Assembly: GCA_013619145.1 (NCBI GenBank)
Contig: JABXKR010000279.1
Coordinates: 1 to 60,585 of the forward strand
Direction: 5' to 3'
DNA length: 60,585 nucleotides
Source: Psychromonas sp.
GTDB lineage: Bacteria; Pseudomonadota; Gammaproteobacteria; Enterobacterales; Psychromonadaceae
The translations under genes and the position numbers were made by a program. Numbering within the stretch: position 1 is the stretch's first letter; the number at the start of each line of letters is the position of its first letter. Of this stretch, positions 1 to 60,585 are shown in pieces. Under the pieces are notes generated by a model, which made no database searches, had not been told where the DNA came from, and was given only the letters and a program-made list of their open reading frames with translations.

Positions 1-1323
1 TGCTAATCCCATATCAGCTGAGCTAAATTCCCGCAGCTTAGCTTGTGGGTAACTCTCTTCAAAAACATCTTTATAGGAATAATCTTTCACAATACCTAAA
101 GGTTTATGTATAACTTGTTCAAGCTTGTGCATTAAATGATTTTTTTTGGTGACTAATACCAATGGAAAACGCAGATATGGAAACGTAAATAACAAGTAAC
201 CCTGCCGTTTTTCTGTTTTACTGATCACGGGAATAAAATCACATTTCCCCTGCTTGGCAAAATTTAATGTTTCCGCCCATGACTCTGTTTTCACCAGTTT
301 TATAACGTTGCCTATGCGTTGGCTAAATAAGCGTACAAAGTCCGCGCCCATACCAACATACTCTCCATTCTGAATACCTTCTATCGGTAGCCAGTCAGGA
401 TCAACACACATACGCAAATCGCCTTTAGTTTGTAAATAACGACGTTCTTTCTCTCTAAAGACAGGCATTTTTTCCTGGAAACTGGCATCTGCAAATTGAT
501 AATTTTGGTTTATAGATAAAGACCAGTTTTTCTGTAATTGAAATAATTCATCATCTGAAATCGCTAATAAACCTTTATTTAAAATATCACGCAAAACCTG
601 ATTATTTTTATTAATCCCCATATACAGAGGTAGATAGTTAAATATTGGATGATCAAAGAGAGGGGCATTTTTTACCCCGCTAATGAAATAACGTTGAATA
701 TAATAATTAATCACAGCATAAGAGTCTAAGACAGCATCAACATGTCCAAGCACTAATTGCTCTACAGACTCTTCAGTGCTGCTGGTTAATAATAAATTTA
801 TTTCAGGATAGTGAATGCGCATTAACTCTTCGTAGAAGAAGCCGCGTACTACTGCTACATTTTTACCCTTTAAGTATTTAAAATCTGAATAATGTGCAGT
901 TTCATTAAGCGTTAATAAACCATCGATCGCTTTTAACGGATTAAACTGTGTGAAAATAACAGATTTTTCTCGCTCAGGGGTGATCTTCAAATTGGTGATA
1001 ACATCAATATCACCCTTGAGTAACATTTCTAGATAATCATTCCTGTTATAACCAGTTACAAATTCTATTTTCAGTCCAATTTTCTGGGCCACTAAACGCA
1101 TTAAATCATTAGAATAACCTTTAACTTCATTGTTTTCGATAAAGTTAAAGGGATGCCAATCCTGCTCGGCATGCACTTTGATGACTGGCTCATTCTGCAA
1201 GTAAAGTGCTTCCTGTTCACTAAAAATGATGTTTTTTGCGCAAACGTTCAATGTAAAACAACTGACAATAATGCCAAAAACTAACATTAATAGTTTGCGG
1301 AAAAATAATGAGGAAGGGATCAT
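1..1323 (-). CDS. Sensor protein with tandem periplasmic solute-binding domains (partial)
   Basis: Reading from 1323 toward the left edge gives 441 codons with no stop, so the C-terminal part lies outside the window. The protein starts with a hydrophobic signal/anchor segment (FRKLLMLVFGIIVSCF), then has two consecutive type 3 solute-binding (Venus flytrap) domains. Each opens with the usual signature, 'IKVHAEQDWHPFNF' in the first and 'LRMCVDPDWLPIEG' in the second. Tandem domains of this kind are the sensory half of BvgS/EvgS-like histidine kinases or of diguanylate cyclases, so a signalling output beyond the edge is expected but not seen. ATG at 1323 is preferred over the in-frame ATG at 1332, because the AAGAGA ribosome site is 9 nt before the former and abuts the latter. 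The ligand is unknown. Confidence 0.75.
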   Translation of the reverse strand, partial: MIPSSLFFRKLLMLVFGIIVSCFTLNVCAKNIIFSEQEALYLQNEPVIKVHAEQDWHPFNFIENNEVKGYSNDLMRLVAQKIGLKIEFVTGYNRNDYLEMLLKGDIDVITNLKITPEREKSVIFTQFNPLKAIDGLLTLNETAHYSDFKYLKGKNVAVVRGFFYEELMRIHYPEINLLLTSSTEESVEQLVLGHVDAVLDSYAVINYYIQRYFISGVKNAPLFDHPIFNYLPLYMGINKNNQVLRDILNKGLLAISDDELFQLQKNWSLSINQNYQFADASFQEKMPVFREKERRYLQTKGDLRMCVDPDWLPIEGIQNGEYVGMGADFVRLFSQRIGNVIKLVKTESWAETLNFAKQGKCDFIPVISKTEKRQGYLLFTFPYLRFPLVLVTKKNHLMHKLEQVIHKPLGIVKDYSYKDVFEESYPQAKLREFSSADMGLA

Positions 1324-1343
1324 TGTGCGCATTCTCTTGCTTA

Positions 1344-1378
1344 GAGCCAGCTGACTGGCTCGCATTTTATCAAAATGC
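1344..1378. repeat. Two adjacent perfect inverted repeats before the sensor gene
   Basis: GAGCCAG/CTGGCTC with a 4-nt loop (1344-1361) is followed directly by GCATTTT/AAAATGC with a 3-nt loop (1362-1378). Both lie just upstream of the sensor gene start, in a gene-free stretch of about 280 bp (1324-1607). They could be operators, leader hairpins or a terminator. No gene runs into them from the plus strand. The rest of the gap shows no gene I would support. Confidence 0.5.
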
Positions 1379-1607
1379 TAGCATGGACAAATGATATCAA
1401 TGTCCATTTTGTGAGCAACCGCATGAAATTTAACGACTATCTTATTGCACTGTTGTGCATTCCGGCCCTGTTTAAGCCGGAATAGCGTTACAGAAATAAA
1501 ATTACTGTCTTTAAAGCATCTCCACACCGATATCCTCGATAAAAACAGTAACAGAGAATCATTCGCAAAAAGCCACACTGTATCGATTTGCTTGTCCCGA
1601 GTTGAGG

Positions 1608-4490
1608 TTATTTAGGTAAAAGATCCACGTCAGTAATTCTTACTTCATCTTTTACAGTTAATAGAGGTGATTTTCTAAACTTCTCTCCTTGTACCTGAAT
1701 TAAAATTTCCTGTCTGTTTTTACCCTCTAAAAAGATATTTTGATAAAATTCCTGTACATCCTTTAAGCTGATTTCACGCAAACATTGAATATAAGCCTGC
1801 TTGTTATTTATCTCATTTTTAATGTTTAACCATTCATTAGTCAGGTAAGAAAACTCCCCGGAAATAGATGTTGGTTTTGCTAAATAATTGGCGATATGTG
1901 CTTCTTTAATTGTGCTAAATTTTTCTTCATGAGTTTCATTTAACAGCTTGCTAAAACTCTGTAAAAAAGCACCAAATCGGCTATGTAACTGTGCATTACT
2001 AACAGCGGGGCTTTGTGTAAACAGGCCAAATGCAACACTGTTATTAACAGGAAAACTAACGGTAAATGGTGAATAGGTTAACTGCTCTTGAGTGCGAATC
2101 TGATCGTAAAATGCAGGACGTAATAACTTATTTAACAGCTCAGCACTTGCAAGCGCTTTATCACCTTGTAAATCAGTAAGGTAAATCGCGGCTAACGCAT
2201 CATCCTGCATATCTGAATTAAGCGGGTAATTTAGTGCCCCCTGCTTAAGATCGGCATGCAAACGCGGAATCAGATAAAAAGGCTTGGCCTGAATAGTCAC
2301 TCTTTTCTCTAACGAACTGCTTAATAGAAGTACCTGCTCGCGACTTAAGTTACCTAACGCTAATAAACGTAAACTGGATTTTTCAAATAGTTGTTTTATA
2401 AACAGATCAATATCTTTTAAGCTGATACCCTCTATTTCAGCAAGCAAAGCAGTGTCTGACCAGGCTGGCTGACGTACTACTTGTCTAAAACCATCCATCG
2501 CCAGATCCATCGCTTTAATCTTTGATTTATTATTAAGGCGTCGTTGTAACTCTTGTTTTGCAAGAGAGAGTGACTGCTCAGCAAACTGGGCGTTTTCAAT
2601 ATCAGTTAGTACCCTGAGCAGTAATTTATCCTGCTTGTCACTATAACCAGATGTACTAATCAGCAGACCATTTGAACTGCTTAATGAAAAACCTAATCCG
2701 GCTTCTTGAGTGACAAAGTTTAGTTCTGCAAATTGTTTGTTAAGCATATTTAACAGCAGACTCATGGTCACACGCGATTTAGCATTTTGGTCGCTAATAT
2801 CGCTATTAAGCTGCAGTTTAAGGCTCGCTTTCGGTTCATCTAAATATTCACTTTGTTTAAACCAAACTGAATGCCCTAGTTTGTTAATAAGTTGCTTTGC
2901 ATTTTTAGTCTGTACTTTTTTTACTAAGCTTAAGTTTTCAGGCTGCCACTCATTACCGCTTGGCAATAACAATTCAATCTCTGCCGCTTGTTTTAACCAG
3001 GCTTGTTGGCTTTCTTCTGAAAGAGAACTAGTTGCATACTCACCCTGGTAATATGGAACCTGTGTACCACCTTTTGCATTAGCGCTTAATTCAAAAAGAC
3101 GGCTATTCTGCGGGGTTAAGTAAGTTAATAACTGTGCAATAAATTTTTCATTAAACCCATCCAGACGATATGGGAAAAACAGCAAATCTTGATGTGGATA
3201 AAGCTGCATATTGGCTGACAATGCCATCACATAATTGAATCCTGAGTTTTTGCTTAAAAACTCAAAGCGTGTATCTAAACTTTTTTTCTGCTCTTGAAAC
3301 TGTAACGTGTTAATACCCTGTTTTTTAATTAAGTCGATAAAAGCAAACAGGCTTGCCATGATTTTATCTTGCGCCTTTAAACCTGCATCAGTAAGTTTAA
3401 ACTGCATACTGAACTGCGAGTAGTTGTCACTATATGGCGCGTAAAAACCCGCCATAACAGACTCAGCCAATCCCGCTTTTTGTAAATAATCAGACAGTCC
3501 ACCTTGATGATCCGAGCCTAATAAACGGCTAATATATCCACCAGGTTGATACATATATTCATCTTTGACACTCGGCACTAAAAAGCTAACTTGTAACAGC
3601 TTAATATCGGCAGTGGGTTTCATTTCCACTTTTATTGCCAATTCATTGTCCGTTAACATCGGGGTAAGAATAATCGGTTTCTGCACTTTTTTATTGGGGA
3701 TTTGGCTAAGATACAAACTCGCGAGCTGTTGTAACTCTTCGATTGAGCGCGGGCTGGTTAACGCCACTTTCATTAGATTGGCCGAATAATAACTATCAAA
3801 AAAATGTACTAATTCATCTTGTAATTTACTACCGGGTTTATCCGTTAAAGTGCTTAAATCACCTGTGCTAAAGCGCGCCATCGGATAATCAGGATTTAGC
3901 GTATAACGCTGCAGCGCATATAACTTACGCATATCATTATCAAAGTAAGTTTTATGCTCGGCATTAACTGTATGCCTTTCTTTTTCTGCGTATTTTTCAT
4001 CAAGTAGCGGTGCACGCATCACGTCTCCGAGACGGTCTAATGCTTCACCAAAATAGTCGTCATTTACCTCAAACCCATAAACCGTAGCATCTTGAGAAGT
4101 ATAAGCATTGGTATAGCCACCATGTTGGCTCATAAATTTGCTGTATTCATTGATCGTTGGATAACGCTGCGATCCTAAAAAAAGCATATGTTCTAAATAA
4201 TGCGCCAAACCTAATTGGCTGTCAGGATTATGCATACTGCCGACAGGTACAGATAACGAAGCTGCACTGTTTTCTAAATCTGGATCGGATACCAATAACA
4301 CTTCAAGGGAGTTCTTTAAACGAATCACCTGATATAAACGCGGATCATTAGGACTTTGTTTTATTGACGTGTTGAGGATCTCAAAAGGTTTCATAGCAGG
4401 CTCAGTTGTAGCGGTATTAGCAAAAGTAGTTGCAGATAAAAGCAAAGAAAAACAGCTAACAACTATGGTTATTGGATTGATGCGTGGCAT
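1608..4490 (-). CDS. ptrA: Insulinase-family M16 zinc protease (protease III/pitrilysin type)
   Basis: 960 aa, close to the 962 aa of E. coli protease III. A signal peptide (hydrophobic segment to about residue 25, ending ATTFANT) sends it to the periplasm. The inverted zinc motif HYLEH is at residues 97-101, and the third metal ligand is probably Glu178 in ERHTVNAEH, 81 residues after His97 as in pitrilysin. The rest matches the four-domain M16A layout, with an inactive C-terminal half. The family degrades small peptides and short polypeptides. It is a monocistronic gene here, with 64 bp to dtd upstream. In E. coli ptrA sits between recC and recB, so the location differs and the symbol is by family likeness. 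Confidence 0.85.
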   Translation of the reverse strand: MPRINPITIVVSCFSLLLSATTFANTATTEPAMKPFEILNTSIKQSPNDPRLYQVIRLKNSLEVLLVSDPDLENSAASLSVPVGSMHNPDSQLGLAHYLEHMLFLGSQRYPTINEYSKFMSQHGGYTNAYTSQDATVYGFEVNDDYFGEALDRLGDVMRAPLLDEKYAEKERHTVNAEHKTYFDNDMRKLYALQRYTLNPDYPMARFSTGDLSTLTDKPGSKLQDELVHFFDSYYSANLMKVALTSPRSIEELQQLASLYLSQIPNKKVQKPIILTPMLTDNELAIKVEMKPTADIKLLQVSFLVPSVKDEYMYQPGGYISRLLGSDHQGGLSDYLQKAGLAESVMAGFYAPYSDNYSQFSMQFKLTDAGLKAQDKIMASLFAFIDLIKKQGINTLQFQEQKKSLDTRFEFLSKNSGFNYVMALSANMQLYPHQDLLFFPYRLDGFNEKFIAQLLTYLTPQNSRLFELSANAKGGTQVPYYQGEYATSSLSEESQQAWLKQAAEIELLLPSGNEWQPENLSLVKKVQTKNAKQLINKLGHSVWFKQSEYLDEPKASLKLQLNSDISDQNAKSRVTMSLLLNMLNKQFAELNFVTQEAGLGFSLSSSNGLLISTSGYSDKQDKLLLRVLTDIENAQFAEQSLSLAKQELQRRLNNKSKIKAMDLAMDGFRQVVRQPAWSDTALLAEIEGISLKDIDLFIKQLFEKSSLRLLALGNLSREQVLLLSSSLEKRVTIQAKPFYLIPRLHADLKQGALNYPLNSDMQDDALAAIYLTDLQGDKALASAELLNKLLRPAFYDQIRTQEQLTYSPFTVSFPVNNSVAFGLFTQSPAVSNAQLHSRFGAFLQSFSKLLNETHEEKFSTIKEAHIANYLAKPTSISGEFSYLTNEWLNIKNEINNKQAYIQCLREISLKDVQEFYQNIFLEGKNRQEILIQVQGEKFRKSPLLTVKDEVRITDVDLLPK

Positions 4491-4554
4491 TCAAATATCT
4501 CTATAAAAGGGTTAAGAACAGTTAGTCTACATATGGTTTAATAAGTTCTATTTT

Positions 4555-4992
4555 TTAAACCTGCAGCCAAAAGGTCACCGGGCCATCATTGGTTGATGAA
4601 ACTTGCATATCGGCAGCAAACTCTCCAGTTTCCACCTTGATTCCCATATCAGAACAGTTTTTATTAAACAGTTGATAAAGCCGGTTGGCTTCAGCCGGCT
4701 CTGCGCCATTTGAAAAGCCGGGGCGATTGCCTTTCTTAGTTTCTGCGGCTAAGGTAAATTGCGAGATCACCAATAAACTGCCTCCTGCCTGCTGCACATT
4801 AAGGTTCATTTTATCATCACTATCAGCAAAAATGCGGTAAGCTAAAACACGCTGCGCAAGGCGCTTGCATTTTTTCTCATCATCACCTTTTTCAACGCCC
4901 AGTAAAACCAATAAGCCGCCTTCTATCTGACCCACTGTTTTTCCTGCCACATCAACATTTGCATGGCTAACGCGTTGAATTAACGCAATCAT
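4555..4992 (-). CDS. dtd: D-aminoacyl-tRNA deacylase
   Basis: 145 aa, full family length. It hydrolyses the ester of D-amino acids (and glycine) wrongly attached to tRNA, working in the cytosol as a dimer. Both active-site signatures are visible: SQFTLAA near residue 77 and the cross-subunit Gly-cisPro motif NDGPVTFW at the C-terminus. Its start codon overlaps the stop of the upstream yihY gene by 4 nt, so the two are translationally coupled, the same gene pair as in E. coli. Confidence 0.96.
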
Positions 4993-5849
4993 ATATCCAT
5001 ACCTTGCTCTGCTTCATTGTGGTGTAAAAACTCTTCTAATGTGGCAGTCACCTCTGCACCAATTAAAACAATTAACCAACTATAATAGGTCCATACAAAG
5101 AGAATAGGGATCGCGGCCAGTGCACCGTATATTAGTTGCTGGGAAGGAAAGTTAGTGATGTATAACTTAAAAAGGTCGGTACCGAAGAAAAATAATATGG
5201 CAGCAATAAAACCACCAATTAATGCATAACGAAACCTCACGCGCTGATGGGGGACTAAAGTATAAACACCAGCAAAGGCTAGCCAAGTTAAAATAAAAGG
5301 CATTAAGCCTAATAAACGTTGCCCGAATGACAGAGAGCCATGCTCTTGAACAATAGTAAAAAGGTAAGAACTTAATAGTATACTGCCACCGATAATCACC
5401 GGGCCAAGGCTTAAAATAGTCCAGTAAATAGTAAACGCCTGCACCTTAGAGCGTTTATTGGTGCAGCGCCAAATACGATTAATAGTTTGATCGATAGTGG
5501 ATATCAACAACAGGGCGATTACAATTAGCGATGCAATGCCCATCATGCTCATCTTCTGAGTGTTTTCAATAAACCCAGTCATATGCTCTTTAATTGCCTC
5601 GCCCGATGTAGGAACAAGATTATTATAAATGAAATCTTCGAATATTTGCTTTAACTCCGAAAAACCCGAAAAGGCAGATAATATAGAGAATATGACCGCC
5701 AGTAAGGGTACGATAGATAATAAAGTCACATAAGCTAAATGTCCCGCGGGCACCTTGATATTATCTTCTTTACTACGCTGCCATATAAATGATAAATATG
5801 CATAACTTGCTTTGCCTTTGGCGATTAATACTTGCTTATCAAATTGCAC
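4989..5849 (-). CDS. yihY: YihY/BrkB-family inner membrane protein
   Basis: 286 aa with about six hydrophobic segments, starting after a cationic N-terminal helix. It matches the YihY/virulence factor BrkB family, once misnamed ribonuclease BN; its biochemical role is unsettled. The family motif [17 protein letters not shown] is present near residue 37. It is the first gene of the yihY-dtd unit and is separated from typA by the typA terminator. Confidence 0.9.
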
Positions 5850-5902
5850 GGTGACCTTCCTCTGGTTTACTTTACTTTTTATAACTATAAACCTAAAGCG
5901 CA

Positions 5903-5937
5903 GATAAAAAAAAGGTCTTACCGAAGTAAGACCTTAT
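5903..5937 (-). terminator. Rho-independent terminator of typA
   Basis: A 10-bp perfect stem (5912-5921 with 5926-5935) closes a 4-nt loop that reads TTCG on the minus strand. It is followed on that strand by eight T residues (complement of 5906-5913). It lies 22 bp after the typA stop codon. Confidence 0.93.
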
Positions 5938-5958
5938 TAATCAGTTATTGCTAACAAA

Positions 5959-7782
5959 TTAACCTTTAGTCGGACGTGCCGCACGTTTACGTTCATTTTC
6001 TGTAAGCAATTTTTTACGGATACGAATGCTTTGTGGCGTTACTTCCACTAATTCATCAATATCGATAAACTCAAGCGCCTGCTCCAGAGTAAGAATGATT
6101 TCAGGAGAAAGTGTTTGCGCTTCATCGGTACCAGATGAACGAACATTAGTTAATTGTTTACCACGCAAACAGTTCACTGTTAAGTCATTAGCGCGGTTAT
6201 GAATACCGATAATCTGACCTTCGTATACTGGTGCGCCATGACCAAGGAATAGGCGACCACGATCCTGCAAAAAGAATAAAGAGTAAGTAACCGCTTTACC
6301 TGTACCGTTAGAAACCAATACGCCATTTTGACGCTGACCAATTGTACCGCCTTTATGCGGGCCGTAGTGATCAAAGCTATGGTATAAAAGACCAGAGCCA
6401 GAGGTTAATGTCATAAATTCAGTTTGGAAACCGATTAAACCACGACTTGGGATTATAAAGTCTAAACGTACACGGCCTTTACCATCTGGTGTCATATTTG
6501 TTAGTTCCGCTTTACGGATACCCAACTGTTCCATTACTGAACCTTGATTTTGCTCTTCAACATCAACCGTTAATGTTTCCATTGGCTCATGCAGTTGACC
6601 GTCAATCATACGCTCAATAACTTCCGGACGAGATACAGCTAGCTCATAACCTTCACGACGCATGTTTTCAATTAAGATACCTAAATGCAGTTCACCACGG
6701 CCAGATACTTTAAACTTATCAGGATCGCCTGTTTCTTCCACTTTAAGTGCAACGTTATGAACTAACTCTTTTTGTAAACGCTCAAGGATATTACGTGATG
6801 TTACGTATTTACCCTCTTGACCACAGAATGGTGAGTTGTTTACCTGGAAAGTCATGGTAACTGTTGGTTCATCAACACTTAATGGCGGCATAGCTTCCAC
6901 GTTGTTTTGTGCACAAATCGTATCCGATATTTTAAGTTCGCCTAAACCACTGATTGCAATGATGTCACCCGCTTGTGCCAGCTCAACATCATGACGCTCA
7001 AGACCTAAGTAACCTAATACCTGACCAACTTTACCTTTACGCTCTTTACCGTCACTGCCAACCACAGTTACCTGCTGGTTAACTTTAACATTACCACGCG
7101 TAATACGACCAACACCGATAACACCTACGTATGAGTTGTAATCAAGTTGAGAGATCTGCATTTGGAAATCACCATCGCGATCAGCTTCTGGCGGAGCAAC
7201 GCCATCTACGATTGCCTGGAATAGTGATTCCATGTTTTCAGTTGCTTCTTCAGATTCAGCATTTGCCCAGCCGTTTAACGCAGATGCGTAAACAACTTTA
7301 AAGTCTAACTGTTCATCCGTTGCACCCAGGTTATCAAACAGATCGAATACCTGATCCATAACCCATTCAGGGCGAGCACCTGGTTTATCGATTTTGTTGA
7401 TAACAACAATCGGCTTTAAGCCGTAATTAAATGCTTTTTGTGTTACAAAACGAGTTTGCGGCATTGGGCCGTCAACTGCATCAACGATAAGACATACACT
7501 GTCTACCATTGACATAATACGCTCTACTTCACCACCGAAATCGGCGTGTCCAGGAGTATCTACAATATTGATATGGTAATCATTCCACTCAATTGCCGTG
7601 TTTTTAGCAAGGATTGTAATACCGCGCTCTTTCTCTAAATCGTTAGAGTCCATTACGCGCTCTTCAGAGCCGCCGCGTGAATCTAATGTTCCAGACTGCT
7701 CTAACAGTTTATCAACTAGGGTTGTTTTACCGTGGTCAACGTGAGCAATAATGGCAATATTTCTTAATTTTTCTAACGACAT
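5959..7782 (-). CDS. typA: Ribosome-associated translational GTPase TypA/BipA
   Basis: 607 aa from the chosen ATG at 7782, the same length as E. coli TypA. A start 7 codons earlier is possible, but GAGG lies 6 nt before 7782 and the downstream sequence ([19 protein letters not shown]) begins as the family does. The GTPase domain shows G1 [10 protein letters not shown]3 DTPGHAD and G4 NKID, followed by EF-G-like beta-barrel and alpha/beta domains and the TypA-specific C-terminal domain. TypA binds 70S ribosomes and is needed for 50S assembly and growth at low temperature or under stress. It diverges from glnA, the arrangement seen in E. coli. Confidence 0.97.
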
Positions 7783-7812
7783 GATGCGCCTCAAATGTAG
7801 CAATTAATAAAA

Positions 7813-7874
7813 ATACCAATTAGATGAAAGAAGTTATTTGCATACTCGGATAACTTAGCTCATCTAATTGGTAT
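7813..7874. repeat. Long palindromic element between typA and glnA
   Basis: 14-bp perfect arms (7813-7826 and 7861-7874, starting ATACCAATTAGATG) enclose a second inner stem, AAGTTA (7831-7836) with TAACTT (7851-7856). The whole would fold into one long hairpin. It looks like a REP/MITE-type intergenic element and not a terminator, as no T-run follows on either strand. Confidence 0.7.
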
Positions 7875-8011
7875 AAACGCGCATATTGTAACCATAATTA
7901 AAAAAATAGAAAGTTTTAACTCCGTCACAATTAAGATAACTGTATTATTATTCGCTTTAATGGAACTTTAACAGGATTAGATCCCCCATTTAGCTCTCAT
8001 TAAATAGCGAC

Positions 8012-8047
8012 GCACCAATTTGGCGCGGCATTGCACCAAGATAGCGC
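8012..8047 (+). promoter_or_regulatory. Two NtrC-like binding sites upstream of glnA
   Basis: GCACC-N5-GGCGC (8012-8026) and GCACC-N5-AGCGC (8033-8047) each match the NtrC dyad (GCACC-N5-GGTGC) with one or two changes. Their starts are 21 bp apart, two helical turns, as in the enterobacterial glnA enhancer. They are about 150-180 bp before the glnA start. ntrBC itself lies 5 kb downstream in the same window. Confidence 0.75.
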
Positions 8048-8108
8048 GGTTTATTGAGGGATTTAAGTTATTCAAAGAAAAAAACACATAAAATAGAGTT
8101 ATATTTAA

Positions 8109-8128
8109 TTGGCATATTTTTAGACTGC
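8109..8128 (+). promoter_or_regulatory. Weak sigma-54 promoter candidate for glnA
   Basis: TTGGCAT gives a good -24 box, 65-100 bp after the NtrC-like sites, but the -12 position reads GA where GC is expected (8123-8124), and a GC occurs 4 nt too late. It is the only reasonable candidate I found between the enhancer and the gene. Confidence 0.3.
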
Positions 8129-8192
8129 TTGAGTTATAAAATATTTTTGTTATGGTTACCCTCCATTTTTGATGTCAATTGAGGTTGTAAAC

Positions 8193-9611
8193 ATGTCTGT
8201 ACAAACAGCACAAGATGTTCTTGATCTGATTAAAGAACAAGATGTAAAATTCGTTGATTTACGCTTTACTGATACACACGGTAAAGAGCAACACGTATCA
8301 GTTCCATTCCACCAAATTAATGAAGACTTCTTCGAAGAAGGTAAAATGTTCGATGGTTCTTCAATCGCTGGTTGGAAAGGTATCCAAGATTCAGACATGG
8401 TATTAATGCCAGTACCTGAAACAGCTGTTATCGACCCATTCACAGATGACCTAACACTCAACTTACGTTGTGATGTTTTAGAGCCTAAAACAATGCAGGG
8501 TTACGACCGTGATCCACGTTCTGTAGCTAAACGTGCAGAAGCTTACATGCGTTCAACAGGCCTAGCTGATACAGTTTTATTCGGCCCAGAACCAGAATTT
8601 TTCCTATTTGACGATGTTAAATACGGTAACGGTATCGCGGGTTCTTTCTACTCAATCGATGCTAAAGAAGCGGCTTGGAACTCAGGCACTTCATACGAAG
8701 ATGGTAACACTGGTCACCGTCCTGGTATCAAAGGCGGTTACTTCCCGGTAGCACCTGTTGATTCAGCGCAAAACATCCGCAGCGCTATGTGTTTAATCAT
8801 GGAAGAGATGGGTCTTGTTGTTGAAGCACATCACCATGAAGTAGCAACAGCGGGTCAGAATGAGATCGCTTGTCGTTTCAACACTATCGTTGAAAAAGCA
8901 GATGAGATCCAAATCTACAAATACGTTGTACACAATGTGGCGCACGCATTTGGCCAAACAGCTACATTTATGCCTAAACCGCTTGTTGGTGATAACGGTT
9001 CTGGTATGCACTGTCACCAATCTCTTGGTAAAGATGGCGTTAACCTTTTCTCTGGCGATCAGTACGGCGGCCTTTCAGAAATGGCGCTGTTCTACATCGG
9101 TGGTATCATCAAACATGCTAAAGCGATCAATGCATTTACAAACGCATCGACTAACTCGTACAAGCGTCTTATCCCGCATTTTGAAGCACCAGTTATGCTA
9201 GCTTACTCTGCTGGTAATCGTAGTGCGTCTATCCGCATTCCTGTAGTGCCAACACCAAAAGCGTCACGTATCGAAGTACGTTTCCCGGATCCAACAATGA
9301 ACCCGTACTTAGGTTTCGCAGTAATGCTAATGGCAGGTCTTGACGGTATTAAAAACAAGATCAATCCAGGTGAAGCTTTAGATAAAGATTTATACGATCT
9401 ACCTAAAGAAGAAGCGGATTCTATTCCACAAGTTGCTGTTTCTTTTGAAGAAGCACTTGCTGCACTAGATGCTGACCGTGACTTCCTTACTGAAGGTGGC
9501 GTAATGTCAAATGATGCAATTGATGCATTCATTGAACTTAAAACGGCTGAATGTGAAGCTGTTTCTCAAGCAACACACCCGAAAGAGTTCGATCTATACT
9601 ACAGCGTATAA
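8193..9611 (+). CDS. glnA: Glutamine synthetase type I
   Basis: 472 aa from ATG 8193, preceded by GAGG 8 nt upstream; an in-frame start 24 bp earlier has no ribosome site and adds residues absent from the family. It makes glutamine from glutamate, ammonia and ATP as a cytosolic dodecamer. Visible signatures are [15 protein letters not shown], the MFDGSSI segment, the ATP-binding [12 protein letters not shown] region and NRSASIRIP. The adenylylation site is Tyr401 in DLYDLPKEE, so GlnE-type control is expected. NtrC-like sites lie upstream. It is followed by its own terminator and then by a second, unrelated glutamine synthetase. Confidence 0.98.
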
Positions 9612-9705
9612 TCAAAAACCTTTGTTAGCTTATTATCAACCATAAGCTAACAAACTTGTGACTACTAAGCCCCTGTTTCACGCTTTTGATAGTTGCTAAG
9701 AGGCC

Positions 9706-9735
9706 AAAAAGGATCAACTTGCTTGATCCTTTTTT
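9706..9735 (+). terminator. Rho-independent terminator of glnA
   Basis: Stem GGATCAA (9711-9717) with TTGATCC (9723-9729), 5-nt loop, then TTTTTT. It is about 100 bp after the glnA stop and separates glnA from the type III enzyme. An additional T-less inverted repeat sits at about 9621-9655. Confidence 0.9.
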
Positions 9736-9873
9736 AACCGTTACTTTCAGGCTAAATGATTAGAAATAATGAAAGTCAGCGGTATCGAAACTGAAAATGT
9801 AAAACAGCAAGCTCCCCCACCAAATACTCAATTTTCTGCAGCACAAAAAGACACACTACAGTCCTAGCGTTAG

Positions 9874-9891
9874 TTGGTCTGATTCTTGCTT
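9874..9891 (+). promoter_or_regulatory. Sigma-54 promoter candidate for the type III glutamine synthetase
   Basis: TTGG at 9874-9877 and CTTGCT at 9885-9890 give GG-N10-GC with an intact TTGC -12 box, a good match to the TGGCAC-N5-TTGCW pattern. Transcription would start near 9901, about 77 bp before the gene. No convincing NtrC dyad was found between 9736 and 9873, so the activator site, if any, may be the pair before glnA or a degenerate one. Confidence 0.65.
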
Positions 9892-9977
9892 AATAACTCC
9901 ATAGATTTTATATTTTAAATTTTAAAAGAAGCAGGCTGATCCCATGCAGCCCACATTTTATAAGCAAGGAGCCCCAC

Positions 9978-12152
9978 ATGAGTGGAAACCAAACCCGTCT
10001 TCAAGCAATTGAGCAAATCACTAATCGTGCACCAACATTGGTCAGTACACCTGAGCCATTAAGTAAAATTTGGGCAGAAGACGTTTTTAACCTCCAGAAA
10101 ATGGAAGAAGCGTTATCAAAAAATGCTTTTAAAGCAATTAAAAAAACGGTTCAAACTGGCGGAGCTTTAGATGCTGCAACTGCTGATGTTGTTGCTGCTG
10201 CGATGAAAGATTGGGCACTTAGCAAGGGTGTTAAATTCTACTCACATATATTTTACCCTATGACTAACATTACGGCAGAAAAACATGATGGTTTCATCGT
10301 TACAAATTCTGACGGTGGTGCTATTACTGAATTTACCGGCAGCCTGTTAATCAAAGGTGAACCAGACGGTTCTTCTTTCCCTAACGGTAGCTTACGTATG
10401 ACTAACGCAGCGCGTGGTTATACAGCCTGGGATCCAACAAGCCCTGCATATGTTATGCATACGGCTAATGGTTCTACATTAATGATCCCAAGTGTATTTA
10501 TGTCTTGGACTGGTGAAGCGTTAGATAAAAAAATCCCACTACTTCGTTCTAATTCTGCAATGAATGATGCGGCACAGAAAGTATTAAAATTAATGGGTGA
10601 AACAGAGATCGCAACACTTAATTCAAGTTGTGGTGCTGAGCAAGAATATTTCTTAGTTGATGAAAACTTCGCAAATGCACGCCCAGATCTATTACTAGCA
10701 GGCCGTACATTATTTGGGGCTGCTCCTGCGAAAGGTCAACAATTTGATGATCATTACTTTGGTGCAATCCCTGAGCGTGTTCAAGTATTCATGCAGGAAT
10801 TTGAAGATACATTATACAAATTAGGTATCCCAGCTAAAACTCATCATAACGAAGTTGCTCCAGGTCAATTTGAAATTGCACCTTACTATGAAGCGGCTAA
10901 CGTGGCTGCTGATCATCAACAACTTCTGATGACAGTAATGAAGAGCACAGCTAAGAAACATGGTTTCCTTTGTCTGTTACATGAAAAACCATTTGCCGGC
11001 ATTAACGGTTCAGGTAAACATGTTAACTGGTCTGTGGGTAACAGCACACAGGGTAACCTGTTAGATCCAGGTCAGACACCGCATGATAACCTTAACTTCC
11101 TACTGTTCTGTGGTGCGGTTATTCGTGGCGTGCATAAATACGGCCCATTATTACGTGCAGTAATTGCTTCTGCATCAAATGATCACCGTTTGGGTGCAAA
11201 TGAAGCGCCACCAGCGATTCTTTCTGTTTACTTAGGTGATCAGTTAGAAACTGTATTTAACGATATTAAAGAAGGTAAGCTACTAACTTCAGCTGCCGGT
11301 GGCGAAATGGATCTTGGTTTGGCACAGATTCTTAACTTTGAACGTGATCCAGGTGACCGAAACAGAACGTCACCATTTGCTTTCACTGGTAACCGTTTTG
11401 AATTCCGTGCTGTTGGTTCATCTCAATCCGTATCTGGTCCATTGGTTGCTATGAATACTATGCTTGCTGATTCATTAAACTGGATTGCTGAGAAGTTAGA
11501 AGTTGCTTTAACAACATCAGAAGATCAAAGTGTTGCCGTTGCCTCTGTATTAAAAGAGCTAATGGAGCTGCACGGTAACGCTATATTTGGCGGTGACGGT
11601 TACTCTGAAGAGTGGCACAAAATGGCAGTTGCAGAGCGTGGTTTGAAAAACCTGCCAACAACAGCTGACGCATTACCAGCATTCCGTGAAAAATCAGTTG
11701 TCGAACTTTTCGAAAGCACAGGTGTATTGTCACCAGTTGAATTAGAAAGTCGTTATGAAGTTTATGCAGAGCAATACATTCTTTCTATTGAAGTTGAAGC
11801 TAAGTTAGTTGTAGATATAGCTACGACTAAGATCTACCCTGCTGCAGTAAGTTACTTGTCAGAGCTGGGTTTAACTTCTTCATCAATGGCTGATTTAGGT
11901 ATTGATCTTGATAATTCACTTGCTGCTTCAATCGCTGCTGAAGCGAATGGCATGGTGGCAGCTGTTGCTAAACTGAGTGAAGCAATTGCAACGAAAGACT
12001 TTGCTGATGTTGAAGCACATATGCATTTCTGTGCTGATGTTATCCGTGATTTAATGGATGAAACTCGTGCACACGCAGATGCACTTGAAGCTTTAGTGGC
12101 TGATGAGTTATGGCCATTGCCTAAGTATCAAGAAATGTTATTTATCAAATAA
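9978..12152 (+). CDS. glnN: Glutamine synthetase type III
   Basis: 724 aa, the length of GSIII, which is about 250 residues longer than GlnA and nearly unrelated to it in sequence. It carries the GSIII N-terminal domain (YSHIFYPMTNITAEKHDGF near residue 90) and the shared catalytic features, including HHNEVAPGQFE near residue 290, GSGKHVNWS near 350 and NRFEFRAVGSS near 473. It makes glutamine as a large double-ring oligomer and is usually nitrogen-regulated. It has no obvious GlnA-type adenylylation site. AAGGAG (9964-9969) lies 8 nt before the ATG. The position directly after glnA suggests acquisition or shuffling into a nitrogen-control locus. Confidence 0.95.
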   Translation: MSGNQTRLQAIEQITNRAPTLVSTPEPLSKIWAEDVFNLQKMEEALSKNAFKAIKKTVQTGGALDAATADVVAAAMKDWALSKGVKFYSHIFYPMTNITAEKHDGFIVTNSDGGAITEFTGSLLIKGEPDGSSFPNGSLRMTNAARGYTAWDPTSPAYVMHTANGSTLMIPSVFMSWTGEALDKKIPLLRSNSAMNDAAQKVLKLMGETEIATLNSSCGAEQEYFLVDENFANARPDLLLAGRTLFGAAPAKGQQFDDHYFGAIPERVQVFMQEFEDTLYKLGIPAKTHHNEVAPGQFEIAPYYEAANVAADHQQLLMTVMKSTAKKHGFLCLLHEKPFAGINGSGKHVNWSVGNSTQGNLLDPGQTPHDNLNFLLFCGAVIRGVHKYGPLLRAVIASASNDHRLGANEAPPAILSVYLGDQLETVFNDIKEGKLLTSAAGGEMDLGLAQILNFERDPGDRNRTSPFAFTGNRFEFRAVGSSQSVSGPLVAMNTMLADSLNWIAEKLEVALTTSEDQSVAVASVLKELMELHGNAIFGGDGYSEEWHKMAVAERGLKNLPTTADALPAFREKSVVELFESTGVLSPVELESRYEVYAEQYILSIEVEAKLVVDIATTKIYPAAVSYLSELGLTSSSMADLGIDLDNSLAASIAAEANGMVAAVAKLSEAIATKDFADVEAHMHFCADVIRDLMDETRAHADALEALVADELWPLPKYQEMLFIK

Positions 12153-12162
12153 ATTTCATTTA

Positions 12163-12200
12163 GGGTAAGTAAAGTAAACTCGTTTGTTTTACTTACCCTT
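12163..12200 (+). terminator. Terminator-like hairpin after the type III glutamine synthetase
   Basis: GGGTAAGTAAA (12163-12173) pairs with TTTACTTACCC (12188-12198), followed by a broken T-rich tail. It starts 11 bp after the stop codon. Confidence 0.7.
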
Positions 12201-12216
12201 GTTGTTTATTTTGATT

Positions 12217-12246
12217 AAAAAAGAGCTTTATTACAGGCTCTTTTTT
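12217..12246. terminator. Second, bidirectional-type terminator hairpin
   Basis: AAAAAAGAGC (12217-12226) and GCTCTTTTTT (12237-12246) form an A/T-flanked hairpin that would end transcripts from either side. With the previous hairpin it insulates the glutamine synthetases from the DUF4124-ntrBC unit. The remaining 12247-12460 holds no gene I can support. Confidence 0.7.
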
Positions 12247-12460
12247 ATTATCTTGAAAATAAAATTTGCCGGAATATAGGGATAAATATCGCTATTGTTA
12301 AATGGCATGCTACAAAATATTCCATGCAGAGCAGATTGCATAAACTTTTTAAAAACGATGCAAATATTGAGTGATAAAACCTACTACTATGCGGTTTTTT
12401 TATTGCCTTAATTAAACTCTTGCCCCACAATTAAAGCTCTTATATTTAAGGCTTATTATT

Positions 12461-13021
12461 ATGAAACGATTTACATTGTGCTTATCAAGTCTAATTTTTC
12501 TCTTTTCATCTATTGCTGTGGTAGCAGATACAAAAATTTATCACTGGGTTGATGAGCAAGGAAAAAGCCATTTTTCAGATACAGCTGGCCCCGGAACTGA
12601 AGAGGTCAGTGTCAACAATCAAAATTTATTGGTGAGCAGCAATGGCAAAGAGCCAAAAGCTGAAAATGAATTATCGATAGCGGTCGAAGAAGAAAAGAAA
12701 ATCGCAATTGAATATCAAGCAACCATAACATCACCGCTGGATGATACAGCCCTTCGCAGTAATGAGGGAACGATTGATATCCATGTATCAACAACACCAG
12801 AGAAAAATAACAACCAAAAGCTACAGCTGTTTTTAGATGGTAAAGCACTCGGCGAGCCGCAAATATCACCAACCATAAGCGCGCAGAATATTGACCGTGG
12901 CACACATCAGATACAAGTTCACCTACTTGATGAAAATGGCAAACTGCTAGCCAAAACACAGATCGTCACTGTGCATCTGCAACGAGTATCTGTTGGTACA
13001 ATTAAAGCAAATATCCAATAA
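12461..13021 (+). CDS. DUF4124-domain exported protein
   Basis: 186 aa. A signal peptide (to about residue 22, ending VVADT) is followed by the DUF4124 core KIYHWVDEQGKSHFSDT at residues 24-41, then a low-complexity linker and a predicted beta-rich C-terminal part, possibly Ig-like (residues 85-180). The family is exported and of unknown function. It lies 12 bp before glnL and is probably co-transcribed with ntrBC, but nothing in it suggests a direct role in nitrogen sensing. Confidence 0.8.
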   Translation: MKRFTLCLSSLIFLFSSIAVVADTKIYHWVDEQGKSHFSDTAGPGTEEVSVNNQNLLVSSNGKEPKAENELSIAVEEEKKIAIEYQATITSPLDDTALRSNEGTIDIHVSTTPEKNNNQKLQLFLDGKALGEPQISPTISAQNIDRGTHQIQVHLLDENGKLLAKTQIVTVHLQRVSVGTIKANIQ

Positions 13022-13033
13022 TGTTATCTCTCG

Positions 13034-14113
13034 ATGTTAAGTAAGCAGGCAAAAGAACTACCATTAGCGCTACTTGAAGAAGCTAATACTGCTTTTGTCG
13101 TTATCAGCTCTGATTTAAAGCTTATTTATGCCAACCCGGCAAGTGAGTTATTACTGTCACAAAGCACGCAACGCCTTTATCAGCAAAGTCTGCAACAACT
13201 TGCCAGCTACTATCATTTCAACCCAACATCAATCGAGCGCATCTTTGTTAACAAAAACTCTTTTACTGAAAATGAAGTGACATTACGGGTTGACGGACAC
13301 CCCCTTTTAATTGCATTAAGTGCAACCTACTTAAACTTTAACAATGCAGATTATGTAATTATTGAGATGCGTTGTATTGAACAGCAGCGTAAATTCAGTC
13401 AAGTCCATTATCAAGAGAATCAACAAAAAGCCGCAAAAGATCTGGTTCGCGGACTCGCCCATGAAATAAAAAATCCTTTAGGGGGATTACGAGGCGCCGC
13501 ACAATTATTAGAGAGTGAGCTATCTGCCCCAGAGCTTAAAGAGTTTACGCAAATTATTATTGAACAAGCGGATCGTTTAAGTGCCTTAGTCAATCGTTTA
13601 TTGGGTCCGCAAAAAGTAGGCTTACGCGCTACGCATAATATACATTCGGTGCTTGAGAAAGTGCGTAAGTTAGTTTGCTTAGATCTTCCCGATTTTATTA
13701 AAATTAAAGTTGATTATGATCCAAGTATTCCTGATTTTGAGATGCAGGCGGATCAACTGCAGCAAGCATTTTTGAATATTATTCAAAATGCAGTACAAGC
13801 ACTGGATTTAAATGCAGACAGTCGTTCCGAAATCACCTTAAGGACGCGTACCGCTCACCAAATTACGATTAATGGTCTGCCGCAGCGCCTAGCGGCTGAA
13901 ATTAAGATTATTGATAATGGACCTGGTATCCCGGAGCAATTAAAAGACACGCTATTTTACCCTATGGTAACGGGCAGAAGTGATGGTACAGGTTTAGGTC
14001 TTTCCATTGCACAAGAGTTAATTAAACAACATAATGGACGAGTCGAATGCAGCAGCACACCAGGGCATACCGAGTTTCTTATCTATTTACCCATGAAATT
14101 TAAAGAGAAATAA
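13034..14113 (+). CDS. glnL: Nitrogen regulation sensor histidine kinase NtrB
   Basis: 359 aa, cytosolic, no membrane segments. An N-terminal PAS domain (residues about 12-115) is followed by the phospho-acceptor helix with His143 in GLAHEIKNPLGG. The ATPase domain has the N box (NIIQNAVQAL) and G boxes DNGPGIP and GTGLGLS. It phosphorylates NtrC when nitrogen is scarce and dephosphorylates it when PII signals sufficiency. The gene ends 3 bp before glnG, so the two are translated together. Confidence 0.96.
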   Translation: MLSKQAKELPLALLEEANTAFVVISSDLKLIYANPASELLLSQSTQRLYQQSLQQLASYYHFNPTSIERIFVNKNSFTENEVTLRVDGHPLLIALSATYLNFNNADYVIIEMRCIEQQRKFSQVHYQENQQKAAKDLVRGLAHEIKNPLGGLRGAAQLLESELSAPELKEFTQIIIEQADRLSALVNRLLGPQKVGLRATHNIHSVLEKVRKLVCLDLPDFIKIKVDYDPSIPDFEMQADQLQQAFLNIIQNAVQALDLNADSRSEITLRTRTAHQITINGLPQRLAAEIKIIDNGPGIPEQLKDTLFYPMVTGRSDGTGLGLSIAQELIKQHNGRVECSSTPGHTEFLIYLPMKFKEK

Positions 14114-14116
14114 CAG

Positions 14117-15517
14117 ATGGCAACAGCTTGGATAGTAGATGACGATCATGCAATTCGTTGGGTTTTAGAGCGAACATTAAAGGCCGAAAATATTGAGCAT
14201 GCCAGTTTTCCTGACGGTGAATGTTTATGGCAGCAACTGCAAATCGAGCAGCCTGAAGTTATTATTTCCGATGTGCGTATGCCGGGCATTGACGGACTTG
14301 CTTTAATGGAACGTATCCATGAACGTTTCCCATTTATTCCAATCATTATTATGACCGCGCACAGTGACTTAGATAGCGCAGTCAATGCCTATCAAAGTGG
14401 CGCGTTTGAGTACCTGCCAAAACCTTTTGATATTCATGAAGCCACCTCACTCATTCAACGTGCAATTAGCCATAGTTTAGAGTTAAAACAGAAGAAAAAA
14501 AAACCTGAAGCAACTGTTTCAATGCCGGAAATAATTGGTGAAGCGCCTGCAATGCAGGAGGTTTTCCGTGTAATTGGCCGATTATCCCGCTCCAGTATGA
14601 GTGTTTTAATCAATGGCCAATCTGGTACAGGTAAAGAGTTAGTCGCTCACGCACTGCATAAACACAGCCCGCGTAAAGATAAAACATTTATCGCATTAAA
14701 TATGGCAGCAATACCCAGAGAACTCATTGAAGCGGAACTGTTTGGCCATGAAAAAGGTGCATTTACAGGGGCCGCCAGTAATCGCCAAGGCCGTTTTGAA
14801 CAAGCAGATGGTGGCACGCTATTTTTAGATGAGATAGGCGATATGCCACTTGATGTGCAAACGCGTTTATTGCGTGTTTTAGCCGACGGGCAGTTCTACC
14901 GTGTGGGTGGTCACCAAGGTATTAAAGTTGATGTTCGTATTATTGCAGCCACCCATCAAAATTTAGAGAAAAAAGTGCAAAGTGGCGATTTCCGAGAAGA
15001 TCTATTCCATCGCCTTAATGTTATTCGTTTACAACTACCGGCATTAAGAGAGCGCCGTGAAGATATCAGTCTGTTAGCACAGCATTTCTTAAATAATATT
15101 GCTGGTGAATTAAATGTAGAAAGCAAACAGCTCACAGCTGAGACAAAAGAGTATTTAAGCCAATTGCCCTGGCCAGGCAACGTGCGCCAATTGGAAAATA
15201 TTTGCCGCTGGTTAACCGTTATGGCTAGCGGCCAAGAGGTGCATATTTCTGACTTACCTCCAGAATTAGGTTCACAAGAAACAGAAAATAGTGAAAGTGA
15301 AAGCCCGCTATGGCAGAAAAATCTCCAGCAGTGGACCTTAACGGAACTGAAACAGGGGGAAGAAAACGTTCTTGCTAATGCTTTGCCTGAGTTTGAAAAA
15401 ATCATGCTGCAAACCGCCCTCTCCTTCACCCAAGGTAAAAAACAGGAAGCTGCAAAACTATTAGGCTGGGGTCGAAATACCTTAACCCGTAAACTAAAAG
15501 AGTTTGATATTTCATAA
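14117..15517 (+). CDS. glnG: Nitrogen regulation response regulator NtrC
   Basis: 466 aa. The receiver domain has the acidic pocket VDDDH and phosphorylation site Asp52 (SDVRMPGID). The AAA+ sigma-54 activation domain has Walker A GQSGTGKE (167-174) and the sigma-54 contact loop GAFTGA (214-219). The C-terminus is a Fis-type helix-turn-helix ([20 protein letters not shown]). When phosphorylated it drives sigma-54 promoters, plausibly the candidates before glnA and the type III enzyme here. AACAGATGG gives only a weak ribosome site, in line with coupling to glnL. Confidence 0.97.
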
Positions 15518-15540
15518 ATATCCAACCCTCAATATTTCAT

Positions 15541-15570
15541 ACTCCCACGCACCATGTGGGAGTTATACCC
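15541..15570 (+). terminator. Terminator-like hairpin after glnG
   Basis: Stem ACTCCCAC (15541-15548) with GTGGGAGT (15556-15563) and a 7-nt loop. The tail is TATA and not a T-run, so termination may be weak. The downstream repeat begins within it. Confidence 0.55.
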
Positions 15571-15618
15571 ATGTTACTTCAAGATGCAAAATCATCACCT
15601 TGAGGTATCATGGGTATA
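15564..15618. repeat. Palindromic intergenic repeat, copy 1
   Basis: 20-nt arms (15564-15583 and 15599-15618) start TATACCCATG and end CATGGGTATA, with TTACTTCAAG facing CTTGAGGTAT and a 15-nt loop. Related elements occur at 25272-25326 and, as a single arm, at 45729-45751. It is a dispersed REP/MITE-like family placed between convergent genes (glnG and putP). Confidence 0.75.
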
Positions 15619-15630
15619 TACTAACGCGAA

Positions 15631-17127
15631 CTAATCAAATTCAGCTAAGTTCTTTTCAAACTGTGCAAACTGCTCTGTTACCGATTTTTCAGGCGCAGCA
15701 GTTGCTAAACTAGCAATTACAATTGCAGCTGTCGCAAAAATAATTCCAGGAACAATTTCATAAACATCGTATATTCCACCCTGTAACTGTTTCCAGATTA
15801 CAATTGTAATACCACCGACGATAATACCCGCTAATGCACCATTGCGGTTCATACGCTTCCAGTACAAACTTAATAGCAAAACCGGACCAAATGCAGCACC
15901 AAAACCCGCCCACGCATAAGAAACCAAGCCTAATACAGAACTATCCGGATTCATCGCTAACAAAAAGGCGATCAGAGATAATGCGATCACGCCTAAGCGA
16001 CCAACCATCATTACTTCTGATGATGATGCATCAGGGCGAATCAGTTGCTTGTAAAAATCTTCAGCTAAAGCTGATGATGAAACGAGTAGTTGAGAATCCG
16101 CTGTACTCATAATCGCAGCCAAAATAGCAGCTAATAAAATACCTGCAACCACAGGATGGAAAATAGCATTCACCAGTAGCATAAAGATTTTCTCACCATC
16201 GGCTAACACGACCGTTGCATGGCCGTGAATATAGAGTAAGCCCACTAGCCCCACTAAAGTCGCACCAAATATTGAGATAGCGGTCCAGGATATGGCAATG
16301 CGGCGGGCTGTCGTTAAATCTTTATTGCTGCGTGTTGCCAGAAAACGAGCCAAAATATGCGGTTGACCGAAATAACCAAGACCCCAGGCGAGTAGTGAAA
16401 TAATCGCAATCCAGGAAAGCGGTTGACCGTCAATACCATTCCATAAGCTTAACAGTTCAGGATTTAGTGTATGTAAATCTGTTAGCAGCTGATTAAATCC
16501 ACCTTGCATTGCTGCAATCGGCACAATAACAAGTGCAGCCGACATCAGTAGTCCCTGCACTAAATCGGTCCAGGAAACCGCTAAAAAACCGCCAAAAAGA
16601 GTATAGGAAACAACGCAGGCGGTGCCGATAATGACCGCAACGCTATAATCTAAGCCAAATACGGTTTCGAACAGTTTACCACCAGCAACAAGGCCTGAAC
16701 TGGTGTAAAAAAGGAAGAACATTAGGATAAAAAAGGCAGCAATAGTCTGCACCAGTTTCGATTTATCATTAAAACGGCGAGAGATAAACTCAGGTATGGT
16801 TAATGCATTATCGGTAGTGATACTGTAAGTACGCAGACGTTTTGCTGCAATATACCAGTTTGCCCAACTACCAAGCAATAATCCACCTGCGAGCCATAGT
16901 GATTCCATACCTGCGGCATAGGCATAACCAGGTAAACCGAGTAATAACCAACCACTCATATCAGATGCCCCTGCTGATAAAGCCGCTGGCCACGGCCCAA
17001 GTGTACGTCCACCGAGAAAGTAATCAGAAGAGTTGCTGGTACGTTTATATGCGTAATAGCCGATAAATAACATCAGCGCCAAATACACCATAAACGTTGC
17101 CGTGATGGCAAAGTTATTTTCAATCAT
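15631..17127 (-). CDS. putP: Sodium/proline symporter
   Basis: 498 aa with the 13-helix solute:sodium symporter layout and the PutP start (TFMVYLALMLFIGYYAYKRTSNSSDYFLGGRTLGPWPAALSAGASDMSGWLL is summarised by its DYFLGGR and SAGASDMSGW signatures). It imports L-proline with sodium across the inner membrane, for catabolism or osmoprotection. No putA is nearby, and the gene stands alone. A catabolic role cannot be inferred from its neighbours. Confidence 0.94.
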   Translation of the reverse strand: MIENNFAITATFMVYLALMLFIGYYAYKRTSNSSDYFLGGRTLGPWPAALSAGASDMSGWLLLGLPGYAYAAGMESLWLAGGLLLGSWANWYIAAKRLRTYSITTDNALTIPEFISRRFNDKSKLVQTIAAFFILMFFLFYTSSGLVAGGKLFETVFGLDYSVAVIIGTACVVSYTLFGGFLAVSWTDLVQGLLMSAALVIVPIAAMQGGFNQLLTDLHTLNPELLSLWNGIDGQPLSWIAIISLLAWGLGYFGQPHILARFLATRSNKDLTTARRIAISWTAISIFGATLVGLVGLLYIHGHATVVLADGEKIFMLLVNAIFHPVVAGILLAAILAAIMSTADSQLLVSSSALAEDFYKQLIRPDASSSEVMMVGRLGVIALSLIAFLLAMNPDSSVLGLVSYAWAGFGAAFGPVLLLSLYWKRMNRNGALAGIIVGGITIVIWKQLQGGIYDVYEIVPGIIFATAAIVIASLATAAPEKSVTEQFAQFEKNLAEFD

Positions 17128-17236
17128 GGATATCCCTATTAAGATTAAAGTTAAAAACGGCAGCGATTATAACAATTTTTTGACCTTTCTCATTGATCTT
17201 GATCGCCTTAGATTTGCACAAAATAATTAAAATCTC

Positions 17237-18532
17237 TTAATTATCAGTTATTAACTGCTTTAAAAGTAATAAACGCGCGGCATCTTCAGAGAAGCTACCT
17301 GCTACGGAAAACTGCTCGACAATCGTTTCCGACCACTGTAAATAAGTAAACTGCAGTGCAAATAAGCCAGACTGGTTATTCTCTGCAGATAAACTAAACA
17401 GTTGATTATTTTGCAGCAGATAGAACTCACTCACGCGACTGTTTAATCCTTTTACCGTTAAAGGGAGAAGCTTTTCCTCACTGCTGATATTTAAATTCTG
17501 CAAATTCACTTGTTTTAAAAATAGAGTTTCTAGCGGCAATTTTTGTTTTTCATTTGTCCGGCTAAACTCTTCGTTTTCAGACGCCTGCATAAAAGCTGGG
17601 ATATTTAAGCTCATATCTTTCACCAATAACGACAATACCGTTAAGCTATTAACAGAAAAAGTAGGTGCCGGTATTAGATGAATCGATAACAGAGCATCGG
17701 CTTGCAGATCCAGCTCACCCGAAAATGCTTTAATAAATAAGCGCTTTAAACTGAGCCTGTTTTTATGCAGCTGCAAATCAAGCAGGCTGTTCTCTACAAT
17801 AATTTCAGCTTGATTAGGCGATGTAAAACCAAGCTGTTTAATTGATAGTGCCAACTTCGCCTGCAAGCTCTGCAGATCAAAATTACAATATAGGGATAGA
17901 TCCTCAAGCCTTACTGCTTTTAAAGCAGATAACTGTAAATCAAGCTTTTTAAAATCAAACAGCAAGTTTCCTTTAAATAATGCTGATACGAATTTTTTAT
18001 GCTCAATAATAGGTAAATTATCCGAGCTTAGATTTGCTTGCTGTAACTTTAAACTTTGCCCTGCATTACTTAAATCCATGTTTAAGTCAGACACACGTAA
18101 TTTGTTAATGCGTAATCTGTCCCAAGGCAAGCTCTGCATCTGCCGCTTTGTTTTTCCTACGCTTTTTTGACCCGCTGTCACTCCTTTTAAAATGCCCTGT
18201 TCGACGCGAATATGAATACCCGCGACATCAACTAATTCAATCTCTAACTGACGATTCCAAATATCCCATTGCCCAATATCGATATTGATTTGATCTATAT
18301 GTAGCAGTTCTTTTTTATCACTGATAACGGATAATCCTGAAACTGAAAAACGAGGATCCTGCCAGCCGTTATTTTCGATTAGGACAAAACTGACTTGATA
18401 ACCTGTGGATTTTTCAATCTGTTTAGCGATCCACTCTGAGTAATCATTAACGTTAAAGAAGTAAACAAACAGCGCTAACGAGGTCACAAGAAAAGTGAGC
18501 AGAAGAGCAGAGATAATGAAAAAACGCTTCAT
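17237..18532 (-). CDS. AsmA-like membrane-anchored protein
   Basis: 431 aa. One N-terminal membrane helix (residues 5-28) is followed by a large beta-rich region with the AsmA-type opening (ND-YSEWIAKQIEKSTGYQVSF, then repeated short beta strands around I-D-I-D motifs). AsmA-family proteins sit at the inner membrane facing the periplasm, and larger members help lipid or outer-membrane protein transport. This one is shorter than E. coli AsmA (617 aa) and its role is unknown. It follows recG by 23 bp and may be read with it. Confidence 0.7.
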   Translation of the reverse strand: MKRFFIISALLLTFLVTSLALFVYFFNVNDYSEWIAKQIEKSTGYQVSFVLIENNGWQDPRFSVSGLSVISDKKELLHIDQINIDIGQWDIWNRQLEIELVDVAGIHIRVEQGILKGVTAGQKSVGKTKRQMQSLPWDRLRINKLRVSDLNMDLSNAGQSLKLQQANLSSDNLPIIEHKKFVSALFKGNLLFDFKKLDLQLSALKAVRLEDLSLYCNFDLQSLQAKLALSIKQLGFTSPNQAEIIVENSLLDLQLHKNRLSLKRLFIKAFSGELDLQADALLSIHLIPAPTFSVNSLTVLSLLVKDMSLNIPAFMQASENEEFSRTNEKQKLPLETLFLKQVNLQNLNISSEEKLLPLTVKGLNSRVSEFYLLQNNQLFSLSAENNQSGLFALQFTYLQWSETIVEQFSVAGSFSEDAARLLLLKQLITDN

Positions 18533-18555
18533 CTCAAACGTCTCCTAAAACAAAA

Positions 18556-20628
18556 CTAGGCATGCACATACTCTCCGTTCTCCCCTAACCAACGTTTGCT
18601 CAGAGGTTTAATCAGCTCAGGATATGACTCCATCACTTTCAGTGCCAGTTGCTGGGTTTGTGGAATTAAACTTTGGTCACGGATTAAATCCGCAATTTTA
18701 AATGTCGCGATCCCTGTTTGTTTTGTACCTAGCACTTCACCCGGACCACGAATCAGTAGATCTTGTTCGGCAATATAAAAGCCATCATTGCTTTCACGTA
18801 AAATCTGCAGCCGTTTTTGTGCTGTTTTAGACAATGGATTTTTGTAAAGTAAAACACAGTGGCTAGCGACACAGCCTCGTCCAACTCGGCCGCGCAGTTG
18901 ATGCAGTTGTGCTAAACCAAGGCGCTCTGGGTTCTCGATAATCATCAGGCTAGCATTAGGTACATCGACCCCTACTTCAATCACGGTAGTTGCTACCAGC
19001 AAGTCTAACTCTCCTGCTTTGAAGTAATCCATCACATACTGTTTTTCAATCGCTTTCATACGTCCATGCACCAAACCAATGCGCAGGTCAGGTAAGGATA
19101 ATTGCAGGTTATTGGCTGTATCTTCCGCGGCCTGACACTCTAAAACCTCAGACTCTTCAATTAAGGTACAGACCCAATAAGCTTGCCGCCCTTCATTTTT
19201 ACAAGATTGATAAACACGTTGAATAATATCTTCCCGACGAGAGTCAGGCAGAGCAACCGTTTGCACAGCGGTTCGTCCTGGAGGCAACTCATCAATCACT
19301 GAAACATTAAGATCCGCATAGGCAGTCATTGCCAATGTTCTTGGGATCGGTGTGGCTGTCATGGTTAACTGATGGGGCGCGAAATCACCTGATTGCCCTT
19401 TTTCACGTAACGCTAAACGCTGATGTACACCAAAGCGGTGTTGCTCATCAACAATAATCAAAGCTAAATTATTAAACTGCACACTCTCTTGGAACAGCGC
19501 GTGCGTACCTATTACCATTTTAGACAAACCCAAGCTAATATTTTCTGACTGAGAACGTTTCTCTTTGACTTTCATTTTTCCACAAAGCATACCGACACGA
19601 ATATTTAGCGGCTCAAACCACTTTGTAAAATTAAGCAGATGCTGCTCAGCTAACAGTTCGGTGGGCGCCATTAACGCAACCTGATAACCCGCTTCAATCA
19701 CGCTTAAAGCAGCTAACGCAGCCACTAATGTTTTACCCGATCCCACATCGCCCTGCACTAAGCGCATCATAGGAATAGCTTGCTGCAGATCGCCTTGAAT
19801 CTCCTGCGTCACTCTATGTTGGGCATTAGTCAGTGAAAATGGCAGACTGGCTAATAACTGCTTTTGCAGTAGCCCTGTTTCCCTGATCGCTATCGCTTGA
19901 TGCCGCTGCGCATTAGCACGCATCGACAGCATACTGATTTGCTGTGCGAGTAACTCTTCAATAATAAGTCGTTGCTGTGCCGGGTGAGTTTTAGCTTCAA
20001 GTTGCTCAATACAGGCATCAGGTGGCGGGCGATGAATATAATAAAGCGCATCGGCTAAACTTATCGGGTGTGTTAACAGATGCAGTGGCACTAATTCATC
20101 TATTTTATTTTGCTGCAAAAAAACTAACGCTTGTTCGCTTAAGTTGCGTAAGCTGTTTTGTTTAAGGCCGTCAGTTGACGGATAAATGGGGGTTAAGGTT
20201 TGTTCTACATCGCTTGCTTCGATGGAATCAAGCATGGAATAATCCGGATGAGTTACCTCAAATCCTTGATAACCGCGTTTAAATTCACCAAAGCATTTAA
20301 TTAAAGCTCCTGTTGCAAAACTATTTTTTTGTGACGCATTAAAATGAAAAAAGTTAAGCGTCACACTGCCACTGCCATCACTTATTTTACATTTTAAGAT
20401 ACGCCTTTTTCCCATCTGTACATTGCAGCTTAACACGAAGCCCTGCACACTTACCTGCATGCCATCTTTGAGATCAGAAATAGGATAAAGCCGGGTTCTG
20501 TCTTGATAATGTAAAGGCAAATGAAAGAGCAGATCGGCAACACTGTTTAAACCAAGCTTAGCTAACCTTTCAGAGGCTTTAATGCCCACGCCTTTAAGAA
20601 CGGTTAAGGGCACTTTTTCTAATTTCAT
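18556..20628 (-). CDS. recG: ATP-dependent DNA helicase RecG
   Basis: 690 aa from ATG 20628, close to the 693 aa of E. coli RecG. GGGG lies 6 nt before this ATG, while an in-frame ATG 12 bp upstream has no ribosome site. The N-terminal wedge/OB domain (residues about 50-150) precedes the helicase core with Walker A GDVGSGKT, DEQH box, motif III TATPIPRTLA and the motif VI region QLRGRVGRG. It reverses stalled replication forks and branch-migrates Holliday junctions. Confidence 0.96.
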   Translation of the reverse strand: MKLEKVPLTVLKGVGIKASERLAKLGLNSVADLLFHLPLHYQDRTRLYPISDLKDGMQVSVQGFVLSCNVQMGKRRILKCKISDGSGSVTLNFFHFNASQKNSFATGALIKCFGEFKRGYQGFEVTHPDYSMLDSIEASDVEQTLTPIYPSTDGLKQNSLRNLSEQALVFLQQNKIDELVPLHLLTHPISLADALYYIHRPPPDACIEQLEAKTHPAQQRLIIEELLAQQISMLSMRANAQRHQAIAIRETGLLQKQLLASLPFSLTNAQHRVTQEIQGDLQQAIPMMRLVQGDVGSGKTLVAALAALSVIEAGYQVALMAPTELLAEQHLLNFTKWFEPLNIRVGMLCGKMKVKEKRSQSENISLGLSKMVIGTHALFQESVQFNNLALIIVDEQHRFGVHQRLALREKGQSGDFAPHQLTMTATPIPRTLAMTAYADLNVSVIDELPPGRTAVQTVALPDSRREDIIQRVYQSCKNEGRQAYWVCTLIEESEVLECQAAEDTANNLQLSLPDLRIGLVHGRMKAIEKQYVMDYFKAGELDLLVATTVIEVGVDVPNASLMIIENPERLGLAQLHQLRGRVGRGCVASHCVLLYKNPLSKTAQKRLQILRESNDGFYIAEQDLLIRGPGEVLGTKQTGIATFKIADLIRDQSLIPQTQQLALKVMESYPELIKPLSKRWLGENGEYVHA

Positions 20629-20734
20629 TTTAAACCCCATACAGTTAGACTATGTAAAGCAGCATAATTTCAGCTTGAACCTATTATGCTTGAAGCTATG
20701 ATTATTATTTACATTATTTATCAAGGCAATGGAT

Positions 20735-21592
20735 ATGCGTTTATTATTCTCAATATTTATTTTTTTATTCAGTTTTTCCACAATAGCCGAAGAGTCGGCG
20801 ATTGATCGGCGTATACAGCAGGAAAAAAAACTCGAAGAGACTCGCTTCTCTATTATCCCTCATAAACCAACTTATCTTTTACCTTTTACTTTTAATGACA
20901 AAATTCAATCTTATGATGTTTATAAAGGCATTATCCCGGATGGTGAACTGCAACAAGTCGAGGTGAAATTTCAGTTTAGCTTTAAAATTCCCGTTTTAGT
21001 TGATATTGCTGACTTACCCATTTCGGTTTTTTTAGGCTATACCCAGGTCTCTTTCTGGCAGGCATATAACAGCGACAATTCATCCCCGTTTCGCGAAACC
21101 AACTATGAACCTGAACTGTTTGCACATTGGGTACAGAACCGTAAATTAGCTGGCGGTTGGAATTTTAAATTAGCAACACTGAATTTAACCCATCAGTCAA
21201 ATGGACAGACAGAGCCTATGTCACGCAGTTGGAACCGCATTGAAAGCAATCTTATCTTTGAAAATGGCAATTTTACGGTTGCCATTAATCCTTGGTATCG
21301 TTTCGAAGAAACAGCAAGTGAAGATAATAACCCGGATTTACTGGATTATTATGGACACGGGAAAATTTATGCTTTTTATACAGTGAATAACAATACCATC
21401 GCGATTACCAGCCGTAATAATCTCGAAAGTGGTTTTAGTAAAGGCTCTGTAGAGTTCGATTGGAGCTTTCCTATCCATGGCAGGGTTCGCGGTTATTTTC
21501 AACTGTTCTCTGGTTACGGCAACAGCATGATTGAATACAATGAATATACCAATACGATAGGTTTGGGTATTTCATTAACGGACTGGTTATAA
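20735..21592 (+). CDS. pldA: Outer membrane phospholipase A
   Basis: 285 aa from ATG 20735, with AAGG 8 nt upstream; the ATG at 20729 is only 2 nt from it. A signal peptide is followed by a 12-strand barrel. The catalytic triad is intact: His153 and Ser155 in THQSNG and Asn167 in SRSWNR, with the His-to-Asn spacing of 14 seen in E. coli OmpLA (142/156). It hydrolyses phospholipids that reach the outer leaflet, as a calcium-dependent dimer. The 3' end overlaps the convergent GTPase gene by 6 bp. Confidence 0.93.
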   Translation: MRLLFSIFIFLFSFSTIAEESAIDRRIQQEKKLEETRFSIIPHKPTYLLPFTFNDKIQSYDVYKGIIPDGELQQVEVKFQFSFKIPVLVDIADLPISVFLGYTQVSFWQAYNSDNSSPFRETNYEPELFAHWVQNRKLAGGWNFKLATLNLTHQSNGQTEPMSRSWNRIESNLIFENGNFTVAINPWYRFEETASEDNNPDLLDYYGHGKIYAFYTVNNNTIAITSRNNLESGFSKGSVEFDWSFPIHGRVRGYFQLFSGYGNSMIEYNEYTNTIGLGISLTDWL

Positions 21593-22972
21593 CTCATTAA
21601 CCATTTCCACACTTACCTGCTCGATAAATAACAGACGCTTGCTATCTTCCAGCTCTGCGGAGTTTACATTCAGTGATGACCAGTTTGGATGGTTACGTAA
21701 TTTACGTAACCATTTAGACCAGTTTTTTGGTAACGCATTTTTTTGCTTATGCAGGCTAACTTGATAATCAATTTTATCAAAACTGGCATGACCTCTTTTC
21801 TGTAAGAGCTCTAACAGTTTGATCTGCCTTAACCACAACACCTGCAGCGTCACATCATTTAAACAGATATAACGGCTGCCTTTAATTTTTGCTTGTATCT
21901 CATCATAATAACGCAGCTTAACTCCCCATAACGCACCCACGATTCCACCAGTAACAGCGGCGGCGCCCAAGGTCATACCTGCAGTGACTAAATCAATCGC
22001 CACACCCAATCCCGCGCCTTTGGCAATATTCCCTGTTAGTTTGATACCAAACTCTTGCAGGTTATCGGCTGAGAACAGATCCAGTTGCCAGCCACCTTGC
22101 TCAACGGGTAATTCACTATTTTCTAAATCCCCTTTGCGAAACTGATAGAGCTTTAACAGTCGGCGAACACATTTGCTTTCCGCTTTACGAACCACCTGTT
22201 GAAGTTTAAGAGTTGCCTGTTCGATTTCCTGTTCACTATTGACCGTCTTGAAACGCACACAAGCCGATTCAACAAACAGGTTAGCGACGATCTCTCTGGC
22301 GGCATTAAAACGTTCAGACCACTGAATTTGGCGCTGATTTATAAAGTTTTGCAGTAACTCTTCTTTATCTGCCAGCAAGGTCTGCATTTTTTGGTAAATT
22401 TTCATCTCATCAGAAAAATTAAAATGAACATTATCAAAACTTACAACCGCATGAAAATTAAGGCGGGCTAATTGTGTTTTCCATTGCTCTAAATTATCGC
22501 CACCTTGTTTGGTAAAGTTAAGCACCGGGATAATCGGCTTTGCACCATAACTGAGAATTTGTAATTCATCACGATATTTACCTAAAACCGGTTCGCGCAA
22601 ATCAATCACATAAAAAATAAGATCATTATTTAACAGTGTGCGCAGCACTTTAGCTTCTTGCTCGAGTTCAGGGTATTCAGAAAGGTGCGCAAGGAAATAT
22701 TGTAAGCGTTCAATGCCATCTACAGACTGATCTGCAAAATAACCACTTAAAATATGAAACAGACGAATTGAGTCTTCGAGTCCTGGAGTATCAAACAATG
22801 CCAGACTGTTAGTCTCATCAATCAACAGTGCACTGCCTTCAACATGACGAGTGGTGCCAGCTTGATCTGCCACTTCACCAAATTCTGTATCACGTAGTAA
22901 AGTACGCATTAATGAGGTTTTACCCGCATTAGCATGACCGACAACCGCTACAGATAAGCCATTTTTACTCAT
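21587..22972 (-). CDS. DUF3482-domain GTPase
   Basis: 461 aa. An Era/TrmE-like GTPase domain has G1 GHANAGKTS (residues 12-20), G3 DTPGLED and a G4-like NFTKQG. The C-terminal half (DUF3482) has a glycine-rich, probably membrane-inserting stretch (GLGVAIDLVTAGMTLGAAAVTGGIVGALWG near residues 319-348, given here only as a glycine/alanine helix pair). Function is unknown. It overlaps the upstream DUF2868 gene by 4 nt, so the products very likely act together. Confidence 0.82.
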   Translation of the reverse strand: MSKNGLSVAVVGHANAGKTSLMRTLLRDTEFGEVADQAGTTRHVEGSALLIDETNSLALFDTPGLEDSIRLFHILSGYFADQSVDGIERLQYFLAHLSEYPELEQEAKVLRTLLNNDLIFYVIDLREPVLGKYRDELQILSYGAKPIIPVLNFTKQGGDNLEQWKTQLARLNFHAVVSFDNVHFNFSDEMKIYQKMQTLLADKEELLQNFINQRQIQWSERFNAAREIVANLFVESACVRFKTVNSEQEIEQATLKLQQVVRKAESKCVRRLLKLYQFRKGDLENSELPVEQGGWQLDLFSADNLQEFGIKLTGNIAKGAGLGVAIDLVTAGMTLGAAAVTGGIVGALWGVKLRYYDEIQAKIKGSRYICLNDVTLQVLWLRQIKLLELLQKRGHASFDKIDYQVSLHKQKNALPKNWSKWLRKLRNHPNWSSLNVNSAELEDSKRLLFIEQVSVEMVNEL

Positions 22973-24408
22973 CTAGCCTCCGGTTTTTTATTGATTTTAA
23001 ACTGAATAATATTATCTAAAGAAATATCTGCCTGCGCTGCAAGTTCATACCAATCACTGCGACGTTTGCTTAAATGGGATGATTCAATAAGGGCATCATC
23101 GATAAGCAGTAAATAAAACGATTTAGTCGTTAATGCGGTTAACGATTTAATAAAGCCTAATAAACCACGATCCGGTAAACGCGATAAGGTTACGTATAAA
23201 ACAATCGCTTGTGGCCCGACATTTACAATCTCATTTAATAACTGTTGCTGGCTTTGAAAATCACAGATATGTTTTAACAGCTCAAACTGCTCAGGAGAGT
23301 ATTGTTTAACATGTTTTTTGCATTCAATAAGTTGTGTTGCTGATAACTCTATCGCCACAGGATAAAAACAGGAGGGTAGCTGATGGCACGCCATTTCCGA
23401 ATGTAGATGGTTAGAGGGCGCTACTTTAAACGTATCAGGATCGCTAATACCCAAGGAGGTAACATTGGGTTTTAACAGTTGCCGTAATTGCACGTAATAA
23501 GGTTTGCTTAAATTTAAACTAAATTGTTTTCTTTTTATTTTTAATAAAAACTGCATTAATAACAATAAAAGAAAACGAGGTGCTAAACCATAAATTATCA
23601 AACTGCTAATCAATAAACTCGACCAGACCAGACGACTGTTTTGTGCATCCGCAATAACATTAACTGCGCCTAAATGGCTTTGCTGTATCTGCTCAAGATT
23701 GGGCACTGGAAATCCCAATAAGTTGGGAATATAGGCCAATAACTCAGTTAACCATTGAAAGTTTGCCAGCGATAGAATACTGGTCTGCCAGATAAAATCG
23801 ACCTGATGTGTAGCAAGCATCATCACTAACATTAAGGTTGCGCCGCAAAAATAACTCAGCCACAACAGATGGGTTACAGCAGATAACTGATAACGTCCTA
23901 GATCAGCTGAGAAACTGACTTTAAAATAGCATTTAAATAATGTCCAAAAATGTGGATGCTTTGTTGATTGCGGATTAAAACGTTTTTCAACTGTTTTTAA
24001 TAAAAACAGAGTTAAGCGAGCCAGCCAACCACTGCTTAATAAATTGGGTTGTAAAAAAAACAGTAACCATAAAAACAAGGTAATAAAATTGGGAATAAAG
24101 AACAGGACAAACGCCCAAAAGAAGTTTATCTGCGTGCCCTGTTCACTAAAAAACAGCTGTTGTACACTGCTTGCACCTACCACGAATAAAAGCACAGATA
24201 ACAGCGTAAACAGGTTTTTAGTTAAATCTTTAAAGTGTGAGAATAGCGCTGAGATTTGCAGCTGAGAATCAAGCTGCAGAGCACGCTGTAACACTGATTT
24301 ATCAAAACTAACGCCCGGCTTTTCTGATATAGGCGTTGATAAAGCAGGAGAATCACCTTCAACAGCGCGTATACCTTCGGCTAATAAACGTTGCTGAAAT
24401 AGATCCAC
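22969..24408 (-). CDS. DUF2868-domain membrane protein
   Basis: 479 aa with four to five hydrophobic segments in the first 290 residues (for example LFTLLSVLLFVVGASS and FFWAFVLFFIPNFITLFLWLL), then a soluble C-terminal domain of about 190 residues. This is the usual partner of the DUF3482 GTPase, and the 4-nt overlap supports one unit. The 21-bp gap to trmH suggests it is co-transcribed after it. Function unknown; a membrane scaffold whose partner is controlled by GTP is the simplest inference. Confidence 0.78.
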   Translation of the reverse strand: MDLFQQRLLAEGIRAVEGDSPALSTPISEKPGVSFDKSVLQRALQLDSQLQISALFSHFKDLTKNLFTLLSVLLFVVGASSVQQLFFSEQGTQINFFWAFVLFFIPNFITLFLWLLFFLQPNLLSSGWLARLTLFLLKTVEKRFNPQSTKHPHFWTLFKCYFKVSFSADLGRYQLSAVTHLLWLSYFCGATLMLVMMLATHQVDFIWQTSILSLANFQWLTELLAYIPNLLGFPVPNLEQIQQSHLGAVNVIADAQNSRLVWSSLLISSLIIYGLAPRFLLLLLMQFLLKIKRKQFSLNLSKPYYVQLRQLLKPNVTSLGISDPDTFKVAPSNHLHSEMACHQLPSCFYPVAIELSATQLIECKKHVKQYSPEQFELLKHICDFQSQQQLLNEIVNVGPQAIVLYVTLSRLPDRGLLGFIKSLTALTTKSFYLLLIDDALIESSHLSKRRSDWYELAAQADISLDNIIQFKINKKPEAR

Positions 24409-24429
24409 TAATAATTCTCCCGCACTTAT

Positions 24430-25131
24430 TTACTTAGCAGCGTTTTTTGAAGAGGAACGAATCGCTAACCACCAATCATCACTGGCATTTATCTGCCCCT
24501 CTTCATCTAATGGCGGATAAGGTAGGTTTTTCTCTCGGCACAATTTAGTAAAAATGGGATGCCCGCCTTCAAATAAAATTCTATGCGCTTCCTCGCTAGG
24601 TAAACGGCATTCACCGTTATACATACCAGCCAGTTCACGCTGACGTTGCGCTTCATAGAGGATTAATGCAGAAGCAACCGATACATTTAATGACTGGCAC
24701 ATGCCGACCATTGGAATAATCACATCTTGATCAGCAAGTGCTAACGCTTCGTCACTGATGCCGTGTTTTTCCTGCCCCATCAAAATAGCCGTTGGTTTAG
24801 TATAATCAACTTCTCGAAAATCGATCGCAGTGTCAGAAAGATTTGTTGCGATAATCTGCATTCCTTGTGCTCGCAATGCGGCAATTGCTTCTTGGGTTGT
24901 CTCATGAGAGTGAACATTCACCCAGTTCTGACTACCTGTTGCACTTTTACCAGAAAGGCGCATCGCCTTATCTTCCCAGGTTGCATGCACATCACTGACA
25001 CCAACCGCATCTGCAGTACGCACAATAGCGGCCAAATTATGTGGTTTATGCACCTGCTCTAAACAAACTGTAAGTTCAGGTTGGCGACGGTTTAGCATTT
25101 GCGTGATACGGGCAAGGCGTTCAGGTGACAT
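24430..25131 (-). CDS. trmH: tRNA (guanosine-18-2'-O)-methyltransferase
   Basis: 233 aa from ATG 25131 (GAGAG 5 nt upstream); an earlier in-frame TTG is not needed and the family starts here. It methylates the ribose of G18 in the D-loop of tRNAs using S-adenosylmethionine. SpoU motifs are clear: HKPHNLAAIVRTADAVG (motif 1), ILMGQEKHGIS (motif 2) and MCQSLNVSVASALILYE (motif 3), forming the trefoil-knot cofactor site. In E. coli trmH lies between spoT and recG; here it is about 4 kb from recG. Confidence 0.95.
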   Translation of the reverse strand: MSPERLARITQMLNRRQPELTVCLEQVHKPHNLAAIVRTADAVGVSDVHATWEDKAMRLSGKSATGSQNWVNVHSHETTQEAIAALRAQGMQIIATNLSDTAIDFREVDYTKPTAILMGQEKHGISDEALALADQDVIIPMVGMCQSLNVSVASALILYEAQRQRELAGMYNGECRLPSEEAHRILFEGGHPIFTKLCREKNLPYPPLDEEGQINASDDWWLAIRSSSKNAAK

Positions 25132-25271
25132 AATAACTCTCAAAATAATGGGATAAGATTGAAGTGTTTATTATACATAAATTTACGAGGACAAAAAGCA
25201 GGTCAAACGAGGCAAAAACCATCCTGATACAGGGAGTCAACAAGATCCTGGTTCAAAGAGGAGCGGGATAA

Positions 25272-25326
25272 TATACCTAAACCACTTCAATATGCAGATT
25301 CAGCATCTTCAGGTCGTTTGAGTATA
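25272..25326. repeat. Palindromic intergenic repeat, copy 2
   Basis: Imperfect 24-nt arms (25272-25295 and 25303-25326) start TATACCTAAACCACTTCAA and end with its diverged complement, with the same TATACC...CTTCAA...ATGC core as copy 1. It lies between the trmH start and the SieB-like gene stop. A TATATATATATA tract follows. Confidence 0.65.
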
Positions 25327-25344
25327 TATATATAGATTCTATTC

Positions 25345-25938
25345 TTAGTCTCTTAATGCAATGTAATTGGTGCGAGCATAATCTGGTCGAGCTGCCTTTA
25401 AAATAGTTGCCTCTTGCTCAGTCAATTTACCGACAGGTAAACCTAATACTTTATGGGTTAATTGCTCTCTTGCATCAATCGCAATAGATAATTTAATAAT
25501 ACGGCCACTGCCTTTAATTTCCTGAGTTTCAAAAGCAGGCACAAGTACGCCAGATTGTAATAAGTTACTCACCGCTAGTTCATTCATTGGCAGTGGCAGT
25601 ACATTTTTGCGCTGAATAATAAATTCACGCAAAACCGCTTTTTCTTCGAAGTCTAATTGACGGATCATTTTATTACGCGAAGATAGAAGCTGACGTTTTT
25701 TTAACTCAGCAACGAAGTAAGTAAATAAAAACGTCACTAAACGAGTGATTAAATATGAACCAGTTAATAACGCCAAAATCCAGACATAAGGAGCATAAAG
25801 CTGTGACCACTGAGTCGTTCCAGACATTTTCAATAATGAAACAGGCACTATTAAGAGGGTGGCACTGGCGATACACATCCAGGCCATTGCCTGCGTAATA
25901 CCCTGCTGATCTTTAACTCGTTGAATTAACTGCATCAT
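25345..25938 (-). CDS. SieB-like (superinfection-exclusion B family) membrane protein
   Basis: 197 aa from ATG 25938, with AAGGAG 7 nt upstream; a longer frame to 25974 lacks a ribosome site. Two membrane helices (about residues 16-40 and 50-80) are followed by a cytoplasmic domain with LDFEEKAVLREFI and a repeated leucine-rich pattern, as in the SieB family. Prophage SieB aborts infection by other phages. Chromosomal homologues like this one, away from any phage gene, have no established role. Family assignment rests on the topology and the EEKAVLREF motif. Confidence 0.6.
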   Translation of the reverse strand: MMQLIQRVKDQQGITQAMAWMCIASATLLIVPVSLLKMSGTTQWSQLYAPYVWILALLTGSYLITRLVTFLFTYFVAELKKRQLLSSRNKMIRQLDFEEKAVLREFIIQRKNVLPLPMNELAVSNLLQSGVLVPAFETQEIKGSGRIIKLSIAIDAREQLTHKVLGLPVGKLTEQEATILKAARPDYARTNYIALRD

Positions 25939-26036
25939 AATTAAGCTCCTTGCCAAAAATTTGTTACACAACATGTATGTAGCAAGGGTCGTGCCAGAGT
26001 TTGTTTTCCTGTGTTATTGGGGAAATAATAGATAAT

Positions 26037-26062
26037 AAAAAAGCAGCCGAAGCTGCTTTTTT
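26037..26062 (-). terminator. Rho-independent terminator after the Ig-like lipoprotein gene
   Basis: AGCAGC (26042-26047) pairs with GCTGCT (26052-26057) around a TTCG-type loop and is flanked by A and T runs, so it can work on both strands. On the minus strand it follows the lipoprotein stop by about 20 bp. Confidence 0.9.
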
Positions 26063-26082
26063 AAAGAGTTAAGTAAATGCAA

Positions 26083-27621
26083 TTAACCTGCGTCAGTTAC
26101 ATTCATTATAAATGATAATGTACCGCTTCCTGGAGTTGCTAACTCAATAACTAATTTACCATTTGTTTTCTTATTAGGCTCTGTTTCATTAATTATATTT
26201 ATTTCAATATCAAATGCCCCATAACCAGCACTACTACCAACCTCCCATGAAGTCTTGCCTGATAATAGACCGTTATCTGTAGAAACAGTAATTGTAGTCC
26301 CGGTTGGTGGGTGATTATTATATATATCTGCAAAATAAACTTTTAGAGTCTCACTGCCGTTAGTTGTCAAATCTACAGCGTTTATATCTACTCCACCATT
26401 TTGAACTCGAATAAATTGATCCTTCGACGCCATAATTAACTGTTGTTCTGCTCGCACATTAATCAAATCACGTGTACAACCATCTACGGCTAAAGTTTCA
26501 TCCGAACATAATGTGCCGTTATATATTCCATTTGCTTGATCGAAAACACCATTAATTGGAGCAAAATCATGGTATTCCTCACGTTCATCATTGATATTAA
26601 CAGCACTCTGTTCTTCTTTATAAAATCCATCTTCATTATGGTCAAAAAACACTTCAGATAAGTCGTCTTGACTTGCTAAAAAGTCATCCCCATCACTAAA
26701 CCAACCATCAGCATCATTATCAATGAAAACTTCCTCACCAACTGCAAATGCTGTAATGGTCACTCTGCCGCCATAGGGTCTTCCCATACCAAGGGGATTT
26801 ATGCATGGTCCAACACCGTATCCCCATGGATCAAATGCAAACGCGGCACAACCAGTAGTAAAATCTGTTAATTTATTACCATCTGGGCGAGGGTTTTGTG
26901 ATACCCACTCTAATTGACATTCACTACCAAGTGTTAAACAAGAACCAACAGTACCAGTTGTAGCATCTCGAATTGCCCCCCCTTCAGTTGTAAAATACAC
27001 TGCAGTTCCATCCGGTACTGCATTGTTAAATCTATCTGCTAGATGAATTACAGCAGGTACCCGAACACCATTAATATTCAAAGACTCTGGTGAATGATCA
27101 CCTATTGAAAGTGAAAAGCTATCTTGATCAGGCAACCCCGTAGATACGGATAAGATATCGGAAACAAGTTCAATTGATCCATCGGCAGTTTCTATGGTTA
27201 CGCGTAGAGTGCCACTTACCTTACCGGAACTGACGGTAGTACTGACAAAACCAGAATCATCTGTCGTACCGGTTAATGGTTCAAGGGTTGTGCCTGAAGG
27301 TGCGGTTAATGCGAAATTAACATCTACGCCAGAAACAGCATCACCATTTAAATCTAATAATTTAAAGGTCAATACAGAAGCTTCTGTGCGCCCTACACCA
27401 CCAGTGCCTTGAATTGCAACCCATGATTGCGAAGCACCTGAATAAGTAAAATAAGATGGAACTCCCGGGTCAGCAGGTGCCGCGTCTTCAATAATAGTAT
27501 CTTCTTCAGTGGGAGTCTCATCATCAACAACAGGTTCAGTTGTCGTGCCATCCAGGCTACCACCACATGCAAAAAGTAAGAGTGAAAGCATTGCGATAGA
27601 CAAAGTTTGATGCAATTGCAT
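26083..27621 (-). CDS. Ig-like-domain surface lipoprotein
   Basis: 512 aa. A signal peptide ends in a lipobox (LLFAC, Cys19), then an acidic Thr/Glu/Asp-rich linker (residues 20-52). Residues about 65-165 look like a bacterial Ig-like (Big_1/invasin) domain: VLTFKLLDLNGDAVSGVDVNF, then a TDDSGFVSTTVSSG turn. A second such domain is suggested near 180-225 and a third near 420-510. Between them are two calcium-loop-like acidic stretches (DNDADGWFSDGDD and DHNEDGFYKEE, near residues 300-338) and several cysteines. It probably decorates the outer membrane. Ligand and role unknown. The acidic composition fits a marine surface protein. Confidence 0.7.
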   Translation of the reverse strand: MQLHQTLSIAMLSLLLFACGGSLDGTTTEPVVDDETPTEEDTIIEDAAPADPGVPSYFTYSGASQSWVAIQGTGGVGRTEASVLTFKLLDLNGDAVSGVDVNFALTAPSGTTLEPLTGTTDDSGFVSTTVSSGKVSGTLRVTIETADGSIELVSDILSVSTGLPDQDSFSLSIGDHSPESLNINGVRVPAVIHLADRFNNAVPDGTAVYFTTEGGAIRDATTGTVGSCLTLGSECQLEWVSQNPRPDGNKLTDFTTGCAAFAFDPWGYGVGPCINPLGMGRPYGGRVTITAFAVGEEVFIDNDADGWFSDGDDFLASQDDLSEVFFDHNEDGFYKEEQSAVNINDEREEYHDFAPINGVFDQANGIYNGTLCSDETLAVDGCTRDLINVRAEQQLIMASKDQFIRVQNGGVDINAVDLTTNGSETLKVYFADIYNNHPPTGTTITVSTDNGLLSGKTSWEVGSSAGYGAFDIEINIINETEPNKKTNGKLVIELATPGSGTLSFIMNVTDAG

Positions 27622-27775
27622 GGAAAGTTCCTTTTAATAAATATAAAATTGCCAATAAGTTGAGAAGTATAAACCAAATTCTTTTTAGTATTTGTTTTAT
27701 TTTAAATTTTTGGAGGTAGCTCAATAGTAATTTACACTTGCCCGTCAGATTTATCCTCATACAAGGTTTACTGTT

Positions 27776-28681
27776 ATGAATTTTAGAGATTTAGAGTACT
27801 TGATCGCGCTTGAAGAGTTAAAACATTTTCGAAAAGCGGCGGAAAAGTGTTTTGTTAGCCAACCAACATTAAGCGGACAGATTCGTAAACTTGAAGATGA
27901 ATTGAATGTAACGTTAATGGAGCGTTCATCACGTAAGGTGATTTTTACCCAGGCTGGGCTTGATATTGTCGCTAAGGCTAAAACGATTTTACTGGAAGCT
28001 AAATCGTTAAAAGAGATTGCCAAAAGCCATAATGAACCAATGCAGGGGATTCTTCATATCGGCTTAATACCCACGGTTGCCCCCTATCTATTACCATTGA
28101 TTATTCCTGCGATAAAACAGCACTTTCCTGAGTTAGAGCTGTATCTGCATGAGAATCAAACCCATATTCTATTAAAGCAGCTTGAAGAGGGGGAGCTTGA
28201 TTGTTTAGTGCTACCGCTATTACCGGAGATGGAATCGTTTCAACAGTTTGTGCTTTATGATGAACCGCTAGAACTAGCATTAGCTGAGACACATCAATGG
28301 GCAGATAAAGCCGCTATCAATATAGATAAACTGCGTGGCGAGCGCGTTCTAATGCTGGAAGACGGACATTGTTTACGCGATCAGGCGATGGGGTTTTGCT
28401 TTGCAGCCGGTGCAATCGAAGATCAGAGTTTTAAAGCAACCAGTTTAGAAACGCTTCGCCATATGATCAGTGCAGATAATGGCCTGACATTATTACCTCA
28501 GTTAGCGATTCCCACTAATCGTCATCAGGCAGGGATCCGGTATATTCCCTTTAAAAAACCGATACCATCAAGAAGTATTGGTTTAATATGCCGGAATAAT
28601 AGTGTCCGAAAAATCTGCTTTGAGCATTTATCAAAACTAATCAGTACAAGCGTGCAGGACAAGTTAAAACAGTACGGCTGA
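27776..28681 (+). CDS. oxyR: Hydrogen peroxide-sensing LysR-type regulator OxyR
   Basis: 301 aa, close to the 305 aa of E. coli OxyR. A LysR helix-turn-helix (residues 1-60) precedes the effector domain. The redox cysteines Cys199 and Cys208 sit in GHCLRDQAMGFCF at exactly the E. coli positions, so peroxide sensing by disulfide is expected. The targets (catalase, peroxiredoxin, Dps) are not in this window. AAGG lies 9 nt before the ATG. Confidence 0.95.
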   Translation: MNFRDLEYLIALEELKHFRKAAEKCFVSQPTLSGQIRKLEDELNVTLMERSSRKVIFTQAGLDIVAKAKTILLEAKSLKEIAKSHNEPMQGILHIGLIPTVAPYLLPLIIPAIKQHFPELELYLHENQTHILLKQLEEGELDCLVLPLLPEMESFQQFVLYDEPLELALAETHQWADKAAINIDKLRGERVLMLEDGHCLRDQAMGFCFAAGAIEDQSFKATSLETLRHMISADNGLTLLPQLAIPTNRHQAGIRYIPFKKPIPSRSIGLICRNNSVRKICFEHLSKLISTSVQDKLKQYG

Positions 28682-28722
28682 CAGCCGACAGCTGTCGACT
28701 AACAGCTAGGAATTTCAGATAC

Positions 28723-28752
28723 AAAAAAGCCGAACATAAGTTCGGCTTTTTT
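28723..28752. terminator. Bidirectional terminator between oxyR and rplQ
   Basis: AAAAAAGCCGAAC, ATAA loop, GTTCGGCTTTTTT: a 13-bp palindrome that ends both the plus-strand oxyR transcript and the minus-strand alpha operon, which stops 21 bp away. Confidence 0.95.
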
Positions 28753-28772
28753 AATGTCGCTTAAAAGAAGAT

Positions 28773-29153
28773 TTACTCTTCTTCGTCAGCTACTACTGGA
28801 CGGTCTACCAATTCGATGTAAGCCATAGGAGCTTTATCACCGGTACGGAAACCACATTTAATGATACGTGTGTAACCACCAGGGCGACCCTCGTAACGAG
28901 GACCCAATTCATTAAATAGTTTAGCTACAACCGCGTTATCACGGGTGCGAGCAAAAGCTAAACGACGGTTAGCAACGCTATCCGTTTTAGCTAGGGTAAT
29001 TAAAGGCTCAACTACACGACGAAGTTCTTTTGCTTTAGGTAAAGTAGTTTTAATTACTTCATGTTCAACAATTGAACTTGCCATATTGCGAAACATAGCC
29101 TGACGATGGCTGCTGTTTCGGTTAAGTTGACGTCCGCTATGACGATGACGCAT
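28773..29153 (-). CDS. rplQ: 50S ribosomal protein L17
   Basis: 126 aa, last gene of the alpha operon. The conserved start [16 protein letters not shown] and the later KRRVV-like EPLITLAK region are typical. The C-terminus is a short acidic tail (VADEEE). Confidence 0.97.
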
Positions 29154-29192
29154 AACCTAATCCTTATTATTCGTTATTCGAATGACGACTGA

Positions 29193-30179
29193 TTAATCTT
29201 CGATAAGACTTGCTGGTGGCCAGTTTTCTAGGCGCATACCTAGAGAAAGTCCACGAGATGCAAGTACATCTTTGATTTCAGTTAGAGACTTCTTACCTAA
29301 ATTAGGCGTTTTAAGAAGTTCAACTTCTGTTCTTTGAACCAGATCACCGATATAGTGAATCGTTTCTGCTTTTAAACAGTTAGCAGAACGAACAGTTAAT
29401 TCTAAGTCATCTACTGGGCGCAAGAGAATCGGATCAAACTCAGGTTTTTCTTCCTTCTCAACAGGCTCACTTACATCACGTAAGTCAACAAATGCGTCTA
29501 ATTGTTCAGCTAGAATTGTAGCTGAGCGACGAATTGCTTCTTCCGGATCAAGTGTTCCATCTGTTTCCATATCGATGACAAGTTTGTCTAAATCGGTACG
29601 CTGTTCAACACGAGCTGATTCAACACTGTAAGCAATACGCTCAACAGGACTGAAAGTCGCATCTACTAATAGACGACCAATTGGACGCTCATCTTCTTCG
29701 GTATGAATACGTGATGAAGCTGGAACATAACCGCGACCTGATTCAATTTTAATACGCATGCTGATTTCAGCATTGCCTGTTAAATTACAGATCACATGTT
29801 CTGGGTTGACTATCTCTACATCACCATCATGAATGATGTCGCCTGCAGTAACAGGACCGGCCCCAGATTTAGTTAAACTAACTAGAACTTCGTTTTTACC
29901 TTCAAGTTTAACAGCTAGACCTTTAAGGTTTAGAAGGATCTCAAGGATATCTTCCTGTACGCCTTCTTTTGTGCTGTACTCATGTTGTACACCATCAATT
30001 TCGACTTCTGTTACCGCCGTTCCCGGCATAGATGATAACAAGATACGACGAAGCGCATTACCTAAAGTATGACCAAAACCACGTTCTAATGGCTCTAAAG
30101 TCACTTTTGCTCTAGTTGCGTTGACTTGTTCGATATCAACTAATCTTGGTTTTAGAAAATCAATTACAGAACCCTGCAT
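29193..30179 (-). CDS. rpoA: RNA polymerase alpha subunit
   Basis: 328 aa, one residue shorter than E. coli alpha. The N-terminal assembly domain (residues 1-235, with [22 protein letters not shown]) is joined by a flexible acidic linker to the C-terminal domain ([19 protein letters not shown] through [18 protein letters not shown]). That domain binds UP elements and activators such as CRP. The gene lies 25 bp after rpsD and 39 bp before rplQ. Confidence 0.98.
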
Positions 30180-30204
30180 TTGTGTCCTCTCTTAGCAGTT
30201 AACT

Positions 30205-30825
30205 TTACTTAGAGTAAAGTTCGATGATTAACTGTTCGTTAATCTCAGCAGATAAATCTGAACGTTCAGGCTGACGAGTAAATACGCCTTCCATTTTCGT
30301 TGTATCAACAGCAACCCAACCAGAAGCTTCACGCTGACCAGCGATTTCAAGTGCAGCGCCAATTCGTGACTGCTTTTTAGCTTTTTCACGAATTGCGATA
30401 ACGTCACTTGCTTTAACGTTGAAAGAAGGGATATTTACAACTTTACCGTTTACTAAGATAGCTTTATGGCTAACTAGTTGACGTGATTCAGCGCGAGTAG
30501 CACCAAAACCCATACGGTATACAACATTGTCTAAACGACCTTCAATAAGTTGAAGAAGGTTTTCACCAGTGTTGCCTTGTAAACGAGCAGCTTCTTTGTA
30601 GTAGTTACGGAATTGCTTTTCAAGTACACCGTACATACGACGAACTTTTTGCTTTTCACGTAGTTGTAAACCGTAGTCTGATAGACGTGGTTTACGCGCA
30701 CCATGAACACCCGGTGCATTATCAATCTTACACTTAGATTCAATCGCGCGGACACCAGACTTTAAGAAAAGATCTGTTCCTTCACGACGGCTAAGCTTAA
30801 GCTTAGGACCTAAATATCTTGCCAT
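30205..30825 (-). CDS. rpsD: 30S ribosomal protein S4
   Basis: 206 aa, E. coli length. It opens [21 protein letters not shown] and contains the S4 RNA-binding domain. It is the primary binder of the 16S 5' domain. In E. coli S4 also represses the alpha operon through the leader before rpsM, and such a leader is visible here. Confidence 0.98.
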
Positions 30826-30858
30826 TGTTCTTTCTCCAGTTACCTTGGAAGGTCGCTA

Positions 30859-31248
30859 TTAAACGCGACGTTTCTTCGGTGGACGACAACCATTATGTGG
30901 GATTGGTGTAACATCAGTAATGTTTGTTACACGGAAACCCGCCGCGTTTAGAGCGCGAATCGAAGATTCACGACCTGGTCCAGGTCCGTTTACAAAAACT
31001 TCAACGTTTTTAAGACCGTACTCTTTAGCTGCTTCAGCAGCACGTTCAGCAGCAACCTGTGCAGCGAACGGAGTAGATTTACGAGAACCACGGAAACCAG
31101 AACCACCGGCAGTTGCCCAAGAAAGCGCATTACCTTGACGGTCTGTAATAGTTACGATTGTGTTGTTGAAAGAAGCATGGATATGAGCCATACCATCAGC
31201 AACTTGCTTTTTAACGCGCTTGCGAGCACGAGTTGGAGTCTTAGCCAT
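30859..31248 (-). CDS. rpsK: 30S ribosomal protein S11
   Basis: 129 aa; typical motifs [15 protein letters not shown] and [23 protein letters not shown] (its C-terminus). It forms part of the platform near the mRNA exit site. It lies 33 bp before rpsD and 11 bp after rpsM. Confidence 0.98.
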
Positions 31249-31259
31249 TATCTCTTACC

Positions 31260-31616
31260 CTATTTTCTGATTGCTTTGCGCGGACCTTTACGGGTACGAG
31301 CATTCGTTTTAGAACGCTGACCACGCACAGGCAAGCTGCGACGATGACGAAGTCCACGGTAACAACCAAGATCCATAAGACGCTTGATGTTCATAGAAAC
31401 TTCACGACGTAAATCACCTTCAACGGTGAACGTAGCTACTTCTGTACGAAGAGCTTCGATTTGCGATTCTTCCAGATCATTCAGCTTTGCAGTTTCAGCA
31501 ATACCCGATGCAGCACAGATTTTCTGTGAGCGAGTTTTACCAATACCAAAAATTGCAGTTAATGCAATTACAGCATGCTTATGATCAGGAACGTTAATGC
31601 CAGCGATACGGGCCAC
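31260..31616 (-). CDS. rpsM: 30S ribosomal protein S13 (GTG start)
   Basis: 118 aa, the E. coli length, starting at GTG 31616 (GTG-GCC-CGT-ATC, giving MARIAGIN). AAGGAG is 6 nt upstream. A longer frame to 31694 translates the regulatory leader and is not coding. S13 sits in the 30S head and touches the P-site tRNA. E. coli rpsM also starts with GTG inside the S4-controlled pseudoknot. Confidence 0.97.
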
Positions 31617-31675
31617 TATGCACTCCTTAAAAGTTAACGATTCATTTGCGAAAAGCCCGGTAGGATACTCTACAA
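31611..31675 (-). promoter_or_regulatory. Alpha-operon leader (S4-responsive pseudoknot type)
   Basis: On the minus strand this reads GAGTATCC, a short C/G-rich arm, CGGGCTTTTCGC, then AAGGAGTGCATAGTGGCC. These blocks are the same, in order, as in the E. coli alpha leader, where S4 binds a pseudoknot that traps the ribosome at the GTG start. The assignment rests on matching the remembered E. coli sequence by eye. Confidence 0.75.
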
Positions 31676-31690
31676 ATGATAATTTATCAA

Positions 31691-31727
31691 ACAAAATAGA
31701 GCTTAGACTGAATTAACTGCCTAAGCC
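31691..31727 (-). terminator. Weak terminator-like hairpin between rpmJ and rpsM
   Basis: GCTTAG (31721-31726, read on the minus strand) pairs with CTAAGC (31701-31706), followed by TCTATTTTG. It would separate the spc operon (ending at rpmJ) from the alpha operon. The tail is not a clean T-run, so read-through is likely. Confidence 0.4.
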
Positions 31728-31746
31728 CTTGATATCCAAAATCTAT

Positions 31747-31860
31747 TTAGCCTTGGCGCTGTTTGTGCTTTGGCTCTACACAGATAACACGCACAACACC
31801 GTTGCGCTTGATAACTTTGCAGTTACGACAGATTTTTTTAACGGATGCACGAACTTTCAT
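31747..31860 (-). CDS. rpmJ: 50S ribosomal protein L36
   Basis: 37 aa, starting [19 protein letters not shown]. It has the zinc-ribbon residues Cys11, Cys14, Cys27 and His32, so this is the zinc-binding (C+) form. It is the last gene of the spc operon, 36 bp after secY. Confidence 0.97.
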
Positions 31861-31896
31861 TGCAACACTCCGTAGTTAGTATAACTTTAAGACTGG

Positions 31897-33225
31897 CTAT
31901 TTGCCGTAATCTTTCAAGTTAGCTTTTTTCAAGACAGAATCATATTGATTAGACATCAAATGAGTCTGTACCTGTGCCATAAAGTCCATGATAACAACAA
32001 CAATGATTAATAACGACGTACCACCGAAGTAGAACTGCGTATTCATTGCGACCATCATAAACTCGGGAATCAAACAGATAAAGGTAATATATAACGCACC
32101 CGCTAATGTCAGGCGTGTCATCACTTTATCAATGTAACGTGACGTTTGTTCTCCGGGACGAATACCTGGAATAAAGGCACCGCTTTTCTTCAAATTATCT
32201 GCAGTTTCACGTGGATTAAACGTAAGTGCAGTATAAAAGAAGCAAAAGAAGATAATTGCGGCTGCATATAACATCATATGCAACGGTTGTCCTGGCTGTA
32301 GAGCCAATGAAACATCCGATAACCAGCTCAAACCTTCAGTCTGACCAAACCACTGCGCGATTGTACCAGGAAACAAGATAACACTCGAGGCAAAAATTGC
32401 AGGAATAACACCAGCCATATTTAATTTCAATGGAAGATGTGTACTTTGAGCAGCAAAAACTTTACGCCCTTGTTGACGTTTTGCGTAGTTAACAACGATA
32501 CGTCGTTGACCACGTTCAACAAATACAACAAATGCGGTTGTCGCAAAAACGATAACGATTAATGCTAATAACACAAGAAGGTGAAGCTCACCTTGACGTG
32601 CTTGCTCAGCAGTTTGCCCAATTGCTTGAGGCAGACCTGCAATAATACCTACAAATATAATGATAGAAATACCATTACCGATACCACGTTCTGTAATTTG
32701 TTCACCTAACCACATTAGGAACATCGTTCCCGTAACTAGACTCACAACTGCCGTAATATAGAAGCTAAGACCTGCATTTTCAACAAGTCCTGGCATCATA
32801 GTCGGCAAACCAGTCGCAATACCAATTGCTTGGAATGTACCCAGTACCAAAGTACCGTAACGCGTGTATTGATTTATCTTACGACGACCAGACTCACCCT
32901 CTTTTTTTAGCTCAGCTAAAGGAGGATGAACAACCGTCAACAATTGGATAATAATTGATGCCGAAATATACGGCATAATACCCAATGCAAAGATAGATGC
33001 ACGCTCAAGCGCACCACCAGAGAACATATTAAACATTTCAATGATGGTACCCTTTTGCTGCTGGAATAGATCAGCTAGGACAGCGGCGTCAATACCAGGA
33101 ATTGGAACAAAAGAGCCTGCACGGAACACTAAAATAGCCCCTAAAACAAACAAAAGTCGTGTTTTAAGTTCACTTAAGTTACTGCCCTGTACTGCTTTAG
33201 GATCTAACCCTGGTTTCTTAGCCAT
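31897..33225 (-). CDS. secY: Protein translocase subunit SecY
   Basis: 442 aa, 10 membrane helices. It is the pore of the SecYEG channel in the inner membrane. Visible signatures include [13 protein letters not shown] at the first helix, the plug region ([29 protein letters not shown] is typified by FSGGAL) and the cytoplasmic loop [13 protein letters not shown]. It lies 6 bp after rplO, the spc operon position. Confidence 0.98.
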
Positions 33226-33231
33226 TATCTA

Positions 33232-33666
33232 TTATTCCTCGATTTTTCCGCCCGCAGCTTCAATTGCAGCACGCGCACCTTTCGTAACACGAAGGCCTTG
33301 TACTGTGACTGAGCGAGAGATTTCACCAGAAAGAACTACTTTTGCAAACTTAACTGTGTTTACAAGTAGACCAGCCTGTTTCAACGTATCAATAGTTACT
33401 ACTTCACCCTCTACTTTAGCGATTTCGTTCAAACGAACTTCTGCGCTAACTAGAGATTTACGTGAAGTGAAACCAAATTTTGGTAAACGTTGTTTCAAAG
33501 GCATTTGACCACCTTCAAAACCAGGACGTATAGAACCGCCTGAACGAGACTTTTGACCTTTATGACCGCGGCCACAAGTTTTGCCAAATCCAGAGCCGAT
33601 ACCACGACCTACACGTTTTGCAGCAGGCTTAGAGCCAGCTGCTGGAGATAGAGTATTTAGTTTCAT
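33232..33666 (-). CDS. rplO: 50S ribosomal protein L15
   Basis: 144 aa, the E. coli length. The glycine/arginine-rich N-terminus ([20 protein letters not shown]) reaches into 23S rRNA. It lies 2 bp after rpmD. Confidence 0.98.
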
Positions 33667-33668
33667 AA

Positions 33669-33851
33669 TTACCCCTCAACCTTAACCATATAGTAGACTT
33701 TATTAACCATACCACGTACTGAAGGAGTATCTTCTAACTCAACAGTATGACCGATACGACGCAGACCTAGGCCTGTTAATGTTGCACGGTGCTTTGGTAA
33801 ACGGCCAATTGCACTTTTGGTTTGGGTTACTTTAATCGTTTTAGTAGCCAT
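33669..33851 (-). CDS. rpmD: 50S ribosomal protein L30
   Basis: 60 aa. The short form with [25 protein letters not shown] is typical of gammaproteobacteria. It lies 6 bp after rpsE. Confidence 0.97.
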
Positions 33852-33857
33852 GCTTAA

Positions 33858-34361
33858 TTACCCCAGAATATCAGTAACGTTTAAGCCACGCTTAGCTGCA
33901 ATTTGCTCAGGAGAATTCATATTCTCTAGGGCATCAAGCGTAGCGCGAACAACGTTAATCGGGTTAGTTGAGCCGTAAGCTTTAGCAAGTACGTTCTGTA
34001 CGCCAACAACTTCTAATACGGCACGCATTGCACCACCTGCGATGATACCAGTACCTTCAGATGCTGGTTGCATATATACCTTAGAACCAGAATGACGGCC
34101 CTTGATAGGATGCTGCAGAGTGTTACCTTTTAATTGGATTTCGCTGATATTGCGACGTGCTTTTTCCATAGCTTTTTGAATAGCTGCAGGAACTTCACGT
34201 GCTTTACCATAACCAAAACCAACACGACCACTACCATCACCAACTACTGTTAGTGCTGTGAAGCTAAAGATGCGACCACCTTTAACTACTTTTGAAACTC
34301 GGTTTACTGCGATTAGCTTTTCGTTCAGATCACCGGTTTGAGTTTGTTCTTTTGACATCAT
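33858..34361 (-). CDS. rpsE: 30S ribosomal protein S5
   Basis: 167 aa. The double-stranded-RNA-binding-like N-terminal domain is seen in [23 protein letters not shown] (its core), and the fold-conserved GVGYGKARE-type loop is [11 protein letters not shown]. It helps decoding accuracy and mRNA unwinding. Two ATGs in a row begin the gene, with AAGGG 5 nt before the first and 8 nt before the second, so the start may be one codon later. Confidence 0.97.
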
Positions 34362-34369
34362 CAGTACCC

Positions 34370-34720
34370 TTAGAACTGTAGACCAGCTTCACGAGCTGCT
34401 TCAGCTAGTGCTGCTACTCGGCCGTGATATTGGAAACCGCTACGGTCGAAAGAAATTTTAGTAATTCCTTTCTCTACCGCGCGCTCTGCAACTAATTTAC
34501 CAATTAGTTGCGCTGCTTCCGTGTTACCACCGTTGCTAACTTGTGCACGCACTTCTTTTTCTAATGTAGAAGCGCTTGCTACGACTTGTGCGTCTGCTGT
34601 AATTACCTGCGCGTAAGTATGGCGAGGTGTACGGTTGATCACAAGACGAGTGGCACCAAGATCTTGTAATTTCTTACGTGTGCGGGTAGCACGACGAAGA
34701 CGAGATGCTTTCTTATCCAT
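34370..34720 (-). CDS. rplR: 50S ribosomal protein L18
   Basis: 116 aa; binds 5S rRNA in the central protuberance. It has [21 protein letters not shown] at the start and [21 protein letters not shown] at the end, cited here as its RNA-contact and C-terminal signatures. It lies 8 bp before rpsE and 9 bp after rplF. Confidence 0.97.
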
Positions 34721-34729
34721 AGTCTTACC

Positions 34730-35263
34730 TTACTTTTTCTTCGCTTCTTTACGACGCACATTTTCATCAGCGTAACGAACACCTTTACCTTTATAAGGCT
34801 CTGGTGGACGGAATGCACGAATCTCTGCGGCTACTTGACCAACTTGCTGCTTATCAGAACCTTCAATAATGATTTCTGTCTGGCTTGGCGCCGTAGCAGA
34901 AATACCTTGAGGTAATGTGTAAACAACAGGATGAGAGAAACCTAATGTTAGGTTTACATCTTGGCCTTTAACTTGTGTACGGTAACCAACACCTTGAAGA
35001 AGAAGTGTCTTCTTAAAGCCTTCAGTTACACCTACAACCATGTTGTTAACGTTAGCACGAGCAGTACCTGCTTGTGCCCAAGCGTCTTTAACACCTTCAG
35101 CTGGCGCGAATGAAACCACACCGTCTTCAAGTTTAACAACAACAGCATCATTAAGAGTACGAACGAGTTCGCCCTTGTTGCCTTTAACAGCAACTTCTTG
35201 ACCATTTACTTTAACTTCAACGCCAGAAGGTACAGTAATCGGTGCCTTAGCTATACGAGACAT
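34730..35263 (-). CDS. rplF: 50S ribosomal protein L6
   Basis: 177 aa, E. coli length. Two repeated alpha/beta domains lie near the sarcin-ricin loop. The C-terminal signature [14 protein letters not shown] is present. Confidence 0.98.
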
Positions 35264-35274
35264 AGACTACTTCC

Positions 35275-35667
35275 TTATGATACGTAACAGATGATTTCAC
35301 CGCCAATGCTTGCTTTACGCGCAGCACGGTCAGTCATAACACCATGTGAAGTTGAAATGATTGCGATACCTAAACCAGCCATAACCTTAGGAAGATCGTT
35401 TGCACCTTTGTAGATACGTAGACCTGGACGGCTGACTCGTTTAATAGTATCGATAACTTTTTTGCCTTCAAAGTACTTTAAAGTAACTTCTAATTCAGGC
35501 TTTGTGTCACCAGCAACAACGAAATCTGTAACATAACCTTCTGCTTTAAGCACAGCTGCAATTGCAACTTTTTGCTTAGAAGAAGGCATTTTAACAGAAA
35601 CTTTGCTTGCTGCTTGACCGTTACGAATACGCGTTAGCATATCCGAAATAGGATCTTGCATGCTCAT
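35275..35667 (-). CDS. rpsH: 30S ribosomal protein S8
   Basis: 130 aa. The start [18 protein letters not shown] and the end [20 protein letters not shown] match the family. S8 binds the 16S central domain and in E. coli also represses the spc operon by binding the rplE start region. I did not resolve that site here. Confidence 0.98.
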
Positions 35668-35692
35668 AAATTTCTACTCCGTGATTAATTGA

Positions 35693-35998
35693 TTACCAGC
35701 TGGCTTTTTTCAGGCCAGGGATTTCTCCGCGCATCATATGTTCACGAACCTTAATACGGCTCATGCCAAATTTACGTAGGAAACCATGCGGACGACCAGT
35801 TACGTTACAACGGTTACGTTTACGAACTGGACTTGAATCACGAGGTAGCGTTTGAAGCTGTAACACTGCATCCCAACGAGCTTCGTCAGTTGCATTGATA
35901 TCATTAATGATTGCTTTTAAAGCCGCACGTTTTTCAGCGAATTTAACAACAAGCTTCGCACGTTTTACTTCACGCGCTTTCATTGATTGTTTAGCCAT
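35693..35998 (-). CDS. rpsN: 30S ribosomal protein S14
   Basis: 101 aa, the longer zinc-free form (no CxxC pair), with [20 protein letters not shown]. It sits in the 30S head. It lies 10 bp after rplE and 25 bp before rpsH. Confidence 0.97.
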
Positions 35999-36008
35999 TA
36001 TTTACACC

Positions 36009-36548
36009 TTACTTACGGAATGGGAAGTTAAAGGCAGTAAGCAATGCACGCCCTTCTTCGTCAGTCTTCGCTGATGTCGTAATTGTGATATCTAAACCAC
36101 GTACTTTATCAACTTTATCGTAATCGATTTCAGGGAAAATGATTTGCTCACGTACACCCATACTGTAGTTACCACGACCATCAAATGACTTAGCATTTAG
36201 GCCACGGAAATCACGTACACGTGGAATAGCGATTGTTACCAAACGCTCAAAAAATTCCCACATACGTAAACCACGTAGAGTTACTTTACAACCAATCGGG
36301 TAGCCTTCACGAATTTTGAAGCCAGCCACACTGCGGCGCGCTTTAGTGATCACAGGCTTTTGACCTGAGATTGCTGCCATATCTGACGCAGCGTGCTCAA
36401 GGACTTTTTTATCAGCCAGTGCTTCACCAACACCCATATTAAGGGTGATTTTCTCTATTCGAGGGACTTGCATGACAGACGTATAGCCGAATTGCTTTTG
36501 CAAATCAGACACCACGTTGTCTTTATAGAAATCATGCAGTTTCGCCAT
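36009..36548 (-). CDS. rplE: 50S ribosomal protein L5
   Basis: 179 aa, E. coli length. It binds 5S rRNA and contacts the P-site t[18 protein letters not shown] and [16 protein letters not shown] are family signatures. In E. coli its start region is the S8 repression site of the spc operon. Confidence 0.98.
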
Positions 36549-36560
36549 CGTAAACTCCAG

Positions 36561-36875
36561 TTACTTCACAAGTTCATTATTAGATTTGAAAAAACGCTCT
36601 TTTTTGCCGTCTTCAACTCTAAATCCAACACGATCCGCTTTACCCGTTTCCGAGTTAAGGATCGCAACATTTGATATTTGTATCGGTGCTTCCTGTTCGA
36701 TAATACCACCAGTTACGCCCGCTTGCGGGTTTGGCTTTTGGTGTTTCTTAACAGTGTTCACACCTTCAATAATTACTTTCCCGTTCGCTAAAACTGTAGA
36801 AATTTTCCCAGTTTTACCTTTATCTTTACCGGTAATTACAATTACTTCATCGTCACGTTTAATTTTTGCTGCCAT
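36561..36875 (-). CDS. rplX: 50S ribosomal protein L24
   Basis: 104 aa. The KOW motif ([17 protein letters not shown]) is at the N-terminus. It is an assembly initiator at the peptide exit region. Confidence 0.97.
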
Positions 36876-36884
36876 TTCGGTTCC

Positions 36885-37253
36885 TTACAGTACTTCCGGC
36901 GCCAGTGAAACAATCTTCATAAAATTGTCATTACGAAGTTCACGAGTTACAGGGCCAAAGATACGTGTTCCGATTGGCTGGTTTTGTGCATTCAGCATAA
37001 CCGCAGCGTTGCGATCAAAACGAATTACAGAACCATCGGGACGACGTACACCTTTTCTGGTACGCACAACCACAGCTGTGTGAACATCACCTTTTTTAAC
37101 TTTACCGCGAGGAATTGCTTCCTTCACAGAAACTTTGATGATGTCACCGATTGCTGCATAACGGCGATGCGAGCCACCAAGGACCTTAATACACATTACG
37201 CGTCGAGCGCCAGAATTATCGGCGACATCCAGCACACTTTGCATTTGGATCAT
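36885..37253 (-). CDS. rplN: 50S ribosomal protein L14
   Basis: 122 aa, first gene of the spc operon. It contains [23 protein letters not shown] and ends [15 protein letters not shown], both diagnostic. It is preceded by 164 bp without a gene, which holds the S10 operon terminator and presumably the spc promoter. Confidence 0.98.
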
Positions 37254-37355
37254 TACAGTGCTCCGCTATATTACAATTGATTACTCTCTAGGAGTTGTTT
37301 ACCCGTTTTTTCAGGGTGCGGCATAATACCACCAACTTTCCAAGAAAGATAGTCT
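37254..37355 (-). promoter_or_regulatory. Spc operon promoter and leader region (candidate)
   Basis: The gap is at the E. coli S10/spc operon boundary. A TATTAT -10-like hexamer reads on the minus strand at 37323-37328, but the -35 at normal spacing (37346-37351) is poor. The position and length fit a promoter; the exact start is uncertain. Confidence 0.35.
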
Positions 37356-37386
37356 AAAAAAACGGCATCCGAAATGGACGCCGTTT
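37356..37386 (-). terminator. S10 operon terminator after rpsQ
   Basis: On the minus strand an 11-bp stem (37376-37386 with 37360-37370, loop of 5) is followed by a T-run. It contains one G-U pair on the minus-strand RNA but would have an A-C mismatch on the plus strand, so the direction is clear. It sits 31 bp after the rpsQ stop. Confidence 0.85.
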
Positions 37387-37417
37387 AACCTATGTAAATA
37401 AAGTTAATTAATTAAAA

Positions 37418-37669
37418 TTAAGCTTTACGTACGATTTCAACCAATGTCCAAGACTTAGTCTTAGAAAGTGGACGGCATTCGCTGATTAGTACAACGTCAC
37501 CTTCACTACATTGATTTGTTTCATCATGCGCATGTAACTTAGTCGTACGCTTCATGAATTTACCGTATAACGGATGCTTCACTTTGCGTTCGATAGCAAC
37601 AACGATAGATTTATCCATCTTTGCACTGATTACTTTTGCTTGAAGAGTACGAGTTTTAGATTCGCTCAT
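37418..37669 (-). CDS. rpsQ: 30S ribosomal protein S17
   Basis: 83 aa, last gene of the S10 operon. The motif [19 protein letters not shown] is diagnostic of this OB-fold primary 16S binder. Its start overlaps the rpmC stop by one base. Confidence 0.97.
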
Positions 37670-37860
37670 TACGCACCTACCTTCTGATTTAATACTGTCT
37701 TAACACGGGCGATGTCACGACGCACTTCTTTTACCAAATGCGGCTGTGCTAACTGACCTGTGTTTAACTGCATACGTAATTCAAATTGCTTACGTAATAA
37801 GTTAAGAAGTTCAGCATTAAGCTCTTCAACGCTTTTTTCTTTAAGTTCGTTAGCTTTCAT
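37669..37860 (-). CDS. rpmC: 50S ribosomal protein L29
   Basis: 63 aa, two-helix hairpin with [20 protein letters not shown]. It lies at the peptide exit and contributes to the SRP and trigger-factor dock. It overlaps both neighbours by one base. Confidence 0.97.
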
Positions 37861-38270
37861 TACATCACCTTACGAGTTACGAAGGTTGTTGCCAATGGCA
37901 GTTTAGCAGCTGCTAGAGCAAATGCTTCACGAGCCAATTCTTCTGGAACACCTTCCATTTCATAAAGAACTTTACCTGGTTGAGTTTGAGCAACCCAATA
38001 TTCCACGTTACCTTTACCTTTACCTTGACGAACTTCTAACGGTTTGCCGGTAATCGGTTTATCAGGAAACACGCGGATCCAGATTTTACCTTGACGTTTA
38101 ACATGACGAGTCATTGCACGACGTGCTGCTTCGATTTGACGAGCAGTAATTCGACCACGACCGACAGCTTTTAGTCCAAATTCGCCAAAGCTTACTTCCG
38201 TACCTTTCGAAAGACCACGGTTGCGGCCTTTGTGCATTTTACGGAACTTCATACGTTTTGGTTGCATCAT
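37860..38270 (-). CDS. rplP: 50S ribosomal protein L16
   Basis: 136 aa, E. coli length. [12 protein letters not shown] and [13 protein letters not shown] are family signatures. It binds near the A-site tRNA elbow. Two ATGs in a row begin the gene, and GGAG favours the first. Confidence 0.97.
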
Positions 38271-38281
38271 TAGCGTATCTC

Positions 38282-38968
38282 CTACTTACCGCGGCTTTTG
38301 CGCTTTGGTTTAGATGGCTGTTCTTGTTGTAGTGGTAAACCACCTAGAACTTCACCTTTAAAGATCCAAACCTTAACACCGATAATACCGTAAACAGTAA
38401 GCGCTTCTGAAGTTGAGTAATCGATATCAGCACGAAGAGTATGTAGAGGTACACGACCTTCACGATACCATTCAGCACGTGCGATTTCTGCACCACCTAA
38501 ACGACCACTTACTTGAACTTTAATGCCTTTAGCGCCAAGACGCATAGCATTTTGTACCGCACGCTTCATAGCACGACGGAACATTACACGACGCTCTAAC
38601 TGAGAAGAGATAGAATCTGCTACTAGTTTTGCGTCAAGTTCAGGTTTACGAACTTCTGAAATGTTGATCTGCGCTGGAACACCTGCCATTTTAGCAATAG
38701 CTGTGCGTAGCTTCTCAACATCTTCGCCTTTTTTACCAATTACAACACCTGGACGTGCAGTGTGAATAGTCACACGAACACTTTTTGCTGGGCGCTCAAT
38801 TGTTATCTTAGACAAAGAAGCATTTTTCAGTTTCTCTGTTAAGAATTTACGGATTTCAAAGTCACTATATAAGTTATCTGCGAAATCTTTCTTGCCTGCA
38901 TACCAAGTAGAGCTAAATGCTTTAGTGATACCTAGGCGAATACCGTTAGGATGAACTTTCTGTCCCAT
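38282..38968 (-). CDS. rpsC: 30S ribosomal protein S3
   Basis: 228 aa. The KH domain ([14 protein letters not shown]) and the C-terminal domain ([30 protein letters not shown]) are clear; the latter is cited as the S3 signature block. It lines the mRNA entry channel. Its C-terminus is shorter and more basic than that of E. coli. Confidence 0.98.
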
Positions 38969-38971
38969 TGT

Positions 38972-39307
38972 TTAACCCCTGTCTGATACCACAACTGTGA
39001 TATGGCAAGAACGCTTCATTATGCGATCGGCACGGCCTTTCGCACGCGGCATGATGCGTTTCATTGTTGGACCTTCATCAACACAAATTTTGCTGATTAC
39101 TAGTTCATCAATGTCTGCGCCTTCATTATGCTCAGCGTTTGCAATTGCAGAATCTACAACTTTTTTAATCAATACTGCCGCTTTTTTCGGGCTGTATGAT
39201 AAAAGTTCTAGTGCTTTTTCTACTGATAGACCACGTACTTGATCTGCTACCAAACGCGCTTTCTGAGCTGAAGAACGAGCAAATAAATGTTTAGCTAAAG
39301 CTTCCAT
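38972..39307 (-). CDS. rplV: 50S ribosomal protein L22
   Basis: 111 aa. The exit-tunnel hairpin region is [18 protein letters not shown]. Mutations in this hairpin give macrolide resistance in other bacteria; no such change can be called here by eye. It lies 3 bp before rpsC. Confidence 0.97.
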
Positions 39308-39315
39308 AAATACCT

Positions 39316-40433
<1,118 letters not shown>

Positions 40434-40444
40434 CTATAATTCCT

Positions 40445-40744
40445 CTACTCAGCGCCAGCGAAATCGATGTCTGCACCTTCAGCCAGACTAACGTATGCTT
40501 TTTTCCAGTCGCTACGGCGACCCACACGTTGACCTGTACGCTTGGTTTTACCCTTCACGTTAAGTGTACGAACACCAGTAACTTCAACTTCAAACAGTTT
40601 TTGGACTGCCGCTTTGATTTCTGCTTTAGTCGCAGTACCTGCAACTTTGAATACCATAGTGTTATGGTTTTCAGCAGATAAAGTTCCCTTTTCAGAGATA
40701 TGCGGGGCTAGGATAACTTGCAGTAAACGCGCTTCACTGATCAT
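40445..40744 (-). CDS. rplW: 50S ribosomal protein L23
   Basis: 99 aa. [15 protein letters not shown]-type start and the [27 protein letters not shown] block are typical. L23 is at the tunnel exit and is the dock for trigger factor and SRP. It overlaps the rplD stop by 4 nt. Confidence 0.97.
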
Positions 40745-41346
40745 GCTAGGCTCTCCTCAATCTTTTTCACTGCGTCTGCAGTTACTAAAACTTTATCAAA
40801 TGCGATTAGGCTCACTGGATCAATACCTTGAACATCACGAACGTCTACTTTGTAGAGGTTACGCGCTGCTAAGAATAGATTTTCATCTAATTCTTCAGTA
40901 ATGATAAGAACATCTTTAAGATCCAGTTCTTTCAACTTCGCTTTCAGCTCTTGTGTTTTAGGAGCTTCAACAGTGAAGTTTTCTACAACGATTAGACGAT
41001 CCTGACGAACTAATTCAGACAGAATGCTTCTCACTGCGCCACGGTACATTTTTTTGTTTACTTTCTGGCTATGGTCCTGTGGACGCGCCGCGAATGTAAC
41101 ACCACCGCCAACCCAGATAGGGCTACGGATTGTACCTGAACGAGCTCGGCCAGTACCTTTTTGACGCCATGGCTTTTTACCACCACCACGAACATCACTT
41201 CGGTTTTTCTGAGCACGAGTACCTTGACGAGCACCAGCTGCATACGCAACGACTACCTGATGAACTAGGGCTTCGTTGAATTCACGTCCAAAGGTAGCGT
41301 CAGAAACTTCAAGTGCACTTTGTGCATCTTTCAATACCAATTCCAT
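40741..41346 (-). CDS. rplD: 50S ribosomal protein L4
   Basis: 201 aa, E. coli length. The tunnel loop [19 protein letters not shown] is clear. In E. coli L4 also represses the S10 operon through its leader, both at transcription and translation. A leader of the right length is present before rpsJ here. Confidence 0.98.
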
Positions 41347-41360
41347 TACTAAATCCTTGG

Positions 41361-41999
41361 TTATGCTTTAACAGCAGGTTTAATGAACACATCGCCGTTT
41401 TTCGCACCTGGTACTGCACCTTTAATGAGCAGTAAGTTGCGTTCAACGTCTACGCGAACAACTTCAAGATTCTGAGTCGTAACACGCTCATCACCCATGT
41501 GGCCAGACATTTTTTTGCCTTTGAAAACACGACCCGGAGTTTGACACATACCAATCGAACCATTAGAACGATGTGATAATGAGTTACCGTGAGTTGCGTC
41601 TTGCATAGAAAAGTTCCAGCGTTTAATACCGCCTTGGAAACCTTTACCTTTAGACTGACCTGTAACATCTACTTTCGTATTTTCGTTGAAAAGCTCAACA
41701 CTTAGCTCAGCGCCAACTTTGATATCTGCACCTTCGTTGTCAGCAAGAGTAAACTCCCACAGACCACGGCCAGCTTCAACACCTGCTTTCGCAAAGTGAC
41801 CAGCTTCTGGCTTAGTTACACGGCTAGCTTTCTTAGTGCCAGCTGTTACTTGAATAGCTTGGTAGCCATCAGTATCAAGTGTTTTCACTTGAGTAACGCG
41901 ATTCGGTGTACATTCAAGAACTGTAACTGGGATAGAAACACCATCTTCAGTGAAGACGCGAGTCATGCCAACTTTACGACCTACTAGACCGATTGTCAT
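41361..41999 (-). CDS. rplC: 50S ribosomal protein L3
   Basis: 212 aa. The beta-barrel carries an extended loop with [13 protein letters not shown] near the peptidyl transferase centre. The sequence [13 protein letters not shown] includes the glutamine methylated by PrmB in E. coli (NxQDAT region). Confidence 0.98.
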
Positions 42000-42014
42000 T
42001 GTTATAACTCCTTT

Positions 42015-42497
<483 letters not shown>

Positions 42498-42502
42498 TGC
42501 GC

Positions 42503-42530
42503 ATAATACAGTAATTGTGCGCTAATACAA
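42503..42530 (-). promoter_or_regulatory. S10 operon promoter
   Basis: On the minus strand TTGTAT (complement of 42525-42530), a 16-bp spacer and TATTAT (complement of 42503-42508), a near-consensus sigma-70 promoter. It is placed just before the hairpin-rich leader. The opposite side of this gap (to 42688) must hold the tmcA promoter, which I could not pick out. Confidence 0.75.
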
Positions 42531-42688
42531 GTTTTTATGATCAATTTGTTTGAAAAACAATCACAAGGATCTTGCCGAGATCACTGCTTACCCTATTAAA
42601 TTCAGCTGATATCTATATTGCTTTAAGTTAATCTACATTTGACGATGATATACTCAGCTTATAAACGTAAGTAAAACTAGGATCGCCT

Positions 42689-44728
42689 GTGTCAGCACTT
42701 CTTTCATTTGTTCGTCATATTCAACAGCAAGCGGTAACCGACAACCATCGTCAACTATTACGCTTACAGGGTGATTTAACCTGGTGCTACCAGCAAGCGC
42801 AATTCTTAATTAAGCATTTGCAGTATGCTTATTTTTGGTGCGGCCCTGCCCCGACCTCTATTACCTCTACTCCTTACAAGCAAATACTGGGACAAGAGAT
42901 ATCGTTGCTGATAATCAATGCTTATGACTACTTTGATGCAAATGCTTTCGCAGCCAGTGAAGGTACATTAAGAGGTGGTGGTTTATTGCTGCTGATCACT
43001 CCTACAGAAATTCCAGGCAACAATCTGTTTTATCAATATCTAAATTCACAACTATTAGAGTATGATTTTAAAACGATCCAGCAGGATCAGCCTATTGCAC
43101 AACTCTCTACTAAACCGCTCAATAGCGAAGCTAAAACACCGCTAAATCTAACTCAACAACAAGTTGCAGTTAACGCCATTATAAAAACGCTAACCGGGCA
43201 TAGGCGCCGACCGCTTGTATTAACCGCCAATAGAGGCCGGGGTAAATCAGCCGCACTTGGCATTGCAGCTGCACAGCTGTTAAATTCAGGTGTGAAAACT
43301 ATTTTAGTCTGTGCACCGAATAAACAAGCGACATACACTCTGTTTAAACACGCCAGTTTATTATTAACTGATAACCAAGAGCATCAATTTTCAATTATCA
43401 AGGGCAAGCAAAGCATTCACTTTATCGCGCCTGACGTCCTGCTTGCTGACAAACCAAAATGTGATCTGCTTATTATTGATGAAGCTGCCGCATTGCCTGT
43501 GCCGACATTAGAAACAGTTGCTAAACATTATTCACGATTAGTCTTTGCCACCACCCAGCATGGTTATGAAGGATCCGGACGAGGTTTTGCACTGCGCTTC
43601 CAAAAACGCTTACATAAGATCAGCCCACAATGGCGACAATTGCATCTTGATCAACCTATCCGTTGGGCTGTTAATGATCCCGTTGAATCTTTTACATTAA
43701 ATAGCCTTTGTTTAACAGAATCTCCATTTGAAAATCCAAGCTATGATTCAAATGCTGCAGTGCAATTTGAAAAATTAACGGCAGCGCAATTAATCGTCGA
43801 TAAATCATTATTACAAGAAACATTTTCTTTATTAGTACTTGCGCACTATCAGACCAAACCCTCGGATCTGGAAAAATTACTCAATGACAACTCGTTGCAT
43901 ATTTTTGTGCTCAAGCAAAACAAACAACTGCTTGGTGTCGCACTAATTAATGAGGAAGGCGGTTTTGATGAGCAGATGTGTGAGCAAATATGGCAAGGCA
44001 CACGCCGCGTACAAGGAAACTTAGTTGCACAATCTCTTACCTTTCATAGCGCTTGCAAACAAGCCGCCTCTTTCCGTTATGCGCGAATACAGAGAATAGC
44101 CATTCACCCAACGTTACAAAATTTAGGCCTGGGCAAACGATTTGTTGCTCACTTAGCTAACTGGGCAGAAAACGAACAATTTGATCACCTCTGCGCCAGC
44201 TTTGGTGCTACAACCGAGCTGTTATCTTTCTGGCAGCAATTAACATTTGCAACCCTGCGTATTGGTTTAACTAAAGACAGTAGCAGCGGTACACACTCGC
44301 TGATTGTAAATCGCGCCTTATCAAGCCGAGGAAAAACGCTACACAACAAAATTCATCAACAGTTTAAAGATCAATTAGCCATACAATTAAGCAGGCATCT
44401 ACAACAGATTGACGCCGCGCTAGTTTTCAACCTATTAAAAGAGTTTGATAAAACGACAGTAAGTGACATACGACTAGACAGCTACAGCAACGGCAATCTT
44501 CCTTATGAGTTTGTTGAGCCTATTTTAATTAAGCTACTGTTAACCGCCAATTTAAAAAACTTAAGCAAAACGCAGCAATACATTACAATACAAAAAATAT
44601 TACAAAACAATAGCTGGGCAGAGGTTTGTAAAAAACACCATCTCACTGGCAAAAAACAAGCTCAAAGCACCCTCAAGAGCGCCATCAAACAATTATTAAC
44701 ACAAGAAGAAAATCATGCGCCTAGATAA
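42689..44728 (+). CDS. tmcA: tRNA(Met) cytidine acetyltransferase TmcA
   Basis: 679 aa, starting at GTG 42689 with AGGA 6 nt upstream. It makes N4-acetylcytidine at the wobble position of elongator tRNA-Met, using acetyl-CoA and ATP. An N-terminal DUF1726-like part is followed by the RecD-like helicase core with Walker A ANRGRGKSA (near residue 180) and Walker B LLIIDEAAALP. The GNAT acetyltransferase domain has RIAIHPTLQNLGLGKRF. A C-terminal tRNA-binding region follows. The last 14 bases overlap rsuA. Confidence 0.94.
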   Translation: MSALLSFVRHIQQQAVTDNHRQLLRLQGDLTWCYQQAQFLIKHLQYAYFWCGPAPTSITSTPYKQILGQEISLLIINAYDYFDANAFAASEGTLRGGGLLLLITPTEIPGNNLFYQYLNSQLLEYDFKTIQQDQPIAQLSTKPLNSEAKTPLNLTQQQVAVNAIIKTLTGHRRRPLVLTANRGRGKSAALGIAAAQLLNSGVKTILVCAPNKQATYTLFKHASLLLTDNQEHQFSIIKGKQSIHFIAPDVLLADKPKCDLLIIDEAAALPVPTLETVAKHYSRLVFATTQHGYEGSGRGFALRFQKRLHKISPQWRQLHLDQPIRWAVNDPVESFTLNSLCLTESPFENPSYDSNAAVQFEKLTAAQLIVDKSLLQETFSLLVLAHYQTKPSDLEKLLNDNSLHIFVLKQNKQLLGVALINEEGGFDEQMCEQIWQGTRRVQGNLVAQSLTFHSACKQAASFRYARIQRIAIHPTLQNLGLGKRFVAHLANWAENEQFDHLCASFGATTELLSFWQQLTFATLRIGLTKDSSSGTHSLIVNRALSSRGKTLHNKIHQQFKDQLAIQLSRHLQQIDAALVFNLLKEFDKTTVSDIRLDSYSNGNLPYEFVEPILIKLLLTANLKNLSKTQQYITIQKILQNNSWAEVCKKHHLTGKKQAQSTLKSAIKQLLTQEENHAPR

Positions 44729-45407
44729 ATATATTTGCCAAGCAACGCCTTTAACAAGAAGCCAGGCTAAGAAAGTCATTAGCCAGGGACGGATCACCAA
44801 CAACGATAGCTGCATTCGCAGCAGTGCCTATAAAGTATCTGAAAATGAAGTGATCAGTTTGGATGGCAAACAAATTGCCCTACGCGGTCTACGTTATATT
44901 ATGCTTAATAAACCACAGGATTTTATCTGCTCCACCGTCGATGAACAGTTACCAACTGTGTTTAATTTAATTGATGTTGAAAAACGTGAACAGTTATTTA
45001 TTGCCGGCCGACTTGATGCTGATACCACGGGCCTAATTTTAATTACCGATGACGGCCAGTGGTCACATCAAATCACCAGTCCACGCAAAAAATGCTCGAA
45101 ATGCTATCGTGTCGGACTTGCTGAGCCGATCGAAGATAATGCTAGCGAACAGTTTAAAGCGGGCATTCAACTAAAAAATGAAAGTCAGCCTTGCCTGCCT
45201 GCAAAATTAGAAATAATTTCCGAAAAAGAGGTTTTACTGACCATCAGCGAAGGGAAATACCACCAAGTTAAACGCATGTTTGCTGCTATTGGTAACCACG
45301 TGACAGCCTTACACCGTGAGCAGATAGGCAAAATAGAGCTGGATTCAAAGCTTGAGTTAGGTGAATGGCGTTATTTGAGCGAACAAGAGGTTAACAGCAT
45401 TGCCTAA
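44715..45407 (+). CDS. rsuA: 16S rRNA pseudouridine-516 synthase
   Basis: 230 aa, E. coli length. An N-terminal S4 domain (MRLDKYICQATPLTRSQAKK) precedes the synthase domain with catalytic Asp101 in GRLDADTTGL and the KMFA-type motif YHQVKRMFAAIGNHV. It converts U516 of 16S rRNA. It overlaps tmcA by 14 bp and the next gene by 8 bp, so the three form one unit. Confidence 0.95.
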   Translation: MRLDKYICQATPLTRSQAKKVISQGRITNNDSCIRSSAYKVSENEVISLDGKQIALRGLRYIMLNKPQDFICSTVDEQLPTVFNLIDVEKREQLFIAGRLDADTTGLILITDDGQWSHQITSPRKKCSKCYRVGLAEPIEDNASEQFKAGIQLKNESQPCLPAKLEIISEKEVLLTISEGKYHQVKRMFAAIGNHVTALHREQIGKIELDSKLELGEWRYLSEQEVNSIA

Positions 45408-45714
45408 ATCCAAAACCTTTAATGAACAATGCTATCAGCTGTTAAAACAGATCCCCGAAGGTAAGGTTGTTACTTACGGGGATATTGCGCACGCTTTAAA
45501 GAGTAAAGCTTATCAAGCCGTGGGAAATGCGATGGCGGCTAATCCCAACCCGATTATTGTGCCCTGCCATCGAGTTGTAAAAAGTAACGGTGAAACTGGC
45601 CAATATGCTTTGGGAACAGACAAAAAGATAGAATTATTACGCAGCGAAGGCATAAAAATAAGTCAGGGTAAGCTGGTTGATTTTAACTCAGTACGCTTTC
45701 GATTTATTTTATAA
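45400..45714 (+). CDS. One-domain O6-alkylguanine-DNA alkyltransferase-like protein (TTG start)
   Basis: 104 aa, corresponding only to the C-terminal DNA-binding domain of Ogt/Ada. The helix-turn-helix region ends in YQAVGNAMAANPNPIIVPCHR. Cys56 in the PCHR motif is the usual methyl acceptor. Alkyltransferase-like (ATL) proteins of similar size have Trp or Ala there, so this protein keeps a catalytic cysteine in an ATL-sized chain. The start is TTG 45400, with AAGAGG 9 nt upstream inside rsuA. It is likely cytosolic and acts on DNA. Confidence 0.8.
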   Translation: MPKSKTFNEQCYQLLKQIPEGKVVTYGDIAHALKSKAYQAVGNAMAANPNPIIVPCHRVVKSNGETGQYALGTDKKIELLRSEGIKISQGKLVDFNSVRFRFIL

Positions 45715-45728
45715 GTAACCAGCAACTT

Positions 45729-45751
45729 TACCCAAGCTACCTCAAGATGCA
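45729..45751. repeat. Palindromic intergenic repeat, single arm (copy 3)
   Basis: TACCCAAGCTACCTCAAGATGCA matches one arm of the repeats at 15564 and 25272 but no second arm follows. It is a fragment or a solo arm, again between convergent genes. Confidence 0.5.
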
Positions 45752-45765
45752 AGAGCTCCGCTTCG

Positions 45766-46158
45766 TTATAAACGATTATTTATCTTGCTGGATACAAACT
45801 CTTGATGATGGCCTAGGGCATCGTCATAATTGATACGCCATAAAATAGAACCAGGTGACTCCGCATCAAGTGGTTGCGCATAAAAATGATTGCTAATATG
45901 GCGCACCCCACCATCCTTGAGCGTAAAAAACTGCAAAATGGGGTTGTCGAGTTGCACTTTACTTGAATTAACTAAACGCAAATTAACATTATGTATCTTT
46001 TCACCTGTTGCATTAAACACCTGGGTAATTAAATGACCTGATACCTGCTGCTGATTCTGTTCATTAACCGATATAGCGGTAATTATCTTAAGGTGATTTG
46101 CCCAACAACTGCTGCTAATAAACAGCGTTAATAAAAGGGAAGTAATTGTTAATTTCAT
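45766..46158 (-). CDS. Small exported protein, unknown function
   Basis: 130 aa. A clean signal peptide (cut after residue 20, SSCWA-NH) is followed by a short beta-rich domain (residues 24-125) with ILWRINYDDALG near the end. No cysteine remains after cleavage, and no known motif is recognised. A perfect AGGAGG lies 5 nt before the ATG, suggesting strong expression. It stands downstream of the respiratory cluster on the same strand, but 320 bp and a probable regulatory region separate them. A CRP-like motif lies about 66 bp before it. Confidence 0.6.
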   Translation of the reverse strand: MKLTITSLLLTLFISSSCWANHLKIITAISVNEQNQQQVSGHLITQVFNATGEKIHNVNLRLVNSSKVQLDNPILQFFTLKDGGVRHISNHFYAQPLDAESPGSILWRINYDDALGHHQEFVSSKINNRL

Positions 46159-46481
46159 ATGGACCTCCTAGTCACATCTAATGAACTGAAATCAACTGAA
46201 GTATCCCGCAAGAAACAACAGGATTTAGATCACAATATAGACGTTAAGGAGAAAACTGAGTTTGTTTTTTAGTAATTATTAGCTATATAGAAGAGGTTGT
46301 TTATTACGATAAATAATAACAAATCATAACCATAAAAAAACCATGGTTATTCAGGGGGTTAACAAAGAAAATAAAACTGAAAGAGATCAGGGAAAGAAAG
46401 GTGAAATAGCAAATAAAAGACATTTAGCCTATTGTCAGTGCCAATAATGATAAATGCCTTTTAAGTAACAGATGCTACCTG
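46159..46481. other. Gene-free stretch between small exported protein and porin
   Basis: It contains a TTAGATCACA motif (46225-46234, CRP-like TGTGATCTAA on the minus strand) and an inverted repeat ATAACCAT/ATGGTTAT (46326-46350). Near the porin end, TAACAG...CTGTTA (about 46468-46486) overlaps the porin stop and could be a weak terminator. No RNA gene was recognised. Confidence 0.4.
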
Positions 46482-47891
46482 TTAATAGTTATAACGGATC
46501 ATTGCGCGTAAATCCTGCGCACTTTCAGCGATCATGCCACCGTAACCAGCCGCTTTAGCTTCTCCCATGGTCATTGGTGCACTGCTGTTACCAAAGAAAC
46601 CATTGCTTCCGGAGTAATCATAATTAATGTAGGTATAACGCAGTTGTACATATAAGGTTTCACCAATAATTGGTAAGTTATAATAAGCTTCAAATGCATC
46701 ACCACGCGTCGCGATTTTTGACCCAATTAAAGTATCTTCACCATAGGTGAATGAACGCCAATATTTAGAACCATGGTTATATTCAAGACCAAAACGATCC
46801 CCTTCCATAAATGCAGGGAATGTAGCACCAACCCAGTAGGAGTAACCTGTTTCGTTATCTTGCGATCCCAACATGCCATAGTTTCCGCCAGCAGTCATGC
46901 CGCCATCTGGTCTAGTTTGTGATGCAGAAACTGAAGCAAACAATACAGTATCGTCTAAGAAATCATTGATAAACTCACCAACACCATTAACCTGCATTGA
47001 TAATGTGAAGTTTTGTAGATCGCCTAACTGTTCAAAACCTGTTGCTGCAGGTGCCATTGGATCGGTGTAATCGTAGCCCATATCAATGAGATTATTAGCA
47101 TAATAGTACTGTGCTTTAATGTCATATTGACCATTATTATATGGCGTAACAATCAAACCTATCATATCGATATTATCCATTGCACCTGTATCTACATAGT
47201 CACTTCCCGTTGAAGAAAATCTGGGTGTAGCCGTTGCGCTTAAACCTCGGCCGGCACAGAGTTTCGCATCCATACCACTAACACCCGTTAGTTTATCTAA
47301 CTTAACGGCAAGGCTTAAACCGTCAAATTCAACATTGATAGAGTGCCCTAGGGGTGATTTTGCAGCATCGTAACCTTCCCGATTATTGGCTATAAAACCG
47401 TTGGTGGAAGGACGACGGCCAAGACTCCCCGACCAGTTTAAATCACTGCCCAGGAAATTATCACCAAGATATAACATGTACACTTCTTTCACGTTAAGGC
47501 TGTTATCGCCTAAATTTTCATTCGTTACCCAATCAAAATTACTCATCCCCGGGTTGTTTGGGTTGGATAATGTTTCACCAAAGGCCTTGTTATAGGAAAG
47601 CAGGCCTTTAAAAACAAGATTATCGAAAGGTTGATAGCCCATACCTATCTCTAAACGATTTGCTAATAAACCGCTATTTTCAACCGTTGTTCCATCAGCC
47701 ATCTTATATTCAAGGCTGTCCATGGTGACACGGTAATCTGCACTAAACTTGAGATTACTTCCGCCAACCTTTTTCTGTAATTCACGAACTTGATCTTTTA
47801 AGTCAGCGATATCTTGCGCTTGATCGGCAAAAACTGGCGCTGAAAAAGCGAGTAATAAGGAGGCAGCTATTACTGATAATTTATTATTCAT
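46482..47891 (-). CDS. DUF3373-type outer membrane porin-like protein
   Basis: 469 aa. A signal peptide (to SAPVFADQ) is followed by a short coiled coil (IADLKDQVRELQKKVG, residues 28-43), as in trimeric porins. Then come many alternating hydrophobic strands and a C-terminal aromatic residue (MIRYNY), the outer membrane insertion signal. It lies downstream of the octaheme cytochrome and cytochrome b genes in the same direction. It may admit or export the sulfur or other substrate of that system. Family name is from memory of similar proteins. Confidence 0.7.
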   Translation of the reverse strand: MNNKLSVIAASLLLAFSAPVFADQAQDIADLKDQVRELQKKVGGSNLKFSADYRVTMDSLEYKMADGTTVENSGLLANRLEIGMGYQPFDNLVFKGLLSYNKAFGETLSNPNNPGMSNFDWVTNENLGDNSLNVKEVYMLYLGDNFLGSDLNWSGSLGRRPSTNGFIANNREGYDAAKSPLGHSINVEFDGLSLAVKLDKLTGVSGMDAKLCAGRGLSATATPRFSSTGSDYVDTGAMDNIDMIGLIVTPYNNGQYDIKAQYYYANNLIDMGYDYTDPMAPAATGFEQLGDLQNFTLSMQVNGVGEFINDFLDDTVLFASVSASQTRPDGGMTAGGNYGMLGSQDNETGYSYWVGATFPAFMEGDRFGLEYNHGSKYWRSFTYGEDTLIGSKIATRGDAFEAYYNLPIIGETLYVQLRYTYINYDYSGSNGFFGNSSAPMTMGEAKAAGYGGMIAESAQDLRAMIRYNY

Positions 47892-47987
47892 AGTGTTTCA
47901 TCCTTGTCTTATTAAAAATATGTTGAAGCTAGTTAGTTGCTTTACCGTAATCCATTTCCAATGACTTAATCTAAATAACCTTTTGCT

Positions 47988-48314
47988 TTAATTACAACTC
48001 GCGAGCTCACCACTGTCCGCTGCATACTTCATAGCAAAATCTTTTACATGCGGAGCTATTTTCTGGAATGTATCACCATTTAAAAACTCAGCAGATTCAG
48101 GGAATTTTTTTGTGTATTCTTTAATAAAACGTTTTGAATCTTTCTTGAACAGACGCTTCCATTCAACTTTAAGGTGCTGGCTGGCAAACTCCTGTCCGTT
48201 GATTTCAAAATGTGGACGCAAGTATTTCAAGTAATACTTTTGCCCTTTGGCGGCGTCAGCAAAAACATTAAAGGTCAGCATTAAACCCAGTGTTAACATA
48301 ATTAGTTTTTTCAT
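47988..48314 (-). CDS. Small periplasmic protein of the octaheme cytochrome cluster
   Basis: 108 aa. A signal peptide (cut near residue 19, FADA) precedes a mainly helical, lysine-rich domain with KGQKYYLKYL, FASQHLKVEWKRLF and a C-terminal ASCN. There is no CxxCH, so it binds no c-type heme despite resembling the size of small cytochromes; its single cysteine is at the end. It lies 29 bp after the cytochrome b gene, so it belongs to the same unit. I cannot assign a function. Confidence 0.6.
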   Translation of the reverse strand: MKKLIMLTLGLMLTFNVFADAAKGQKYYLKYLRPHFEINGQEFASQHLKVEWKRLFKKDSKRFIKEYTKKFPESAEFLNGDTFQKIAPHVKDFAMKYAADSGELASCN

Positions 48315-48343
48315 ATTGATTTCCTTAACGTGTTTAAAATTTA

Positions 48344-48955
48344 TTATTCTTCAATTTTTTCTTTGCCCGTAATCATCGCTTTAATATGGCTTGATAACTT
48401 TTCGCCAAAGGTGATCATATACAGATGAATCACCACAAAACTGAGCAGTGCATAAGCATTAAAAGTGTGCAAGATAGCAATCAGATCGACATGGCCTATC
48501 ACCCCAGCCGCACGCAGATCAGGGAAAAAGTAAAAAGCAAAACCGCTAATCACCTGCAATGGCAGCAGACCAAATAAGATAGCGATATAGCCTAAACGCT
48601 GCAGAGGGTTGAACTTGTCGTCAGGCGTCATATGGTGAGGATGTTTTTCACCTTTAAACACACCGTAAAGATAAAAACGCAGTGTACCTTCGACACCTTT
48701 TAGCGTTGGGAAATATTGCTGCCACTCCCCTGTGGTTAAGATCCAGGTATAAATCAGTACCACTAAGCCTGTCCAGACAAAGCCAATCAGATTATGCGTT
48801 TCGACCGCAGAGCCAAAACCAAACAACTCAAACAATCCATGCATCTCCAAACCGGTAAGCAATAACAACAAAATCATTAGCGCTTGTGCCCAGTGCCAGA
48901 ACCGTTCAAAACGTTTAAATAGCACCACGATTTTACTGTTTGATTTATTACTCAT
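48344..48955 (-). CDS. Cytochrome b561-type membrane subunit
   Basis: 203 aa, four or five membrane helices (from residue 15). Helix histidines are visible at FERFWHWAQALMI (His17 region), ETHNLIGFVWTG, DLIAILHTFNA and FVVIHLYMITFGE, which fit the b-heme ligands of the thiosulfate reductase/Ni-Fe hydrogenase cytochrome b family. It would take electrons from quinol and give them to the periplasmic octaheme protein. Its start overlaps the otr stop by 8 bp. Confidence 0.85.
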   Translation of the reverse strand: MSNKSNSKIVVLFKRFERFWHWAQALMILLLLLTGLEMHGLFELFGFGSAVETHNLIGFVWTGLVVLIYTWILTTGEWQQYFPTLKGVEGTLRFYLYGVFKGEKHPHHMTPDDKFNPLQRLGYIAILFGLLPLQVISGFAFYFFPDLRAAGVIGHVDLIAILHTFNAYALLSFVVIHLYMITFGEKLSSHIKAMITGKEKIEE

Positions 48956-50591
48956 GATCTCCTCCTTGAACCTGCTTCGCTTGCAATTTTTTTCTTCTAA
49001 GCGCTGTTATATAGCGTAAAGCCCCATGTCCCATTATCCCCAGCAAACCGCCAACGACTGCTAGCAAGCCAAACAGTTCCACCCAGAAATTAGAATCACG
49101 ACCGATTAAGTAGAAATCATTTAAGCCGGTTAAGCGGCTGTCACGAGAGTGACAAGCATTACAGTCAACGGCATCTTCAGCGGGGGCAACCATATGTTTG
49201 ATTGGCCAGAAACCATTGGTTTCAATAAAGTCAAACTGCCCGCTAAATTCTACTTCGTTTAATTTAGCACCAGCGGCTAATGCTTTAGCCCAGTCATACT
49301 CCGTCCATAACGCCCCCGTACCTTTTTTGCCGTACAGCTTAATCGGTAAAATACGATTAAACTCTGTGTCATAAGGCTGTTTACCGCGATGCACTTTGAA
49401 GGGCCAAATTCGCGCATCAGGATCGTTGTAATCGCCAGTAGGCGGATTGATATCAATCGGCGCACTATCAGGATTAATCACTGTTTGCAGGGTTTTCTGT
49501 TTTAACTCACCTTTATACCAACGGTACTCAGGCGTCACATTACGCCCCCAAGTGAATGTCCCTTTTTTACTCATATAACTGTGTGCTTCCACACCATCAA
49601 AGAGTTTCTCTTCCGAATAAGGTTTACCATTTTTCAACTTAGTCGCAGTCGACCAGTCCCATGTTAATTTGGTAAGGTAAGGCCCGCGCGCCATTTCTGG
49701 AATATGACAAGAGGTACAAGCGACTTTAGAGGTGTGATTATCAATTTCACGGATTTCATGCGGTTTTTCACCATGACATGATTCACATGAGACATTTTTA
49801 CCGTCACGTTCAATACGCCCCATATCTTTTTTATGATCAATAAAGGCTTTTTTACCGTTGTAACGTCCGGCAATTTCATGTCCACTGGTTTTATGACAGG
49901 TTTGACAACTGAAGTTCAGTTTTTCCGGACTCATATGAACATCAAGTGAATGCACAGGATCCACCAGTGACATATCAGTATCACCATGTTTAACACCATT
50001 ACCACCGCCACCATTTGCATGACATGCTAAACAGTTTTCACGTTTTGGTGCACCAACACTTTGCGCAACAGCACGAAGATCAACTGCAGGCTGCAGAAAA
50101 TCACCGAGCTTAGTATCTTCATAATAGGGATGGCCCGACATAGCAGCCGATTTTTTATAAGTTCCTGTGCCATCATGACAAACTAGGCAATCAACATTCT
50201 CTTCCGCTTCCTGGTCAAAATCATCATTACGCCAGCCATAACCTGTGTGACATTGCGTACAACTCTCATTTCCACGCGCAGCAACACAATAGTTATTAAA
50301 ACCATTTTTGCCTTTACCAACCATTTTTCCATCAACTTTGGCAGCCCACTTCCAATGAAAAGTTTTATGCACCTGTTTGGCAGCCTCGGTATGACATTCA
50401 AGGCAGGCTTCAGTGACATCGGGTGCATAATCAAACTCTTGATCAAGCTGCTCAAATTTAGAATGATCTGCAGTCATATTGGCGCGACTAAGATCTTGCT
50501 GTTGTGTTTTTTCTGAACCAGTTGCTAGAACAGCATTAATCCAGCTCAGTAATAATATTGTTATTGTTATTGTTATTGTTTTGCCTTTCAT
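48948..50591 (-). CDS. otr: Octaheme c-type cytochrome, tetrathionate reductase family
   Basis: 547 aa from ATG 50591 (GGGG 6 nt upstream; an ATG 30 bp earlier has no ribosome site). A signal peptide (to about residue 24) is followed by eight CxxCH heme sites at residues 63, 111, 135, 187, 229, 269, 292 and 477. A C-terminal membrane helix (about 502-522) follows, with a short basic cytoplasmic tail. The family includes Shewanella octaheme tetrathionate reductase, a periplasmic enzyme that reduces tetrathionate, nitrite and hydroxylamine in vitro. The natural substrate is not fixed. The C-terminal anchor and the adjacent cytochrome b suggest a membrane-bound quinol-linked reductase. The gap of about 180 residues before the eighth heme is notable. 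Confidence 0.9.
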   Translation of the reverse strand: MKGKTITITITILLLSWINAVLATGSEKTQQQDLSRANMTADHSKFEQLDQEFDYAPDVTEACLECHTEAAKQVHKTFHWKWAAKVDGKMVGKGKNGFNNYCVAARGNESCTQCHTGYGWRNDDFDQEAEENVDCLVCHDGTGTYKKSAAMSGHPYYEDTKLGDFLQPAVDLRAVAQSVGAPKRENCLACHANGGGGNGVKHGDTDMSLVDPVHSLDVHMSPEKLNFSCQTCHKTSGHEIAGRYNGKKAFIDHKKDMGRIERDGKNVSCESCHGEKPHEIREIDNHTSKVACTSCHIPEMARGPYLTKLTWDWSTATKLKNGKPYSEEKLFDGVEAHSYMSKKGTFTWGRNVTPEYRWYKGELKQKTLQTVINPDSAPIDINPPTGDYNDPDARIWPFKVHRGKQPYDTEFNRILPIKLYGKKGTGALWTEYDWAKALAAGAKLNEVEFSGQFDFIETNGFWPIKHMVAPAEDAVDCNACHSRDSRLTGLNDFYLIGRDSNFWVELFGLLAVVGGLLGIMGHGALRYITALRRKKLQAKQVQGGDHE

Positions 50592-50639
50592 CGCAAACCC
50601 CACTTCCCTATTTGCCTGCATCTATATGATATAAATCAT

Positions 50640-50777
50640 CTATACCTCTAAAGGTATAGCATCACTGTGACGCAATTAAATAAGGCAATGCTGTATTAGA
50701 TCAATCTTTATTCAAAAACCCTATATTAGAAAAGGCTTAATATAAAAATCAAGAATTAGATCACACTAATTCAGTGT
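50640..50777 (-). promoter_or_regulatory. Probable control region of the octaheme cytochrome operon
   Basis: Within the 349-bp gap before otr are the inverted repeat CTATACC/GGTATAG (50640-50659), TTAGATCA motifs at 50696-50704 and 50756-50766 (TGATCTAA on the minus strand, the left half of CRP or FNR-type sites) and the palindrome ACACT-AATTC-AGTGT (50763-50777). The same half-site recurs before the small exported protein at 46225. CRP/FNR control is inference, since no full dyad is present. Confidence 0.4.
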
Positions 50778-50888
50778 AACCTGCATTAGCTGAATCTAAT
50801 TGCAAAGAGAAAGAGATTTCCTGCTACAGCAGCAAAGAGTGATCAGTAGGAATATTTAATCAAAAAAAGAATTTAACAATAGAAACAA

Positions 50889-50912
50889 AAAAGCCCTGCA
50901 AAAACAGGGCCT
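50889..50912 (-). terminator. Rho-independent terminator of yicC
   Basis: On the minus strand GCCCTG (complement of 50905-50910), a T-rich loop and CAGGGC (complement of 50893-50898) are followed by six T residues. It sits 30 bp after the yicC stop. Confidence 0.9.
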
Positions 50913-50940
50913 AGAAGAAAAGAGAAAAGAGCAGTAAAGG

Positions 50941-51804
50941 TTACTCTATATTCTGCACCTGCTCGCGCATCTGCTCGATTAGCACTTTGCATTCCACGGC
51001 AGCGGCTGTGATATCACTGTTAATCACTTTTGAGCCTAAGGTGTTTGCTTCACGGTTAAATTCTTGCATCATAAAGTCTAAACGACGCCCTACAGGGCCG
51101 CCTTTTGTTAATACATTACGGCTTTCTGAAATATGTGAATCTAAACGATCCAGCTCTTCTGCTACATCTGTTTTTTGTGCCAGTAAAACCAACTCTTGTT
51201 CAACACGAGTACTGTCTAAATCCACATTAGCATCTTCGAACTTTTTAAGAATACGACTTTTTTGCCATGCTTGTACGTCAGGCATAAATGCGCGTACTTT
51301 TTCTGCTTGCTGTGCAATTGCTGCTAAGCGTTGCTCAATCATTACCGCTAGGTTACTGCCTTCAGCTGCGCGTGATTCAACAAATTCATTAAGTGTCTCT
51401 TCAAAACCGGCCATCAGTTCAACCGTTATCGCATCAAGATCTTGCTCTGGTGCCTGCATTACGCCAGGCCATTTCAGAATGTCGATTGGGTTTAATGTAC
51501 CGCTACCTGCTTTATCAAGTACCCACTGGGCATTTTGAACCAGTTGCGCCGCTAATTCTTGATTCATACTTAGCGCATCATCATTACTGCTACTTGCTTC
51601 AAAACGCAGATTACATTCGATTTTTCCACGCTGTAAACGCTTGCGGAAAATATCTTTTAATTTAACTTCAAGACCTCGAAACTGTTCAGGAAGGCGAAAA
51701 TAGGTCTCTAAATAACGTTGGTTTACCGAGCGGATTTCCCATACTGCAGTTCCCCAATCACCTTTTAATTGCTTACGTGCAAATGCCGTCATGCTGTAGA
51801 TCAT
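50941..51804 (-). CDS. yicC: YicC-family endoribonuclease
   Basis: 287 aa from ATG 51804, the E. coli length, with GAGAGG 5 nt upstream; a GTG two codons earlier is unneeded. It opens MIYSMTAFARKQ and contains SVNQRYLETYFRLPEQFR (YicC N-domain) and the DUF1732 C-domain (EELDRLDSHISESRNVL). YicC is a metal-dependent ribonuclease that helps decay of small regulatory RNAs such as RyhB in E. coli. Confidence 0.95.
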   Translation of the reverse strand: MIYSMTAFARKQLKGDWGTAVWEIRSVNQRYLETYFRLPEQFRGLEVKLKDIFRKRLQRGKIECNLRFEASSSNDDALSMNQELAAQLVQNAQWVLDKAGSGTLNPIDILKWPGVMQAPEQDLDAITVELMAGFEETLNEFVESRAAEGSNLAVMIEQRLAAIAQQAEKVRAFMPDVQAWQKSRILKKFEDANVDLDSTRVEQELVLLAQKTDVAEELDRLDSHISESRNVLTKGGPVGRRLDFMMQEFNREANTLGSKVINSDITAAAVECKVLIEQMREQVQNIE

Positions 51805-51905
51805 AATCACCTCTCATTAATTTGCTTCTGCTTAATTTTCAGCCTCAGTATAACTGAGTAAGACGTAAACATGCTACGATAACAGCTTGTTACGGAGTAT
51901 ATTTA

Positions 51906-52375
51906 ATGAAAGAAAAAATACCTTGCCATATTATTGGCGGATTTTTAGGGGCTGGAAAAAGCACATTTATTCAACAGTTGTTAACTTATAAGCCCGCTAA
52001 TGAAAAATGGGCGGTATTGGTTAATGAATCGGGCAACTATCATTATCCTAAAGAACACTGCTTGGCGAACAATATTTTCATTAAAGAGGTTTATGGTGGA
52101 TGTTTATGTTGCAGTGCCGGCATGCCCTTTCGTGTTGCTTTAAATAAGTTAATTAAAGAGGTAGATCCACAGCGAATTTTTATTGAACCTGCTGGCGCGG
52201 GGCATTTATCTAATATTCAAAACTTGTTACAACGTTAATCAAACAAGCAGATAAGTTATCTATTTTCGGTGATTCAGCTGAATTTTTGGCAAAAAAAATG
52301 GCTAAGAAATATTCCAAGCCACTTTATATGTTAAAAGGTAATTCTGATGATTTATGCTTTATTGAACAAACTTAA
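51906..52375 (+). pseudogene. Remnant of a CobW-type metal-chaperone GTPase
   Basis: The first part (51906-52238, 110 codons) is the N-terminal third of a COG0523/CobW GTPase. Walker A is GGFLGAGKST (11-20) and the metal-binding CLCC motif is at residues 66-69. It then stops (TAA 52236). In the -1 frame, from 52235 to the TAA at 52373, the sequence continues with a readable 46-codon stretch containing LIKQADKL, a G4-like (NKAD) motif, and GDSAEFLAKKMAKKY. A whole family member has about 320 residues, so both a frameshift and an internal deletion are needed. The 3' end runs into the convergent HDOD gene by 4 bp. Alternatively the first part is a short functional protein; I think that unlikely. 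Confidence 0.7.
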
Positions 52376-53202
52376 TGTGACATTAAACGACCGAGCTCTT
52401 TTCCGGCTTCAATCATGCTTTCAAACTCATCCACCAAGCCATTTTTATTTAAATTAAGGTAATCAGTTAATGTGGCAGGAAAACGTGCCACTATCATCTC
52501 AGCAGGTAAGCCCGCTCCCCATGCGAAACTGGCAAAAACAGATAAACGGATTATGATCGCCGCTTTTGAAGGGGTTTCATAAGAGAGTGGATCAAGTTGC
52601 TGCTCTATCGCATCGCAAAAAACAATTGAAAAATCCCAATGTTTGGCAAGTTCTGCACCCACTTGGCTGTAGTCAAAACCGAAAGTTTCACGCTGGGCTG
52701 ACAAACGTGGCTCGCCAGCTTCAATCGCCATCGCAATTAAAGAGCATTCTTCAGGTTTTAAAATTTGTAATAGCAGTTCACCAATATTATGCATCATTGC
52801 ACAGGTAAATGCGGTCTCTTGATTGACATTGGTATGCTTGGCAAGCGCTTTAGCAATACTGGCAGTGGTAAAGGTATCTTGCCAAAATTTATTTTTATCA
52901 AAACTCGGGGTATCGGGAAAGACATTCGACAATGTTGCAGCAACAACTATGCTTCGTACCTGATTGAAACCTAAACGGATCACTGCTTGCTCAATCGATT
53001 CAACCTCTTTACCACGGCGATAAGCAGCTGAATTTGCCATACGAATAACTTTTGCACTGATCGATTGGTCCATACCAATCTTTTTGGCAATATCTTCAAC
53101 ACGGGCATCTTCATCAGAAAAGCTTTCCATTAACTCGAGTAATAGAATAGGTAAAACAGGTAGTTGTTTTACATTTTTAAACAGTTGTGAAAGTTCAATC
53201 AT
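52372..53202 (-). CDS. HDOD-domain signalling protein
   Basis: 276 aa. The HDOD fold covers residues about 10-215 with LPVLPILLLELMESFSDED at the start, the SIEQAVIRLGFNQVRSIVVAATL block and CAMMHNIGELLLQILKP (an altered HD site, HN not HD). HDOD proteins lack phosphohydrolase activity and act as signalling scaffolds, often with kinases or c-di-GMP enzymes. No partner is adjacent. It is preceded by a gene-free 127 bp. Confidence 0.85.
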   Translation of the reverse strand: MIELSQLFKNVKQLPVLPILLLELMESFSDEDARVEDIAKKIGMDQSISAKVIRMANSAAYRRGKEVESIEQAVIRLGFNQVRSIVVAATLSNVFPDTPSFDKNKFWQDTFTTASIAKALAKHTNVNQETAFTCAMMHNIGELLLQILKPEECSLIAMAIEAGEPRLSAQRETFGFDYSQVGAELAKHWDFSIVFCDAIEQQLDPLSYETPSKAAIIIRLSVFASFAWGAGLPAEMIVARFPATLTDYLNLNKNGLVDEFESMIEAGKELGRLMSH

Positions 53203-53329
53203 TTCACATTCCCTTAAGTGTTAATAGTATGATATGCCCAAACCAGGTTACAAACATAAATTCATCAGTTTTCAAATTACTTGAATAATAGAGCCTTTGT
53301 GCATATAAAATCAATGGCTAGCAAGGGCT

Positions 53330-53770
53330 TTATTGAACTGGCGCAAACTGAAATCCATTTATGTTTTTGTGCTGGCAAAAATGTTTTAATTTTGTTTGAA
53401 TTTCCAGCACATCGGATATTTCATACCCCTGCTTAAAGCTTGTCCCCCAAACTACCCCTGGCCAGCAAGGATCAGACTCAGTTCGTGCAATAATATGGAT
53501 ATGCATCTGCTTAACAATATTACCAATACTTGCCACATTAAGTTTATCGCAGTCAAAGCAGCTATTAACAAATTCACTGATTAAATTAGCTTCCAGCTGC
53601 AACTGTTCCTGCTCCTCTTTTGCAAGCAAATATAGTTCAGTTTGTTCTGTTTTCGGCACAATAACAAACCATGGAAAATAACTGTTATTAAGCAGTAACC
53701 ACAGGCTATTTTCACTTTCTGCTAACTGGTAGCAGTCATTCTCTAAACGCCGGTCCAATTGAAATGTCAT
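53330..53770 (-). CDS. HIT-family protein
   Basis: 146 aa. The HIT signature reads QMHIHIIAR near residue 88, with two of the three usual histidines; the third position is Ile-Ala. This variant is common in a subgroup of bacterial HIT proteins annotated as diadenosine tetraphosphate hydrolases. Activity is not certain. It lies 29 bp after the cti gene on the same strand. Confidence 0.8.
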   Translation of the reverse strand: MTFQLDRRLENDCYQLAESENSLWLLLNNSYFPWFVIVPKTEQTELYLLAKEEQEQLQLEANLISEFVNSCFDCDKLNVASIGNIVKQMHIHIIARTESDPCWPGVVWGTSFKQGYEISDVLEIQTKLKHFCQHKNINGFQFAPVQ

Positions 53771-53799
53771 GTTTATCCTTTTATCTATCCTGTAATTGA

Positions 53800-56139
53800 T
53801 TAACGATTCTGTAAACGGTTGTAATCAAATAAACCATAAGTTATCGGATCATATTGAAAGTGCAGTTGATGCAGTTTATCACTCACTTGCCAGAAATCAG
53901 GGTTGCTGCGGCGTACTGCAAATGAATCGAGTAGACGCGCGTAACTTTGCGGATCATAAACCAAGCTGAGTTGTTTGACGAATTGTGCCTGTTCGGATGC
54001 TTTTAATCGAAAAATAACTTGCGGGTAACTGCCGATTAACCCCTTAAACAGTTCCGCCGTATCAAGCTCCGGCTGCCGCGTTTTTGTTTCTCTTAATAAC
54101 ATCGAAATATTCTTACGTTTATTATGGCGTAACAGGGTGAACAACTGCTCTTCCCCCTCTTTCTCGATTAAAATAAAACTGGTTTGTGCTAACTGTTGCA
54201 CCGCTGGATTTGGTAAATCACTCAAACCTGCCATCGCCCCGTGAGTAACCGCAAGCTGTTGCTTTTTAAGTTGCTTACCATTTAGACTTAGATTTTGTCG
54301 CTTATTAAGTTTATCAAAAAGTTCCTTTTTCGGATTGTCCGTTTTATAACGAACATTATTTTTTTGATTAAAGTAAAAGCTACTATCATTTAAATAAGCC
54401 TTTAAATCTTCAGTCGAATCAATATACCAAGACTGAATCTCTGCCTTACGCTGCTCTCTGGGTAATAACATAATAAATGCCATTTCCGCTTCGATACGTA
54501 AAAAGTCCATATATAAGCGTGTCACTAATTGATGACGAACTGAACCGTAAATATCGAAACCGGCCACTAACAGATAATGGATACGCTCTAATACCGGATA
54601 AGTAATGAGCCAGGCGGTTTTAGGCGCTTCTCCCTGCAACCCTTTTTTCACTACGCCGCTATCAAAGTTACGAAATACGGTTAATGCCGCGTTTTCATTA
54701 CCTTTCCAGATCCCGTTGAGCACCATATAGCGTTGTGGATTATCTATTGTTTTCAGGTATTCATGCTGCGCATTAATATGGCTTTTCTGACGTTTGGAAA
54801 ATTTTAACCAGCTTGTTGTTACAAAATGCTTGCTACTCTGAACGGAGGGTAGCTGCAGATCATCAGCTTGCTGATAAATAAAGTCTTCGTAACCTGCCTG
54901 GTTGATATAAGACGGATCACTAAAGAGCACCCAGAATTTATCCTGAATAACATTTAAAGCGGTTTGCCCGCGGCAGACAGGGCCTTTGATAAAGCCCATA
55001 ATGGTAAACTCAGCTTCATCAAGCATAAATTGATAACGCAGATCGGCTGGGATAGCTGCAAATACCTTAAATGGATTACTCTCCGGATCATAGCCAGGTA
55101 AAGTAGGCACAGTAAATGGGTTGTTATAAAACAATTCATGCCAACGCAGTTTTCTTTGTTGGTTAAATGCATAGGGCAGATGGGTTTTAGTTAAGATAGT
55201 GCCGGTTTCACGACGTAATCGATAATAAACAGTATCAACCTTGGGATCATCGTAGGGACGGCGACTCGCAATTTCATTGATTTCCTGGCCGGTAGGGGTT
55301 GTTGAACGCACTAAGCGGAAATACACAGGCAGTTCGCCTTTTTCGACAGCCTCTTCGGAAAAATAGATATGCCCTAAAAATAGATGTTCATAGATATAAC
55401 GGCTCACCAGTTTTGCTCTGTTATCAGCGCCATTTAATAGCCCCTCCCATTGCTCTACGCGTTCTTGTATCGAAGCAGAAATGGCTTTGGGTTGTGCCAT
55501 TGGAGCCCCCTGCTCCACCCAATTTTCAATGATTTTAAACTCAGATTTTTCAATGCCCGGCAAACCATAAGGCATCCCCGCTAATGGAAAATCATTTTGA
55601 TACTTATCAAGCGTTTCAATACTTGGACATTGCTGCTGACGATTTAAAGAAAAATCAAAGCTCTCCGGTAATACATCTACATCGGGTAGCGGATGGCTAT
55701 TTTTTTGTGTTAACAGCTGATACAAAACACTGCCCTGAAGATTGGCAATTGGGGTTTGATCGCGCTCATTTAATACGGGTTTAAAGTTTTTATCGCGCCA
55801 CTCCTGGGTATTTTTAGCATCTATAAATAAACGACCAGGTGCAATTTCATGCAAACGGGTGCCATATACCAACTCGGGAGAAAATCCACGATCAATCCCT
55901 TCTGCTGATGATAGTTTTAACTGACATGGCGCATCATAGCAGCCATGACAAACCACACAGCGTTTTTCTAACACAGGTAAAACATGTTCGCTAAATTGCA
56001 ATGCCAGCGGATGATTGGCTGGTAATAAACGATCCCGGGTCTGTGGCTTGCCATAATTTACATTTAACTGCTCGGCAGAATCAGAACATGCCAGCAAAAT
56101 TAAACAGCAGATGCTTATAAAAAGAACTTTTAAAGTCAT
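53800..56139 (-). CDS. cti: Fatty acid cis/trans isomerase
   Basis: 779 aa from ATG 56139; a longer frame of 16 codons exists but the sequence from MTLKVLFIS is a proper signal peptide. The lipobox LLACSD puts Cys18 as a possible lipid attachment site. A heme-binding CVVCH is near residue 61, as in Pseudomonas Cti. The enzyme turns cis unsaturated acyl chains of membrane phospholipids into trans in place, stiffening the membrane under solvent, heat or osmotic shock. The body matches the family (about 760-790 aa). Low-temperature marine bacteria often carry it. Confidence 0.9.
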   Translation of the reverse strand: MTLKVLFISICCLILLACSDSAEQLNVNYGKPQTRDRLLPANHPLALQFSEHVLPVLEKRCVVCHGCYDAPCQLKLSSAEGIDRGFSPELVYGTRLHEIAPGRLFIDAKNTQEWRDKNFKPVLNERDQTPIANLQGSVLYQLLTQKNSHPLPDVDVLPESFDFSLNRQQQCPSIETLDKYQNDFPLAGMPYGLPGIEKSEFKIIENWVEQGAPMAQPKAISASIQERVEQWEGLLNGADNRAKLVSRYIYEHLFLGHIYFSEEAVEKGELPVYFRLVRSTTPTGQEINEIASRRPYDDPKVDTVYYRLRRETGTILTKTHLPYAFNQQRKLRWHELFYNNPFTVPTLPGYDPESNPFKVFAAIPADLRYQFMLDEAEFTIMGFIKGPVCRGQTALNVIQDKFWVLFSDPSYINQAGYEDFIYQQADDLQLPSVQSSKHFVTTSWLKFSKRQKSHINAQHEYLKTIDNPQRYMVLNGIWKGNENAALTVFRNFDSGVVKKGLQGEAPKTAWLITYPVLERIHYLLVAGFDIYGSVRHQLVTRLYMDFLRIEAEMAFIMLLPREQRKAEIQSWYIDSTEDLKAYLNDSSFYFNQKNNVRYKTDNPKKELFDKLNKRQNLSLNGKQLKKQQLAVTHGAMAGLSDLPNPAVQQLAQTSFILIEKEGEEQLFTLLRHNKRKNISMLLRETKTRQPELDTAELFKGLIGSYPQVIFRLKASEQAQFVKQLSLVYDPQSYARLLDSFAVRRSNPDFWQVSDKLHQLHFQYDPITYGLFDYNRLQNR

Positions 56140-56245
56140 AATTAGATTCTCTAAAATTGTTAGACTAAAATTTCTACACCTAGTCACTTGGCTGTTGTAT
56201 TATATTCGACTTTTAAGTGTAGTTCAGTAACACAAGGATTTAACC

Positions 56246-56467
56246 ATGAAATTTATCCCATGCACCAACCAATGCACCAGTGACGGCAGTTTTTGTCAAG
56301 GATGTGGACGCAGTCATACTGAGATAAGTGAAAGCAAAGCACTGGTCGGCAAAGTGGTGGCACATCTGTTTGAATATGGATATGACGATCCGGAAAAATT
56401 TTTAGAGGTGCTAAACAAAAAATCACTGGCACGATTAGCTCAACTTAAAGAGGAAAAGTGTAAATAA
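56246..56467 (+). CDS. DUF1289-domain protein
   Basis: 73 aa. The conserved pattern PCTNQC...FCQGCGRSHTEI (four cysteines, residues 6-21) is the whole family signature and may bind a metal. Function unknown. It begins 107 bp from the divergent cti start and ends 1 bp before the DUF2956 gene. Confidence 0.85.
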   Translation: MKFIPCTNQCTSDGSFCQGCGRSHTEISESKALVGKVVAHLFEYGYDDPEKFLEVLNKKSLARLAQLKEEKCK

Positions 56468-56468
56468 A

Positions 56469-56795
56469 ATGGCTAAACACAAAAATAACGAGATCTCAGC
56501 AGAAACCCAAGAAGAAGCGATGGTGATTGCGAAAAAGACGCAAAAACCAGGGCAAACAAAAGAGCAAACTCGCTTAATTGCCCAGGGTATTCAAAAAGGC
56601 ATTGCTGAATACAAAAAAACAGCCAAAAACAAACAGCGCCAAGCAGATAAAGCGAGTAAGAAAAAGAAAAAACAACAAGATCAAGTCGCTGAAATAGAAA
56701 CCGCTACTGAAGTAAAAAGCAGTAACCACTACCCTTGGATTTTATTAGTTTTAAGCTGGATTGGTTTCGCTGCTTATATTTTTTATAATCAGTAA
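56469..56795 (+). CDS. DUF2956-domain protein
   Basis: 108 aa. A Glu/Lys-rich N-terminal part (residues 8-50, EETQEEAMVIAKKTQKPGQTKEQTRL region) and a very basic coiled coil (52-70) precede a C-terminal membrane helix (90-106). The family is confined to marine gammaproteobacteria and has no known role. It starts with ATG 1 bp after the DUF1289 gene. Confidence 0.8.
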   Translation: MAKHKNNEISAETQEEAMVIAKKTQKPGQTKEQTRLIAQGIQKGIAEYKKTAKNKQRQADKASKKKKKQQDQVAEIETATEVKSSNHYPWILLVLSWIGFAAYIFYNQ

Positions 56796-56857
56796 CAAGA
56801 AAATAGATTTGCTAGAGCTTTGCTTTGGTATTACTACAAAACATTAAAGGAATAACC

Positions 56858-57589
56858 ATGATTAAAGTCATTGTAAACGGCGCTAAAGGGCGCATGGGTA
56901 GCGAAGCTGTTAAAGCAATTAATAACGATCCTGAATTACAGCTTGTTGGTCAGTGTGATTTTGGTGATGATCTTGCTGCTTTAATCAAGCAAAGTGACGC
57001 ACAAGTGGTTGTAGATTTAACCGCCGCTTCTGCCGGTTTTGCTAATACGCAAACGATTTTAAAGGCAGGTGCATGCCCCGTAATTGGTACGAGTGGTTTT
57101 CAAGCTGAGCAGGTAAAAGAACTACAAGCGCTGGCAACTGAAAAGCAACAAGGCGGTTTAATCGCACCGAACTTCTCCATTGGAGCGGTATTAATGATGA
57201 AATTTGCCGCTCAAGCAGCTAAATATCTACCTGATGTAGAGATCATTGAAACGCACAGCCCGCAAAAAGAGGAAAGCCCGTCAGGTACTGGTATTCGCAC
57301 CGCAGAACTGATTGCAGCAGCACGCACAAAAAAAGCCACTCCTTGTAGTGATAAAGAGCTTATCGAAGGGGCGCGCGGTGCTGAACTGCACGGTATAAAG
57401 CTACATTCAATTCGTTTACCGGGCGTGGTGGCACAACAAACCGTGTTCTTTGGTGGATTAAGTGAAACATTAAAAATAGAGCATAATTCTCAACATCGTG
57501 AATCATTTATGCCGGGTATCTGCCTTGCTTGTAAAGAAGTCGTTAAACATAATGCGTTGGTTTACGGACTTGAGCATTTAATGGATTAA
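56858..57589 (+). CDS. dapB: 4-hydroxy-tetrahydrodipicolinate reductase
   Basis: 243 aa from ATG 56858 (AAAGGA 6 nt upstream; an in-frame start 33 bp earlier has no site). This is about 30 residues shorter than E. coli DapB (273). The Rossmann motif NGAKGRMG binds NAD(P)H. The catalytic His133 and Lys137 are in THSPQKEESPSGTG, aligned with H159 and K163 of E. coli, but the usual VDAPSGT reads EESPSGT. It catalyses the second step committed to lysine and diaminopimelate synthesis. A gene-free 62 bp separates it from the DUF2956 gene. Confidence 0.92.
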   Translation: MIKVIVNGAKGRMGSEAVKAINNDPELQLVGQCDFGDDLAALIKQSDAQVVVDLTAASAGFANTQTILKAGACPVIGTSGFQAEQVKELQALATEKQQGGLIAPNFSIGAVLMMKFAAQAAKYLPDVEIIETHSPQKEESPSGTGIRTAELIAAARTKKATPCSDKELIEGARGAELHGIKLHSIRLPGVVAQQTVFFGGLSETLKIEHNSQHRESFMPGICLACKEVVKHNALVYGLEHLMD

Positions 57590-57608
57590 TTTCCATTATT
57601 ACCCAGTA

Positions 57609-57640
57609 AAAGCCAGCTAATCTGCTGGCTTTGTTGTATT
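57609..57640 (+). terminator. Terminator of dapB
   Basis: AAAGCCAGC (57609-57617) pairs with GCTGGCTTT (57624-57632), followed by GTTGTATTTTT. The stem overlaps the last codons of the convergent transporter gene, which ends at 57617. Confidence 0.75.
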
Positions 57641-58792
57641 TTTATCACCATAAAACAAATAGATAAAAACCAACGGTATCAGCAACAGGTACAAATTTTG
57701 CAGTTGTTGCAGCGCATCAACAGTGCTGGAGAACAGATAACCAGCAAGAGTAAAAAACAGCACTAGCACAAACTGCGAATAATAACTTTTGCAGATAATA
57801 TAGCGGATCGCTTGCTGACGTTCGGCCAAATCATAAAAGCGTTTATTAAAAGCTAAACGGAAGAAGCTGGTTAAAAAAGCAATAATTAATATTGTTACAT
57901 ACAGATACAATGTGTCACCTTGTAAACTTAACTGCCCTCTTAATAACCATGAAAGTGCATAAGCAAAAACCGCAACAATAAAGATGCGCTGCGCATTGCT
58001 ATGGTCAATGCGTTTTTTAATAATGAAAAAAATAACCGCCAAACAGAGCCCCAAGATCACAATCAACAGCCCTAATTTCAGTAAGTTTTGTTGGGTTAAA
58101 AGATACAGGGATAACAGCCAGAAATAACTTTCTAAAAATAGAAACACGCCATCAATCAAAAAAATAGTTTTCGATTTAAAAGCATCCTGAAACTGCATTA
58201 TTTGTACAAAAGAGAATGCTTTAGGTTGATCCTTTTCCAGCAACTCAACTGCGCTAGCTAAACTGCCTTTTACCATAAAATAACCGAGCATTGACAGGCT
58301 CACATAGAGAGCCAGTAAGATTTTAAGATGCGCCGCATCTAATAAATAACTGCCGATTAATACCCCTAGTTTTAATACTATCACCAGCAAAATTTGAAAA
58401 TTACCAAAGGTATTACCGCTGTTTTTTGTTTCAGTGACACGCTGAAACAGGATGCGTTGCGTTGACCAGTAAAAACAGCCTGCCGCTCCGTTAATCAAAG
58501 CGCCAAGTGATAATAATAACGGCAGATTATCTGCCAATAATAAGCTGACCAAAGCAATCTCAAAGAGGAACGACAGGGCAATAATCAATGACCATTTTGC
58601 AGTGGCACGTAATCTATCCCAGGCAAGCATCGCCATCACAAAACCCAGCGCGGTTAATGCCGTAAAATTGGCGATATCCGCGAGATTTAAGCCTTTATTC
58701 CATAAAATAACGGGGATAAAAATAGGCAGCAAACCAATCAAAAAACCATGTATGCCGGAAAATAGGTAAAAAGTGCGTATTAAGCCTGTCAT
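57617..58792 (-). CDS. MFS-like transporter of the ATP-grasp operon
   Basis: 391 aa with about 11-12 hydrophobic segments and a large loop (about residues 180-205), the major-facilitator layout. It starts MTGLIRTFYLFSGIHGFLIG. The start codon overlaps the stop of the upstream ATP-grasp gene (TAATG), so the two are coupled. An exporter of the product of the two ligases is the simplest inference. No substrate can be read from the sequence. Confidence 0.7.
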   Translation of the reverse strand: MTGLIRTFYLFSGIHGFLIGLLPIFIPVILWNKGLNLADIANFTALTALGFVMAMLAWDRLRATAKWSLIIALSFLFEIALVSLLLADNLPLLLSLGALINGAAGCFYWSTQRILFQRVTETKNSGNTFGNFQILLVIVLKLGVLIGSYLLDAAHLKILLALYVSLSMLGYFMVKGSLASAVELLEKDQPKAFSFVQIMQFQDAFKSKTIFLIDGVFLFLESYFWLLSLYLLTQQNLLKLGLLIVILGLCLAVIFFIIKKRIDHSNAQRIFIVAVFAYALSWLLRGQLSLQGDTLYLYVTILIIAFLTSFFRLAFNKRFYDLAERQQAIRYIICKSYYSQFVLVLFFTLAGYLFSSTVDALQQLQNLYLLLIPLVFIYLFYGDKNTTKPAD

Positions 58793-59700
58793 TAATAGGT
58801 GTCTAACTGTTGAATATCAAGTTGCTCTAACTGATTAAATTCCGCACTGAGATCTTCAGCGATGCCATAGCGAGGAAAAGCATGCATTTTCAGGTAGGGA
58901 CGGGAATTTACCTCTAGAAAAATACATTTTTGCTGGTCGCAATCCGTTTCAATGCCTTTTTCTAAAATCACATCGATCCCTAAAACATTCGCATCAAAGA
59001 GGCGCAAAACGTCTTTAAACAGCTTGTGATTAACTTCGGGGATCAGGGCCTTATCAATAACTCTGACCACCCCACCCGGCGCTAATGAGATACGATAAAA
59101 CAGCGTGACCTGCTCTTTGTCAGCAGGAACCGTTGCCAAGTTATAACCTTGTTTGTTTAAAAAAGTTTGCGTTTGTGAACCTTTTTGTAAGGACGACATA
59201 CAAGGGTATAAATTCATGGTTTCCCGAACTGTATTTTCCCTATCAATTAACTCACTGATCGTGGCCTTGCCATCACCAATAACAAACGGCGCATAACGTT
59301 GTAATACCGAGATAACTTTGCCATTAGCCACCACTACGCGGTAATTATGGCCCTGCAAATATTGTTCAACAACCGTGAACGGCCACCATAATTTAGCAAA
59401 AAACAGGGCGCGCCATAGCTCTTTATAATTATTGATCGGAAAAAAACTGCCGCGTGAAAAACCACTGACATTAGGTTTAACTACCAGGGGAAAGCCGTAC
59501 TGTCTGGCAAATTGAATCGCTTTAAAGGGATTAAAAAAAATCATCCCTTGCGCACAGGGAATATTACCTTTGCTAAAGACGGCTCTGGCTTGCTCTTTAC
59601 TGCGACAACTTTTGCGCACCGCTAGGCTATTATAATTACTGCAGCCATCCATAAAGGTTTTGCTTATCCACGCATAAATTATTTTTTTAAATTGACTCAT
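58792..59700 (-). CDS. ATP-grasp ligase, cyanophycin-synthetase-like domain
   Basis: 302 aa. ATP-grasp features are PLVVKPNVSGFSRG (nucleotide loop, near residue 71), VVEQYLQGHNYRVVVANG, the FVIGDGKATISELIDREN motif found in cyanophycin synthetase-type grasps, and FLEVNSRPYL (Mg-binding Glu and Asn, near residue 265). It would form an acyl phosphate and couple it to an amine. It lacks the Mur-ligase half of cyanophycin synthetase. It overlaps both neighbours (4 and 1 bp). Substrate unknown. Confidence 0.72.
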   Translation of the reverse strand: MSQFKKIIYAWISKTFMDGCSNYNSLAVRKSCRSKEQARAVFSKGNIPCAQGMIFFNPFKAIQFARQYGFPLVVKPNVSGFSRGSFFPINNYKELWRALFFAKLWWPFTVVEQYLQGHNYRVVVANGKVISVLQRYAPFVIGDGKATISELIDRENTVRETMNLYPCMSSLQKGSQTQTFLNKQGYNLATVPADKEQVTLFYRISLAPGGVVRVIDKALIPEVNHKLFKDVLRLFDANVLGIDVILEKGIETDCDQQKCIFLEVNSRPYLKMHAFPRYGIAEDLSAEFNQLEQLDIQQLDTY

Positions 59701-60536
59701 AAAGTGATCTCACTTTTAGTTATCGCTTTTAACAGATGCGCACATTTTAGTTTTTTAAAAAACACCGCTTTAACCGTTTGCGTAGCGGGAATGGTTTTGG
59801 TTACCGCTGCCAGTTGCTGCATCGCAGTTAAAACAAATTTAATTTTCTGCCAAGTTTGCAACTCTTCAACTAACAGCAGCAATGGCATCGGCACAAAAAG
59901 ATTAATTTCAATAATATGAAAGTGCCCTGCAATCAGACTTGCTAATGAATCGGCGCGAACACCATAACGAGCGATACGAAATTGGCCGCAACGCTTAAGA
60001 TGTGACCATATTTTTGTTTGTTGCTCTTTGCTTAACTGCCCTGCCAAATCCTGATAGTAGCTTGTTTGGTTGTAAATCCCGTTAATAGGTAAGGGATCAT
60101 CCCCGCTATTACAGGTTTCTGTAATCGAAAACAGTGCGACTTGCTCAATGTTTTCGCTCTGTGCAATCACAAAAATTTCAAATTCCCGTTTTCCCGGTGC
60201 TGCGCTTTGAATTAAATAAAAAGGATGCCTTGTGGTGCGTGCCTGGCGGTGACTATTGAGTTGTTGCAGGTTATCAGCACGGATAATACCTTGGGAATTT
60301 TGTCCCCATTCCGGTTTAACAAAAACAGGGTAGCTATCGGGATCCCTTTGTCCAAAATCCATAAACTGCTCAAGCCGCCACTGCTTGGGGATGCGCTGAT
60401 CCATATCCAACTTAGAAAAGAGATTACGTTGATCATTGAAATATGGCGCATTTAGTTGAAAATATTTCCATGGCCCAACCCTTAATCGAATGCAATGCAA
60501 AATATATGAAGCAACCAGTAAGATACGAATTAGCAA
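59697..60536 (-). CDS. Second ATP-grasp-type protein of the operon (TTG start)
   Basis: 279 aa. The start is TTG 60536 because AGGAGG lies exactly 8 nt upstream (60545-60550) and no ATG fits. The ATP-grasp pattern is YPVFVKPEWGQNSQGI (near residue 70) and an acidic metal-site stretch HFHIIEINLFVPMPL (near residue 217). It is more divergent than its neighbour, and some active-site residues are hard to place. The C-terminal part (240-279) is basic. Upstream genes cannot be seen because the contig ends here. Confidence 0.6.
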   Translation of the reverse strand: MLIRILLVASYILHCIRLRVGPWKYFQLNAPYFNDQRNLFSKLDMDQRIPKQWRLEQFMDFGQRDPDSYPVFVKPEWGQNSQGIIRADNLQQLNSHRQARTTRHPFYLIQSAAPGKREFEIFVIAQSENIEQVALFSITETCNSGDDPLPINGIYNQTSYYQDLAGQLSKEQQTKIWSHLKRCGQFRIARYGVRADSLASLIAGHFHIIEINLFVPMPLLLLVEELQTWQKIKFVLTAMQQLAAVTKTIPATQTVKAVFFKKLKCAHLLKAITKSEITL

Positions 60537-60562
60537 ATGATTAACCTCCTCTATCTACTGCC

Positions 60563-60585
60563 CTGTCTCTTATACACATCTGACG
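60563..60585. other. Nextera/Tn5 transposase sequencing adapter
   Basis: CTGTCTCTTATACACATCT (60563-60581) is the exact 19-bp Tn5 mosaic end used in Nextera libraries, followed by GACG, the start of one read adapter. It is untrimmed adapter and not genomic sequence. The true contig sequence ends at 60562. Confidence 0.97.

Follow-up and report, generated by a model that had tools for sequence, protein, structure and literature searches.

The ATP-grasp superfamily is characterised by its fold, a conserved lysine and a metal-binding E-x-N element. Among its members, cyanophycin synthetase is built of three domains (N, ATP-grasp and Mur-ligase-like) in about 870 aa. The bifunctional glutathione synthetase GshF couples a GshA half to a C-terminal ATP-grasp ligase part, and N-acetylglutaminylglutamine synthetase, a fusion of GNAT and ATP-grasp domains, is an ATP-grasp enzyme used for a non-ribosomal dipeptide osmolyte. 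The window (the whole stretch of 60,585 nucleotides of a Psychromonas sp. contig that was analysed) ends with genes coding two ATP-grasp proteins, A and B, and a transporter, M. With a probability of about one half, these genes are proposed to form the downstream portion of an operon without a name, Y-D-A-B-M, whose product would be a small peptide-like metabolite made independently of the ribosome. Numerous bacteria of the ocean carry this operon, of which no description was found in the open paper library. Its features are the following:

59697-60536, minus strand: gene A, minimal divergent ATP-grasp ligase, 279 aa, TTG start (ORF call, profile searches, AlphaFold/Foldseek, alignment).
58792-59700, minus strand: gene B, CphA/GshF-like ATP-grasp ligase, ATP-grasp part only, 302 aa (NCBIfam, structure search, alignment).
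57617-58792, minus strand: gene M, MFS transporter, 391 aa (MFS_1 above cut-off, alignment).
60545-60550, minus strand: ribosome-binding site of A, reading AGGAGG on that strand (sequence).
60563-60585, plus strand: Nextera transposase adapter residue at the contig end, an artefact (exact match).
Contig C233 of the same assembly (L052:1-486 and 490-945), minus strand: the D and Y genes that are absent from the window.

The coordinates bear out the three overlapping minus-strand genes with overlaps of 1-4 bp that were described in the first-pass annotation, A and B sharing 4 bp and B and M 1 bp. Gene A is complete, since its TTG start is preceded by an AGGAGG-type ribosome-binding site and by an in-frame TAG (60555-60557). 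The contig does stop just upstream, as had been remarked, but this end is an assembly artefact rather than biology because positions 60563-60585 carry an exact match (0.00 expected by chance) to a 19-base sequence which we take to be the Nextera mosaic end/adapter. The suspicion that partner genes had been cut off there proved right: the operon order in most close relatives is Y (YHS-domain protein), D (DoxX-like membrane protein), A, B and M, and the Y and D genes of the own genome lie at the very end of C233.

The closest solved folds of A are those of D-Ala-D-Ala ligases (Ddl; Foldseek E 3e-8, TM 0.52, 15% identity for an AlphaFold model of pLDDT 90), with the L-amino acid ligase BL00235 (PDB 3vot) also among the nearest and identities of 12-20% across the 50 Foldseek matches listed. 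The KP element of A aligns with these enzymes and its E-x-N element does so by eye, but A has only a short segment ahead of the ATP-grasp part. Residues K74, E118, E120, R190, E210 and N212 are invariant in 43 aligned homologues, so that fold search and conservation agree with the initial view of A as a divergent ATP-grasp protein. In profile searches A stays below every Pfam and NCBIfam family cut-off, including that of Dala_Dala_lig_C (18.2 bits, cut-off 24). Assignment of A as a D-Ala-D-Ala ligase was rejected in spite of the similar fold: the score with TIGR01205 is 21.5 bits for a cut-off of 245.65, and the match begins only at residue 63, for a family defined also by an N-terminal domain.

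Protein B was initially taken as a cyanophycin-synthetase-like ATP-grasp devoid of the Mur ligase half, which holds: the similarity to cyanophycin synthetase spans residues 25-285 of B and falls in the ATP-grasp region of that enzyme (E 1.8e-27), and a length of 302 aa leaves no room for the Mur ligase half. Its model superposes on 7wac (TM 0.76, 26% identity), and K75, E112, R121, E263, N265 and R267 are invariant in 38 aligned homologues. The likeness to CphA1/CphA2 (PDB 7wac, 7lg5, 7ta5) concerns only the ATP-grasp region; B differs from them by the absence of the N-terminal and Mur-ligase-like domains and by a second ATP-grasp gene that adjoins it. B was thus not retained as a cyanophycin synthetase, its score with the NCBIfam model being 150.5 bits for a cut-off of 850 (profile span 24-286), nor as GshF or glutathione synthetase, of which it resembles only the C-terminal ATP-grasp ligase part (97.1 bits, cut-off 425), the GshA half being missing. 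The match to N-acetylglutaminylglutamine synthetase is lower (68.1 bits, cut-off 569) and B has no GNAT domain. The profile-HMM searches and structure predictions that had been proposed as checks place both proteins in the ATP-grasp superfamily by their folds, conserved lysine and metal-binding E-x-N, A nearest to D-Ala-D-Ala ligases and B nearest to CphA. Neither reaches an NCBIfam family cut-off and no NCBIfam model comes near its own, and a known ligase of a primary pathway was rejected on that ground.

Protein M is an integral membrane protein by hydropathy and exceeds the gathering score of Pfam MFS_1 (34.9 bits, gathering score 33.4), while its homologue in locus L049 falls below it (10.8 bits). 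Several charged residues are invariant in 14 aligned homologues. The first-pass description of a 12-helix transporter is upheld for the MFS membrane protein but not for the number of helices, as a simple hydropathy scan gave no clean count. M could be an importer or a flippase. A PADLOC search for anti-phage systems gave no match for the three window proteins.

The co-occurrence of the trio in other genomes, on which its interpretation had been made to depend, was assessed in the best 80 of 163 matching stretches encoding a relative of A (one genome per species). Their gene maps were drawn with a simple longest-ORF caller and are approximate as to start sites and part of the genes called; in L161 only M was called, although the profile search had detected A in it, and it took a second, stop-to-stop profile search to reveal the cupins of L104, L129 and L133 (see below) and some of the B genes. 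Of the 71 loci whose downstream flank spans 2.6 kb or more, 69 have B and 67 have M; of the four loci where M was undetected, B was also undetected in two. The trio recurs across genomes, and its interpretation withstands this check. Dozens of genomes keep the gene order, which makes the arrangement more than a chance one. At the level of the order, strong A matches occur in 32 of 394 genomes (33 matched, G365 being dropped as weak with E 1e-4 over 45 residues), and strong B matches (at least 520 bits, the next match having 108) in 31 of 388, all 31 of them A-positive. One A-positive genome, G096, is outside the B matches; its A is interrupted by an in-frame TAG and has no B near it on contig L110, and the presence of G096 in the B sample is not recorded. 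The A and B genes are co-inherited. Of the 369 genomes in the class sample, 22 match A at E <= 0.001, 11 of them strongly (own genome included), the other 11 matches being weak and short and left out of the family count. The phylum-wide sample at E 1e-10 has A in two of 398 genomes, the own one and another of its genus. No match for A was found in plasmid sequences and no relative of it in viral contigs; a single-protein contig scan with B gave no match while the alignment of A as query did.

Upstream of A, same-strand Y and D are present in 50 and 49, respectively, of the 68 loci with at least 4 kb of sequence. The Y homologue in L032 matches NF041384 (YHS domain-containing (seleno)protein) with 149.9 bits for a cut-off of 70, and the own-genome copy was placed by alignment with its family only. 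Y features an N-terminal hydrophobic stretch and an invariant Cys; judged by eye, it is probably secreted. The own-genome D is called DoxX-like only, because its score with DoxX_2 (16.6 bits) is below the gathering score of 26.3; Pfam DoxX and DoxX_2 each match one of 24 D members and a search of solved structures gave no match for D. Note that a protein with VTT and pyridine-nucleotide-disulfide oxidoreductase parts is encoded between D and A in L095, L096, L100 and L102 (only that of L095 was scanned), and that DinB-like genes, a label given by eye to a protein that Pfam does not name, occur in 32 of the 80 loci.

Distant relatives have two further genes, directly before A or elsewhere in A-positive genomes. 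They code for a protein resembling cysteine sulfinate/glutamate decarboxylases (DEC) and an Arg-type cysteine-dioxygenase-like cupin (CDO). The pair precedes A in 8 of the 68 loci with at least 4 kb upstream and also in L133. The full set of seven (Y, D, DEC, CDO, A, B and M) occurs in L104, L115 and L133, the D/DEC order being less sure in L104, where the decarboxylase frame runs upstream over D. L155 reads D-DEC-CDO-A-B with M undetected, L162 has a decarboxylase with no detected dioxygenase, and L123 has CDO alone before A, where its contig starts. The CDO subfamily is found at E 1e-12 in 3 of 350 class genomes, all three A-positive; in two of them CDO is unlinked to A, yet still paired with a decarboxylase.

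The profile search relates CDO to CDO type 1 (E 1e-9), and one of three single cupin sequences passes the Pfam CDO_I cut-off. An Arg/Gln rule applies to the substrate-carboxylate position of cysteine dioxygenases, and all 10 cupins examined, a set outside which those of L104, L129 and L133 lie, have Arg there and both histidine motifs. The DEC pocket has W, S and C/Y/G in 13 of 13 sequences examined, for F, S and Y in human CSAD and S, N and F in GAD65, at the selectivity positions X1/X2/X3 reportedly defined for CSAD by Agnello in 2013. By sequence, it appears to resemble human CSAD more closely than GAD65, the first two positions being CSAD-like and, in two sequences, the third as well if W is taken as equivalent to F. 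The best solved match of the L111 DEC is GADL1/CSAD, GADL1 ("acidic amino acid decarboxylase") being slightly above CSAD, and its best NCBIfam model, diaminobutyrate decarboxylase, stays far below the cut-off (184.4 of 900 bits); that of L117 scores 278.9 bits with GAD65 and 255.3 with CSAD. The DEC-CDO pair, with its Arg-type dioxygenase signature, points to a hypotaurine/taurine-type unit and is the best clue to the product. Together with Y and D, none of which could be seen in the first-pass annotation, it provides the main hints at the chemistry. The difference from the hypotaurine/taurine route is that in these relatives the pair is coupled to two ligases and a transporter; it is absent from the operon of the window. 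A dioxygenase relative is absent in 26 of the 27 order genomes searched (23 A-positive), G257 giving weak hits only, and among the Psychromonas genomes searched the cupin is missing from all but one, which has weak hits. All 27 order genomes have a decarboxylase relative, mostly distant. Taurine uptake is not supported as the missing link in Psychromonas: the taurine-binding protein family does not follow the distribution of A, exceeding its cut-off in three of 11 genomes with A and in one of four without it.

From the gene order, folds, conserved residues and co-inheritance we infer a pathway in which A and B would convert carboxylates into acyl phosphates and build two amide bonds in succession; alternatively, each would make a single bond, on two different partners. 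M would move the product across the inner membrane, and D, in the membrane, and Y may work at the membrane or on its periplasmic side, where they might serve the product as redox or metal partners. In lineages with the DEC-CDO pair the amine unit is probably hypotaurine (cysteine to cysteine sulfinate to hypotaurine), while in Psychromonas it would have to come from elsewhere. A tentative extension, which we consider possible rather than probable, is a pseudo-peptide of a new natural-product class. The two minimal ATP-grasp ligases would cap a short peptide with hypotaurine or taurine and the MFS protein would pass it to a periplasmic YHS/DoxX-like redox or metal pair, in marine bacteria of which many live with taurine-rich animals. 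In such a compound a sulfinate or sulfonate would replace the C-terminal carboxylate.

Other readings assign different acceptors or products to the ligases. One is envelope modification, in which A and B would attach amino acids or an amine to a lipid of the envelope, a glycan precursor or protein Y, with M being flippase-like. This is consistent with helix 2-17 that opens the AlphaFold model of A (hydrophobic by eye), with the secreted look of Y and the membrane nature of D, both by eye, and with D-Ala-D-Ala ligase as the nearest fold of A. It is nevertheless unlikely, as no look-alike of a glycosyltransferase or lipid acyltransferase is found among 21 recurrent gene clusters inspected and the DEC-CDO pair would yield a small diffusible amine. 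The relation of B to the GshF ligase part would fit a low-molecular-weight thiol or antioxidant peptide, glutathione-like, for which the DinB-like proteins and the flavoprotein disulfide reductase would be partners; we hold this to be quite improbable since the flavoprotein takes that place in four loci only, the DinB-like protein has no Pfam name, cysteine dioxygenase would use up the thiol and, for a thiol of the cytosol, a transporter among the core genes would be unusual.

Hardly different in its low probability, or slightly lower, is a beta-alanine dipeptide (a carnosine-like buffer or osmolyte), where DEC would make beta-alanine from aspartate and one ATP-grasp would join another amino acid to it. 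The preference of the L111 DEC for GADL1 over CSAD and the decarboxylase detected alone in L162 argue for it, but it leaves unexplained the dioxygenase, a companion of the decarboxylase also where the two lie apart from A-B. The model of B resembles also the graspetide ligase PsnB, less well than CphA; that A and B cross-link a short ribosomal precursor, as in graspetide-type RiPPs, is however very improbable, the A-B-M block of the window having no precursor-sized gap (its genes overlap by 4 and 1 bp, and 27 bp separate it from the next gene) and the NCBIfam matches including no graspetide model.

The peptide-like metabolite operon, which is the preferred reading, would be a tight gene set for a metabolite pathway, with five core genes and two optional precursor genes. 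A peptide capped with hypotaurine or taurine, if it is made, would extend the biosynthetic uses of bacterial taurine-type amines and would be a marine source of organic sulfur compounds.

The three genes that the first-pass annotation had read as two ATP-grasp proteins and an MFS exporter, a candidate operon for a peptide-like metabolite, are placed by the gene call at the positions, on the strand and with the overlaps described there (4 bp between A and B, 1 bp between B and M).

57617-58792, minus strand: gene M, MFS transporter
58792-59700, minus strand: gene B, CphA-like ATP-grasp protein
59697-60536, minus strand: gene A, minimal divergent ATP-grasp protein
60563-60585, last 23 bases of the window: Nextera transposase adapter, artefact of assembly

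Gene A starts at a TTG that is not the product of a truncation, because it is preceded by a strong ribosome-binding site and, upstream, by a stop codon in the same frame; the gene calls of loci L031, L033, L034 and L035 open the A frame at the same place, with a leucine-coding (TTG) start. The last 23 bases are a Nextera adapter, whose 19-base core is present in one of 53 loci, the window's own end (L001). The contig end is a library artefact.

The partner genes suspected to be missing at this end are found elsewhere in the same genome. In 18 of 20 order-level neighbourhoods A is preceded on the same strand by genes for a YHS-domain protein (Y) and a DoxX-like membrane protein (D); the exceptions are L033 and L048, without a called D, the latter also without a called M. 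A search of the window's own genome with D gave a match on contig C233 (bases 4-468), where D is cut by the end of the contig; Y lies next to it at 490-945. The operon of this strain is therefore most likely Y-D-A-B-M, divided between contigs by the assembly. A Y homologue is identified by profile search as a YHS (seleno)protein (149.9 bits), and the family alignment shows a single invariant Cys plus a hydrophobic stretch at the N-terminus. D, a small membrane protein, resembles DoxX but does not reach the Pfam cut-off. The genes divergent from Y-D on C233 (L052:1295-4620) encode a secreted protein with repeats that looks PepSY-like by eye, a membrane protein resembling cytochrome b, and a two-component pair of response regulator and histidine kinase; L054 and L055 have regulator-kinase pairs of similar appearance close to the operon. 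In Psychromonas ossibalaenae the YHS gene is duplicated in tandem 5' of D (L055:8438-9441).

Protein A stays below every family cut-off in Pfam and NCBIfam profile searches, and its predicted structure (43-row alignment; pLDDT 90, pTM 0.87) has the ATP-grasp fold, in line with its first-pass description as a divergent member. A fold search with this model retrieved 382 chains at E 0.001 or better; the top matches are D-Ala-D-Ala ligases (E 3e-8), which share the fold (TM 0.52) yet only 15% identity. Across 43 homologues most of the PVF-KPEWGQN loop is invariant, and among the other invariant positions are E118, E120, R190, E210 and N212. Profile and structure searches agree with the earlier view of B as a cyanophycin-synthetase-like ATP-grasp: it matches the ATP-grasp region of that enzyme, with no further domain and nothing of the rest. 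Its invariant residues are K75, E112, R121, E263, N265 and R267 (38 homologues). From general knowledge of the superfamily, these residue patterns suggest that A and B are active ligases rather than pseudo-enzymes. M belongs, as proposed, to the MFS transporters, with a score barely above the Pfam gathering score.

Strong A matches occur in 32 of 394 genomes of the window's order, and in 17 of the 24 listed for its genus. Strong B matches, set apart by a wide score gap (520 bits, then 108), occur in 31 of 388 genomes of this order, all A-positive. The A-positive genome absent from the B matches is G096, possibly outside the B sample, which has a stop codon within A. On its contig (L110, a Psychrobium MAG) A is broken by an in-frame TAG, B and M are not found near A, and the lineage seems to be losing the operon.

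A scan of one genome per species yielded 163 stretches coding for A relatives, of which the best 80 were compared; a tree of the family was built from 78 A proteins. Hosts named for these 80 include Psychromonas, Colwellia, Moritella, Neptunomonas, Amphritea, Endozoicomonas, Oleispira, Osedax symbionts, Sedimenticola, Granulosicoccus, Desulfobulbaceae and SAR324, nearly all of them marine groups. The first-pass reading depended on co-occurrence of the trio in other genomes, which is borne out: among the best 80 of 163, B follows A on the same strand in 69 of the 71 loci whose sequence extends 2.6 kb or more past A, and M in 67 of them. Of the 68 loci that reach 4 kb or more upstream of A, 50 have Y and 49 have D in the same orientation as A and no more than 4.5 kb from it; L121 and L130 additionally have Y on the opposite strand. 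Clustering of genes in the same best 80 of 163 places near the operon a DinB-like gene (32/80; labelled by eye, with no Pfam family named for its protein) and a TANGO2-family gene (20/80; 46.6 bits for the one member scanned). The pair adjoins the operon downstream in line (e.g., L064), divergently upstream (L056) or convergently downstream (Moritella), and these three arrangements argue for a functional link. In Osedax-symbiont and related Oceanospirillaceae loci (L095, L096, L100, L102) a 721-residue fusion of a VTT domain and a pyridine-nucleotide-disulfide oxidoreductase (domains scanned in L095 only) is inserted between D and A. The Granulosicoccus group (L113, L118, L125, L132) conserves a retropepsin-like protease gene 5' of A and, beyond M, a gene that by eye looks AMP-nucleosidase-like; a search of the 8 kb around A gave neither Y nor D.

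A chemical clue comes from distant relatives. Ten of the best 80 of 163 loci carry before A a cysteine-dioxygenase-like cupin gene (CDO), accompanied in nine by a PLP decarboxylase gene (DEC). By title they comprise the Desulfobacterota-type L098, L119 and L123 (whose contig begins within the cupin region), SAR324 L117, and the Sedimenticola/Chromatiaceae L104, L115, L127, L129 and L133, together with L111; in L104, L115 and L133 the set of seven is complete, with Y and D, DEC and CDO, and A, B and M. The L111 decarboxylase is nearest to GADL1 and CSAD, whereas that of L117 scores 278.9 bits with GAD65 vs 255.3 with CSAD. At three pocket positions known from the literature, all 13 decarboxylases examined have W and S, and the third residue is C in ten, Y in two and G in one; the corresponding residues are F, S, Y in human CSAD and S, N, F in GAD65. 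The cupin profile matches cysteine dioxygenase type 1 (E 1e-9), one of three single sequences exceeds the Pfam cut-off, and ten of ten examined show an Arg-type signature and the histidine motifs. This subfamily occurs in three of 350 class genomes (E 1e-12), all three A-positive in a separate class sample (11 strong A of 369), with a hypergeometric chance of about 2e-5 for 10 positives, subject to possible differences between the two samples. DEC and CDO lie side by side apart from A-B in G582 and G649, which points to a tie to the ligases beyond shared position; in G716 they are inside the operon (L155), where M was not detected. L162 (G636) has a decarboxylase gene directly 5' of A-B-M and no detected dioxygenase gene.

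Among 27 genomes of the window's order (21 of its genus, 23 A-positive), a dioxygenase relative is absent from 26, G257 giving weak matches, and a decarboxylase relative is present in all 27, mostly distant and closer in G023 (E 4e-106). Presence of the taurine-binding protein family does not follow that of the operon.

Among the open-access papers listed, judged by title and abstract start, none describes the gene set. No open-access paper was found combining ATP-grasp, YHS domain, MFS transporter and operon, joining ATP-grasp ligase, taurine, dipeptide and gene cluster, or treating YHS domain and DoxX together; those with hypotaurine and ATP-grasp do not, by title and abstract start, concern a bacterial gene cluster.

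The outline of the first-pass annotation stands, with partner genes found and a candidate chemistry added. Folds, conserved patterns, co-inheritance and gene order are established for this set, which is real, conserved and so far unnamed, and which looks biosynthetic. A and B would join small substrates by amide bonds; by analogy with CphA and GshF, B may couple a short peptide, activated at its C-terminal carboxylate, to a small amine, possibly hypotaurine or taurine in some lineages. The product would be carried by M, and Y and D would act outside or in the membrane.
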